DNA from: Heliocybe sulcata
Taxonomy: Eukaryota > Basidiomycota > Agaricomycetes > Gloeophyllales > Gloeophyllaceae
Length of the DNA stretch: 64,000 nucleotides
Direction: 5' to 3'
Assembly: GCA_004369045.1 (NCBI GenBank)
Contig: ML213526.1
Location: forward strand, 192,382 to 256,381
Shown here: piece after piece, positions 1-64,000 of the stretch
How positions within the stretch are numbered: position 1 is the stretch's first letter
How the letters are laid out: each line of letters starts with the position of its first letter
Made by a program: the position numbers and the translations under genes
The notes under the pieces: generated by a model
What the model saw: the letters and a program-made list of their open reading frames with translations, nothing else
Told to the model about the DNA's origin: nothing
Database searches by the model: none

Positions 1-1184
1 GCTAGGCAGCCATGAACACGTAGACGCACTCCATCCGTCAGGGAATACCCAGCCTCGCGGATTGCGGCCTTGGATGATGGCGGGCTCGATGGTGAAACAA
101 TGTCCAGGGCGCATGATACCCGGCTCGTCGTTCACTATCCACTCCATTTGTTTCAGCCCAACTACTGCGCCAGCCCACGCAAGCTACTCACGATGGTGCA
201 TTATCCACGGCGGGCGATGGAACACCCGCCCGATCCCGTGGCCTGTGAATTGAGTGTTGATACACATGTCCATACCGGTCTCTTTGCTTTGGGCGGCGAC
301 GGCGGCGTGGATGGCGCGCCCGATGGCGGTAAAGGGGCGGCCGGGGCCGCAGGCGGAGATTCCAGCTTGAAGGGCGAGGGAGGTTGTTCCGGTGAGGGCG
401 TGGCCCTGGCGGTCGAGATGGGGGGAGACGGGGAAGGTGGCGGAGGTGTCGCCGTGATAGCCGGCTTTGTAAACTGTTATGTCGATGTTAACGAGGTCTT
501 CTAGCTCGAGGGGACGGCTCCAGTCCAGTTTCAGCTTTTTGGATAGTCGGTGACTAAGATAAAGGCGTACTCGTCGGGGATGCCGTGCACGATGATGTTA
601 TTGACGGAGGTGCAGATGGATTTTGGGAAGGAGGAGTAGAGAAGCGGTGAGGGGTAGGCATGGTGTGCGGTTATGTACTGGTGGACGACAGCGTCGATTC
701 GGGATGTTGTGATCCCTGGCTAGGAGGTGTGAGCGGTGCAATTTGAATTGGCCGGAACGGTCAATCGGTCACGTACCTTGACAAGACTCCCTGCATACTC
801 CAGCACTTCCGTCGCTAGCTTCGCCGCACTGCGCAACTGATCCTCCTCCTCCGCCCCCAGCGCAATTAAGCCGTCGCCCTCCCAGGGGTCGCCATTGAAC
901 TGACCTTCATCGTATCCTTCCTTGCCGACGTTTGCGACATACGGCGGGCGGGGAATGTGGTCTGGGACCTGGAGGGGTGCGATGTGGGCGGTCCCAAAGA
1001 CGTATGGCTCTTCAGGCAGAATAACAGAGTACCGGCCGAAGTCGTGGTCGTCAGCGGCACTGGGTGAGGAAGTGGAGGATGATCGGGTTTGTGCCCGGCG
1101 AGATGAGGGCGGTGGAGATATCCTCGAAGTCTGGGCGAAGCGAGAGGCGAGCAGTAGGGATGGTCGCCTCATAGCGTTAAGCAT
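1..1184 (-). CDS. Type I methionine aminopeptidase, mitochondrial-type (3' end off window)
   Basis: It removes the initiator methionine from nascent proteins. The Arg/Ser-rich N-terminus after ATG 1184 (alternative ATG 1172) and the lack of a zinc-finger N-domain suggest the organellar MAP1D-like form. Exons run 1184-777, 719-571, 553-192 and 134-<1. Motifs on the minus strand are [11 protein letters not shown], then [17 protein letters not shown] (two metal-binding Asp), GHGIG (metal-binding His) and TIEPA (metal-binding Glu). The last metal ligand would lie beyond the left edge. Introns 776-720 and 191-135 are ordinary 57-nt GT..AG introns. Between 570 and 554 the frame can be kept only by removing 17 nt (GT..AG), far below normal fungal intron size, so this spot may be a frameshift or sequence error. 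Family assignment is firm; exact structure there is not. Confidence 0.88.
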
Positions 1185-2339
1185 TCTCGATGAAAGGGGG
1201 TTGCCCGGGTAAGTAGCTGCTGGTTCGAAGGTACCAAAGTGGCGACAATAGGGACGAGGAGCGCCGCCAATCCGCCTGGTATGGCTACGGTAGGCGAAAG
1301 GGTTGTTTTCAAACTTTGTTACTTCGCTTGGAACTGACTGGTTGCGTGACTTCTCATACACCGCTCGCAGAGCTCCTGTGATTTCGGGGTCAGTTGCTCA
1401 TTTTCAGACAAATGATACTCGAAGGATACACACCAAATTAGATGTTTGCGGTAAAGGCAAGTCAAAAAACGCTTACGACGCAGAGAAAGGAAGGGGGAAA
1501 GCGCTCGACTGAGCAGAAAAGCTCAGTGTCTTATATGTGAACGAGATGGAAATGTGACGTACATATCGATGACCCTCGGCGTCGGACAGAGGAGGAAACT
1601 AAGAAAGAAGCAGTGAAGTAACGTGGGAATATTGAATGAAAGAGGATAGAGCAAAGCCATATATATCACTTGGCTGCTTCTTTCTTACTTCCTCCTGTTG
1701 TCAAGTTGACTGCTTCTTTCTTACTTCGTCCTGGGTCATCGGCATGTACGTCACAGTTCTATCTCGTCCACATATAAGAGGCATCGACTTTTTTTTCTTC
1801 CAGCCCATTGCTCTTCCCCCTCCCTTCCTCTCCCTCTGTCGCGAGTGCCCTTTAAGTTGCCTCGCTCGGTGCCGGCTTCGACCTGCAACCACTTCTCGTT
1901 CTAACCTCTCGTACGCTTTGGCTTGACATCAGCTTTATTGCAAACTAAGACCTCTCATTCGGTGAGTATGTTCTGAGTATTATTTTCTCCAATCGATTCT
2001 CAAGCGGAGGACCTCGGCTGTAAGCACTGCTTGAAAAGTAGCAGTTCTCGACGACAATCCTGAATCCTCACTTGCCTTGCATCGCCCGTGCTATATACAC
2101 TGCCAACTTTATACTGCTGAGAGTACTCTACCCGAGCGTTATATGCTATCTTCCCAGCTCGTCGTTCTCAACTGCAAGGACATAGCGCCAGGCCGATCTT
2201 CCATTCCGGCGGCTCAGGGCGACTTTTAGCGATGTCATTCCGATCGCACATACGGAGATCAGAAGCCCGTCCTGCCTTGGCCTCTCTTGGCCTACCATAC
2301 TCATAAAAGACTAACATCAGGTTCCCATCCACCTGCAAC
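1185..2339. promoter_or_regulatory. Divergent intergenic region with pyrimidine-rich tracts
   Basis: This stretch separates the minus-strand aminopeptidase from the plus-strand HAM1-like gene and must hold both promoters. It contains a direct repeat around CTGCTTCTTTCTTACTT (about 1674-1728) and long CT-rich tracts at 1785-1850. A good splice donor (GTGAGTATGT, 1962) and acceptors near 2317 would allow a 5'-UTR intron before ATG 2340; this is inferred only. No convincing coding sequence was seen. Confidence 0.4.
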
Positions 2340-5129
2340 ATGGGTATCTGCTCCTCCTGCTGCCGTCGCCGCAAAGACCCCGAACGCGAGCCTCTGCTCC
2401 CTACTGACTCGTCCGACGACGCTCTCCCGCCTCCGCAGTCATCATTTGAAAAGCTTGCTGATGTTCTAGCTGCCATCAATGCGGGGAAGCTGCCGTCCCA
2501 GGCACAGATCGACAAGGCGCTCAAGTCGGCACTCGCATCTGATGCGCTGCAGCCCAATGTCGTGCTGCGAGGATACGGCCCTTTGAGCGAGAGCGGGAGG
2601 AGAGTTATAGAGGATGCGAGAGACCTGATTAGCGCGGTATTACGTGCGGGGGTGGAAAAGAATGGTACGTCAATCCCGTTCATTTCTTTCAAGACGTCTC
2701 CCATTTAAAACACTCGACAGCCGACAACAAGCTACAAGACCTCTTATACCATCTCGAGCACATTGACGCCTCGTCCGTGAACGCAGACGTGGCAATAACT
2801 GTCAAAGACGATTCAGTACTCCCAGAAGTCGAAAATGCAGGTACGCCCAAGCCGCTTCTCTCCCAAACGCCTCACCTCACCCCCTCAGTCCAAGCCCTGC
2901 CCTCCTCCTCAGAACTAACAGAAGACACGCAATCCCTCGTCCGCTCCCTTCGGCACCTCGCGCGCCTCCTCCTCACCTCCTCCGCCTTCCGCCTCATTCT
3001 CTCCGACACCCTCCACACCGCGCGCGAGATGCTCGCGGACGCGGCGGCGGAGGTAGGCGGTGTTGCGCTGCGCGCGGGGGTCACAGCCGGGAAGGTCGAG
3101 CGCGTCGTGCGGCCGGAGGGCGTGGACATAGATACGATGGCAGATGTGGTTGGGCAGCTGCAGGAGGATGTAGAGGCGGTGAGGAAGGTTGCGGGCGAGA
3201 GGGGAGAGGCGCTGGAGAGGGAGGGCCCGGGACGAGTGAGAGAGGTCGTGATATCGCGAGTGCAGCAGGTAAGCGCGTTGCAATGGTTGTCTATCCCCTC
3301 ACGAATCGTATCTTTGGCAGACGGTCGTAGCCCTGCATAAAAGCCCGCAGTACCGCGAAGCGTTCCAGACGATCGTATTCATCCTGACAAAATACGCTAC
3401 GAAAGTCAACACCGCGGCCACCACAGTATCCACCGCTAGCAACGGGCTCGGCGACCACATGCCCGTTACGCTGACACCTGTCGTGTGGGCCGATGCCCAT
3501 GTGTCCGCTGCGCTCTCGGACCTGCGCGAGCTGCTCGAGCGTCTTGCGTCGGGTCACGCGCTCGAACCGGTGTTCCAACTTATCCACCGGACTATCAGCC
3601 ACCTGGGCGACCCAGCCAACGAGGAGCTGAACGCCTTTTTCGGACGCGCGGGCGGGTGGCTCGACCGCGCGCTGGACGACGTGGCGTATGCGGTGTCGGA
3701 CGAGGGGACGTATGCTTTGGAGGGGCTGTACGACCGCGCGCAGGAGTTGCTGCGCGAAGAGGGGAATGCGGTCTGGGCGCGGGATTTGAGGGCGCTGATG
3801 GAGGAGGTACAGCAGTTTGTGGAGGCCATAAAGGGGGACCGGGCGACGAGGCAGTTGGTGGGGGCGGTAGACGGCCTGGCGGATGATCTGGCGCGGGTGG
3901 CGAGGGATGCGGCGACGAGTGGGAGGCAGTGGAGCGCGGAGGTGCAGCGGGACGTGCTCGGGTGGCTCCTGCCGCGCGTGCTCAAGGGCCTCCTGGGTGT
4001 TATCCCTACACCGCGGGTGGAATACAAGAGCCGGTCGTTCGACGTCGTGCTCGATGCGGGGCATGTCGAGCTCGGTGTGGGCAAGGCGGCGTTACCGGAT
4101 AAAATCGTGGTGCAGAATTATAGTGAGGTGCGGCTAGAGGCGGTCGAGGTGGACGAGGCTGCGTTCAATGCGAGTGCGCAGGGGAGCGGGGTGCAGAGTT
4201 TTGCGAGGGTGAGGGTGGGGGTGGAGGGGGTGAGGATGCATGTGCGGGGGCTGGGGTATCATGTGAGGTACAAGGCGGGGTGGGGGATGGGGTATGAGGA
4301 TCAAGGAGTGGTTAGTGTGGATGTTGGGAGTCAGGCTGGGGATGGGTTGGCAGTTGAAGTGGAGGTGGAGACTGCGAGTGATTCGTGGTTGGTTGCGAGT
4401 GGGTTGGGGAAGGGAGATGGAGAGGAGGAAGCGTTGTTTAGGGTGGTGGATGTGAGGGTTGTGGTTCCCGGGCTGAGGTTTCGGTTGGATGAGAGCAAAC
4501 ATTGGGTGGTGAATAAGGTGGTGGTGCAGCCGCTTGCGGGCCCGGTTGTGAGGACGGTGGTGCAGAGGGTTGTGGAGGATAAAGTGAGAGAGGTGTTGGA
4601 GAAGGTCGCGGGGGTGTTAGGAAATGTGAGGAGAGAGGTGGGGGAGAGGGGCGAGGGAGTTGGGGTGGAGGAGTATTGGGGGGCGGTATTGGGTTTGGTG
4701 GGGGTGGGGGCTGAGGAGAGCGAGGAGGGCGAGGAAGATGAGGCGCATGAGGCGCGAGAGGACGAGCCGCTGGTGGAGACGCGTACGGAACCGACTCTGA
4801 AGGGGATCGTGAGGACGACGGTGACGCAGCGCGATGCATCGTCGTTATATCCGCCGACGCCGGAGGAGACGGTGCTTGCGGTGGGCGTGGGCCCGCAGGT
4901 ACTGGATGACCCCGCGGGGCCATATGGGGAATCGGGGCGAGAAGAACAGAGGGAGGTGAGGGAAAGTGTGCGTGCGGCTGTGCGGACGAGTAGGGAGGCG
5001 GTGGAGGAGATGGAGGAGGGTCTTGAGAGGGCTGGGGAGGATGTTGGGAGGGCGGGAGAGAGGGTGGAGGTTAGGAGGAGGGTGGAAGGGAGGCGGGCGG
5101 GATGGCAGAGTCGGGTGTTTGATTTGTGA
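2340..5129 (+). CDS. HAM1-like (DUF5923/DUF4449-type) protein, N-terminally lipid-anchored
   Basis: Four exons (2340-2664, 2721-2840, 2889-3268, 3321-5129) give 877 aa with all phases consistent. The N-terminus MGICSSCCRRRK has a Gly-2 and a Cys cluster followed by basic residues, as expected for N-myristoylation plus palmitoylation and membrane anchoring. The middle is helical. The section around LGVIPTPRVEYKSRSFD and the following beta-rich stretch resembles the C-terminal domain of fungal HAM1-like proteins, which are thought to have a lipid-binding TULIP-like fold. The C-terminus is charged and coiled-coil-like. Biochemical role is unknown to me. GC content and GGG-rich codon use are high in the last exon, which creates long antisense open frames that I regard as shadows. 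Confidence 0.6.
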
Positions 5130-5861
5130 GGCGGAGCGGCTGGCGCGTCTGAGCCGGGACCAAGAGCATACCGAAGGGCAGGAGGAGGGCGGGAGAGTCG
5201 TGTGGCTGATGCTCGAGGCTGCTTTCAAGCATCGTTTGCAGAAGTTGCAGCACTGGAGTGAGGGCCTGTTGGATCGCTACGAAGGTTCAACGTTCAGAAG
5301 GGGAATACGTCTGCAATGAACCCATGTTGATAGCGTCGTGCACGGGGTGCAAGGTTGGCATCATGCTGGGTCAAGGGTCACAGGTTAGTGCAAGGTTAGC
5401 ATGCTATTTCGGGTTAAGCTGCCTTCGGATGTGCAGTGAACCTCGGCTTCGCTGGAGGGCCAGTACGCATTGGAGACGGTCAAGGGTACAAGAACGCGTG
5501 GGCGTACTGGGGTTCTCCTTCGCGCTTACGTGCCAGGCGACAGTGCTGGGAATGTGATGGCGCGCTAACTCATCAGATCTGGGTCACCGGGATGACTCGA
5601 GCGGGCTTGCGCGTCCGGGACGCGTATGTGTAGCAGTCAAGGTGAGTCAGGGCGAAATGGTGATCAAGGTAAAGTTGATACAGGACTGCCGATTTCAAGT
5701 CCTAAGCAGATCAAGGAAGCGTCGCTGAGATTGAAAGCGTGAGAAGATGATGGAATCCCTGAAAGCAGTGCAGAAGCTCTTATCGGCGCAAAAATACATG
5801 TGGACCTTTGTATAAATACCGCTCGCGGCAATCCTCCGCCTCTCGAGCTTGCCCCTGCACC
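5130..5861. other. Intergenic region upstream of ABC transporter
   Basis: No coding frame with family similarity was seen. The region should hold the terminator of the HAM1-like gene and the promoter of the ABC transporter. A TATA box lies near its right end. Confidence 0.4.
5811..5818 (+). promoter_or_regulatory. TATA box of the ABC transporter
   Basis: TATAAATA sits 51 bp before ATG 5862. The same ten bases, TATAAATACC, occur at nearly the same distance before the GRDP-like gene (12891). Confidence 0.55.
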
Positions 5862-8800
5862 ATGCACATCACTCCCGTGGCGGGCGTCGCCTCTATCGAC
5901 GTGCTCGATGCTCCGCAAGTTATCCTCGACGACGGGAGATGGTCGTGGGTGACGATCTCCGCGAAGATTAAGCAGTGGTGCGTACCCACACCCACCGGAC
6001 TGTTTACCAGGAGCTTGGGCTTATACAGTCGTGCTTCGCAGTATCTGGAAGGATACGTTGGCGTTTCCATCGTATCTCGCTGTGGCGTCGTTGGCTGTAT
6101 TGGTGATCCATCTCATCGTCGCGTCAGGGGTGTTCCAAAAGTTGTATCGCCGGGTCAGGCCGGCGAAAGCGACAGAGGCTGAAGAGGAAGAGGAGGCGGA
6201 TGAGCAGGAGCAGGAGACGCAGCCGGTGGTCCCGCCTAGCGGACTGGGCCAGGAATTCAAGGAGCACGTTCGCAGCCACGGGGGGCTTACTATCTATCTG
6301 TTCAAGGTCGCGCGACTGGTTCTCACTCTCGCCCTGCTGGGTTTCTCTGTCGTCACTCTCATCCTCGAAGAAAAGCAAGACGCTAGCAAGGATAGCATCG
6401 ACGTCTTTGGCAAACACTGGGGCAAAAAGCCGAAGCACAAGCATTCCCCCGGCGAGGCTATCTTCACGCCTCTGGAGTGGCTGCAGTTCGCGCTCTGCAT
6501 GACGTTTGTGAGTGCGATTGCGCTCTCATCGAGGATCCACTTTGTCTGATGCGAGGCGCGCAGGTGTACACGTCGATCCTCGGCTTTGTCTCTGTCTCTG
6601 CGAAACCGCGATGGGCATCTGTGGCGAACTTCCACATGGTTCTGATCTTGCTGTTCACCGCTGGCGTTTACACGTATCGTGATCTGTTCCCTCTTGCGAC
6701 CTTTACTCTTGACCCGATGGATCTGCACGATGGGTGGCTGCTTTGGGTGAAGCTTGCGCTGGTGTTCTTGTCGGGCGTCGTGATTCCATTGGTGATCCCG
6801 TGCCGATACGTCCCCTTCGACCCCAAGGTATGTTCTCGCTCTCAACTGCAGGATCGCAACCAACACTCCATATCTAGGACCCGCAACCCGTCAACCCTGA
6901 GCAAACCGCGTCCATCCTCTCCCTCGCGGTCTACAGCTTCCTCGACCCTGTCGTGCTCAAAGCGTACCGCCAGCCCCACCTGTCCCACACCGACTTGCCT
7001 CCGCTTGCCGACTATGACTTTGGAAAGAACCTCGTCAAGCGCAGCTTCAAGCACCTCGATACGTTCTCAGGCGGAAAAGGCGATTACTTGTTCTGGGGCC
7101 TCATGCGGGTCTTCAGGCGAGAATACCTCATCCTCGCCGGGCTCATTATCACCCGGGTGGTCGGGAACATGCTCTCGCCGCTCGCGATTAACCGGCTTCT
7201 CGCGTTCATGCAGAACGGGCTGGAGAACGCGGTCGTGCGTCCGTGGCTGTGGATCTTGTTCCTGTTCTTGGGCCCTGTGATCAGTGCGATCGCGATCCAG
7301 TACTATATCTTGATCAACACGGGCACGCTTGTGAGGACGGAGGGCATCATTACGCAGTTAGTGTTCGAGCATGCGTTGAGAGTCCGGATGAAGGCGGAGA
7401 CTGCGGGCGGGGAGGCGAAGACTACTGCGGATAACACTGCTGTTGCGACTCCGGAGACGGCTTCTATTCATGAGGCCAGTCCCGGTGGGAGCGATGGGAG
7501 CGAGGACGAGACTGCTAGGGATCCGAGTACGTCTGGAGAGTCCCAGCCGAAGGGCAAGGGCAAGGACGCGAAGAAGCCCGAGGTCACGCCGGCTGTCGCC
7601 GCTGCCGTGCAGGCGAAGGCGAGCAACCTCGTTGGAAAGATCAACAACTTGGTCACCACGGATCTGGGCAACGTCGTCGACGGCCGGGACTTCCTTTTTG
7701 TGGCGCTGTACGGCCCGTTGCAGGTGATCCTGTGTATGGCGTTCTTGTATGTACTGCTGGGCTGGAGCTCGTTCGTGGGCCTGGTTGTTATGATCGCGCT
7801 GGCGCCCGTGCCGGGGTACATCGCGAAGCTGCTGCAGACCGTGCAGGCGGAGCGGATGAAAAAGACGGATGCGCGCGTGGAGACGGTTACGGAGACGATG
7901 AATGTGCTGCGCATGATCAAGCTGTTCGGGTGGGAGCGCAAGATGAGCGAGCGGCTGTCGGAGAAGAGGGAGGAGGAGCTCAAGTTGCTGTGGAAGCGCC
8001 AACTGCTGGGGCTGCTGAACGGGAATATCAACTATATTATTCCGGTGGCGCATATGATTGCGACGTTCGTGACGTATACGCTCGTGATGAAGCAGGAGCT
8101 GAGCGCGGCGATTGTGTTCTCGGCGATGGCGCTGTTCGATCTGCTGCGGGACCAGCTGTACACGATCTTCTTCATGATCCCGATGTTCATCCAGGCGAAG
8201 GTGTCGCTCGATCGTGTGGATGAGTTTTTGAAGAAGACGGAGCTGTTGGATTCGTTCTCGGGCGAGGCGCCGGTGCTCGCGGCGATGTCGGTCCCGCCTA
8301 ATGAAGACGGGGAGGCGATCGGGTTCAGGGACGCGACGTTCTCGTGGTCGGCGGAGGAGGCGAGCGGGGCGCTGACGCCGTCGAAGAGGAGCTTCAGGCT
8401 GCGGATCGAGGGGGACCTGCTGTTCAAGCGCGGGTGCATCAATTTGGTGATTGGGCCGACTGGGTCGGGGAAGACGTCGCTTCTGATGGCGCTGCTGGGG
8501 GAGATGCATTTTGTGCCGTCTGGGCCGGGGTCGTGGTTTGGGCTGCCGAGGGGAGGCGGGGTTGCGTATGCTGCGCAGGAGTCGTGGGTCCAGAATGAGA
8601 CGATTAGGGAGAATATCTTGTTTGGGGCGCCGTACGACGAGGAGCGGTACAAGAACGTTATCTACCAGTGTGCGCTTACGCGCGATCTCACGCTGTTTGA
8701 CGCTGGGGATCAGACTGAGGTGGGTGAGAAGGGCTTGACGCTGAGCGGCGGGCAAAAGGCTCGGATTACGCTTGCGCGGGCTGTGTACTCGCAGGCGGAG

Positions 8801-11751
8801 ATCCTGCTCCTGGACGATGTTCTTGCTGCGCTGGACGTGCACACGTCGAAGTGGATAGTGGACAAGTGCTTCAAGGGGGACTTGATCCGAGGGAGGACGG
8901 TCGTGCTGGTGACGCACAATGTCGCGCTTGCGAGCCCGGTCGCGAACTTTGTTGTGTCGGTCGGGACGGACGGACGGATTCTGAGTCAGGGCTCGGTGTC
9001 GGATGCGCTGGCCAAGGACCATCAGTTGTCGAAGGAGGTGGCGCAGGAGGAGAAGGCTATGGAGAAGGCGGAGGACGAGATTGATGGGCAGGAAGAGGCC
9101 GGTGATAAGCCTGCTGAGGAAGCGAAGAAGGATGCTGGGAAGCTTATCGTTGCTGAGGAGATTGCGGAGGGACATGTTAGCTGGTCTGCTGGTACGTCTG
9201 AAGTTATACTGTGCCCGGGACGATGAAATTGACTTTTGCAGTCAAATTGTATTTGCTGGGGATGAGCGGGAACTGGCCTGCTCTGTTCTGGTCAAGCGTC
9301 ATTGCTTGTCTTATCGCATGCGAGCTGTGCAATACCGTGCAAACCTGGTACCTCGGTTATTGGGCGCAGCAATATCAAGAACGCAGCGCTGATGAGGTCT
9401 ATGTGCCATAGTAAGTTCGCTTATTGCTGCCTTGGTGTCAGACTCTGATGGGCTTTGTTTAGTTATCTAACGGTATACGTCTTGTTGCTCGTCTCTGCGA
9501 TCACCATGTACTGCGTTGGCTACGCGTTCTACTATATTGGGTCCATCAGGGCGTCTCGTGATCTGCATAAGAAGCTGCTCGACGCGATTCTGGGCACTAC
9601 TTTGCGGTAAGTTGTCTGGGTGTCCTCGCTGGCTTTACTGAATGTATTACAGGTGGTTGGATAAGACTCCTACGTCTCGTGTCATCGCCCGCTGCACTCA
9701 GGATATCCGAGCTGGTGCGCAATGGACTGCTTATTGTCTATCCTCTGCTCGCCTAATAATTCTTATTACCCTAGTCGATGGTCCTATTCCCCAGAACTTG
9801 GGTGGCGTCATTGAGATCTCTTTGTCGATGTTGCTGAAGTTTGGGGCAGTCGTGCTCTTTACCCCAATCTTCATCATTCCCGGTTTTGTGGTCGCGGCCC
9901 TCGGAGGCTGGCTTGGCCAGATATATATCAAGGCCCAGTTGTCTGTCAAGCGGGAGATGAGTAACGCGCGTGCACCAGTGTTGGGACACTTTGGAGCTGC
10001 AATTGCAGGTCTCAGTACGTGATGCAGATACCTCCCGTCGTGCGGATCACTAGAATCTTCTTAGCATCTATCCGTGCATACGGGGCCCAGGCGTCTTTTA
10101 AGCAAGAGTCCCTGGCTCGAATTGATCGGTACACAAAGTGCGCTCGTATGTTCTACAATCTGAATCGGTAAGAGTGGCTTCCATTTCAATCGTGCGTGTA
10201 CTCAGTTGTGACACAGGTGGATTTCAATTCGTATCGAAGGCCTGGGTGCCCTGTTCGCGGCCTCTCTGGCTGCTTGGCTCGTATACGCCCAACCGGGTGG
10301 TACGGCCTCGAATACCGGCTTCTCTCTGACCATGGCTGTCGGCTTTAGCGGTATGATTCTGTGGTGGGTGAGAATTCTGAACGAGTTCGAAGTGGCTGGT
10401 GCGTGGCTCCTCTTACCGTAACTTCCGTTTCCCTTGCTCACTTGCATTGCAGGTAACAGGTATGTTTTTCACTCGTGTTTCTTGCCTAGCATAACGCCTC
10501 ATTCGGTATCAGTTTGGAGCGTATTCAGCAGTATATCTCCATTGAGCAAGAGCCTAAGCCGACTGAAGATGGCGCTCCGCCCGCGTACTGGCCATCGAGC
10601 GGCCATTTGAAGGTTGAAAAATTGAGCGCACGATACTCCTTGGTGTGTGCTTCTTTGAGTTAGGATGCCTTCATTCTCATCTCCACCCCAGGATGGACCT
10701 GCGGTCCTGCACGATCTCTCGTTTGAGATTAAAGCAGGGGAGCGCGTGGGTATTGGTAAGCTTTTAACTCTCGCGGAAACTGAGTCCGATGCTGATACAA
10801 ACGCACAGTTGGTCGTACTGGAAGCGGAAAGGTACGGCGGATGACATATCGTACATGCATGCGACTGAGTGGTTCTTTAGAGCTCTTTGACTCTGTCGCT
10901 TCTGCGTTGCATTCCTACAGAAGGCACCGTCTACTATGATGGCAAACCCACAGATTCCGTCAATTTGGATGCTCTCCGCTCCCATATCACCATCATACCT
11001 CAAGTGGTAGGTCCTCAGACATACGAGCGTGTCTTCCTCTCTGATGTCACGCTACAGCCTGAGCTGCTTAGCGGTACACTGCGTCAAAACTTGGATCCAT
11101 TTGATCAATACGACGATGCTACACTTAACGACGCACTTCGGAATGCTGGCCTGTTTTCCTTGCAGTCAGCAGATGATGAGAGTAGAATCACGCTTGATTC
11201 ACAAATCTCGAGTGGCGGTAGCAATCTGTCCGTCGGTCAACGTCAGATACTGGCTCTGGCCCGCGCAATTGTCAGACAAAGCAAGCTTCTGATCTTGGAT
11301 GAAGGTACGCACCCGTGAATCTGTAGAAAGGACTATACTGATTAAAGTGTACGGCTCAGCCACGTCTGCTATTGATTATGAGACAGATACCATCATCCAG
11401 AAGTCCTTGAGGACTCAGCTGCAGAGTGATGTCACCATAATCACAGTAGCGCACCGTCTGCAAACTATCATGGACGCGGATAAAATTGTGAGGCTTCTCT
11501 CAACGTCTGTCATCTGGATTCTTGCTCACCATGCTCATTCCAGATGGTCCTTGATGCGGGTCGCATCGTAAGCTGCTTTCCTTGGATCTGGATGTCTAGT
11601 GTCTGACTTTGTCCTCTCGCAGATGGAATTCGGGGCACCGAATGAGCTCCTAAAGAACGAGAAGGGGCTGCTTCGTTCCCTTGTGGACGAGAGTAACGAT
11701 AAATTCACGCTATACGCGATGGCGCATGGCAAAGAGCAGTCAGAGTCGTGA
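5862..11751 (+). CDS. ABCC (MRP/YCF1/YBT1-type) full ABC transporter
   Basis: Nineteen exons sum to 4938 nt and 1645 aa. The layout is an N-terminal membrane region (TMD0-like, exons 1-3), TMD1, NBD1, a charged linker, TMD2 and NBD2. NBD1 (exon 4, 6878-9191) has Walker A GPTGSGKTS, signature LSGGQ and Walker B ILLLDD; the catalytic Glu is Asp, as is normal for asymmetric ABCC proteins. NBD2 has GRTGSGKSS (exons 14-15), LSVGQRQ, LILDEATSAID and TVAHR, so it should be the active site. Such proteins export conjugates, bile-acid-like compounds or metals across the vacuolar or plasma membrane; the substrate cannot be read from sequence. Introns crowd the 3' half and include tiny exons: 7 nt (10453-10459), 23 nt (10809-10831) and 24 nt (11544-11567). 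An acidic Glu/Lys-rich insert lies between TMD0 and TMD1, and a long Ser/Thr-rich insert inside TMD1. Confidence 0.93.
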
Positions 11752-12950
11752 CCACATTTCGGGATCTTAGCTATTTAGACAATCGGATGTATGTCTTATT
11801 TACTGTCTTGGATTCACTGGAATTTCTTCCCCGTCGGGTAGCCTCCGAAGAAGGCGGCAGCTGCAGATTTTCCTTGAGAACTTGGACTGGCAAACATGGC
11901 CAGTCCAATTCGGTATCTCCCCCTAGTCTATGGGGCTCCATTCTTCATGCAGTTAGGTACTGTAACCCGCTGCTGGAAGGCCGGAAATTGTCGCGAATGT
12001 AGTCTTCTGCTCACACACTGTCTTATGAGGGGCCTCACTTCGATTGCTTGTCTATCTGCTTTGAATGGCCTCTGATGGACATGCTTCCCTGGATATCCAG
12101 ACGCGCCGTGTCTCTGAAATCAGGATGCGATCCTTGTTACCACCAAAAAAAAATCGGAGGATAATAAGCAAGTATCCAAAGCGGATACAATTACCTGAAT
12201 CTGGCGTTCCCCAACAGCAATGCAATCGTCAAGGCAGCCTGCTATAAGCTAGAGTCACGACATGACTCAGTGAGGTAAAAACCCAACGTAGGACCGAGGT
12301 GGCGGGATGCTGGGTGACAGTGAAACAAGCGTCCTACGTTCCGCGTGCTCACACTCGCCCATGTTTGTCTTCATGCATCGAACGGTTGTGAGGCGCTCCT
12401 GTCCGGAACAATGCCTCTTCGGCTTCAGATTTGGTATAGTAAACGCTTTTGATCGCCTTGACCCTCAGCCTTCTATTTTCACTGATTGCAGCTCCGAGTA
12501 GCTAGGGACTTCGCACTTGGCTGAAGGACACCAAGCTCGAAAGTCCCGAACAACCGCCCCTGGCCATGACTCTGTCTCTGCTTTTCCTGTGCTTGAAATA
12601 TGCAAATACTGTCACCTGCACTGTTTTGGCCTTGGTTCGGAGGATGGCATCGACTCGCTAATTGCTATACCATATCTTAAGGTCACGCCGAGCTTACCAC
12701 CAACATGGGGACATGTTAGCATCCCGCAATGGAATGCGCACTTACATCTAGGTAAGCTGCCGGCACAGCCTCCCTCGAGCCCTGCTTGATCCGGGGAAGC
12801 GCTCGCACTGTCATAGTCGCCTTATAGTCGTATGACTCCGCGATCTGTGGCGTTGGACAGGATACGCAGGGACTGTATGGCTTGTCCTCCTATAAATACC
12901 TATCGTCGCGAACTTGACGGAACCTCATCCAATACTTCGCCATCAACTAC
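11752..12950. other. Intergenic region, no gene seen
   Basis: About 1.2 kb without a frame that looks coding. Short open frames are not conserved in any way I can recognise. The right end holds the promoter of the GRDP-like gene. Confidence 0.4.
12891..12898 (+). promoter_or_regulatory. TATA box of the GRDP-like gene
   Basis: TATAAATA lies 60 bp before ATG 12951 in the context CCTATAAATACC. Confidence 0.55.
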
Positions 12951-15646
12951 ATGGGCCACCCCTCCGAGACAAACCAGCCGCCACCTGCGTATGCAGGGCC
13001 GGGCTCCAGCAAGGCAACCGATTCGAAGTCTGCTCCAAATGAGCCTCCGCCGGACTATGTATTCCCCAAGACATACAAGATTGGTGACAAGACCACAGAT
13101 GTCCCCTTCGTTGATACGTACCAGCTGAAGTTGCACCTAAGGCTGCTGCGCGCATTCCATGACTTAAGGGTCACCGTCCAGAATATCGATGCTACTCGAT
13201 TGCCGCCTGGTGTGGACAAGATCGACGCATCATTGAGGTGGGCCTGGTTTCTGCACCTTGCAGTGGAGCGGTGAGTTATGGCTTTCGTTGACTGACAGTA
13301 CTGTGCTGATCCTACCTAGTTTTGAACGCTGGGTGTCGACACTTCCATCATCCAGCGGCCGTGAGGGACCCGCCTGGTATGAATTGGAAGTTCCGCCCCT
13401 CGACGTGCTACTGGTATGGCATGCGTATATACTGAACCCCACGTACGTTTCCTACCTCTAATTATTCTATAGTCACTACTTATGGATGTTCAGGTGGTAC
13501 ACGGAAGACGGCCTGAGAATAGAAAGTATTTCTGCCCTCCCGAGGTCCCATAACACGCCGCTACAGATATTGGTGGGTATTGTATTCTGTCTCGATCAAT
13601 TCTGAACTGACATCATGCCGGCAGGCCAAAATGGGCGATCTCTCAACGTATAAACCATCAGAACGTCGTAAGATGGCATGGTCAAACAGTACTTGGACAC
13701 CGTTCGATCCTCTGGAGGCCATGCAAAATCTAACTCATAGGACTGTCATCTGCCCTAGTTGCTCAGAAAAGCTCTTGACACGTACGTCAAGTTCCTCGGC
13801 ATCAACTACCGCATATCTCATTGACTCTTCTGACATCAGCATTTTTCTCTGAAAACGGCACTGGCTATGCTCAGAGAGACTTCAAGGTCACCTGCGAACG
13901 CTGCGGCCTTGAGATCACGAAACAGAAGCTCGGCGTGGCCAAATTCGCGAGGGATCTTGCTAGGCCGTACGACGCGGCTCAAATCATCGCAGAGGGTAAC
14001 CACATTCCGTCCCTGCCAGGTTGGGCGTACATGGCGTACGTGCTCCTTCAAAAACGACTACCCAGCACGCTGACATAATTTGTCCACTTAGTGGCACCTT
14101 GCATATACCGTATAATGCAGCCAATACTATCCGCGCCACCAGAGCCAAGGACACCTTGTTGCGAGCCCCTGGATTCGCCGCCCTCCAGTTGGACACCAAG
14201 TCGGAGACTGAACGAGCTAAGGCTATCCAAGAAGCTGCTGGGTATTCGTATGCCGGGCTAGAAACGATTCTATCACGCGGCATCAGACCTGTAGGCCAGA
14301 ATCTGTGAGTACTACCATCAGAGCAGGTGTGTCGTGCGATATGCTGACATGTGGTACAGTAGAAGACGAATTATGAGCACGTATGTGGACGATCGGCCGT
14401 TCTCGGTTGAGCTTGTTGGAGCGGTAAGGACAGTCTGACCTTGTACATTCGGGTGGCGCTAACTTTTCAGCCAGGTCTTGCGGCAAGAGTCGTTCGTGGA
14501 CAAGATGTATAACTTGGGCTGGACCGACCCATCTTATTTCGCTTCTGAAGGTGACGAGCTCGCATTGCAGCATGCAATTGCGCGGTATCATGCGTTGAGT
14601 AATTTATGGATTGCTTAACATGATGACAGTCTGAGACAGTTTGTCTTTAGGTTCCTGGATCTGATGGCCAGTTCGTCCATGGCCTTTTTTGTCCCCACTC
14701 TGGATATCGACCTCGCGTGGCATACCCATCAGTTATTTGCAGATCAGTACGCCGCTGACTGCAAAAAGTACGTTGGGCGGTATGTCGACCAGTGAGTGTA
14801 TGTTATACGAAGTCGGATGTTTAGCTGATCATAGTCTGTGCTTGGACATTCAGCGACGACAAGATCGCAGAGAGTGAATTATCCAATGCCTTCGACATCA
14901 CTTGTAGAGCGTGGAAGGTAAGCCGATACCTCCCTATTGCGCCTAGAAGTCGCTGACGATCGTAATTCAGTCCCGCTTCGGTATTGCCTACGCGCACTGC
15001 GGCTGCCCTCTCCCGGGCGACACTATCGGTATTCGCGTCTCTCTACTGAGAAACAGGACCATGGCGAAGCTTCTCTCCTCATCGTCTCGTCCGGATCTCG
15101 TCCCCCCGTCGGACAGCGAGATCATCTGCGCCGCCACACACCCGAGCGATCACAATGCCGTATACGTCCTCTCGGATAGCGACATCAACCGCAGCTTGCG
15201 GCGGGCTAAGCTACAGAAACGGCGTGAGCGGGACCAGAAAGATGTCGAGAAGGGCAGGGCGGACAGAATGGTGTACGAAAGGGGTTTGGACCATCCGATG
15301 CCGTTCTTGGTGCCCGTGCCGCTGTACTACGCCCCAGCGTGTGTGGCGGCGTCTGGAAGCGTGATGTACAACCCGATGTCGGCTGGCGCATGTGCTTCAG
15401 TAAGTGATCTTCGTCGAGATTATAGCATGGTTTTGCGGTGTCTCAACATATCCCTAGGGATGTGCGTATGGCGGATGCACCACATCGGTAGGGGCTCTCT
15501 GTAGCAGTGGAGGCGCACATATGGTTGGAGGCGGTTCGCATGGGGGATGGGGCGCAGGCGGCGCATGTGGAGGCGGAGGATGTGGAGGCGGAGGCGGAGG
15601 TGGGTGCGGCGGGGGAGGTGGAGGTGGAGGCTGTGGAGGAGGCTGA
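12951..15646 (+). CDS. GRDP-like (DUF1399) glycine-rich domain-containing protein
   Basis: Twelve exons (12951-13270, 13320-13442, 13494-13572, 13625-13781, 13840-14035, 14092-14304, 14360-14423, 14475-14593, 14651-14791, 14854-14917, 14971-15399, 15458-15646) give 697 aa with every phase agreeing. Features of the family include LDVLLVWHAYILNP, a Cys pair (CPSC) and CERCG, TLDIDLAWHTHQL, and the stretch HDDKIAESELSNAFDIT before the last introns. The C-terminus is a run of Gly with regularly spaced Cys (15460-15646). Plant GRDP proteins are linked to stress and signalling; the fungal role is not known. The N-terminus is Pro-rich (PPPAYAGPG). Family assignment is confident, function is not. Confidence 0.85.
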
Positions 15647-15946
15647 GGACTATTTCGCGCATGAGAGGTCAGTTGGTCCACTATCAGAGTAGTCGTACCA
15701 TGGATTAGTGTCCTTTATGATTGCCATGTAAAGCTAAGTTAGGAATGACGATATATCTCTAGTGTACCTGCCAGAACCCGAGCCCAAACCAAGGGAAATA
15801 TTCTAAGCTACATGTGAAGGTCAATACGGGAACAACAAAGGTAGAGTATCACAAAGCATGTCAATAAATCAGCGACAAATACAGTGCGTGCATGTGTGAG
15901 GCATGTCCAGCAAGAGATATGCGTGGCGCTTCAGGTGATCAGGTCA

Positions 15947-17384
15947 TTACTCGTCCTCACCAAAGAACCGCAAGAGTGCTTCAATGACGATCGTCGGGTG
16001 GGAGAGAGGCAAGTAATGAGGACCACCTTCAATGGTGACGAGCTCGGAGTTTGGAAGAGTACTGGTCATACTGGACGAATATTTGTATGGCACGACGTTG
16101 TCAGCGGTGCCCTGATGCAGGGTCAGACACCGCAAAATGATATTACCACTTTAAAGCAGTCGACTTACCCAAATGAGGAGAACCTTACGATTAGACTGGG
16201 CGAGAGCGCTGAGAGCCGGGGCGACTCCTCGGAGAGGACCGCTGCGCAAGGAGGAAGCCAGCGCGGAGTTGTAACCTGGCAAGTAGGCCGATTGGATCCG
16301 GACAAGCTACGCAGCAATAAGAAACAAGTCAGCTCTTTCATGAGCGCCAGCTCACCTCCGCAATCGGGTCTGCGCCCGAGGAGTTAGCTAAATGGCGTAA
16401 GTAGAACTGCGATCATATGTCAACGGCGAATCAATGCGAGCGAGGGGCGCAGAATGGCTCACGCGGAATGGCAAGCTGGAAGTGACCGCCTGCAGCGGGG
16501 GTGATGACATAATTCTCATAGTGCGAGAAAAGTCGCGGGCCTGTTGCCTCTGAGCAGCATGTTCGTCTGTCATCGCAGAACTCACTCACGTCCATGAGGC
16601 CAGCAGAGCATAGCAAAGCCAACTTATCCTCGACCAAATCCGGGAAGGCTGCCGCGAAAGCCGTGGCAATGCCACCGCCCTGCTGGCATGAATAGCTGCG
16701 TTGGGGTGTGAGGTATACTGGGACCCACCATTGAGACGCCCGCCACGTAAGCCTTCTCCCAGCGAACATGCTGCATCAGCAATGCTATCTGGGTCGTGTA
16801 CAGGGCGGCGTCGTAGGTTGTCTGGGGGGCGTCCGAGTAGCCGCGGCCATATAGATCTATACATAGAACCCGGGGGTAAGTATGGGCGCTAAGAATACAA
16901 GGGCGGAATACACGCACCAAAGAGGAGAACACGGTACCCGCGTGCTGCAAGCTGTGGCGCCACATCTTTCCATATAATGGACGGCACTGAAAAGCCGTGG
17001 ATAAAAACAATCTTATCTGATACTTAAGTCTTCTCACAGTCCAATTCCTTGGGGTAAGGCTAACCTTCTTGCCCGACTCAGGACCAAAGAGCCAGTAGCG
17101 GACCTAGCAGAGACGTGTTCGAGCCCCCCTTCAGTATCCCCTGCTTCTATGCATTGGAAGAATGACTAGCGTACTCGACCATAAGGTAGGTCAACATAGG
17201 TTCCACCCTCGTAGAAGTCAGGCGGGTATATGGACCATGAGCGGCTGGTAAGAGGGAGACTGGCAAGAGACGGGTAGATCTGGAGAGGCCTTGGCAAGCT
17301 AGGAAACTGAGCAAAGAAATAGGCGGCTAGCAGGACAGACGGAATAACAAGCGACAGAGTTAGACGTTGATATGCATTCGCCAT
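15947..17384 (-). CDS. Alpha/beta hydrolase with N-terminal membrane anchor
   Basis: Nine exons (17384-17175, 17103-17065, 17011-16918, 16856-16729, 16679-16590, 16540-16463, 16406-16356, 16306-16169, 16111-15947) give 330 aa; an upstream in-frame ATG at 17417 would add 11. A hydrophobic segment near the start (LVIPSVLLAAYFF) should anchor it in a membrane. The fold motifs are all present: oxyanion HGFS, nucleophile elbow GVSMGGG (Ser), acid in WGTADNVVPY (Asp) and catalytic His in GGPHYLPL. This fits the ABHD6/monoglyceride-lipase/epoxide-hydrolase-like group of lipid or ester hydrolases. The gene is transcribed divergently from the next gene, sharing about 270 bp of upstream DNA. Confidence 0.85.
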
Positions 17385-17656
17385 ACTGCCAAGGTACAAC
17401 GAAATGAACAGAACCAAGACCAGAAGACCGAAATGAAGGAGAAGAACTATGGAATTTCGCGGTAATAAGTCTCATAAAGCAGCCGTGGGAGTATCCTGCG
17501 GCGTGGCATATTTGGTGTGGATTGCCATGCATCACGTGCACACACAACGCACGTGAAGGGATCGCGTTGCGAGTGTTTGGCGTCGGACCAAAGCGTCGAC
17601 CACATTTCCCGGAACCACGAGTCTGCGGTGGCCCTTGTCGCCGCTCGCCCCCCGCC

Positions 17657-20515
17657 ATGGCCAGCAACGAAACCCCTCCTCTTGACCTCTCTGACATTAT
17701 GCACCCTCTGTCGCCGTCGCCTGCGCCAGTGCCGCCAGAAATCACCACAGAGCCGCCGGCTGAGCCCCCGCCGACCACTGAGGTAGAGATGGAACCGTCG
17801 TCATCACGCAATCCGTCCCCGGAACCTGTGGACGAAGGAGAATTTCAGGCACTGAAGGAGAGGATTAAGAAGTTGGGATTGCTGGCCACGGACGCAGCAG
17901 ATCTGTCTCCGAGAGAGAACGAACTGGCGAGAATAGTATGTATCAGCTGTGTTTACATAGTTGTTGATGATAAGATGATCGTGCCACATTAGGCCATCCG
18001 CCTGACCTCCGTGGAGCCCCCAAACCCTTCGCAAATCGTCAGGCAGGCTGAAACTATTGCTCAGTTGATTCGGCAGAGGGATTTTCTTATACGTCAAGCT
18101 GAGGAGGCACGGGCCAGATGGGATGCCGAAAGGGAGGGTTGGAACAGGAAAGCAGAGGCACTCATTGCTCAACATGCCAGGAATGCCCCTTCCACCTACC
18201 GCGATGAAGTGAGTGCTGCAGTCTCGTCAGGATGTCCTCACTACGCCGATGGACGGGTGTCCCTTCCCATGGTGTGAAAATCTTCCCGGATGCTTATAGT
18301 CGCTGATTCCGTACATAAGCTCGGTGAAGCGGCCTTCACGCGTGCTTTCGCGATCCTCACACGGCGATGCTTCGGTTTGCAACTGAGATGTTGACTATAG
18401 TTGGTCACAGGATCTCGCTCGCGAAGTAGCCATTCTTCAGTCCGATAATCGCGTCCTGACAGAGAAGGTGAGAGATGTTAACGTGGCCTCTATCCCCGCG
18501 CATTGATATTCATGGCCCGCAAGCTACAAGAGGCTCAAAACCATAACACCGAGCTTCAGAACGAGCTCTTCCGATTACGCCCTATTCTGCTCATGCAGCC
18601 CCTTACCCTACCTGAGGGAACGCAGATTCCGCCTGTCCCAAAATCAGCCCGAAAGGGGAGACCGAGGAATCCCGTTCCGCCGTCACCTGGCCAACCTGAT
18701 CCTATGTCTGAAGATGGTTCTGACAGCGGTGACGATAACAAACCGCCTAGTGCCGGTCCTGCCACACCCAGCGCCAAGGGCAAGGGCAAAGCGGATCATT
18801 ATCGACCAGGGCAGGGACTACTTCCCTCGTTAATGCCACAGACCCCCAGTAAATCAAAGAAGGGCAAGGGCAAGGGCAAGAATGCTCCAGCAGCATCTAG
18901 CAGACCCATGTTCGCCGATGCACGCGCTGAGCACCTCATGCTCGCCGCCCAACGTATCGGGAAAGAACGCGCGGGCAAGGTGGCAGGCATCACCAGGATG
19001 CTCGAACTAAAGGAGCAGGAGAAAGAGAAGGAGAAAGAGATGGAGAAGGAGAAGGAGAAGGAGAAGGAGAAAGAGAAGGAACAGGAGAGAGAGCGTCAAA
19101 TGGCAGAAGATGCCAGTGCTCGTAGCACCCACACCACACCAAGGACGCCAAGGCGAACCACCAGCAACCGCCCGCCGACTCACGTGACCATGCCACAATT
19201 CCAAGTTAACCATCATTCTCAACCTCAACCTCCGCCCCAACCGCTTGTTCAACCTCAGCCTCATCATTATCCTCACCTTCAGCCGGCGCACCCTCACGTT
19301 CCACACGCGTTTACCTACCAGCAAGCGTACGCTTACATCCCATACGCGGTTAATGGCCATCCGCAAGGGCAGGCCCTCATACCGATGGTGCCTGGTCAAT
19401 TCCCGATGCCCCCTCAGGCGCCGCAACCACCCCAGACGCCACATGCTCAACGTACGCCTCGTACGCCTTCGACACTTCATTCGGCGACCCCGCATACGCC
19501 TCTGCAATCGCTTGTGGATGCCGCTGCGCATCTGCAAGGTGAAGACGGGCCGTCAACACCGACTAGAGTAGGAAGGACTACAAGGGCGGGCACATATGGG
19601 CAGACCAGGCGAGCTCCAACGCTGGAGAGGCCGGATTCGCCTATACCAAGGAAACGCAGTAGGACTGCATACGCAAACTCTGGTGCTAATGCAAGTGGTG
19701 CGGGCTCGTCAAGGACAGGTGCTGCACAGCGGGAGCTTGCGAGGGAGAGGTCGGGTCTGGATGTGTTGGCGGATCAGGCGCTTACCCCACGGAAAGCTGA
19801 TAAAGGCAAGGAGAACGAGCAGATGCAGAGTGGAAGTCGGCCTCAAAATAACGGGCAGCGACCAAAACCGAGACCGCGGGGAAAGGGGAAGCAGAAGGCG
19901 GAGAGTCTGGTGGTTACTCGCTCACCGTCACCAGGTCTAGGGCCCGAGTCTGAGGACGAAGATTCTGAGGAGGAGGTTCGCGGGTTGGCGATTGCACTGG
20001 AGGAAGAGGCAGAGATGGACATGGAGCATGCCGACGTGGACACTAACTCGAACGCCTCCCATGCTCCGCCCCCTCCTGATTCACCAAGAAGCAGCCCCTC
20101 TGCGAACCCTCCCCCAGATACAGAATCTGATGCGACTGCTCGTGCCCACTCGTGGACACCCGCGGCCGTCGAACAGACTAATGCACCGGCAGTAGCTCTG
20201 GACGACAGCTCTGTCACTCCATCCGTCACCCCTGCGTTGGCGCCAGCGATCACGCTTGCGCGGTCTCACAGTGAGGATGGCCCTGAGATCCCTGTACCCC
20301 GTCTTTCCAGGAATGTTTCGTTCATGACGCAGCTCTCGCGGCGGGGGTCGTCTATTCCTCCGCGATTTCATCGGAAGCCCTCGCCCGATTCGGACGATGA
20401 TGATCCTATGGAAGTCGAGGAAGACGCTAACGGCAACGGCCCTAAAGACAGCGAGCAGCCAGGGAGTGCTCAATCGGCGCCTGGTGATATTCTCTATACC
20501 AAATTTTCCCCGTAA
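17657..20515 (+). CDS. Large low-complexity Ser/Pro/Glu-Lys-rich protein, family not recognised
   Basis: Exons 17657-17935, 17993-18208, 18411-18467 and 18524-20515 give 847 aa. ATG 17657 is in a strong context (CGCCATGGCC); an in-frame ATG at 17522 is possible. After a Pro-rich start, residues about 55-195 are predicted coiled coil (LKERIKKLG, RQAETIAQLIRQRD, ALIAQHARN). Then come several Gly/Lys patches (KGKGKGK), a long Glu-Lys repeat, a Gln/Pro/His-rich stretch, NLS-like PRKRSRT, and acidic DSEEEVR and DSDDDDPMEVEED patches. This composition suggests a nuclear scaffold or transcription-linked protein, but I recognise no catalytic or DNA-binding domain. After the stop, a donor (GTAAAC) at 20513 and downstream acceptors hint at an alternative spliced C-terminus ending near 20703. 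Confidence 0.7.
19011..19095 (+). repeat. Coding GAGAAG-type repeat (Glu-Lys tract)
   Basis: A purine-only imperfect hexamer repeat encodes alternating Glu and Lys with one Met interruption, forming a charged single alpha-helix inside the low-complexity protein. Such tracts vary in length between strains. Confidence 0.85.
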
Positions 20516-21067
20516 ACAGCCCTAACTACTTACGTGTGCAGGATGACCTCCATTACGACGGAGACCTGGTTGGTGCCCGGTACGTATTATCGCGCACGTA
20601 TAATCCAGTGCTGCTGACTGAGCGCGTTGACCTGCATTGAATAGGTTAGCTCCGTCCAGCGAAACTAGCAAGGTGCATCAGCCCGAAATCCGATATGTCT
20701 TATGAATCCATGTTATGACAACCCAAGAAACACATGTCCGTGACGCGACAAGACAACATACCTGGTCTGATGTCTTGCTTGGTATATCTATTGCTTATCA
20801 TATAACGTCTTGTACCCTACTTTTGTATCCTTGTGTTGCGTCATGGCAATGTTACCCTTCCTCTCCTTTTCATTCTGATTGCTTCCAGATTCCCGAGCCA
20901 TCAAGACTCGCACGGCCAAGGTTTAACGGATCAAGTTCCCTCGGTGGCGCTGTCGTCCTCTTTCGCAGACCAAGTGGTATGTGGGCTGCGGGAACCACAG
21001 CTGTGGTAAGCGTATGACGCCATGAAGCCACTTTGATCACCCCTCCACTCCCCGCTGAGACAGCTCT
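20516..21067. other. Intergenic region
   Basis: About 550 bp holding possible extra 3' exons of the preceding gene (20542-20582 and 20645-20703) and the promoter of the arrestin-like gene. No separate gene seen. Confidence 0.35.
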
Positions 21068-23146
21068 ATGTCCTTCAATGCCCTGGGCTGGAATTTGGGC
21101 TATGCCGGGCTAGCAACGCAGTATCAACGTCACCAGCGCAACGACAAGGTACGAGACGTTTGTATCACTGCGCATCCCTCCGACGTGCTCGTATTTATTA
21201 CTAACTTACAATCAATGACCCAGTGGCTTATGAGGCCGCACAAGCCGCGGTCTGTGCATAGCACGCTGCGTGCTACAACTGGAGGAGCACATGTGGCTCC
21301 GATCTCTCCTCTCCCGTCTCTCCTGGAGTCCTACGTGGTCTGTATGCCAGAAGCAGATGCCTTGCCCGTGTATGTGCAGGACAGGTAAGTACTGCCAACC
21401 GGGTGTGCACTGAGGCTGATCAAGGTGCTTTCAGCACGAACGATGCTAATGCTGTCCCGCTCCCTCCTGAAGCTTCCGCGGGCATCTTATTACATGTCTT
21501 CACCTCCTCTGGTACGCTTGGATATATACTTCGCTGCTTGGAACAGTGGCCCAAATTCACACTTGAAACGATTAAAGTACACTTGACCACGGCAGAGTAC
21601 AACCTTCAGGATAAGCTTGGGTCGAAATGGGCCACGCTGAAGTTGCAATCCCGCTCGTGGACTAACACTGGCACTCCCGTATACCGCGGAGGGGATGTCG
21701 TCCGAGGTGAATTCACGCTTGATCTCAATCAGCAAGAGAGGATGAAAGACATTTCGGTGGTGGTGCGTGCGTCAAATCGTCGCCGAGAGAAAGCGACATA
21801 TCATGGTCATCTTAGATTCGGGGTGTGATAAACTACGGGACATCATCAAACATATTCCTGGAACATCGAAGGTCGCTCTGGTCCAATGACTGCAGCGGCA
21901 ATTTGCTTGGCAGATATTCATGGCCGTTCACCTTGACATTTCCCAAGAAGGCGTTACTGCAACTGGATAGCAAGACAACTCGTCCGTACGCCCTGCCACC
22001 TACCTTTTATGATGAGACAAAGAGATGGGCTATATCCTACCAAGTGGAAGTGACGATGCTCAGGGTTGCTCGACCTGATGTCAAGTAAGAGATTCGATTG
22101 TCCACCGGACTGACCATTCAGCTCCGCATTTAGACTGGTAGCGCCGATACATTTCGTGCCTCTAAGCCGGCCAGAAGATCTTCCTCCACCCGGACAACTC
22201 GACTACAGAGAAAGCATGCGCTTCCTTGGCCCCGAGGCCGATCCCGACGGTTGGGAGGCACTGGAGCCGGTGCTGATGGTTGGGAACATCTCTGGCAGTC
22301 GCCCGATTGCAGTTACATGCAAAGTGAGCGAATCTATTTTGTTGACGATGTACAGACTCACGTACGACTGCAGCTAGCCATATCAAGTCCTGTGTGTCGT
22401 CGCCTGTCTGTCCAAATCCGAAGATTGTCATGTCTGATACTCTGTTTCCTAGCTCTGCTACGTAAGGGGTACTGCAATACGGTGCATCTTGACGATCGAG
22501 ACAGGAGATGCGGAAACTCTTGCACTCTTAACCAGCGAGTCCGTCCCGCAGGTCAAGCTAATACGCAAAGTAGGCTTTGAAAAAGAGATGGCCCTTCGGA
22601 CCACACCGGGTGACGGAAAAACTCGAGATATCCCAGAACAGTACGTCAACATTGTCTCCACGATGGCACTGCACCCGGCGGTCTGGTGGAGATCAGATGA
22701 GCAGACGGGATCCAACGCAAGGCGATGTACACTGAACGGCCAGATACGCTTGGATAAAGATTTAATCCCAAGCTGTTTCTTTCCTGGAATTGTTATCTTG
22801 GTTCGTCAGCAGTCTCTTATGCCCTGGTCATATGCCTAATACAATTCTGCAGTACGAGGTGTCTATGTATCCTTCCCAGGCACCTGAGTTCATACCAGCG
22901 GGTGGCCGAGATCGAGCACTGCTTCGGAAAGCAGTGGATATAGTGGCTGACCAGCCCGAGGGTCCAAGATTGGCGCCCGAGGTACCCCCACCATACGCGT
23001 CCGTTTCCGAGCACCCGCATGGTCCTCGAACTCCCCAACGACGTCGCTCCCTTTCTAAGGCTTTTGGGATTGCCAGGCCCTTGCTTTCGGGCCGTAGCTC
23101 AGTCCCACGTAGAAAACGATTCAGCTATGCTCCGGATAGTTCTTAG
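21068..23146 (+). CDS. Arrestin-like protein (fungal alpha-arrestin type)
   Basis: Likely exons are 21068-21148, 21224-21384, 21435-21762, 21816-22084, 22134-22323, 22374-22391 (18 nt), 22453-22800 and 22853-23146, together 562 aa in phase. The arrestin N-domain pattern begins near FTLETIKVHLTTAEYNLQD and continues with TPVYRGGDVVRGEFTL; the C-domain follows with SYQVEVTMLRVARPDV and a long beta-rich region. The C-tail is basic and Ser-rich with PPPYASV, resembling the PPxY motifs by which alpha-arrestins recruit Rsp5-type ubiquitin ligases to membrane cargo. The two first exons do not look arrestin-like, so the true start may differ. The donor at 22801 (GTTCGT) is weak but the phase across it is right. 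Confidence 0.7.
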
Positions 23147-23322
23147 TAGTTGTATATGCAGCCTGTAACCGCAGCGAGCTTTTTAGATTTTGTTGAGATT
23201 GAGTGGACCGGAAATAGCCGGCAATTCTCCGCCACAATTTCTTCGAGCAGGCCGTAGTCCTCAGTTTACGTTATGCTCTCTCCGGACGCGACCTGCAGTG
23301 CTCGTATACGTTCCAACAGGAA

Positions 23323-24724
23323 ATGGGTCGGCGACGTACGACGGTTCACGATCTCGCTTCACTTCGCGTTCACCCGGATGGGACGCGAACGCCGTATTTT
23401 CTACCGCCTATTCCCCCTCTAGAAACTGACTCGACCACTGGAGATGCCTCTCTGCACGCTAACGGTTTACGTCCTCGTCTAGAGAAATATACCACCCAAG
23501 ATGCCCGCGGAAATCTCATTGCCAGGGATGCAGGAGGGCTAGGTCGCGTACCGTACAAATTTCCAGCTTCTTCTTCAGCGAAAGCGGCGGAGGACGGCGA
23601 ATCAATTGATATTGATCAGATTGCTACTCCAGCGAGGCTGGATGGTACTGAAAACAGTGATAACCTTGCAAGCGAGGAAGTGGGCCGAGGCAAGAAGCGG
23701 AAAGGCAAGGATGTGAAGGACCGGAGAGCGAAGAAGAGACGCATATTCAATGAGGACCTTAGTTTCTTGGACAGTCCTTGTTCTGGCGTGGCTACTCCTG
23801 CGTCACGTCCTACATCTTCAAGCGCGGTTAGGGACGTCGAAACCGATGCCCATTCGACGGTGAGTTATGATACTCAAGTGATCGACGCCTTTTCTGCGCC
23901 TTCATCGGTACGTGTCAAGCTATCATAGTGATGTCCCCTAATCCCCAGTATAGGATCTGCTCAAAGCTATACACCATTTTGCTACTATATATTATTCCGA
24001 GAAAGGTCAATTAATCGATGCTTCAAGAGACGCCCGACGGGCAAAGAAAGAAGCAAGGCTGAAGCGGTTGCAAGAGGCGGAAGACCTGGACAAGGCTGCG
24101 TCACCTGTGAGTTCAGACGATGATGCAGCCGAGAAGGAGGTCCAATCAGACGAAGACGAAGGAAATGAAGCAGGTTCTGACGATGAGAGTAGAAGAAGCC
24201 ACACTTCTATACGCTCGCGAACAGGCAGTCCGATCCCTGGCCCTTCCTCTTCCACGAAACCTGTGAAAGGCAAGGCCCCCCATCGTAGAAGGAAGCGTCG
24301 AGCCCGAAGTGAGCTGAGACGGGACATGTACAAAGCCTTTGACGGCAGTGCTCTCGTCGCTCTCGGTATGTTGGTGCAGGAGCACATCACTGGTCTGCTC
24401 ACGCCTGACATCCCGGATGGTTGGGAGGAGGAAATGGAGAGGTGCCACGATGCTCCTGATGATGCTACCGGAGCTGTCAAACGACCGAAGAAGAAGAAGA
24501 GGCAGCGGCGGGGGAAGGCAGAAGCTGGAGTCAACAAACAGCGGCGCAGGTCGGCAGAGGCTCCTGAGGCCGGTCGCGATGAGGCTGCTCAACCACACAG
24601 TGGAGAGGAAGACCAGGCTTCTGTAGAGGAACCTATCAGCATTCCAGGCAATCTATTCGACGGCGATATCCCCAATCCTGCCCTGGTGATCGACAACGAC
24701 GATGATTCTGACTATGCTCCGTGA
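23323..24724 (+). CDS. Unassigned nuclear-type protein with basic and acidic patches
   Basis: Two exons (23323-23907, 23954-24724) give 451 aa. The N-terminal half has an NLS-like block (GKKRKGKDVKDRRAKKRR). A helical core, DLLKAIHHFATIYYSEKGQ, is followed by acidic runs, a second basic block (RRRKRRARSELRRDM) and YKAFDGSALVALGMLVQEH, which looks like a conserved globular helix. The tail ends in acidic DNDDDSDYAP. The mix suggests a chromatin or transcription-associated protein, possibly linked to RNA polymerase I, but I cannot place it in a family with confidence. Confidence 0.65.
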
Positions 24725-25040
24725 GGACCGCTCCCGTTAGGGGTGCATGTAGAGTTACTGTATGTTCCCATATTGTAGAGTCCTATCTAATGTTGCGGTT
24801 CACATATATCTCTGCTTTTACTTAGTGGATTCATCTGAATGAGTTCGTGTGCCACATTAGCTGTGGCGTCGGGAATTGCCAGCTGAGTCTGAATTGTCCG
24901 CTTTACGAGCCAGCGCTGCGAACTCTAATTTTCCTCACATCAACGATAGCGGAAGAAGACATCGAACAGCGCTCGTAAATTCAAGCAAAGTGAGGAGGCG
25001 ACCTCTGCAATGTTGACAAGGGCTAACATATGTCTTTAGG
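24725..25040 (+). promoter_or_regulatory. RPS12 promoter with probable 5'-UTR intron
   Basis: Just before the start codon the sequence reads GCTAACATATGTCTTTAG followed by GATG. This is a consensus branch site and acceptor ending one base before ATG 25041. A 5'-UTR intron abutting the start codon is common in fungal ribosomal protein genes. The donor cannot be fixed from sequence alone. Confidence 0.5.
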
Positions 25041-25549
25041 ATGTCTGACGCTGGAGATGAAATTCAAGTTGACGCCCCGGAGGCTGAGGTCGAGGTCACC
25101 GCGACCGATGCTCCCAAGGGTAGGATGTCTGTAGAGGATGCTCTTCAGGTGCGAAACTGTCTATGCCAAATACTTAGTCCGCTTTGCTTTAACTGTATCG
25201 CTCTTTGCAGCAAGTTCTGAAGAACGCCCTTGTCCACGACGGTCTCGCTCGTGGCTTGCGCGAGTGCGCCAAGGCCCTCGACAAGCGCCAGGCGCACTTG
25301 TGCGTCCTGGTCGAGACTTGCACGGAGGCGGAGTACATCAAGCTCATTGAGGCCCTCTGCGCCGAGCACAAGATCAACCTCATCAAGGTCGGAGACGCCA
25401 AGGTCCTCGGTACCTGGGCCGGTCTGTGCAAGATCGACAGGGAGGGCAACCCCCGCAAGGTGGTTGGCTGCTCCTGCGTTGTCGTCAAGGACTACGGTGT
25501 TGAGAGCGAGGGTCTCCATGTCCTTCTCGAGTACTTCAAGAACCGCTAG
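25041..25549 (+). CDS. RPS12: 40S ribosomal protein S12 (eS12)
   Basis: Two exons (25041-25148 and 25211-25549) encode 148 aa. The first exon is an acidic eukaryotic-style extension ([14 protein letters not shown]) and the second holds the L7Ae-like core with [29 protein letters not shown] and [14 protein letters not shown]. It is a component of the small ribosomal subunit beak. Codons in exon 2 are strongly C-biased (CTC, GTC, AAG), as in highly expressed genes. An ideal donor GTGAGT begins on the base right after the TAG stop, pointing to a 3'-UTR intron. Confidence 0.96.
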
Positions 25550-25712
25550 GTGAGTTATGAATCTCGATCGTTTCGAGGGATGACAATACAGACTCCCTCG
25601 ACGGAGGACTCGTCCACTGAGGATAACAGTCTATCCGGAATCATTATACTTTTGTCTGACTTTCTACCCTCAATTCCGTGTTGAACTGCATGCTCACATC
25701 TCCTCGCTTCAG
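25550..25712 (+). other. Probable 3'-UTR intron of RPS12
   Basis: GTGAGT follows the stop codon directly, and CTTCAG closes at 25712, giving a 163-nt intron, longer than the coding introns nearby. It contains GGATGACA near 25580, CTGA near 25616 and CTGA near 25657, loosely like C, D' and D boxes. A C/D snoRNA is possible but box C is imperfect and no terminal stem is evident. The rest up to 26067 is ordinary intergenic DNA. Confidence 0.4.
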
Positions 25713-26067
25713 GTTAGCCGCCCACTATATGGTACCAGTGCTTCTTGTACACGTAGTTCAAAAAGATACTGCTCTGCTGCATCCTAACTTATTTTGCGTG
25801 ATTCTTGAGCATCGTTGACCTACTGGGACTCACTGTCATATATCCTTCATGGCGCTCGTCATACATATTGATATTGATTATCTGACGCGCCGTTGAGCTC
25901 TGCGCAAGCTTGTGATTTACCTTAATTGAGGGCGCCCGCTTGCGCTCGACAAAAGCGTGCAGTGATGCCTTCTTCCCCAACCCCACACTTTTCTATTTGC
26001 AATCCGGGGAAGTGACCCTCGTCGTCTCTCACAGTAATCTTGCGTTTCTTGGATCTCTCCGACCACC

Positions 26068-28207
26068 ATGGCCGACACCAGCGGCCCTAGTCGGCCAATC
26101 TACGGCAGGCCGCCACCGTCCTACATCCAAATGACGCCGAAGCGTGCCATAAAGTCCTTCGAGAACTTAGTTGCGTTGGCCAATTATGAAGAGCGATTAA
26201 CTGAAGCAAGGAAGATGGTATGGAGAGATAGAGGAGAGCCTGTGGCGGAGGTAGAGGACCTTTGGGAATGTTTGGAACATGCAGGGAGAGGAGGACTGAG
26301 TGAGTGACGTCCGTAATGGCAATGGGGAAGCGTCACATACCGTTCTGTTACGAGCGTAGGAGCTGGAGCGCTAGCCTTCAATATCAGGGTAGGAGTGAAT
26401 CTATTTCTACTGCTATTCAGACTTAGGAGAGTCAAGAGGTCCGTAAGTCCAACCCGCCTAATGCTCTCAGCTTCTCTGACTCAACCGCCTCCAGGAAACT
26501 ATGGCTACAACTCGTCCGACGAGCTATCTTTGGCCCGGAGACTCTTCGCTTTACAGCGATGTTTGGCTCCTTTGCATGCCTGTACAAACTTATCCTGAAT
26601 GCTCTACCTATCATCGTACCGCCACCCAACTCCCTGCGTCTGAGGATTCCCGACTCTGCAATAGACGAAGAGGATGACCTGGAAGCCGCGACACCCCTCT
26701 CTGGCGCCTCCACGCCCGTGACACCTGGCCTCATGATGACTACAAGGCGTCCAAACCTAGCCGATCGACGTCCAAGGCTTTCGCTGAGTGCGAGTGCTCA
26801 GCAGCTTTTGGTTCGCAAGCAGACAAGACGGTGGCATGCCGTCGCGGCGGGGTCGATTGCCGGTGCCATTGCGGTAATGTTCGAAACGCGGGGAAATAGG
26901 ATAGCAGTCGCGCAGCAGATGTTCGTGCGAGGGCTTCAGGGCTCGTATAATGCGTTCACGTCGAAGAGAGGGATTAAGGTACCTAACGGGGACGTTCTTG
27001 TGTTCGCTCTTTGGTAAGTCCCGGGATACTATCAGGATTCAACCCGGAGCTGATGACTGTCGCAGCTGTGGACAGATCTTATATGGGTTTCTGCTACGAC
27101 CTGACACTCTTCCCAACTCCTACAATAAATGGTAGGTGACCCGAACGACGGTCTGCTGACCTTATTCACTGGTTGCCTGACAGGATAGAGACAGCGTCTA
27201 TGACACCTCCGGGAGCAATACGGATGAACCGTGACCTCGTCAGGGATGGCAGATTCAAAATACCTGATCTGGAAAGCGTACTACGGCGAGATGTGAGGAT
27301 CTCCCTTTTTTATTACATGCTGCATACCATGTAAACTAAGGTTTTCATGCAAGGATGTCACCCCGCACAACCGCAGCGTGCTCCTCGACATGCTCAAGAA
27401 CGCAACCTCCCCCAACCCCTCTTACCCTGCCCACTTTGGACCATGCGAAGCCGTGCACCCTATGATCGACTCATGCCTCATGCTACCCGTCCCTCGATTT
27501 TTCGACGTATTTAAATGGATGTTCCCCATATACGGCGCGCTGCACTTCATACCGATGATTTTGTTCAAGCGGAATGCGTTCATGAAGGATCCAAAGTATA
27601 TGCTGCTACGAGCGGGATGGGGAACTACACGAAGCTCCGCGTTTTTGGGCGCATTCGTGCTGATTTACCAAGGTATCATTGCTCATCCTTGGTATCCGCT
27701 TGCAGTATAACTGAATTATACGTTACAGTCTACTTCTGCTGGAAACACTGGATGTACAGCCTCCTAAGCTCGAGGGACCCGCTGCCCATCCCGCGATGGC
27801 TGGTGAACGTCCTCATATCCAAGCCGTCGTTTTGGCTTGGTGGACTGTTTGCGGGGTTGTCGCTGTTTGTTGAGGAGAAGCGGCGGCGGGGTGAGCTGGC
27901 GATGTATGTTCTGCCGAAGGGGTTGCAGAGTGCGTGGGTGATGGCGCGGGGCAAGGGCCTGGTGTTCCGGACGGGGAAGTTTGGGGAGCCGCTGGTGAGT
28001 CCTTTGCGGTGGTGTGATCTTAATTTGCGGCACTAATATGGGATGCAGTTAACGGCGATCGGGATGGGAATGGTGATGGTGAGCCCTCTCACTTCCGTCT
28101 GGAGCGAATGCTGATCGATTTGTGCACAGAGTATCTACCAGAACGACCCGCAATATCTATCCGGCCTAGTTCGGCGTATATTGTACCAATTCATCGGCCC
28201 CAACTGA
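26068..28207 (+). CDS. TMEM135-like multi-pass membrane protein
   Basis: Nine exons (26068-26299, 26360-26438, 26495-27013, 27066-27131, 27184-27292, 27354-27672, 27729-27994, 28049-28078, 28130-28207) give 565 aa in phase. Motifs include RAGALAFNIRVGVNLFLLLFR, GSFACLYKLILN, AAGSIAGAIAVMFE, CGQILYGFLLRPDTLP and FCWKHWMYSL, with several hydrophobic helices. The paired Gly-rich helices recall the Tim17/TMEM135 N-terminal module. Animal TMEM135 is a peroxisomal and mitochondrial membrane protein linked to lipid balance and organelle dynamics; the fungal role is inferred. Donor GTCCGT at 26439 is unusual but is the only one that keeps the phase. Confidence 0.65.
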
Positions 28208-28468
28208 GTAAGCGCTCGCATCAGAATCGTGGAGGAGAGGAAGGATTGTCTGCCATGCGGAAGAGGTGCGATCATTGCAACGGAAGTATCAACTCATATG
28301 TACTATCTGCTTCAATCTCCCATACCACCCGTCCGGATATTTTACAATAATCTATTTCTTTACAACACTTTCACGGCTGCTTCATCAATATTGAGAACTC
28401 GAAGACGCTGTGATGGCAAGTTCCGAGATTGCGGCGGGATGTGATCGGCGCGTCCTTTGCCTCTAACC

Positions 28469-29091
28469 ATGAGTTCCTCCTCCCAAACGACTACTGCTGC
28501 TGAGGACGATGAGGATACCTCCTTAGCGGGTCAACACTCTCGACTAGCATCAGTTGTTAGACCACTCTCCCATTCAGTGTACGTCTCGGAATTCATGGCC
28601 TCGTGATGACCCGCTCATGTAGCACCATACGGGCATGTTTCCTCAGGGTGCCAGCTTATAGCGTTGGTGCACTCTGTACGTCCAGTGTATTCCATTTGGA
28701 TAATGCTTGAACTATCGCTGACTCTTGTGTTTCGTCGGAAGTCCTTGCTTCTCTCTTGATCCCAGCGCCTGCGCACCGAGCGGGCGCACATATTGCTCCT
28801 TTTCTGCAACGCCTTGGGTTCGGCTCGACCTTTTCACTTGCTGGGTATGCTCTGTCTTGTGGTGACGAGCGGAATGGAAGTGGTATCGCTACTTGTACGT
28901 CCCCCTTGCTTGTGTGATTATCGCTGCTGGTGTAACAAGGATGTGCAGCGACATCCCTCCTTTACTTGATGTTTCACCTGCGGAAGTCACTAAGAGCACC
29001 CAGAAATCCTGCCTCTGTCGCATTGACTACTGGTGTTCTTGCGACGATGGCGCTGTATGGCTCCGAGTACTTTCTCTTACAGCCGTTCTGA
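28469..29091 (+). CDS. Small multi-pass membrane protein, family not recognised
   Basis: Four exons (28469-28578, 28623-28675, 28742-28894, 28949-29091) give 152 aa. A Ser/Asp-rich soluble start is followed by about four hydrophobic segments: VPAYSVGALFLASLLIPA, GSTFSLAGYALSCG, TSLLYLMFHL and a last helix ending in YGSEYFLLQPF. The conserved-looking GYALSCGDERNGSGIAT loop between helices resembles small fungal organelle membrane proteins. No single open frame covers the gene, so it would be missed without splicing. Location and function are unknown. Confidence 0.65.
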
Positions 29092-29188
29092 TACACCAAC
29101 CGCTCGATTCGGGACCATTGCGACTCAATCAAAATTACATTACAGCGATATTATCAATCTGATTACTGCTTTCCCCACTCTAGTTCAT

Positions 29189-29632
29189 TTATTGCTCTTC
29201 GAGGCTCTCGAGGACCTCCTCCGACCGCTGCTTGGACTCCTCCGACGTATGGGGGTTCGACAAGTTGGCCTACAAGTCTCGTCATCCAGCTGTCGGGCCA
29301 CACACGCATGACCCTGCAGAGAATACGAGGCAACATACCTTGTGGCCTCTGGCGATGTTCGCATTCCGGGACTCGGCGGAGTCGAGCTCGCCGCTCTCCT
29401 CAAGGTCTTCGAGGACTTGGCGAGAACGCTCCTTAGTTTCCTCGGGGACGTTCGGGTTGCTGATGGCAGCCTCTACGCGATGTTCAATACTCTGCTTGAC
29501 AGGCTGCCGAGAGAAGGGGCACTTACTGTGACCGCGAGCGACCTACGGAATGTCGGGGTAAGCATGGTGTTCGCGTATTGAAGACAAGCAGAAGCGGTGT
29601 CCATTACTCACGTTCCCGATATCTTTCGACAT
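29189..29632 (-). CDS. con-6: CON-6 conidiation-specific protein family
   Basis: Four exons (29632-29612, 29542-29527, 29472-29339, 29269-29189) give 83 aa, the usual CON-6 length. Two copies of the CON-6 repeat are clear: VARGHKAAISNPNVPEETKE.. followed by RSRQVLEDLE, and IARGHKANLSNPHTSEESK.. followed by RSEEVLESLEEQ. The second exon is only 16 nt. CON-6 proteins are small, unfolded and hydrophilic; they accumulate in spores and under stress. The second repeat starts at an intron boundary, as does the first, so the repeats look like duplicated exon units. Confidence 0.9.
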
Positions 29633-30284
29633 GGCGATTGACGGTGAGTAGAGGTTATGAAGAGAAGGTGTGTTGTGCTGCAAACTGAGCGACAAGCGAG
29701 CGCTTTGATGGTCTCCCTGGCTTTTGCGCTAGCATTTTATACCCGCACACCCCAACCTTTTACCAGTCCCAAAGCCCGCTCGCCTTGCGTATGCTTTCGT
29801 CACCAGCAGCGTCACCAACGGCGACCTCATATATTTCGTACATAATAAGTTAGCCAACTCTCGTAAAAACGGGCTCTCTTGGAGTGCATCAGCGCCCTTC
29901 GCCCGACTCGTAGGGCTTCTGGCGAATCCCCGAATATTGTTGACGTCGATGTATACATATACATGACGTTGCATGCAAGCTCGCTCGAGATTGATGGCCT
30001 CTGTATTGAAGGGAGCAAGGGTCGCGACAGCCGTCTTTGCGCCAAACCTTCGGAGGAGTTTGGTGTGCCAAGGCGATATCTCCGGAAGTTATGGATTTAA
30101 GCCACTTACATTCAGAACTGAGGTTCCGGAAAACCTTGTCCAGAGGACATTTTGAAGATTTCGTTCCATGAGACAGGAAGTCGTTCCTCGCACGTATCTG
30201 TACTCCTCCGAGGACTGGCGAAGGATACGTCAATATAGCAATATACTACATACCAACATGACAGAGCACATGGAAGGTACAACC
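29633..30284. other. Intergenic region with CON-6 promoter
   Basis: Lies between the CON-6 start and the uL13m stop codon, both on the minus strand. It should hold the CON-6 promoter and the uL13m 3' end. Small open frames on both strands overlap each other and look random. Confidence 0.4.
29734..29740 (-). promoter_or_regulatory. TATA box of the CON-6 gene
   Basis: Minus strand TATAAAA in the context GGGTATAAAATGC, about 100 bp before the CON-6 start codon. Confidence 0.5.
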
Positions 30285-30964
30285 CTAGGGAGGCCCTGCC
30301 TTCGCGTCTGGACTGGCAGCAGCTGTCGGCTTTGCAGGGACGTGTGGTTGCAATGTCCCATCTTGCCACCGCTTCACAACGTTCGCGCCGAGCGTGCCCG
30401 TATCTGAGCCCGCAAATATGCGTAATCGCTCTAGTCGTCGGTGGCGTAGGTTGTTTTTGGGTAACATGCCTGCTACCGCCAGGCGAATAATCTATGCGAC
30501 AACAGACGTGAGGCGCGATGCAAGTGAGAGTCGACCGATGGACTTACCTCGTCAGGCTTCTTGACCATCATGTCTTTGTATTTCACCTCCTTCAGATTTC
30601 CCGGGTACATACTATGGGTCCGGTACAGCTTCTGATCTGGCTTCCGACCGGTGACCTTCACTTTCGATGCGTTTGAGACGATCACGTAGTCACCGCAGTC
30701 CACTAGTACACGACGAGAGGTCAGAGTTTTGTTGAGGAGTAGAGAGCTTGTCCATACGCACCACTAGGGTCGTAGATCGGCTTGTGCTTGCCCATAAGCA
30801 CAATTGCTATCCGCTCCGCCAATTTACCCAGAATCCGGTCAGAGGCGTCCACCTGGTGCCATAGCCGCGCATAGGCAAGCGCAGTCTACATGCAAGAGTC
30901 CTCAGATCAAGCCAGGTCGTGCTAAATCCGAAGGGATACGTACATTGCCTAGAGCTTGCGACAT
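30285..30964 (-). CDS. MRPL13: Mitochondrial large-subunit ribosomal protein uL13m
   Basis: Four exons (30964-30944, 30885-30762, 30702-30548, 30491-30285) give 168 aa in phase. The uL13 core is plain: [63 protein letters not shown] and [19 protein letters not shown]. The short N-terminus without the cytosolic extension and the Ala/Pro-rich tail ([17 protein letters not shown]) fit the mitochondrial form (yeast Mrpl23 counterpart). It binds 23S-type rRNA in the mitoribosome. Confidence 0.92.
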
Positions 30965-32219
30965 CCCGGGCTGTAGGAGACTGGAGGACGGAAGGAAGCA
31001 AGCGTGGGAATAATGTGGCTTTACCGCTTCAGGACATGTCGCCGTTAGAGTGTTGAAGTTCAAGCTTCAAGCCTTGTCTTGAACACCAAGCTATAGTATT
31101 CCACTGGCCATGCTCTGGACTTCGTACTGGCACCCACTTTGTGTGTTGAACAGCTCAGCATGAACAGATATATTCTCTGTGGGCGCTGTATAATACCTCC
31201 TGGAGAACACTGGTACGACTACTGTGGCGCTCGTCACATCGTTGATATCGATGAGATTCTACATATACTGTTTGCCTGGCCCAAAAAGCAGCACAAGAAA
31301 CTGGTATTCCTACGCAAACTCACCTCGCGCGACCTTCCGTGCATGCTTTGGGCTGAAGACGCGCAATGCTACGTGTATCGCGTCGCCACCGCTCTCTTCC
31401 ACCAGCAAATTAATTCGTACGTATGCCCTTCTGGACTCTACCTCTACGTCTTTACGAGAGGGGCTATATGTCTTGACAAAGCATGCATGGGACTATACTG
31501 AACGCGAGGCGCCGAGCAGAGGGGGTGTTCCTGTTCTCTGAATATATCCGCCTGCGGCACCTGGACATACCAGAGGACCAGCCGTACTAGCTCCACTCTG
31601 TGCCAGGTCATATCTGCCACTTTCACAGTCGTACTTTGGTCTCGACGTTGGATCCAAGAAGCGCTTCAGATCACTGGTTCCTTCGCTTGATCCATCCAAC
31701 GCGGATATCTTGGTGCCGCAGTGCCATACCTTCTTGGAAGGACCGGTGTATTTCATTCTGAGCCCGCCAAGAGACCTGAAGGTGCTTCATTGGATGCGTG
31801 CATTGGTCCGGACCTCTGGTCCTGTCCTGTACTCCTGGAACCGATACTGCTTGTGAGTTGATCGGTGTATCTATCAGCGTAGATATTGCATGCGGACCTG
31901 AAGCCTTAAGCCTTCACATTTGCAATTACTACTGCTTGAATCTTGTCTGTGTAGGCTGCATCCCGTGCACCGTATTTGTGGCTTGTGGTCTGTGACGTGA
32001 CTGTGATTTGTTGGCACGTGATGGGTTGCCTCGCCAGGCGAGGCATCACCGCGCCCTGCGCCACGTCTCCTTCCACTTCCACCACTACCTTCGCTTCTCC
32101 AGTACATTCTCCCAATTTTAGTGCTGTTTTGCTGGTGGTAGCTGTAGGTATACTGAACGCTCACATTACTACCCTCTCCGATTACTAAAGAACGTGCAAT
32201 TCTGACCGGCTTGGAGGAC
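30965..32219. other. Intergenic region at the left border of the FunK1 cluster
   Basis: From 30965 to about 31795 I see no gene. From about 31795 the sequence matches the region starting near 42808 and belongs to the duplicated FunK1 module. It ends in the promoter of the shortened FunK1 gene. Confidence 0.4.
32015..32020 (+). promoter_or_regulatory. CACGTG box upstream of shortened FunK1 gene, module 1
   Basis: Palindromic E-box 205 bp before ATG 32220, context GGCACGTGATGG. Conserved in the same position in module 2. Confidence 0.5.
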
Positions 32220-33595
32220 ATGGCCACCGCTGTGATTGGAAGGAATATTCCTGAGAGTGACTGTAGCATTGTACGTATAGCCTCACATCACTTGCTTTTC
32301 TCTACGCCCAGCTCACTTTGTATCTGCAGGCTGTTCAGAGCGCGACATGTGCGGCCATGGAAGTCGCGCAAGATCCCTCCCAGTGTGGCACACTTTCCGG
32401 CTATGTGCGGGATAATCGTGAAGGCTGTTATAGCCCCTCCTCGGAACCAGATGATTGGGACTGCAGAGTCGGAAGTCCCGACAAACCTCTCCAGTGGACC
32501 GTCACTCACTGCAGAGATACAATAACCTGGCGTGTCGTGGATAGCGTAAAGGATGGTTGTATTCTGACCTCCACACGCAGGGAGAAGACTCACGAACATG
32601 GCCCGCTCTCGTTTGCGCCTCGAATTGGCAAGGCTGCGCATATCGGACGTACAGAATCGAAGAGAGCTGCTACAAATCTCTCGTCCCATGTCGAGCTCCT
32701 AGAGGCATTGCAGTATGCAGTCACGGGTACGTACCATGCTTTGGCACTGCTTCGCGACAACTAACAACCGTCCAGGGCATCAAAGCATACGTGAACGCGG
32801 CACCAAGGTGCCGAATTTGGCCTTGGTCTGCGTCACGCGTAAAGCCTCGGACTGTCCGATAACGCCATTTCTCAGGGAGAAGAAAAGTATCATAGAGAAT
32901 AATTATCGTACGGTGAGTCTACTATCCTGTAACAACGTTTCTGTCTTTCGTTTTATATTTCGCTGGGCACAGAGTCCTTGTCGATCCTTCCAGCCTTTCA
33001 AAATCCTTGCAGGTATCACTACTAGCAAACACGACTACCTGGACGATCTGGAATGCTTCTTTTGGATCCTCTGCCACCTGGTCTTCATCTTCCAGGCGCC
33101 AGGGAAAACGGAAGCCAACCCGCCCTACTCCTTTCAAGGTTTGCATTCTCGAAAGAAAAGGAGGATGATACAGGCCAAGGACAGTCTCCTTGGAAATCGC
33201 GAACTCGTGGATTACATCTCCAGCGGGATGGGTCACGGAATCGCTGCGTTATTTGGGAGGATGCAACAATTCTTCCTCAATGTCACCGAAGAATCGCGAC
33301 AGGAACTTATTGCGCGGCGTAAAGGCATAACGCTCCGTCAGCTCAAAATGCATGGTCACGACCTGCCGGCACCGCACTTGGGTCTCCCGACCGTCGATGA
33401 AAGTGAGTGCAGAAAAGACCAGTTGGGCCTCTGCTTATGCGCCGTATTGTTGCAGAGTCTTGTAGCGAATGGTTGGGACCAGTAGCATTGCAGCATTACA
33501 CGGCTATCTTGAATATGATAGGCACGTCTATTGAATGGGAAGATGAGCCTATGCAGACATCTCTCCTCAGAATTCAAGAACGGGAACAGGCTTAG
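32220..33595 (+). CDS. Shortened FunK1-derived protein lacking the HRD catalytic motif
   Basis: Five exons (32220-32270, 32330-32726, 32776-32912, 32973-33402, 33456-33595) give 384 aa with all phases consistent. The first exon starts in sequence matching the kinase activation segment (DMATAV). The second keeps TITWRVVDSV, like the N-lobe TTCWRV of the full kinase, and LLEALQYAVTG, like helix E. The third occupies the place of the exon that carries HRD and the DFG-equivalent DMD in the full kinase and has the same intron phases, but neither motif remains. The fourth is well conserved (PFKILAGI, HDYLDDLECFFWIL, GMGHGIAALFGRMQQFF). It should be catalytically inactive. ATG is in perfect context (ATGGCCACC). 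It may be a pseudokinase or a gene in decay with open frame. Confidence 0.65.
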
Positions 33596-35146
33596 GGATG
33601 TTGAATAGAGTGCTGACTGACCATTGCATCATATACTAGTACGCTCTGTTATCTCTCATTCTGCATGTTTTTCGTTGCCCAGGCTTACGCACCCTCTGTT
33701 GAAACAGGGTTAATGCATATTATTGCTCGTTTAGAACCACTGAATCCTCGCCTAGATGCTTTTACTCAGCTTGTTTGCGATGAGGTCGTTGAGAGACCCG
33801 AAGCTGACTTGACATTATCCAATGCATCGTCTGTTCACCAGAAAGGTAAACGAGGAATGCTAGTTGTGATCATCCGCCGACGTGCGAGGGAGGCTTGTGT
33901 GTATCTTGTCTGCGTACGGGATAAAGTTCGTGGCTCTATTTGCTGCTAGGTGATATGGCTTTATAAGTGGCGCCTCCTAGGCCTCTATGCCACAGGGAGA
34001 AAAATGCAAATATTGTATATTGTCTCCGGAGTTTTGCATTGTCGTGAGTCGTCCAACAGTAGAGCATATTCATGCGAGTCGCTTCTAACTTGATCTGTAC
34101 TATAGCTACTAGACTTATGTGCTCTATGGACGTACACACAATCTCAGACAATATAGACCCAGGATCCGGTCAAAGGTCTCAATGTGATGGCACTTCCGTA
34201 CGTAGGCAAGCCTGGTCCAGAATAATAAACAGAGGTACCACTCGTTGGCCTCTGACGGCTAGGAACAAATGCCACAGCACAGGCTTTCGGAATTCGTGCG
34301 TGGTGCAGGGCCTCAGTCGTTGAAAAAGAGCAACAAGCGCCCGATCCAGCCCGAATTTGACCAGGAAGTTCATGCTTGTACAAGAAGAAGAGGGTTAGCA
34401 CAATCTCATCCGATTCTTTGGGCGAGTAGAGGTCGTGTTCTCCCCTAGTATCGTTGGCTGTCATCACGAGACGTGTTGTTGCGGCTGCTGTTGTTTCGCT
34501 GAAGAAAGACTGCGCAGGGCTGGCCTATGCGTTTTACTCTCATTTTTTCGACGACATTCTCATTGATTCGTGAAGAAGCTGTGATAGATGTTATTTTGCA
34601 TCACGGTATACGAGACACCTGGGCATAACATCAAGAGAGTAAGAAGAAGACATCAGTTCTACAATAATGGGAGACCATTAGTGATTACGTTACTCCCCTC
34701 GATACTCTAGTCGTTATGTCTACGGTGCAGCGCGCGAGGTGTGAGGCCTGCGGGCGCATCAGTACTAGTGGCGCGAAAGATTCAGACTGATTCAAACCTG
34801 TTACAGCTGGGTACAAATGGGTTAGGGCTATTGTAAAATGACGGTACAGTACATCCACCTTTAAAGCTTAAAGCTTAAAGTGCGAAGAGAGGCATGCTCC
34901 CTAATGAGTAGAACGCGCTTTGCTTCCGTGAGAAGGAATATACGCGATGTGACATTATCCACGTGACCGCGTTAACCGATTGTCACCGGCGGATAATCAG
35001 TCCCGCCACCCATTGTTCCCTCCATTAGGTATCGAATCCGCGTGTCCTGCATGCTGTGGAAGTTCGAGTTGCTATAAGCGAAACTTTATAACTGTAAGCT
35101 TTTCTCGCGCTCTGCACGCTTTCTTCCTCTAACCACGACGCTCATC
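33596..35146. other. Intergenic region with relic FunK1 C-terminal exon
   Basis: At about 34255-34475 the sequence matches the last exon of the module 2 shortened gene (44645-44884), for example CCACAGCACAGGCTTTC, yet here it lies about 660 bp beyond the stop codon and is no longer attached to a gene. From about 34880 the region matches the promoter of the full FunK1 gene in module 2 almost base for base. No other gene seen. Confidence 0.55.
34970..34975 (+). promoter_or_regulatory. CACGTG box upstream of full-length FunK1 gene, module 1
   Basis: Palindromic E-box 177 bp before ATG 35147, context TCCACGTGACCGCG. Confidence 0.5.
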
Positions 35147-38124
35147 ATGTCCGACGACGAGAACAGCGGTGCATCGACTTCACCTTCCCCAAGGCTGGGC
35201 TCGCGAGTACTGTCTACAGCGCCATCGCTCTCCCACCCAGTAGAAGGACCGCCGCCCGCGACTCCCAGCCCGAAAGGCAGCCCGTCGCCATCGTTAACTC
35301 CAGCGCCTAGGGAGAGTGAGAGTGGTGAGGAGCTGCAAGACCCAGGTGTCGCGTCCCGGAAGCGCGACAAGGGCAAACAGCGTGCCGACGTGCCACGCGA
35401 TCCGTCCGTGGTCGCAGCTCCGGCCTCTGCGGCGCCGTCGCTGGGGACGCCGCCTCCTGCACTAGTAACCGGCGGGAAGGACACACAGGTTCACAATTAT
35501 TCGCACGAAACTTCTCTTCACTCGAGTCGTACGTCGGGAACGACGTTCTCTCACGTCATGCCCGCATCGGCCACCATCGAGAGAGAGGGAAAAGCCACGC
35601 AGGGCCTTCCGACTGCGAGGTCAGACCATCCCCTACGGACGCGTCGCCGTAGCGACGCTGATCTCACAAAGGTCGACTCCCGCCGTGGCGACTTCGGGGC
35701 GTCCACGCTCAATGTGGCCCAGGCTGCTGCCACCATGGCCCCTGTGCCTCCAGACACGTTCTTCGGAACCGAATCTTCCAGAAGACTGGTCTCTGCGCCT
35801 TCTAAACTCATTGCCACGCCCCACAAGTCAGGATCGGAAACGCACAAGGACATGGACCAACCTGATATCGATAAGCTGCAGTATATGTTGTCTCTGGAAC
35901 TCGAGGACTCTTGGGTGAATGGTGGAGAAGCCTTCGTCCCCAATCTGGTGCGAGCTCGTCCGACCATCGCATCGACAGTCCAGGCCGATGCATTCTTGTT
36001 CCACTACGAAGGCTTTGACTCTATTACGAGCACATGGCTTCAGCTGCCTGCTGCACCTAACAGGGAACCCGAGCTCTACGGACCGTTTGTTGTCCATCTT
36101 CGAGCGATACTGAACCACTTCGGGATCAGGACTCGTCAAATCGCCCCTACACACGGTACGCGCATGCAGCACCACGACGTCAACCGAGGGGGAAAGAGGA
36201 ATATCAGCTCGCCCGATATCTCAGTCGTAGGGTTTGGTCCTCTCATGGGCGCACATGCAAGTATCAAGGAGCCGGTGAGGTACTCTCAATGCGTCGCCGT
36301 GATCGAGGTCAAGACGGACGCTAGTATGGAGGCTAAATGGGCTCAGCATCGACTCCAGCTTGCCGTGTACGCTCGGGAATGCTTTGTGCAGCAGCCTAGC
36401 AGGCGTTTCTTCTACGGGGTGCTTCTCAGCCAGAAGACAATCCAGCTGTTTCAGTTCGATCGCGGTGGAGCAGTGTACTCCAAAGCGTACGATATTAACC
36501 GCAATGCAGCCATTTTCGTTCAGATCGTCCTCGTAATATCGACTGAGGACGAAGTTGCGTTGGGTTTCGACAACCATATCTTCTGGGACTCCGAAGGGAA
36601 GTGCTGGTACGACTCCGCAGCGAAGAACGACTTCAAGGCGGGGAGCGAAGTGAAAAGAAACAAGGAGTATGAGGTCGTCTCCAAACGGCCATTCTATCGG
36701 GCTGCCATTCGTGGTCGGGGTACGACGTGCTGGCGTGTCCAGGATAGCGAGAAGAACCAGCTCCTGTTGAAGCTTTCTTGGAGAACGACGACTCGCAAGC
36801 CTGAAGCAGAATTCTTACGCGCTGCTATGAAGGTCAACCTCGAACATGTCGGAACGATGATAGAGACGAAAAATCTCGGCTTGCTTTCGCGTATCCGATG
36901 GGATATACCGCTTGTAGCCGAGAGGGTTGGAGGACGTGACGTTCATGCTACTTTGCGACAGCTAATACTCTCCACAGGAAGTAAGGAACTGTTGAGCATA
37001 GGGATACTACATCGCGACATCAGTGTCAATAACATCGTCTTGGATCGCCGCCGTGACACGACCACCAAGGCAAAGCTCATTGACATGGACATGGCGATCT
37101 TTATCGATCGGGATAAGACCGGAGTCAAGACTGACGTCCGCACGGTGAGCCTGACATCAGCCCATGTCTGGTATAGATAACTCATCTTCTTCGGCATAAC
37201 AGGGTACTCGAGCATTTCAATCCTTGAAGGTGCTTGCCGGCATCGATGAGCACAACCACCTGGACGAGCTCGAATACTGTTTCTGGGTTTTCTGCTTCAT
37301 TATCTTCACGTACGACAAGCCTCGCGTGAAGAATCGCGAGTTCCCTCCCGTTCTGAGCAACTTTCACAGTCTAGAGCCGACGGAGGCTATAGAGGCCAAG
37401 AGGACTGTTCTTGATAGTCCGAGAATGACCAGGTGGATCTCTTCAAACATGGGTCCAGGCATCTTCGCGTTATTTCTGAAGCTTCAAGCGTTCTTCAATT
37501 CTGTAACTGCGGGTACTCTGAACGAAATCGATGCGCGACGGCTTACAGGTCCTGATGCTATGACACAGCGAGTGCTGAGCGACGTGGGCCTGTTTAAGCT
37601 GCCTGAGGTGTCGCAGAAGTGCCACTGCCGAACGTCGATGAAAGTGAGTGGTAATAACATAAACTGAAGTTCTCCTCTCATCTAATACTGTGTCAGGGGA
37701 TTGCAACCAATGGCTACATGTGAAGGCTTTACAGCACTACACGCTTGTTCTGGAGATGGTACGCGAAGCTATTGATCTCAGCAAGAAACATATGCTGGCC
37801 ACTTCCGCTCCTGCAGAGCAGAGCAGGACCGAGAAAGATCGCAAGCATGGGCCCTCGGGATGGGAGTCAGAGACTGACGGTCTCTCGGATGAGGGCTTCT
37901 CAGATGGACCTGACGTTGCTGAGGGAGCTTCCTGGGAGGGGGGCGCTGGGTATGCTGCTCCAGCGGCAGGTGTGACGTCCCGTATTTCTGGACTCAGCAA
38001 CAAGCGTTCAGCTGCCCAGTCCTTTGAGGACGATAAGGAGGAAAAGGTACCTTCGTCGTCGAAAGACCCGGGCACGTCGCGCGCCACGAAGAGACTGAAG
38101 GGATCGCACTCTCGCCGCAAGTAG
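35147..38124 (+). CDS. FunK1 fungal-type protein kinase, damaged copy
   Basis: Exons 35147-37144, 37203-37643 and about 37696-38124 by comparison with the module 2 gene. The N-terminal 200 residues are Ser/Pro-rich and disordered. A FunK1 core follows with LQLAVYARE, TTCWRVQDSEKNQLLLKLSW (beta-3 Lys), GILHRDISVNNIV (catalytic loop), LIDMDMA (DFG equivalent) and HLDELEYCFWVFCF. The C-terminus ends in an NLS-like RATKRLKGSHSRRK. Two defects are visible. Around 36915-36980 about 110 bp, including the hinge to helix E and a splice donor, are missing, and the former intron is read as codons. Near 37610-37630 the frame slips relative to the conserved LPNVDE, so the next splice leads to an early stop. 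Probably inactive or decaying, though the first frame is open for 666 codons. Confidence 0.75.
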
Positions 38125-38465
38125 CGGGGTCAGAGGTCGAGTCGTGCCTTCGTGGAGCCACGGGCAGGTTGCTCCTGCGTTTCCTTTTCATGGTTATCAT
38201 CGCTCATGCAGTGCGCATCTCACAATTTGATTGTAATAACGTATGTATACCGTCGTCGCTGTCTCTTCCATTCAGACATTTGTGCTATTACTACAATCAT
38301 ACGGCATTGTTCTGGCGAGTAAGTAGATGACATGTATTATTTATTGGTTGTACGGTGCTTGTATCTCGAAGTTTTTGATGAATGAGTGCGACCTGTCTGG
38401 CCTATAGCTGTTGGGACTGCGCTTGCGATCCTGGCACGATAGCCAACATTAACTTTTACGGGTCA

Positions 38466-38507
38466 GTCTCCGTCTTGCTTATGCATATGCATAAGCAAGA
38501 CGGAGAC
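38466..38507. repeat. Perfect 42-bp palindrome with no spacer
   Basis: GTCTCCGTCTTGCTTATGCAT is followed at once by its exact reverse complement. It lies about 340 bp after the module 1 kinase stop. Module 2 has only the outer few bases at the matching place (about 48951), so the palindrome arose or was lost after duplication. Confidence 0.95.
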
Positions 38508-38520
38508 GCACAATAGTTGA

Positions 38521-41500
38521 CGCGAACATTCAGCAGTCATGCTAGTGGAGGCACACGATTCTTCATACACCGGTACACTTCGGAATCTCCTTACTGAACA
38601 TTAAGTACTGGACCCCGTCATCGACACTGCTTACTTCCTCGAGCTGCACCGTAAACTGACCACCAACGGCAATACGATTGAAGGAAAACTAATACGCAGC
38701 CTATGCTAGTATCCAATTTTCTAAGACCCTATTTCTTGCACGTCCTAAGCGAGATCCTCGCGACTGTAACATTGTTGTGCTGTTGACCTACAACCGCGTA
38801 ATGTATAACCAATTTGGGGTCGACGGGAATTGCGACCACAGTTTCATGCTATGGCAGACTTCCGGGCGAGAGGTAGGCCAAAGGGGGTGACAAGCAACCA
38901 CAGATCATCTGGAAACAACGACACGCGTGTGACAATGTGATGCGCCGTTGAAGCGGCGGTCTGACCGAAATTATGAGATCGACTGGGAGGAATGACTAGT
39001 AAACGAGAGAGAGAGCTTACATAATAATGAAGCCTGCCAACATCCGACGATCAGCGTCGTACGAAGCACCGTCCAGACGCAGACCAGCGCGCACTCTAAT
39101 ATATTGGAGCGATCGGCCCGTGACGGTGTCCAGCACGAGGGATGACGAGGGCTTGCATTGAAAGAACGACCAGAGTTGGAAACTGTGAAACGCTGTCAAA
39201 ACGACTGTGCGATGAAATTTAGGAGACGGCTGAGAGTTCGAGCAGTGGATGGGGAGGTAACTTACAAAACAATCAGGTCTAGCCTGCGTCCGATGCCCAG
39301 CGTCGTAAGATAAACGGTCCAGACAGTGTTTAATCCAGGGCATCCAGGCCGAGTAATGAAGTGATCTGATCGGCGATAAGCGGCTGGCACAATGAATATC
39401 AAGGCTCGCCTTGAGATGGCTGGTATCGTGAGGTATCGTTGGAGAGGGTATAGGCCGCAATAGGACAGACAAGACAAAGAAGAGCGAAGAATGAGCAGAG
39501 ACAAAGAGCAAGAAACCACAAGAGCAGAGAGCAAAGAATGAGAGCAAAAAACCCAAAACGCAGATAGCAAAGAACGAGGGCGAATGGCTATCGGAACAGC
39601 GGGGAGAGTCCAGCTCGGTGAAAACGAGCGGTTCGGCATTTATTAGAGTCGCCGCTGCCGCGACTGAAGGAACGGACACTGTATACAGCTGCGTCAATTT
39701 GGACGAGCGCATTCAATAAGAACAGGCTTGCGGTGCATGAAGCGAGCAGCTCCCTTCTTGCAGAGCAATTGAGAAAAATTGCAAATTTCAACGAGTGTGT
39801 GCGTCCGGATGTAGCACTTAAGCTGTTCACTGGACTTCACCGATGTAGGGGCGGGGAGTACCTTGTGCGGACGGGGTGCCGAGCTGGACAGGAACAAGCA
39901 TCGTAGCCCTTCGTCTCCGGACCGTGGAAGAAAAGGTCTTCCGCAACGGCTTCGGGGTTTTGGCCAGTACCGGTAGACATAGCGGGCTTCCTTCCCTTGA
40001 CGTTCTCCTTACCAAGGAAGCTGGATGGCTGACACTCGCCATTCGGAAGAGTGATTGAGGAATCCTCCGTTATCTTGCGCAGCGGGCGACGAGCAGGGTG
40101 CCGACGTCCTGCATAGACCTTGGCTGGTGTCCCCAGTTTATCCCGGATGGCGTCGTAGGAAAGAGCATTGTTCTTAGCCACCTGGGTCGCCGGGAGTACC
40201 TCATCCTCTTCAACACTTTACGGATGCTCATCGCTGTCGGCGTCAGCCAACTAGTACCTACATATCAGGAATCCTTGGCATCAACGGGCATGAAGCACTC
40301 GTACGGTCACGACAAGATCCGGCACCTCACTCATAGGGCTTATAGCACCTTCCTCACCCTTCTCCGTCGTCCCCGATAAGCTTTGTCCTTCCTGAACATC
40401 GTTCGCCTCTTGCTTGGGTTCTTCCACGTCATCATCCCATTTGCTGCCAAATAGGTTCGGACTCCAGCCATCGAGGCCTTCTTCCTGAGGTGGAATCCAG
40501 GTATCGTCTTCCGGATTTTTTCAAATCCTAGTAACTTCCCTCGTCAGTGCTCTCCAAGACGACCAGTGCATCAAGGGGAGCAACGGCATCTACGATGTTG
40601 TCCAGAGAGCGGTCGAGCCTTTCGGAGCAACGCGACGAGTCCAGAACTGCGGGAATGACACAGCCAGAACTAAGCTGAGAAGGGCGGAGATCGTCATGCA
40701 ACACGGCCGACAGCCGCACCATCGCGGTCCAGGGCGCAGGGCAAGGCTGAGCTGTCTCAAGGAGGTGCGCATCAGACTCTTCATTGGCTAAAGGCAGAAT
40801 GCTCATGGTCGCTGCCAAGACCAGGGAAGCAATTTCCACAATGAAGGCCTTAAGGGAAGGCTGGAAAACATTCTCGTCGTGGGACGAGGCCGAGATCCCG
40901 GTTGACGAGACCAGCGAGACGCTTGCAGAAAGAGAAGACTTATTATCGTGCTCCAGGAATGACGAAGATGCCTTGCGAGACCGGTTCCGCGATCTCCAGG
41001 GAGGGAAGCTGGGGGAAGCTGGCCGGGGATGCAGGACTCGACTACGGGGGATCTCCAACACTCGGCGGAAGCCCTGGGCTCGAGGGACTGTTCCAGCTAC
41101 AGCCGCCTGGTCTTGAACGGAGAGCGGAGTACGCTGGGCAGATTGATGACTTTACATCTCAGGGACCGATCATGCGGTTACAAGCCTAGCAAAACAGGGA
41201 CCGAACTCGCTGGAATTCATCCGTACCATATTATCCTGAGGACCTACGCAACCAAAAGCCGTTCCCGGAGATGGAGGTGGTGAGCTGACCAGTTTCAGTG
41301 CACTAAGCGTTCATTTGATTGGCAGGTTTTCAGGACAGATGTCGCAGTTACACAACGCCGCGCCACTGAAGCATTGTTGAACGCGCTGGCACGCCCTGTG
41401 CTCGTCAAGCTTCATGCATTTCCCCTTCTTCGCTTCTGAGAACCCCTCGCCAAGGCTGACATATGCCTGTTGATTGACCTCTTCCTCAGGAGCCAGGGAA

Positions 41501-42807
41501 AGAAGGGAAGTAATAGTGATAGACGAAGCAGAGACCAGTAGTTCTTCAGCGTTGTCCTCCGCAGAAGAACGAAGCACCGGACGCCCAGGAGAAGAGCTGA
41601 GAGGATTCGGACAAAGATACATCAGTAGAAATAAAATAGTAACCGACCTTGGCAACATCGACTGAGCTCAGAACATGCCCACTGGGTCCATGTTCCCGCG
41701 CCGATTACTTGTCCCAATCCTTCAACCCAAAGCATGGCCTCTGCAAGGACGAGGCAGGAAGCGCCTTGCGCCCGTTCGCGTCATATCAAGGACAAGGGAG
41801 ATGACGCAGAAGAGGTCGTCGACAAGGGGAGGCAGACCAAGGCGGCGGACCAGATGAGTAGTGCAGAGCCGTAGGTGCAGATAACATAGGGTTCATTCTG
41901 AGTATTTGGGCACTCATCTTGCTGATTCTTGGCGATTCACTTGATGACCGACAAGAGGATCCTTCTCCCGGCGTCAAGGCTTTATACCCGTCGCCTGCGG
42001 CTGGCGTCATGGTGGTTTGCATTCCAATGGTCGCTGACCAGAAGAAGAGTTGAGGTAGGCGCGTCCTGTGCGAACCCATATTCTATCGACCTCGTATAAC
42101 TTAAACTGTCGGAAAACATCTCTTTCTATACACAAACCGCGGCATTATGACCCAACATATACGTTATGGATTCATTCCACTGGCGACCCCTGCACTCCTC
42201 TTCGACGGATGTCTCGATCGCCTTGAGAGCAGCCCACCTATACCTGGCTGCTCAGTACTCAGTAATCGGCGACAGCGTCGCATTCCTCTTATGCTTTAAA
42301 CCCACTCCCGAGCCAGGGCCGCCCAGCGCCCACAGCGTCTGCAGCCCGCACTTCATGCTCCATAGCCGCGTAAGCACGAAGACGAGTGTGCTGTCCAGGA
42401 CATTCATTACTAGGAATAAATGCGGGCACCTTGCTGGAGGCGTTATGACCATTTCCAGGAGGTCAAGAAGGAGAGGACGTCGAATACCTACATTTACTTC
42501 CCTCTAGGACCTAGGCTCGTTCAATGGCGCACTATGCCGCCTTATATGCTCTCCGAGATGCACAACTCGTTGGAGCCGATCTGAGACCTTACGACATACG
42601 CCCTACCGTGTTCATTCTCTTCTAAATCTTACGCAGTCAGCGGTAATATGCGAGATCAGCTGCTAGCGCGCAGCGGCACAGGCCACGTTCGCCAGCAAGT
42701 GCCATCCACCACCGTCCGGCCATCTACACACGAGTCTTGCGCCAACTCACTCTCATTGGAACTCTACTGCTGCGCCTCGCCTTTTGCATCGTGTGGTGCA
42801 TGCATAG
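38521..42807. other. Unassigned 4.3-kb spacer between FunK1 modules
   Basis: Present once, between the two modules. No recognised gene. Several minus-strand frames read like fragments of real but unrecognised protein: about 40190-40540 (acidic, with WIPPQEEGLDGWSPNLFG), 39837-40181 (SYDAIRDKLGTPAKVYAG), 40528-41061 and 41311-41658 (Cys-rich end CNCDICPENL). Breaks between them could be introns or decay. I cannot assign a family. Confidence 0.4.
39031..39330 (-). repeat. Imperfect duplicated exon-like unit
   Basis: A unit near 39018-39120 and one near 39262-39360 share AGCCTGC..TCCGA..CAGCGTCGTA..CGGTCCAGAC or close variants. On the minus strand each is followed by a splice donor (GTAAGC, GTAAGT) and the translations share SYDA. 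This looks like an exon plus donor copied within one unassigned gene. Confidence 0.45.
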
Positions 42808-43011
42808 GTAGGTCCGAAAGGCCTCTGACCGTCTATCGTATCCCTAGGATCGATGTTGCTTGTAAGTCGATCGACGCAGCGATAGTGTAGATATTCCACG
42901 CGGAACTGCAGCTTAGCAATTTGCGATTGTCTTTGTCTGTTGTCCGGATCTCGCCAGCCTCGTCAGTGTCCGGCACACCGAGTTTGTGGCTTGTGTGACT
43001 GTGATCCCCGG

Positions 43012-43017
43012 CACGTG
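43012..43017 (+). promoter_or_regulatory. CACGTG box upstream of shortened FunK1 gene, module 2
   Basis: Palindromic E-box 195 bp before ATG 43207, context GGCACGTGATAGG, matching module 1. Confidence 0.5.
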
Positions 43018-43206
43018 ATAGGATGCCTCGCCATTGCCACTCATGCATCATGGGCCACGTCTACTTCCGGACCACTGCCATCTCTGCTCGGCCTACATAT
43101 ACAACCTGATTACCTCTCTCAATTACATCCATTACCGGAGTCCTAGGCTCTCGCATTATTACCGACTCTCGCTAGGAAAACAGGCGCTTCTCTAATCGCC
43201 TTGGAT

Positions 43207-44884
43207 ATGGCCACCACTCTGACTGGGAGCAAGATCGGATTCAGTAGAGCTGATTATGGCGTCGTAAGCATGGTTCAGTTGCAGAGTAGATCAGTTGATT
43301 TTTCTCCTAACCCTGTTCCTTCAGGTTTCTCAGGCTTTCCAATCCATGAAGATGCTCTCAGGGGATCACATATCGCATTACAACTACCTGGACGACCTTG
43401 AGTCTTTCTTTTGGGTCTTCTCGCACATTTCCTTCAGCTTCAACGCTCCTGGAATACCAAGAGAAGAGATGCCATATTTCATACAGAAATGGCATTCCTC
43501 GCGCTTTGAAGAACTTGCGTGGTCCAAGCTCAGCTTTCTAGAGATAAAGCGCATGCACAAGATAATATCAGGAGAGATGGGGGTCACTACACCGATGCTG
43601 TTTGACCAGTTGCAGGATTTCTTCCTTGCGCTTACTGTGAAGGCTCGAGAGCAAGCCCGGAGGAAGCTGGTCAAGGGTCCTGTGTCCTCTAGCGTCCAGA
43701 GACTGCGGGTGGAACGAGGACGTTGCAAACGAGGAAAGCCACTATCGGACACCCCCGTATTGGAGTTGCCCGACGTTGATCCAAGTGAGTGCTAACACGT
43801 TGTCTAGTCTGTTATTTATTGACTGGATCTCGCAGGCCAATGTAATCAGTGGCTAGATGAGGTCACGCTCAAGCATTACGCGTTTATTCTTGATGAAATT
43901 GGTGTCGCCCTCGACTGGGCGGAAGATCTTTCTGCATGGAGAAGACCAACTGCGTCCGGCCACGAAGGAGAGGGTGGCCACGTCGCCCAGAGTCAGTATC
44001 GCGAACGACGTGATACGGTTAGCGCGCTCGACAGGGGAGTTTATGCGGCAGAGCGGTGCTACTCTGATACTGAGGACGCGGACAAGCTCAAACATGGTGC
44101 CGTCCCTCAGACTAAGTCGCTTCAACTATCTGCGGGAAGTGGCATGTTTCCATTTGTCGAGGATAGTCAAAGAAAGCACCCTGCGGCGAAGCATGCTCTG
44201 AGAGAGGAGACTTGTAAGCATCAGCCAGATCTTCTGATTCTGACGTCAGATATGAGTATGACCGTTGATCATGTAGGTTCGAATCAGTGGAAAGCCGGCA
44301 AACGTCCTCGATCATCTCCCAAGCTACTTGAAGCGTTGTGCAATGCTCTTATCGGTAATATATATACTCTGCGACGTCATCGTCACGGCTAACGTCTATC
44401 TCAGGCAGGAAAGACTTTTTAAGAGTCGGCTTGTTAGATCCTACTGCCAAGACTCGCTATGTGACCTCGGATCGTCAGGCGTCTACGGTAATACGCGGTA
44501 GTCCCGCGGATGTGGACATGACAGCGGGGAGCAGTGAACTTAGCACAGCTCCTGCCAGTGCGGTGAGCCTAATAGCGGACCATCACCTGTGATTCAACTT
44601 CTAATTCTCTTAACCCATCTTTCCGCTCCCTTACATCCATTCAGGCTTTGCGGTGGACATCCATGTACGACGTGGTGGTTAACCGAACGTTTGCCTCTGA
44701 AGGCCAGGAAAAAATGCCACAGCACAGGCTTTCCGAACTCATGCGTGGCGCAGCGTCTCAGTCGTCGGAAGAGAGCAAAAAGCGCCCGTTCGAGCCCGAA
44801 TTTTACCAGGGAGCTCATACCTGTCCCGTACTGTACAAACAGAAGAGGAGCAGGACTATCTCATCCGATTCTTTGCGCGAGTAG
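43207..44884 (+). CDS. FunK1 C-lobe-only protein
   Basis: Five exons (43207-43263, 43325-43784, 43836-44354, 44405-44562, 44645-44884) give 477 aa with all phases consistent. The first 19-codon exon starts at the activation segment of the full kinase: DMATTLTGSK lines up with DMAIRLDRTK and both end at the same intron. The second exon is a FunK1 C-lobe (VSQAFQSMKMLSG, HYNYLDDLESFFWVFSHISF). No N-lobe, lysine or HRD remains, so it cannot be a kinase. A new region of about 250 residues follows, with QCNQWLDEVTLKHY conserved with the kinases and then gene-specific sequence, ending in KQKRSRTISSDSLRE. Open frames over five exons argue that it is a working gene, perhaps a scaffold or decoy for the full kinase next door; that role is a guess. 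Confidence 0.65.
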
Positions 44885-45547
44885 AGGTCGGTTTCTCCCA
44901 GGATCGTTAGCTGTCATCACGAGACGTGTTGCTGCTGCTTCTCCAGATTCTTGACATGCATAGGTTCCGTTTCCGCTCTGCAGGATGACTGCTCATAATC
45001 GTCCGAGGTGTCTTACTCTGATTCTTTCGATGATATTCTCAACTTTTCGTTACGAAGCTGTGATAAATATTAATTTGCGTCCTGGAGCCTGAACATAACG
45101 ACAGGAAAGGATCAGCTCTACAGTTATACGAGACTATATCTTACGTCACTCCCCTCGATACTCTAGTTCTACCGTGCAGCGCTAGCTGCGCCTGCGGGCG
45201 CATCGTTATCGGCGCGTACAGATAGGTTAGGTCTATTCTAAAATAATGGTTCGGTACATTTGCCCTTGAAGCTTGAAGTGCAAAGAGCTAGTGTACATGC
45301 GGTTTACCGGGATGAGTAGAACGCGCTTTGCTTCCGTGAGTACGCGGTGTGACATTTTTCACGTGACCACGTCGAACGATTGTCACCGTCGGATAATCAG
45401 TCCCGCCACCCATTGTGCCCTCCATTAGGTTATCGAATCCGCGTGTCCTGCATGCTGTGGAAGTTCGAGTTGCTATAAGCGAAACTTTATAGCTGTAAGC
45501 TTTTCTCGCGCTCTGCACCCTTTCTTGCTTCAACTACGACGCTCATC
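44885..45547 (+). promoter_or_regulatory. Promoter region of full-length FunK1 gene, module 2
   Basis: About 660 bp without a gene. Its right part (45300-45547) matches the module 1 promoter with few differences, including GAACGCGCTTTGCTTCCGTGAG, the CACGTG box, and GTTGCTATAAGCGAAAC before the start. Confidence 0.5.
45360..45365 (+). promoter_or_regulatory. CACGTG box upstream of full-length FunK1 gene, module 2
   Basis: Palindromic E-box 188 bp before ATG 45548, context TTCACGTGACCACG. Confidence 0.5.
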
Positions 45548-48500
45548 ATGTCCGACGACGAGAACAGCAGCGGAGCGTCGACTCAACCTTCCCCAACGTT
45601 GGGCTCGCGAGGACCGTCTATAGCGCCATCGCTCGCCCATCCATCACAGGGATCGCCGCCCGCGACTCCCAGTCCGAAAGGCAGCCCGTCGCCATCGACT
45701 ACGCCGGCGCCTAGGGAGAGTGAGAGTGCTGAGGACTTGTATCAAGACCCAGGTATCGCGTCCCGGAAGCGCGACAAGGGCAAACAGCGTGCCGTCGTGC
45801 CACGCGATCCACCCGTGGTCGCAGCTTCGGCCTCTGCGGTGCTGTCGGTCGAAAGGCCACCTCCTACACAAACAACGGGCGGGGAAGACAAACAGGTTCA
45901 CGATCGTTCCACCCAATCATCTCGTCACTCGATTCGCACATCGGAAACTACCTACTCTCACGTTATGCCCGCATCGGCCACCATCGAGCGAGGGGGAAAA
46001 GCCACTGAAGGCGTTCCTAGGCCACCTCCAACGCGCCGCCATAGCGACACGTATCGCGCAGATTCCGGCCCTCGCCGTCCTGTACGCGAGACGTCGACAG
46101 TTAGCGTCGCTGAGGTTGCTTCCACGATGAAGACGGTGCCTCCAAAGAGTTTCTTTGGAAAGCAACCCTCGAGAGTGCCGGCGTCTGCCCCTGCTGTTGT
46201 GCCCACGCCTTTCAAGGAAAGCTCCGGAACGGCGGGCGCTGTGACTATCGAGAAGCAGCGGGATATCCTCGATGCGGAGCTGAAGAAATCGTGGGTGTTC
46301 GGTGGCTTACGGTTCTTCAGCAATCTCCTGCTTTGTCGTCCAGATATCCCAACGCGGCCCACTGTCGGGGCATTCCTTTCCCAATACGCAGGTTTTGACT
46401 CTGCTACCAGGATGTGGCGAGACCTTCCGAGGTTGGCCACGTCGGAGAACGACCGCATCTACAATCCCTTGGTTGTTCATTTCAATAAGATCTTGGAACA
46501 CTTCGGGTACGCGACTCGCCAGGCTGTCAAGACAGCGCACAGGGCCATGTCCCACGAGGCCGAAAGTCAGGGGGGGAGGAAGAACACCACCATGCCCGAT
46601 ATCTCAGTGCTAGGCTGGGGTCCCCGTATGGGCGAACGCCAAGAGATTCGAAAGAAGTACTCTCATTGCGTCGCCGTAATCGAGGTCAAAACGGAGGAGA
46701 TTATGAAGAAGAATTTGAAGAAACATCAACTACAACTTGCCTCGTACGCTCGGGAGATCTTCGTGCAACAGCCTACGAGACGCTTCGTCTACGGGCTGCT
46801 GGTCAGCGAGCAGACCATCCAGTTGTATCAGTTTGATCGCGGCGGAGTGATTTACTCCTCGAAATACGATATACGAGACGATGCCGAGACATTTGTTCAG
46901 ATCTTCCTTGCTGTGGCAACTGAGGACGAAATCGCCTTGGGTCTGGGCAAGCATATCTTCTGGGCGCCTGACGGCAAGTGCTACTTCGATCCTAAAGGGA
47001 AGATGAATCGCGTCTACGCCGTGGTTACCTCCGAGAAACCCTTCCGACGGGCTGCGATCCGTGGCCGCTGTACGACATGCTGGCGCGTGGAGGACGACCA
47101 GAAGAACCAGTTTTTGCTCAAATTCGCTTGGAGGGCTATGGGCCGCGTGAAGGAGTCCGTGTTCTTAAAGGCCGTGAAGGAGGCAAACCTCCAACACGTC
47201 GGACTGATGGAACGGTCGAGAACCATCGAAACTCTTTACTGCGTTCGATCATACATGCCCCTCATCGCAGTGAACGGTAGAGGTGAGAGGTTTCCGGTAC
47301 CTGATCGGGCGCACCACTGGCTACTTGAGCCGTGGTATGGTCCGACACTGGATCAGTTCGAATCGCCGTTGGAGCTCCTGGAGGGATTCTACGACGCTAT
47401 TACAGGTAAGCCGTGATGTTGTGGTGTTGCTTTGCAAGGGCTAACGCCCTCCCCAGCTAGCAGAGAGCTGCTGAGCATCGGGATATTACACCGAGACATC
47501 AGCATTAGTAACATTGTCTTCGATCGCCGGCCGGATGCAGATACATTCGCGAAACTTATTGACATGGACATGGCGATTCGCCTGGATAGGACGAAAAGTG
47601 GAGTTAAGACTGACGTTCGAACGGTGAGCTTGATATTGGCTCCATGTCCGATGCAGACGGCTTATGTTGTTCTGAACGACAGGGTACACGAGCGTTTCAA
47701 TCTTTGAAGGTGCTTTCCGGTATTGGCCAACACGATCACTTGGACGAACTCGAGTTCCTTTTCTGGGTTTTCTGTTACATCGTCTTCAGTTACGACGCGC
47801 CTGGCAAGTTGAAGAAAAAGCCTGAGACGTGTCTTCAGGGATTCCAATCATCGAAGCCTGCGCAGGCCATAGATGCCAAGAAACTCGTCCTTTGGAATGC
47901 CGAGCTTCCGCGAAAAGTCTCCATTGGTCTGGGCGCGGGCACCCCAGCCCTGTTTCGCAAGCTCCAGTTATTCTTCCTCAAAGTGACCGAGGATACACGG
48001 AAGAAGATTGACTCAAGAGGATACAAAGCAACCAACGACATCTATGAGGAAATAATGGGCGCCGCGGGACTATCAACGGCGCAGGGCCCAGAGTTAGTAT
48101 TACCGAGCGTCAGTGACGGTAAGTGTGAGCTTGGCTGTGGGACTTCCGTGCTTACGTCTGATATTGTCGCAGAGGATACCAATGTATGGCTCAAGAAGGA
48201 AGCTTTACAACACTACCAGCTAGTTCTGAACCTGGTGCGCGAAAGTATCGACCTCACGCGGAGATATATGGATGGGGCTCTTCTCTGGAAGCAGGTCGGC
48301 GCGGATGACGAGAACATGGAAGGAGAAACGAGAGTGGAGGAGCCAAATCTTGACGATCATTCGGACGAGGGCTTCTCGGATGCATCCGACGTCGTTGGGG
48401 AAGCTTCCTGGGAGGGAGAGGCTGGGTATACCGTTCCAGCGGCGGGCGTGACGTCTCATTCTTCGGGATATAGTAACAAGCGCTCTGCCTCACAGTCATT

Positions 48501-48585
48501 TGATGTCGAGGACGACGTATCCATGGAGCCTAGCACGTCGCGCGCCACGAAGAGGGCGAAGGGATCGCACTCTCGACGCAAGTAG
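45548..48585 (+). CDS. FunK1 fungal-type protein kinase, apparently intact
   Basis: Four exons (45548-47405, 47457-47623, 47683-48118, 48173-48585) give 957 aa. About 200 residues of Ser/Pro-rich disorder come first, then the FunK1 N-terminal region and kinase domain: CTTCWRVEDDQKNQFLLKFAW (beta-3 Lys), HWLLEPWYGPTLDQFESPLE (hinge), GILHRDISISNIVF (catalytic Asp and Asn, HRD codons at 47489-47497), LIDMDMA (DFG equivalent), TGTRAFQSLKVL (activation-segment end) and HLDELEFLFWVFCY (helix F Asp). The tail is acidic, Ser-rich and ends in an NLS-like RATKRAKGSHSRRK. FunK1 kinases are expanded in multicellular basidiomycetes and linked to fruiting; their substrates are unknown. Exon 2 holds exactly HRD to activation loop. 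The last intron is 54 nt and also free of stops, so retention would stay in frame. Confidence 0.88.
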
Positions 48586-48980
48586 CGGGATCGTGGCTCT
48601 AATCGTGTCTTCATCGAGCAGCGGGCAGGTTGCTCTTACGTTTCGTTTTCATGGTTATCATGGCTCATGCAGTGCGCATCTCCCAAGTTGGTTGTAATAA
48701 CGTATGTATACCGTTGTCGCTGTCTCCTTCCATTAACGCATTTGTGCTATTACTACAATCATACGGCATTATTCTGGCCAGTAAGTAGATGACATGTATT
48801 ATTTATTGGTTGTACGGTGCTTGTAGAGGTCCTCGATGCATGAATACGATTTATTGATGTGGCTTACAGCTGTTGGCACGGCCGTTATGACCTGCGATGC
48901 TGGTACGGTGGCTAGCGTTAACTTTAAGACTCACTAGTCAGTCTCCGTCTCGCCCATGAGACGACATACACAACAGTTCA

Positions 48981-49668
48981 CATCCAACTGACACACGGGT
49001 GGAGAAGGCGCACAAGGAATTGTAGAAAGGCAGCTCAAGACGCATGCCACAGAAACTGTTTATGAGCAATCGGGTGCCGCGACGTTTGTAAGGTACGACA
49101 ATGGGAATGTAGCCTATGTCCTACTGATAAAATGCAGCTCCATTAGTGTTAACATGACGCCATCCTGAGGACATACCTGCAGTGGACAAAGACTCGCTAC
49201 ATACCAGCACATATCGAATTCTATTGCCATTGTGGCAAGCGGACCAGCAACTGGCTCGGCGCGGAAGAAAGATATTGTGCTTTTGCACAGAATTCTCCCA
49301 CTAGTGGCCGAAGGATCCATGTCGCCTGAATTGGATTTTTTGAATCAGGATCAGGCTAGGGAGGGAAAGCTTGCCGGGGAGGTAGGATCCATCCACGATG
49401 ATATTTGCAGACTTTACCAGCATTCTGGAAGTGCTATCAAACGCCTTCTTCGCACAGTAGCATCATATGAGACGGTAAGCATACTTCAGAGTGCCTATCA
49501 CAAACCGACGAGTTTCGCCACATGACGTCACCGTCCTGGCAGTAGACCGTGTATATATGAGGAGTACCACGGCGTTCCGTACGCAATACTAATAGATAGT
49601 TCCTACCCTCACGCTTCATCAGCTTTACGGCAGGCCTACATCATACACACGACGCACCAGCAATCTCC
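48981..49668. other. Intergenic region at the right border of the FunK1 cluster
   Basis: After the end of homology to module 1 near 48980 there is no recognised gene. An open frame at 49232-49525 has mild coding-like composition (LDFLNQDQAREGKLAGEVG) but no family I know. Confidence 0.35.
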
Positions 49669-50028
49669 ATGTCAATCACCGAAGCCGACGCGAAACGACA
49701 AGTCCGCTCTTGGGGCTTCTCGCACATATACACATGGACAGACCGTCCGTAAGTCCCTTACCCTCAGTCTCCACTCCCCTTCACGGTCTAACGTCTTGTT
49801 CGAAGAAACGCATACTACGCCCCGCACACGCACAGCGGGGTGACCACCCACCTCATCCTCTCAGGAAAGTTCACGGTGGCGTACCCGAGCAGCAGGAAGG
49901 GTATCAGGTCAGACGAGGATGCCAAGAAGGAGACGTTTGGGCCGGGTGCTAGGATTGATGTGGATGCTGGGCAGCTGCATGAGGTGTGGATTGGGGAGGA
50001 AGGGTGTACCTACGTTATCGGAGAGTGA
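49669..50028 (+). CDS. Small single-domain cupin
   Basis: Two exons (49669-49748, 49806-50028) give 100 aa. The cupin core shows as HTHSGVTTHLILSGKFTV (motif 1, with two metal-binding His) and PGARIDVDAGQLHEVWIG (motif 2, with the later His). It is a short protein of one beta-barrel, likely binding a divalent metal; the reaction cannot be told. The last codons and the TGA stop lie inside a perfect 17-bp inverted repeat, so the gene's end is locked into a hairpin. Confidence 0.75.
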
Positions 50029-50054
50029 GGGACGATGTCCCTCACTCTCCGATA
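50016..50054 (+). terminator. 17-bp perfect hairpin across the cupin stop codon
   Basis: TATCGGAGAGTGAGGGA, a 5-base loop CGATG, then the exact reverse complement. The TGA at 50026-50028 is inside the left arm. It could affect 3'-end formation or mRNA stability; a stable hairpin is seen, its role is inferred. Confidence 0.6.
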
Positions 50055-50112
50055 GCGGCAGGGTCTGAAGACGGGCCTTTATCATATATGTTTTCTGTTA
50101 CCTCGGTCTTAG

Positions 50113-50184
50113 TCGGATATGGTGTAACGGCTAACATTACCGCCTTTCACGCGGTAGCTCGGGGTTCGATTCCCCGTATCCGAG
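50113..50184 (+). tRNA. tRNA-Glu (anticodon UUC)
   Basis: 72-nt cloverleaf. The acceptor stem TCGGATA pairs with TATCCGA, the anticodon stem ACCGC pairs with GCGGT around loop CTTTCAC (anticodon TTC at 50146-50148), and the T arm carries the B box GGTTCGATTCC. The A box reads TGGTGTAACGGC. There is no intron. A short T run follows at about 50211. Confidence 0.97.
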
Positions 50185-50421
50185 CTAGGTCGGCCTTAGT
50201 GGCCGCTGCTTTTGTTACGGTTCCGCTCACACCGAACGATTCCAACACTTTGCTGCATTGTTGGATAGATTATTGTTGGATAGATTATCTGCGCATGATG
50301 TTCCAGAACCGCAGCTCAGCTTCAAGTACTACAGGGACTACTCCATATATTATATTCTTCACACATTACACCATTGTCCACCTAGCATACACCGCTGATT
50401 CCCTTGCTCACTCTCCGGTGA

Positions 50422-51591
50422 TCACGACGACCTCTCCGGCTTCCTGCCTCCTGCACTATCGCCTGCAGGTCCTTCACCAGGATGGCTGGTTCCACCCTGG
50501 CCTTTGCCAGGCTGGTCGCCCCACTCCTCCCTGTTGCCGTACCGTAGCTTCTCACTTTCCGCACCCGGGGCGGGCGGAGAATACGGCTCATCCTTGGACA
50601 CACTAACGAGGAGAAAGAGGCCATCAGGACCCCCGAAGAGTAAAGCAGCTAATGGAACGAACACTCACGTATCGTACTCCTTGCTTTCAGCGCCTTTCCT
50701 GCTCCACTCTCCGCTGGGCGGTTCAGACGCGCGCTGCACCTCCGACCCATACGCAACCGAGTGCGTCTTCGAGTCTGGCGGCGCGGTCTCATCGACATCC
50801 TTGAAGTACGACTCTGCGCTGTGGGGCTTGTCCTCCGCCATCCTCCGCGCACTCATGTGGTAAGAGCGCGCCTGCTGCTTGCCTCCGGCGGGGTTGGTGA
50901 TTCTGTCGGCAGGCGCCTCGTTTCTCCGGGACGGCAGGGTGGGTTCGTCAGAGGCATTTCCGCGTCCGTGGTCGCGCTCCCCAGCGCTCTTGTGCGTCAG
51001 GTGCGCGTTCTGCTCGCCTTGGACGTCAGTGTCCTTTGGCGTCCTGCTCCCTTCGGGCTCAGCTTTGCTAACCTCAGGCGAAGGCTTGACCGCGCTGGTG
51101 TGCAGACCCCGCGAACCCACTTGCTTGGGACCAGTGCCGGTTCCAGTAACGCCTTCTCCGGCGCCGCGATTTTGCTTTACCTCGCCTGACGACGTGCCCA
51201 GCCCGACCTTGCTCTTCAGCGCAGCAAAGATGCCAGGCGGACTTGCCTCCTCCTCGCCTCCCTTCACGCCGCCAGAGCCCTCAGCACTCTTCCCGCCAAT
51301 CTGCTCCTGCATGCCTACACCCTCCTGATTTCCTGAGAACTTGCCCTTGTCAGGGACCTGCTGAGCACGGCCCGACTGTGACGCTGCATCAGGGCCTTCG
51401 TTCTTGGACTCGGCCATACCTGCGCGGGCATGTTCGGAGTGAATGTCCTGCGGTGACTGGTTGTTCTGAGAGACGGCGTGGCCTTGTGAGACGGAGGGGT
51501 CTTGGCCGCCGCTGGTGCGCGAAGTGGCGGAGAGGCGGGAGGTGGTGTGAAGGAGACGGGACGTGCGGATGATTGTCCGGCTAGGAATCAT
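50422..51591 (-). CDS. Low-complexity protein with mitochondrial presequence, family not recognised
   Basis: Two exons (51591-50669, 50602-50422) give 367 aa. The start at 51591 gives MIPSRTIIRTSRLLHTTSR, rich in Arg, Ser and Thr with no acidic residues, a classic mitochondrial targeting peptide. An in-frame ATG upstream (51606) would add five residues. The rest is hydrophilic, rich in Gly, Ser, Glu and Lys, and predicted disordered. A second Arg/Ser/His patch, ARSYHMSARRMAEDK, resembles another cleavage-type sequence in the middle. The C-terminus is Gly/Pro-rich. It lies between the two tRNA-Glu genes. Role unknown. Confidence 0.65.
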
Positions 51592-51889
51592 GGCGTATGA
51601 AAACATTAGTGTATATAGTCGTGGACTGGTTGGTGAGGCCACGAACGCGACACGCAGATATTTAACTGGCGCAGGTGGGGCGCGTCACTCGCGCACCCAT
51701 GACATCACCTGCCGTGGGATTATCCCTCCCTCGATCGAATCCTACTGCGTGCCTACTCTCAAGTATATATATTAAGATATTAATGCCCAATACGCCGGCT
51801 TGTGCTTAGTCTCTTGTCCAGGAATGCATGGCAATAAGCACAAGTTGAGCACAAATGTACATCAAATAAAAAGCTGTGGCACTGCAAAT

Positions 51890-51961
51890 CTCGGATACGG
51901 GGAATCGAACCCCGAGCTACCGCGTGAAAGGCGGTAATGTTAGCCGTTACACCATATCCGA
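51890..51961 (-). tRNA. tRNA-Glu (anticodon UUC), second copy
   Basis: The reverse complement is identical over all 72 nt to the gene at 50113-50184, in convergent orientation about 1.7 kb away. It is followed on the minus strand by a TTTTT pol III terminator at about 51870. Confidence 0.97.
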
Positions 51962-52066
51962 TGTGCGATTGGCATAGATAAGAATATATAACCTAATACC
52001 TAAGGTCTCCCTCCGCTTACCTTCACCGCTGACCGGGTATCTCCACTTACCTTCCGTCTAATCACC

Positions 52067-53044
52067 ATGTCTGCAGAGCAGGAGACAGCAGCACCCCAGC
52101 CGAAGCCACCTCTCCAGGTCCTCTACTGCGAAGGTACATCCCAGCGCTCGCTCCTCCGAGAACCAGATTAATCCGGATCCGTCCCATCTCTGCTCCGTCT
52201 GCGGCTCGGACAGTTTGCACCTTCCCGCCCGAGTACTGCGAGTTCGGGTCGAGCCTCTCGAAATGCAAGGAATGGCTGAAGGACGAGTACCCGGATTTAT
52301 ATGACCGGTATTACTCTGAAGGTGTGTGATTCTTGATGGGATGCGGGAGGGCAATGGAGGCTGAAGAGCAGGGTGGGTGGATAGAGGCGCTGCAGGCGAA
52401 GATGGGGACTATGAGCATGGAGCAGCAGACGAAGCTTGAGCAGGATGCAGCGAAGAAGGAGGCGAAGGCGGAAGCTAAAGCTGATGCGGCGAAGAAGAAG
52501 AAGCTGGTGAGTTAGTTCGTTCTATGGATTGGCGTAGGTACATGCCGTAGATGGTGTGCAACTACGTTTACCTGATCGTCTATACGCTTTTGGGTATCCC
52601 TGACACTAAATGGTTCTACTTTGGCCATGTATGCAGGCGTCTCAAGTACGTATGTTATGCACTGAACCTGCTATCGAGTACTGATTAAGCTCCACCTAGG
52701 TCTTAATCAAACGTATACAACGGCAGAAGAACAAATACGTGACTGCTATCCACGGACTTGAAGCCTTCGGTACGTCTCATTAACCCTTCTTACTGCCACT
52801 AATAATAACGCCTCTGCCAACCGCGGTAGACATCGATCTCAAGAAAGCCGCCAAACTCTTCGCACAGACGTTCGCCACAGGCTCGTCTGTGACCAAGAAC
52901 CCCCAGGGCCAAGATGAAATCGTCGTCCAGGGAGACGTGAGCGACGAGGTGCTCGACATGATCCGCGAAGAGAAGGGCGTATTAAAGGGTGTACCGGAAG
53001 CGAATGTGGAACTGATTGAAGAGAAGAAGAAGAAGGGTTCGTAG
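52067..53044 (+). CDS. TMA22: TMA22 / DENR translation recycling and reinitiation factor
   Basis: Six exons (52067-52133, 52214-52321, 52385-52506, 52637-52645, 52700-52769, 52830-53044) give 196 aa. The N-terminal zinc-binding region VLYCEVCTFPPEYCEFG is followed by CKEWLKDEYPDLYDRYY, a Lys/Ala-rich coiled coil, and a C-terminal SUI1 domain with IKRIQRQKNKYVTAIHGLEAFDIDLKKAAKLF and GQDEIVVQGD. It partners with TMA20 (MCT-1) to remove deacylated tRNA from 40S subunits after termination. Exon 4 is only 9 nt (codes Ala-Ser-Gln) and lies between two introns of 130 and 54 nt. Confidence 0.94.
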
Positions 53045-54101
53045 GTGCACCTGGGCCGGTGTAGAGGAAGAGGTACACAGCGGTGAGTGACTGGTCATAT
53101 GGTTTCGTCGGGACGAGACTGAACCGGGCACCTTGTACCAGTTATTGGGGATGTAAAGTACATTAGTGCTACGAATCATCGTTCAAGGCGGGGAAAATGT
53201 CACCATGGAACATTCGCGAGATAAATCGTGGTGATATAAGTGAGACCAAGAGATGCATATTTGCAAGGGGATTCAGGAGGAAGAAATCCCATCTCTTTCG
53301 ACTACGCACGAAATGAACTTGGTGAGTCGTATGCAAACATCTCCCTTCATGCCTGAGCACCCGAAAGTGGAGATCTCTGGGCGAGATATGGTTTTCCGAT
53401 GTCCAACGAGGATCCGCGATCATCGACCTAACGCTTCTTAGTAGTTGGATGGGCAGGCAGAGGTTAGGGTCTGCTCCCCTGCTGCGAAGCAAACCCTGGA
53501 TACACACAGTTGCATCCAGCATTGACGGAGAATGCTTCCGCTGTTGTACCTTCTCACTGAGCAGGCTGATGTTCTGCGACCCGCGTTCGACCAGACCTGA
53601 ACCTTTTCAGGAGGTAGCGGATATGGCCTGCAGGCAAATGCGACCACCGTTCAGTACACTCCACCGCGGCCGCTTCCCCTGGTAGCTCTTGACGCGACAG
53701 TCACATATCACGTGACTCAGTCACTGTGGCTTTGCATGGCTGTCGAAGCAGTCCCAAGGACTGAGTGGTGTCACGAGCGGCAATGGTCGACATATGATGC
53801 AGGAGCTAAGTATCCATTTGGCTGGACCTCTCAGCATAATCACTGACGCCATAAAGGCATGGGGACAAGCGTAGCTTGACCTAAGTAACGTAGGTCGTTG
53901 GTGTACAAGAGGAATGAAAGAGACGCTAATGATACAAGGGCAACGACCGGATAAATAGGATACATAGGTATGCGGAGAACTACACTACATTATAACGCTT
54001 TGTTGACATAAATATATGCGACAGTCGTAATAATCCAAGATATCAATCAAGTGAGAGTGAAGATGAATAATAGAAAAAGCGCGGTAAGACCAGCCACGCA
54101 T
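53045..54101. other. Intergenic region, no gene seen
   Basis: About 1 kb between the convergent TMA22 gene and the minus-strand orphan. Short frames near 53250-53690 on both strands show no recognisable motif. Confidence 0.4.
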
Positions 54102-54760
54102 TTACTTAGATGTGGGGTATAGCCGCTCGGCCTCGACCTCGAATACGCCAGAGTTGGTGAGGACGAGGGAAAGCAGACGCATCTGCTGCGGCCAGATGTT
54201 CCGTTGATTCAGTGACCACGCTGGATTTGTAATAGGTGCGTGTCGGTTCTTCTGCAGTGTGGCATGATATCAATCAGAGACAGCATCCGTGTTCTAGGGA
54301 CAAAATACGCACCTGGATAAACTCGTTGATATGTTTCACGACCTTGAATGCAAGTTCCGCTTTGGATATTCTGCCGCAAACGGTAAATTGGTATGCCAGG
54401 TGTTCCAGGTGAGGCCACTGTGGTGCGTAATTCAACACCTACAAGCGTACAAATGGACTAGCGGAGACTTACTCTGATGCGTATAGTGACTGTAGGTCCA
54501 TCCTTGGGGTTGAACGCGATATCCCCTGGACCTTCGAGGGCGGACGTCGCTCTTTGCATATCCGCGGCATCGTGGAAGAGGACACCGCGTCCCTGGCGCG
54601 TCCGAAAACAGACCTTTCGCGGGGTGGCATAGTTTATGTCGCTGCTGAAAGGACTGTTCCATTGGTGCGTCAACCCAGCGTTGACATCGGGGGCAGGAAT
54701 CGGGGTGGCAGACACGCCGATTGCGGGGATGTGCTTCATGTCATAGGCGGTCATAGCCAT
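54102..54760 (-). CDS. Orphan protein of 186 aa
   Basis: Three phase-0 exons (54760-54473, 54438-54313, 54248-54102). The sequence is compact and not repetitive, with the look of one folded domain: GRGVLFHDAADMQRA, GDIAFNPKDGPTVTIRI, then VLNYAPQWPHLEHLAYQF, SKAELAFKVVKHINEFIQ and a C-terminal NIWPQQMRLLSLVL. No signal peptide or membrane helix. Three clean introns and an even composition support a real gene. I do not recognise the family. Confidence 0.6.
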
Positions 54761-57675
54761 GTCGGATGAGATAAAGGTAAAGCTTATGAGGAAGAATTAT
54801 GCAGCGGGCTGTGGCAGCTGTGGATCTGAGTAACGGCATAGCTGTTAAGGCCACGAGCTTTTATAGAGAGCCGGTCGTGCCACAGGCCACACGCGTCCCG
54901 GGCGTGTCTCCGCAGAAGGCCATTGTTCCTCCAGCCCGGGAAACGTTGAAACGTAGGCCACGTCAATAATCTTGTTGCAGGTTTTTTTTTGGCATGGCAC
55001 TTGGACCCACAAGGGTCAGCAAACAGCTGCACGACAACAATGTGTTGATCCGACTAACCGAGTATGGTATGCCACCGCGACGGACATGGGAGAGCCCGGC
55101 AAATGGACCCTGCACTTTGACCGGGCGTGGCATCCATCTGGTGGCATAGGGGCGTCTCGCCACAGTGGCACTTTCTCCATGGCAACTATTGTTCGCGAAG
55201 CCGTGCGGCAGCCAAAGCGCTCTTGTCTCGGGCCAATGTCTCAGGCGGGACCAATAGCCTGCCTTGGTGTACAAAATTAAATATCTCAGCATGCCACTCG
55301 TTTTCTATATTACCAGAGAGCCGCGCGGATGCGTTTTTGGCCCATAATCGCACACCATTACGACGGGCTATCGACAAAGTCTGTGTTCTTCACCTCACTC
55401 CCGACTATCTTGAAGTAATGGGTGGTTCTGCAAATCATGCGCTCGTCTCTTCTTCGGGATCACCCATGCAACCTCTGGGTCAGTGGCATGCCACTGGACT
55501 TTGAATCAATCCGTGTGCAGCCCATATGCTACTTACAGCAGACTTCAGAGGTAAGCTAAATGCGTTTTATTACTGGTCATTACTCACGATCTGCAAGAGG
55601 ATGCGGTCAGCGTCGCCACGGCCACGACGCGACTTCTTGATACCGTGTAGAGGCCAAAGCTACTTGTTTGCTTGACGCTTGTATATACCGTTGGAGAGAA
55701 GGCTCACGGTTAAATGCGGAGTTCCAGGCTTTGGGTCATGGTGAGCATGCGATGAGTTGTGACGCGTCGAAGACGCGTAGCAGACACGTGACACATAAAC
55801 CTCGGCTTTCCCCGAACCACAGTCACCCACACGCCACAAATTCCACGTCCCATCATCAGCTATCATCGACGCCTCAGCGACAACGGTTCCACTATCACTT
55901 TCTAAACGCCGGACAAGCCCCGTCTGACTTGGGGATCGACATGATTGGCAGTGTATCTTGTCAAAACGATGGAGCTCCGGTGTCGCCTGACCTGCTATCG
56001 GGAATGAGAGGCCTCTACGGAACGAGCGTCGAGCACGGGACCTATGATTATCTGCGGGTCTCAGGATGCTTTTCTCGTACGGCACCGTGGCACTGTCTCG
56101 AGTATACCGCACACTGCGCTTGGGGTCTGGTTATTGGAAGCCGTATCCTCCAGTTACTGGCAATTTGGTAACTCTGTGCCGCGTGCGTATACCTCAGGTT
56201 CCTGACTTCCTATACAATCGACTCGCTTGCACCGCTTTGTCGGAGAACTGGACTTCCTGGCTCGATCTGACCTTCTGCTCCGGACTTTGGAAGCTTTTCG
56301 TGAAGTTAAGCTTGACGTCCGGACCGGCGAGCGGGGGAGATTTCTCGGATGGAATTCCCCTGGCATGCTGAGGGATGTCGGGGCCACAGCGCCACCAGTA
56401 TATTGCTTGCGGCGAAGGAGCTCGAGCCTCGACTCCTGACTGCCTCCGAATTATGAGCGACATCGAGATGATGATCAAGGGCTAGCCTCTGAGTCCAACT
56501 TCGATGCTCGCGGGGGCATTGCGAGGAAGAGAGAAGATGACCTGTCAGTTAACTCAGGCACTGGACGCGATTGAAGACGATAATGTCAACTGCGAATGGA
56601 AGGTATGATCCCAGCCCGGATGTCGACATAATCGGATTGGCCCTAGCAGATTATCAGCCTGGTTCAAGGACACGACCAGCTACACATGTCCTTGAGCTCG
56701 TATACACGATCACGCTTCTTACCCAACGTCGCGCGTACTGCTTCCTATCGGGCGTTTCTCCAACCGTTATCGACTCAACCTGCAGGTACGTGCGATAGCG
56801 ACGTAGCAGGCCTGGTCCAGTTTCATTGTATTGCATACTCATGTGCGCTGCAGATTATACACAGTGATCCTGCGCTCCTGCTTCCGAGCAGCAACGGTAC
56901 ACACAGCTGTTGGTTCTATCGGAAGTATCAAGAGCGCGCTGGGACCCTTGACGTTTTCAGGCCATTCCCTCTGTTCAGGAAACCCGCCTATTTTCAGAAT
57001 AGTGGCGTGGGGTGTAAATCGCACTATGACATATGGGATACAGGATAGCAACAGATCTCCGAGTGGCGAGAACATTGTATGAACGTGCGTATTGCCCCGC
57101 GTGGATCTATAAGCGTCTACGAAGCCCTCTGTTATAGCAGATATGAAGCATTGAAGAGAGTGTTCCGCCCGTCCTAGTTCCGACCTGGTTATAAAGAGGA
57201 ATACACGAGCTGAATTGGCGCGGAAGTGGTATTGTTGACAGTCTGTGTCGAAGCAGCCCTGACATTTCATCACGAGGTAGTTTCGGTTCCCGATCTGTGT
57301 GGAACTTGAAGAGACTTCGTATCTTCCCATCGGATCCGTAAGCGCGCCACCGGTAGGGTGCAAACCCTCTGCAACGTCGAGCAGTTTGCAAATCTATGAC
57401 GGAAAAATAACAAAATATTTTGAACCTGCAACATTTGTATCTCAAGGTCGTCTCAAGGTCGTCGGTGCGCCAAGATTGAACGGCAGCCAAGGCGTCCTCG
57501 TCGGATGAGCTCGGATGGAGAGTCATTCCGAGGTGACTTACATAAGCAATAAGCTGTCCGAGGGTGCCGGCCGTGTAGCTTTATCATAACTCTTTCTTCC
57601 TCCGCTGCCGTGCCAGCGTATATATTAGGGTGCCCCTCCTTCCTTCCTTTAGCCCGCCTCTCTTTCCTGACGGCA
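54761..57675. other. Long region without an assigned gene
   Basis: About 2.9 kb. Overlapping frames on both strands (for example 55668-56171 plus and 55660-56112 minus) cannot both be real and show no family motif. A plus-strand stretch at 56227-56439 (FVGELDFLARSDLLLRTLE) and the first 30 codons of a minus-strand frame from 57526 look more coding-like and may be exons of unassigned genes. Confidence 0.35.
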
Positions 57676-59237
57676 ATGTATACCCCTCGTATCAGCATGG
57701 ATGCTGTCCTGGACGACAAGTTGTACATCGGCAAGTGAGTAGTGGCTGTGGCGTTGAAGTTGCGTTGTGGCGTGGAGGCTGACCGTGTCGCGCGCTGCAG
57801 CTTGGCGGCGGCGAAATCGCTCGCGGACCACCCAGAGCTCGGTATCACGCATATCCTTTCCGTATGCCCCGAATACCCATCGCAGGGCGCCCACCATCTC
57901 TGCATACCGGTGCAGGACACAGAGTACGAGGATCTTCTCATTCATCTGCCCGAGGCGTGTCGATTCATTCAGACCGCCTTGGACGCAGGTGGTAAGGTCC
58001 TTGTACACTGCGTCATGGGAATATCCAGAAGCGTAACCGCCGTGTGCGCGTTCCGTGAGTATTGACGGTCTTAGCAGTCATTAATCCCCGCCGCTTATGT
58101 CAATATGATGGTTCTTATCATACAGTCATGGTGACTCGGCACATGTCATCGACAGATGCCCTGTCCTATGTGAAAAGATGTGAGTGAGAGCCAATTGCGT
58201 CTCTCTGGATGTAGACCGACGACGATCCGGAACCGGCTCCAGGTCGGCCCCAGATTCACCCTAATTACGGGTTTATAAAACAACTCAAGGTCTTCGAGGA
58301 GACTGGCTATCAGCCTTCGCCCACGAATAGCACCTATATCTCCTGGAAGCGGAGACAAGCACAAGACGTCACGAGCTACCTTAATGCCGTTCACGACACG
58401 ATATCCATTATACCCGATAAACTCTACATTAGCAGGTACGTGCCGGACTGTGAGCCTCGTTCGTACCTTTTTGAGCGATTTCCGTTACTGTATCATGTGC
58501 AGTGAATTCCCCGACGACCCGACGCAAGCGCAATCGCTGCTCTTAGACATGGGCATGACCCACGTCCTCACGACACGCTCCCGAGAAATCTCCCAAAAAG
58601 TAATCTCACCAGCGTCAGGTGTCCAATTAACCCATCTCGATGCTACCGGCTCGCGTCCGGAGAGCCTACTTCTATCGCTTGCTAATGCTTGCAACTATAT
58701 CCGCGACGCCATCGGGAATGGCGGTCAGGTACTTGTATACTCATCCGCGGAGTGGAAAGCTGCGGTAATCGTCTGCGCATATCGTGCGTGCTCCGTCTAC
58801 AGTCTCCTATGCACTCCATCTAACGTGATTACACCTATCAGTCATGTCCTCTCGCCGCGTCTCCCCAAGCCAGGCTACATCTGCGCTTGAGAATGGTACG
58901 TCTGTTCCTGATCTCGTCGCTTCTCACGGCTAACGACATTACAGCGCTTCCTCTCTTCAACCGCACGCGCAATTTCTCCAAACAGCTGGAGCTGTTCGCA
59001 GCTTGCTCTTACCGCCCCACGCCCGACCACCCCGCCATGAAGGCGTACCTGAAAGAAACCGGCGGGCACAAGCACGCCTCGCTCGCCGTGGACGCGTCCA
59101 CTGCGAAAGCGGGTGCTGCTGCGATCAGCGCCATTGCGACGGAGATATTGGGCGGCCACGGGCTCGATGCGGCTGCCTTCAACCAGACTATGGCGAGTAT
59201 CCAGCAAAGCAGGGGCGCGATCATAAGCCACGGATAG
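57676..59237 (+). CDS. Tandem dual-specificity phosphatase with inactive second domain
   Basis: Seven exons (57676-57734, 57801-58054, 58126-58179, 58243-58435, 58503-58783, 58842-58895, 58945-59237) give 395 aa. Domain 1 starts at LDDKLYIGNLAAAK, has the catalytic loop VHCVMGISRSV (Cys plus Arg of HCx5R), and closes with RPQIHPNYGFIKQL, as in dual-specificity phosphatases. Domain 2 starts at IIPDKLYISSEFPD and is homologous, but at the loop it reads VYSSAEWKAAV: both His and Cys are replaced. Each domain is split by an intron at the same place, after VCAF or VCAY. So an ancestral gene was duplicated within itself and the second half became a pseudophosphatase. A C-terminal tail (ALPLFNRTRNFSKQLELF) follows, unlike known domains. 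Confidence 0.82.
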
Positions 59238-59670
59238 GGAAGACGCTCGGTTGTTCTGTGATTCGAGTTGATGGTGGTAACTTAATGGAGCGGCGCTGGT
59301 AGCCGTGTTAATGTGGAATAGTCGCTTTCTTGTCTCCTGGGGACGACGCTGTGTATTTACTGGGACAATCTCTTCAGGCTCCGTCGGGTCATTTGACATT
59401 TCGAGTTAGCTATGTAGGCGTCACAAGACACTTTAGATACTCACGAGTATTAATTCAGGCCAATGACGTCTCCCGTCGTAACCGATCGATCGATGCTGCA
59501 CCGGAGTATCCTTGGAAGAAGAGCGTCACTGCGAGGCTTGGAATAGAGGATACACTTTAATCTCGGAAGATACCTGTCAGTTGTCGTATTAATATGCAAC
59601 TGCTACACCATCTCACAGACTTTCAAGGTTGCCGACCATGGGTCTTGAATATTGAGTATTTGAATCGCAG
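59238..59670. other. Intergenic region, possible upstream exons of the next gene
   Basis: About 430 bp. The following coding exon begins at an acceptor (59670), so at least one exon should lie here. An ATG at 59464 (MTSPVVTDRS) is a candidate but its junction is unclear. Confidence 0.3.
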
Positions 59671-60096
59671 TCGCTCTACGCCATCCTTCAACCTCGAGCT
59701 CTAGGCAACGCCCAGTGGAACTGGGCGTTTTCCCTGCTGGACCGGACCACCTACGAAAATCCGGACAAGAAACGGGGATACGATACGCAGGAAGAGGAAT
59801 CGGACAAGACCCTTTCCGACCGCGGCGTATTGGCCATGAAGCTGGCCGACCTGTCCGCTGTCGGGACATACCCCGAGATCGTCGAGAGCATTAGCGCTGT
59901 TCTCGAGTCGGTGCCGGTACCGGAGGACCCTCCTCAGAGGGACGAGTTCTTCAGTCGGATTTGGTTCTTGAATGCAGTGGCGGCTCTGCACGAGGCTGGG
60001 CATTTGCAGTGCAAGACAGTCAATAGGTTGGAGAAGAAAATCATACAGCAGGATTTCCTAGCGACGGGAATCACTCGTATCACACCAAAGAGATGA
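59671..60096 (+). CDS. Terminal exon of an unrecognised gene
   Basis: Acceptor AATCGCAG at 59670 opens a 141-codon frame to TGA 60096. The text is coding-like: SLYAILQPRALGNAQWNWAF, DRTTYENPDKKRGYDT, GVLAMKLADLSAVGTYPEIVE and AVAALHEAGHLQCKTVNRLEKK. It looks like a helical domain. The start of the gene and its family are unknown. The next gene, a beta-glucosidase, converges on it with a gap of about 155 bp. Confidence 0.45.
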   Translation, partial: SLYAILQPRALGNAQWNWAFSLLDRTTYENPDKKRGYDTQEEESDKTLSDRGVLAMKLADLSAVGTYPEIVESISAVLESVPVPEDPPQRDEFFSRIWFLNAVAALHEAGHLQCKTVNRLEKKIIQQDFLATGITRITPKR

Positions 60097-60252
60097 CCGT
60101 TGTAACATCGCAGCATTGCTCACGAGCAAGACCTAACTCCATTGATATTTCTCGAGAAATGAGCATTGCGATTTCAGAAGGCTCGCTAAATGAGTATGCC
60201 GAACCTACGGCAAGCTCATCGACCGAACGTCGAGAAAGGGGGATACAGTGTC

Positions 60253-63200
60253 TCAGGCTGGTATCGTACCGTACAGACGACCATCCCGGCTGCTCGCGCC
60301 CACCGTGAAAGTGATCGTGCCATTGGGCTTGACCCATCCTTGCGCTACGACATCCCAGATTGACAGGTCGTATCGATTGAGGGTGATGGTGGCTGTCTGA
60401 GTTTCACCGGGCGCCAAGTTCAAGTTTGTGAACCCCTTCAGCACGGAAGGAGGTTCCGCCGCTGAAGCAGGGAAGTGCACATAGAGCTGGGGTATCTATA
60501 ACGGGATATAAGCCCACGGCGACGAATGCATGATCAGATCATTCACCTCGCCGCCATAGTAGGATCCGGTGTTAGTCACTTGGAAGGATACGACGTATAA
60601 AGGAGTGTGTAGCCTGTTTGGAACGTCAGGCAAATATACCATACTATAGAGGCATACTGACCACAGCGCGGTAGTAGACCCGATGCCTAATGGGTTCGGC
60701 AGCCCAGCCTCCCAATTGCTCATCAGTTCCGTGTCGTACGAGTCGTAATTGGGGACCGCCGAGATACTCAAGTTAGAGTACTCGAAGGTGGTGTAGCTCA
60801 TCCCGAAGCCAAACTCGTATCTGGGAGTGATGTCCATGGCATCGAACCACCTATAGTCTATGAATAATCTGAAAATAAGACACTGTTAGCCGTTTCCGCC
60901 TGCAGCATAGTATAGGCGCATACCCTTGAGTGTAGTTGATGCTCAATATATCCTGCGGGTAACCACCCAAGACTAGTTGGGACGGGTAGTCGGAAGCATT
61001 CCGAGCGATTGTGTAGGGAAGTCTGCCAGATGGGGTCCATGCACCGTACAGGATGTCCACCAGAGAGTTGCCAACCTCTTGTCCAGGTATACCAGCCCAC
61101 AACACCTGCGCGAATATTGTTGGGAGCCAGATTGCGACAATGACCATATTGACATACCGCAGTAATATTAGGATGGTCAATCCAAGGCTCAATGATAAGA
61201 GGCCCTACGCTGTGGGTGACAACGATGGTATTGTTGTTGTTCGCGGCCACAGTAAGGATCAGCTCATCACCTCCATGCCAGGCCGTCAAGTTTCTCCTGT
61301 AGCTGAACGTCAGAGTGCGAACTGTACAACGAGTTTTGCACCTTGCCTGTCGCCTTCATTCCCGTCAACGTCGATGTAGCCCTCACCAGAGTCGGAGTTG
61401 ACGAATACGATGGCAAGTTGCTGACCAGTGACTGCCGCTGCGACACCTGCGTAGTCAAAATCTTCGAGGAACCAGGATACGAGAGTGTGGTCCAGTCGCG
61501 CTCGAGCTTGGATAGCCTCCAATGGCTGTCAAGAAGTCAATGCACTGCCACAGCATGCAAATTTTGACCGAGACGTACGGATATCAGCCAGGGGAAGTTG
61601 TCCGAGCTGAGAGGAGACCTATCTAAGCAGGGACCAATGGCGTAATGGAGAGATAGCTCACCCTGAACCCCAGCCCATGGCCAAAACTCCATCATCTCCG
61701 CCGCGATCAGCATAACCGTTCGGTCCGCGCAGATCAGGTCCAGCATCAGAGCCTATGTTCATTCTTATTGCACGCTCTGACAAAGAGACTTGAAACGGGA
61801 CGCACCAACCATCACCAAACTCCTGATGCCCTGCAGCGGCAGCGCATTTTCGACGTTCTTGAGAAGAATAGTACTGGCGGCACCAATTTCTCGCACGATT
61901 GTGTAGTGGTCGTCCTAGGAAACGGACATGACCACTACCCTGCACTTGAGAAATGGTAAGACCTCACCATAACGTCGACATGCGAATTTGTCGCCGGATC
62001 CGTGATATTGAACGCATTGAAGTTGGTTGGAGGGAACGTAGGAGAGTCTTGCCCGAGTAAATACCACCCGGCGATAATGCGAGTAGCCATATCGTTCAGC
62101 CTGTCCATGGAGATTGTGCCGTTCTCGACAAATGCCGTGAGGCTGCCTCCAAAATACGAAGAGTTTGTGCCAAAGTTGGTGTCGCCCGGTTGGGTCATCT
62201 GATGAGGAACAGCAGATAAGTAGGAGCATATACAGGTAAAATGATAGAATACGAACATCAAGTCCAGCGGTTGCACCCATGGTGGAATGAGTCGCTGCCC
62301 AGTCCGACATGACATCTGGTATTTGATATATCCCTCAGTCGGGAAAATTGCAAGGCACGGTAGACGTACATCCTTGGAAACCAAACTCCATCTTCAGTAT
62401 CTGGTTGAGCGTCTTGTCGTTCTCGCATGCGTAAGTGCCGTTGATGAGGTCTAATCGCAAGGCCAGGTATGTCATCTGCTATAGCATATTGCGAAATGAA
62501 GACTCACCGTAGCTACACATTACACTGGCAACTCCGGCCATGACGCTCCGCATGAACGGATGCGCATATATCTCATGCTCTGTGCGATCGTCCACAGTGT
62601 TGGACTCCTGCGTACGGTCAAATTCTTGCTCGCTGCGCTCTCGTTAACCGGAACACTGGGAGCCTCATAGAAGATTTCCTACTTGTTAATGTAATGCTTT
62701 GCGCAGCCTTGCACTCCCCCTTGTTGCATTCCTAGGATTGTCTCGTATGCAGCCTCACCGGCAAGAAACGGGTCGCCACCAAAGCCTTCCCAGTTCCTTC
62801 CACCTACAACAGACAATTTTCAGTGGGATGTTTGTCACACAAGTATTCTAACGACGCGCCTTGTGCGTTCTTCCCCATATTCATCATAGGCCCCAGCTGG
62901 ACATTTACTCCTTTTCCAACGAATTCTTGACCCATGTAGAGGCCACGAAGGCGCATCATGGCACGGTTCCAGCTAGACGGCATGTCAGGAACATACGTAC
63001 TTGCAGTGGCCGCTGACAGACTCACGTCGCGGCGGTATTGATGCCGGCGGGGAACGCAGTCACAAAGTCCGCGTATCGTACACCAAGGGGAGAGTCCTGA
63101 TCACCAGAGCGTATTAGACAGAATCACAGATATATCGCCACATTTCATACCATGAGACAGAGGCCTGGCCAGCCTCGGCCGTCGATCGGGTACACAGGTG

Positions 63201-63612
63201 CGATGTTGCCGACACATCTTGTGGTAGGGTATACTCCGGTGGTCACATTGACTTTCTCTTCCAAAGTGAAGTTGGCGACCTACGGAGAAAGATCTGAATA
63301 ACAATGAGCCGGCGCTGATGATACACTTACCTTTGCTGCAGCCTTCTGCAACGCAATCTCCCAAGCCGGACCAAAGTCCGGGACCACCTGCGGATCGGGA
63401 CTAACGGGCGGTGGATTGCTGGGGACGGCACTGGGAAATATTCCGGGGATAGGTGGGGGATCGCTAGGAGTGGGGATGGGCGTGAAAGCAACAGGCGACA
63501 CCGGGATGGTGTAGTATGTGGATAACGTCGGAGGAGCCGGATAGGACGCATTGACCTGTGCCACAGCAAGGGCAGGAAGCAGAGAGATGAGTGCTGCGAA
63601 CACAGACAGCAT
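60253..63612 (-). CDS. Secreted GH3 beta-glucosidase
   Basis: It splits cello-oligosaccharides and other beta-glucosides outside the cell, the last step of cellulose breakdown. ATG 63612 gives a signal peptide ([19 protein letters not shown]), then a Pro-rich linker. Exons traced include 63612-63331, 63279-63151, 63096 onward, 62972-62860, 62803-62683 and 62632-62508, and more follow. GH3 motifs appear in order: [112 protein letters not shown] (catalytic Asp), [16 protein letters not shown] and [19 protein letters not shown]. The C-terminus ends in a fibronectin-III-like domain ([29 protein letters not shown]-type strand). One intron (62859-62804) starts with GC. Expected length is about 850 aa. 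Family certain. Confidence 0.92.
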
Positions 63613-64000
63613 GTTGACTAGCCTCCTATGGAGCGGTTGGACGAGGCAGGGTCGACAAGCACCTCTTCAAGGGTGTACGGCCCTTGCGATCTTCCGCTGC
63701 TAGACAGCTGCAGGAGAACACACCTATATAAGCCATGGAGCGCGATCGTCCCTACCGAACCTGAGTAGTTTCTCAGCTAAAATCATACTGCTCCGATCAA
63801 GGCAGACGAGCTGTGAGCATTGTATACCCCAAGACGCGGAATAGCGAGTCGAATAGCGAGTCAAAAATAAAACACAACCTATCAGAACTACGGCATCTCA
63901 CGATGCCGCCGAAAGAACTCGTGTCGTGGGTCATGGGGTAGGATATCTGCCGGAGAGAATGTTATTGAAAGCTGAGAATTAGAAGACCAGGCCAAGCCCT
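63613..64000 (-). promoter_or_regulatory. Beta-glucosidase promoter
   Basis: Upstream of the GH3 start. A TATATA element at 63725-63730 (minus strand CTTATATAGG) lies about 113 bp before the ATG. No gene is visible between it and the window end. Confidence 0.4.

What the first reader, a model, noticed from the sequence alone, without database searches (positions are those of the whole stretch)
31795..48980. Duplicated two-gene FunK1 module pairing a reduced, non-catalytic kinase derivative with a full kinase
Two modules in the same order and orientation each contain a shortened FunK1-derived gene followed by a full-length FunK1 gene. Both shortened genes still splice into complete proteins although they lack the catalytic loop, while one of the two full-length genes is damaged. 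Keeping the pair together through duplication, with the non-catalytic member preserved, suggests it may have its own role, such as a pseudokinase regulator or decoy. I do not know of a described system of this form.
Basis: partly seen in the sequence, partly recalled or inferred. Interest (0 to 1): 0.7.

Follow-up and report, generated by a model that had tools for sequence, protein, structure and literature searches.

The report
Mismatched kinase fragments beside fungal kinases
Two fungal kinases of the FunK1 family each have a broken-up kinase fragment gene beside them, but the two fragments are built differently and seem to come from different kinase lineages, so this looks like debris of gene shuffling, one piece of which may still be a working non-catalytic protein.

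Summary
The anatomy is largely real. Two head-to-tail units each hold a short FunK1-derived gene (s1, 384 aa; s2, 477 aa) and a long FunK1 gene; both short genes splice open and one long gene (full1) is damaged. The reading that one module was duplicated with its non-catalytic member preserved does not hold as stated. s1 keeps FunK1 exon order with a ruined catalytic exon; s2 has permuted order, C-lobe first. Their C-lobes fall in different lineages (s1+s2 as one clade: AU p 0.039 protein, 0.021 DNA). No other FunK1 locus examined carries such a pair. s2's C-lobe shows purifying selection (omega 0.16-0.19 on all columns); s1's is weaker and depends on the tree; full1 is near 1. So s2 may be a functional C-lobe-only protein, s1 is doubtful, a conserved pair is not supported. 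A wider pattern emerged: in 3 of 3 young FunK1 pairs the C-lobe exon carries far more synonymous change than exon 1 (p 1.3e-7 to 1.7e-18), so these genes are mosaics whose substrate-binding half is older than the rest. Transcripts and related species could not be tested.

The parts
32220..33595 (+). short gene s1: exons 32220-32270, 32330-32726, 32776-32912, 32973-33402, 33456-33595 (384 aa). Leader, possible N-lobe remnant plus alphaE-like end, ruined catalytic-loop exon, C-lobe, short tail
   Evidence: acceptor of intron 1 is ambiguous (32311, 32329 or 32338)
35147..38124 (+). long gene full1 (FunK1): exons 35147-37144, 37203-37643 (or to 37647/37650), 37697-38124; damaged by a hinge/alphaD deletion of about 129 nt and a possible frame shift
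34243..34444 (+). module 1 stretch homologous to the last exon of s2 (about 85%), interrupted by a stop and a frame shift; not part of s1
43207..44884 (+). short gene s2: exons 43207-43263, 43325-43784, 43836-44354, 44405-44562, 44645-44884 (477 aa). Leader, C-lobe, tail fused to an alphaE-like end, ruined catalytic-loop exon, last exon: FunK1 exons in permuted order
45548..48585 (+). long gene full2 (FunK1, 957 aa): exons 45548-47405, 47457-47623, 47683-48118, 48173-48585; open throughout, PF17667 E 1.3e-70
31791..32248 (+). promoter and first exon of s1, homologous to 42797-43235 (62%)
42797..43235 (+). promoter and first exon of s2
47823..48085 (+). divergent tract in the C-lobe exon of full2: 56% identity to paralog C16 against 88% outside it

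Best explanation
The locus is a tandem duplicate inside a large FunK1 family that changes by partial duplication and exchange of segments. The short genes are two different leftovers of that process. s1 is a FunK1 gene that lost its N-terminal domain and catalytic residues. s2 is a chimera in which the C-lobe and tail of one copy read into the alphaE/catalytic-loop exon of another. They share an older promoter and leader exon, hence the look of a duplicated module. Shown: the anatomy, intron phases, loss of HRD and D-x-D, no such pair at the other FunK1 loci examined, and purifying selection on s2's C-lobe averaged over its branch. Inferred: that s2 is still translated and acts through its C-lobe (the substrate-docking half of a kinase, recalled) as a non-catalytic binding protein, while s1 and full1 are decaying.
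For: Exon length/end phase: full2 1858/1, 167/0, 436/1, 413; s1 51/0, 397/1, 137/0, 430/1, 140; s2 57/0, 460/1, 519/1, 158/0, 240. So s1 = leader-1-2-3-4 and s2 = leader-3-4/1-2-last. C-lobe tree: s1 with full1/full2/C16 (94/95), s2 with C17 (72/85); s1+s2 as one clade AU p 0.039, 0.021 on DNA. Codon model: omega s2 0.185 (2dlnL 11.98 against omega=1), s1 0.39 (5.13), full1 0.845 (0.08; full1 differs from the one-ratio background, 6.12); on a six-gene tree 0.171, 0.387, 0.756, and 0 of 60 simulations each for s1 and s2 under omega=1 reached the observed value. Changes at sites where full1, full2 and C16 agree are rarer at codon position 2 than 3: s1 12/78 against 15/37, s2 22/81 against 20/40.
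Against: Similarity outside the C-lobe is weak: s2 against full2 z 3.8 (4 of 500 shuffles as good), s1 N-lobe part z 1.8 (27 of 500), s2's last exon against the full2 tail z 0.6 (127 of 500), so the parsing rests largely on intron phase. Neither tree group of s1 or s2 is strongly supported, and putting s2 into the s1/full1/full2/C16 clade is not rejected (AU p 0.119). Synonymous sites are near saturation, and omega averages over times when the ancestors may have been full kinases. Splice sites were chosen by eye.
Confidence: 0.6

Rival explanations
1. A true two-gene module: the short protein is a regulator or decoy of its neighbouring kinase, duplicated with it.
For: Same order and orientation, homologous short-gene promoters, both frames open, s2 constrained.
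Against: Different exon order and C-lobe grouping; the last exon of s2 is broken in module 1; no short gene at the other FunK1 loci fetched, including the 13 kb upstream of the stretch holding the closest paralog C16.
Confidence: 0.15
2. Both short genes are plain pseudogenes, open by chance and by choice of splice sites.
For: s1 outside the C-lobe has codon usage in the non-coding range; omega of s1 does not differ from 1 when s1 and s2 are forced together; the neighbour full1 decays.
Against: P(open) 0.006 or less at 0.15 changes/site without indels; s2's omega rejects 1 in all four settings; s2 exon 3 is open over 519 nt where the other two forward frames hold 7 and 13 stops.
Confidence: 0.22
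3. The short genes are silent donors of C-lobe sequence for neighbouring kinases (cassette conversion).
For: FunK1 C-lobe exons look mosaic; the short genes are centred on that exon.
Against: The longest exact match of s1 or s2 to any of 7 long genes tested is 18 bases (s1-full1) and 16 bases (s2-C17). Searches with the variable tracts of full2, C16 and C15a did not find s1 or s2; best other matches were the pair partners at 67-71%, and for C15a also 109 bases of C14 at 75%.
Confidence: 0.03

Closest known systems
FunK1 / Pkinase_fungal (PF17667) kinases
   Same: Full2 and the first exon of full1 match PF17667 far over the cut-off (E 1.3e-70, 2.2e-50), with HRDIS and D-x-D; 114 PF17667 pieces in this genome. 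Lineage-specific expansion and non-syntenic placement are described for Paracoccidioides (PMC3203195, passages seen, one in the abstract).
   Different: s1 and s2 miss the curated cut-off (23.7 and 15.4 against 24.1 bits) and match only the C-terminal end of the model. The passages on FunK1 or Pkinase_fungal that I saw in six papers mention no stand-alone C-lobe genes and no mosaic C-lobes.
Pseudokinases
   Same: Catalytic motifs lost, C-lobe kept.
   Different: No N-lobe sequence was recognised in s2, and its exon order is permuted; s1's N-lobe remnant is not significant. A whole kinase fold is not shown.
Kinase duplicates whose partner lost its kinase domain (Bub1/Mad3/BubR1, passage in PMC3591445)
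   Same: A duplicate without kinase activity beside a full kinase lineage.
   Different: There the loss is reported to have happened repeatedly after separate duplications; here conservation could not be tested and the two cases in the window are not equivalent.

Membership tests
FunK1 kinase (full2) | match to PF17667 over the curated cut-off | tested here: met
   238.5 bits against 24.1
FunK1 kinase (full2) | HRD catalytic loop with the FunK1 serine, and D-x-D in place of DFG | tested here: met
   HRDISISN and IDMDMA; a serine at active-site position 8 is stated for FunK1 in PMC3203195 (passage); I take the S of HRDIS for it, numbering not checked; the D-x-D as DFG equivalent is my reading
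FunK1 kinase (s1, s2) | match to PF17667 over the curated cut-off | tested here: not met
   23.7 and 15.4 bits against 24.1
Pseudokinase (s1, s2) | catalytic residues lost | tested here: met
Pseudokinase (s1, s2) | kinase fold with both lobes | tested here: inconclusive
   s1: z 1.8; s2: none seen; neither short protein was folded; the one structure run (full2 core with full1) had mean pLDDT 37 and was not used
Conserved two-gene module | equivalent short genes in both units | tested here: not met
   different exon order; AU p 0.039 and 0.021 against s1+s2
Conserved two-gene module | pair present in related species | not testable with these tools
   no relatives of this genome are held
Expressed gene (s1, s2) | spliced transcript | not testable with these tools
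   no RNA data

The most novel reading that the evidence does not exclude
FunK1 kinases of this fungus carry a specificity cassette: the C-lobe exon (after the activation loop, where substrates dock) keeps old, divergent versions while the rest of the gene, flanks included, is homogenised between dispersed copies, as in recognition gene families. s2 would then be a free-standing specificity lobe, a soluble decoy or competitor with no kinase activity.
Probability: 0.2. Interest if true: 0.7.

Novelty: new variant of a known kind. Interest (0 to 1): 0.42.

Why it matters
FunK1 is greatly expanded in fungi such as the mushroom Coprinopsis and its function was not established (PMC3591445 passage, 2013). 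If the C-lobe exon is an old, recombining specificity region, that points to recognition (self/non-self or anti-parasite) rather than housekeeping signalling. It also gives a direct test: swap C-lobes and look for changed partners. C-lobe-only genes such as s2 would be natural competitors to study it with.

Tried and rejected
Duplicated module as such: not upheld on exon order and C-lobe grouping. Short genes as conversion donors: longest exact matches 18 and 16 bases; tract searches found no donor. Diversifying selection as the sole cause of C-lobe divergence: synonymous sites are raised as well. Full1 frame shift as decisive damage: can be avoided by a neighbouring donor. s1 promoter as a probe for further copies: found only itself; it missed the known 62% copy in module 2, so it says nothing about rarity and is not used. 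Structure of the full2 core: mean pLDDT 37, not used, no fold search run. PDB by sequence for full2 exon 1: best E 0.14 to a phage capsid protein, not used. Pfam on three unassigned reading frames between the modules: nothing at E 1. Topology conflict for C15a/C15b in the C-lobe: suggestive only (AU p 0.065 protein, 0.27 DNA); full2+C16 not rejected (0.495) and C26e+C28 upheld there, so the mosaic claim rests on dS, not on trees. First global MAFFT of the short regions misplaced the 5' part, local alignment used instead. C26b was left out of the second tree as a long branch. Exon models had wrong acceptors, replaced.
Full report
WHAT IS THERE. The window is C24:192382-256381 of a 31.6 Mb genome in 51 contigs; from its FunK1 genes and introns I take it for a basidiomycete, which no call identified. 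Gene models, all on +: s1 32220-33595, full1 35147-38124, s2 43207-44884, full2 45548-48585. Full2 is an open FunK1 gene of 957 aa (PF17667, 238.5 bits against a cut-off of 24.1); s1 (23.7) and s2 (15.4) touch only the C-terminal end of that model, below the cut-off.

DUPLICATION. Units 1 and 2 are homologous in the short-gene promoter plus leader exon (62%), the short-to-long interval (73%), and the long gene with its flanks. Between full1 and full2 the proximal 5' flank and first 100 codons are 83-98% identical (dS 0.15 over 98 codons), the core falls to 47-77%, and the 3' flank rises again to 78-94%. Full2's nearest relative is C16 on another contig (84% aa over residues 1-680), which shares the proximal 5' flank but has no short gene in the 10 kb stretch holding it nor in the 10 kb before that.

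THE SHORT GENES ARE NOT EQUIVALENT. The introns flanking the FunK1 catalytic exon have phases 1 and 0, and the intron after the C-lobe phase 1. s1 reads leader, remnant ending like alphaE, ruined catalytic exon, C-lobe, tail: normal order. s2 reads leader, C-lobe, tail fused to an alphaE-like end, ruined catalytic exon, last exon: permuted. HRD and D-x-D, present in all 11 long loci read there (one of them, C15b, has an in-frame stop in that exon), are gone in both. Similarity outside the C-lobe is weak: s2 against full2 z 3.8, s1 against full2 z 1.8, s2's last exon against the full2 tail z 0.6, the two leaders z 3.9. C-lobe trees put s1 with full1/full2/C16 (94/95) and s2 beside C17 (72/85); s1+s2 as one clade has AU p 0.039 on protein and 0.021 on DNA; s2 inside the s1 group is not rejected (0.119). 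The stretch of module 1 homologous to s2's last exon is broken by a stop and a frame shift.

SELECTION. In a branch-wise codon model of the C-lobe exon (8 genes, 144 columns), omega was 0.185 for s2, 0.39 for s1 and 0.845 for damaged full1; s1 and s2 do not differ from the one-ratio background (2dlnL 0.92, 0.91), full1 does (6.12). Over four settings of tree and columns with six genes, s2 stayed at 0.02-0.17 and rejected 1 each time (12.3-37.2); s1 ranged 0.39-0.65, rejecting 1 on the unforced tree with all columns (6.05), borderline with fewer (3.83), and not with s1+s2 forced (1.73, 0.38); full1 never rejected 1. In 60 simulations each under omega=1 (unforced tree, all columns), none reached the observed value for s1 or s2. 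Among forward frames, codon usage favours the coding frame for s2 exons 2, 3 and 5 and the C-lobe exon of s1, but s2 exon 4 and s1 exons 2, 3 and 5 score like non-coding stretches. Neutral drift of 0.15 changes per site would leave s1 open in 0.6% and s2 in 0.15% of 2000 runs each; the short-gene promoters differ at 141 of 429 ungapped columns, by my Jukes-Cantor estimate about 0.2 changes per site on each side. The omegas average over the whole branch, so they cannot date the constraint.

IS THE PAIR RECURRENT? Of the 20 ten-kb stretches fetched, 16 hold matches to full2 at E<1e-3; s1 and s2 match in 11 of the 20, the same 11, always within the C-lobe or tail of a long FunK1 gene. Genome-wide, s1 and s2 give 21 matches each, outside the window 12 and 11: those same C-lobes plus, for s1, one short piece on C1 with a stop. 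These searches score only the best candidates, and most of the 114 PF17667 pieces, for example those on C6, C35, C29, C27 and C43, lie in stretches I did not fetch, so absence is shown only at the sensitivity.

A WIDER PATTERN. Of eight FunK1 pairs compared exon by exon, three are young (exon 1 dS under 0.3), and in all three the C-lobe exon carries far more synonymous change than exon 1: full2-C16 64.5/104.7 sites against 80.0/462.4 (p 1.7e-18), C15a-C15b 55.9/101.3 against 65.3/420.8 (p 1.5e-15), C26e-C28 36.2/91.0 against 59.0/424.9 (p 1.3e-7). The tails return to dS 0.19-0.37; the catalytic exon is low in two pairs (0.25, 0.19) but raised in full2-C16 (0.74). Of the five older pairs, C12-C3 is somewhat raised (0.81 against 0.37-0.60), C26c-C19 is not (0.57 against 0.41-0.61), and C15a-C14, C12-C19 and C17-full2 are too diverged to tell. 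At DNA level all six pairs tested (the three young ones, C12-C3, C26c-C19 and full1-full2) have a divergent tract at the C-lobe (50-68% inside, 74-93% outside; z 9-17 against a maximum of 6.1 or less in 100 permutations each). Raised synonymous change with amino-acid constraint points to segments of different age, that is partial gene conversion or exchange, rather than to selection alone. Trees do not prove it: on the C-lobe, C15a+C15b is not clearly rejected (AU p 0.065), full2+C16 is not rejected, and C26e+C28 is upheld. The variable tracts of full2, C16 and C15a match nothing better in the genome than their pair partners (67-71%), save 109 bases of C14 at 75% for C15a, so donors are lost, elsewhere, or the rest of the gene was homogenised instead. 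The pairs were chosen because they are close, not at random.

MECHANISM. Most likely, repeated partial duplication and exchange in FunK1 arrays left s1 and s2 as different fragments. s2 may persist as a protein that keeps the docking half of a kinase and so could bind substrates or partners of FunK1 kinases without phosphorylating them. That this half docks substrates in kinases is recalled, not tested here.

LITERATURE. Eight searches. Passages, not whole texts, were seen in PMC8955403, PMC3203195, PMC6145500, PMC5852033, PMC5289972, PMC3937382, PMC3591445 and PMC6001611. None of these passages describes C-lobe-only FunK1 genes or mosaic C-lobes; the original Coprinopsis description was not seen. 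Nothing wider is claimed about what is in print.

Noticed in passing
window 47683-48118; L022:5594-6028; L027:5994-6437; L028:4250-3807; L035:3807-3412; L037:5626-6021: C-lobe exons of FunK1 genes are about 3- to 7-fold more diverged at synonymous sites (corrected) than exon 1 of the same genes in three young pairs.
   Followed up: yes
window 46595-46760 (full2) and matching places in 9 other FunK1 N parts: The N-terminal half carries PD-x(n)-(I/V)E(V/I)K followed by a QLAxYAxE-like stretch, as in PD-(D/E)XK nuclease folds (recalled); 10 of 17 N parts scanned matched the pattern, 7 did not. A nuclease-like plus kinase layout is reported for other proteins (REase with kinase, PMC5289972 passage). 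The structure run was too poor to test it.
   Followed up: partly
L027:3500-4100 and 6710-7210 against L028: The two C15 FunK1 genes have 97-100% identical flanks around a core that falls to 58%, a sign of recent homogenisation of the ends.
   Followed up: partly
L028:4488-4303: The C15b FunK1 gene has an in-frame stop in its catalytic exon after the D-x-D motif, so it may be a pseudogene.
   Followed up: no
window 33392-33409 and 37633-37650: An 18-base exact match between s1 and full1 at the end of the C-lobe exon, where full1's frame is shifted; possible small exchange between neighbours.
   Followed up: no
window 50113-50184 and 51890-51961: Two tRNA-Glu genes (TTC) facing each other, arms 100% complementary and 1.7 kb apart.
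   Followed up: no
G000 C6:10375-162737 and C26:252063-362397: FunK1 pieces are clustered on a few contigs, some near contig ends (for example C3:6505, C17:22549).
   Followed up: no
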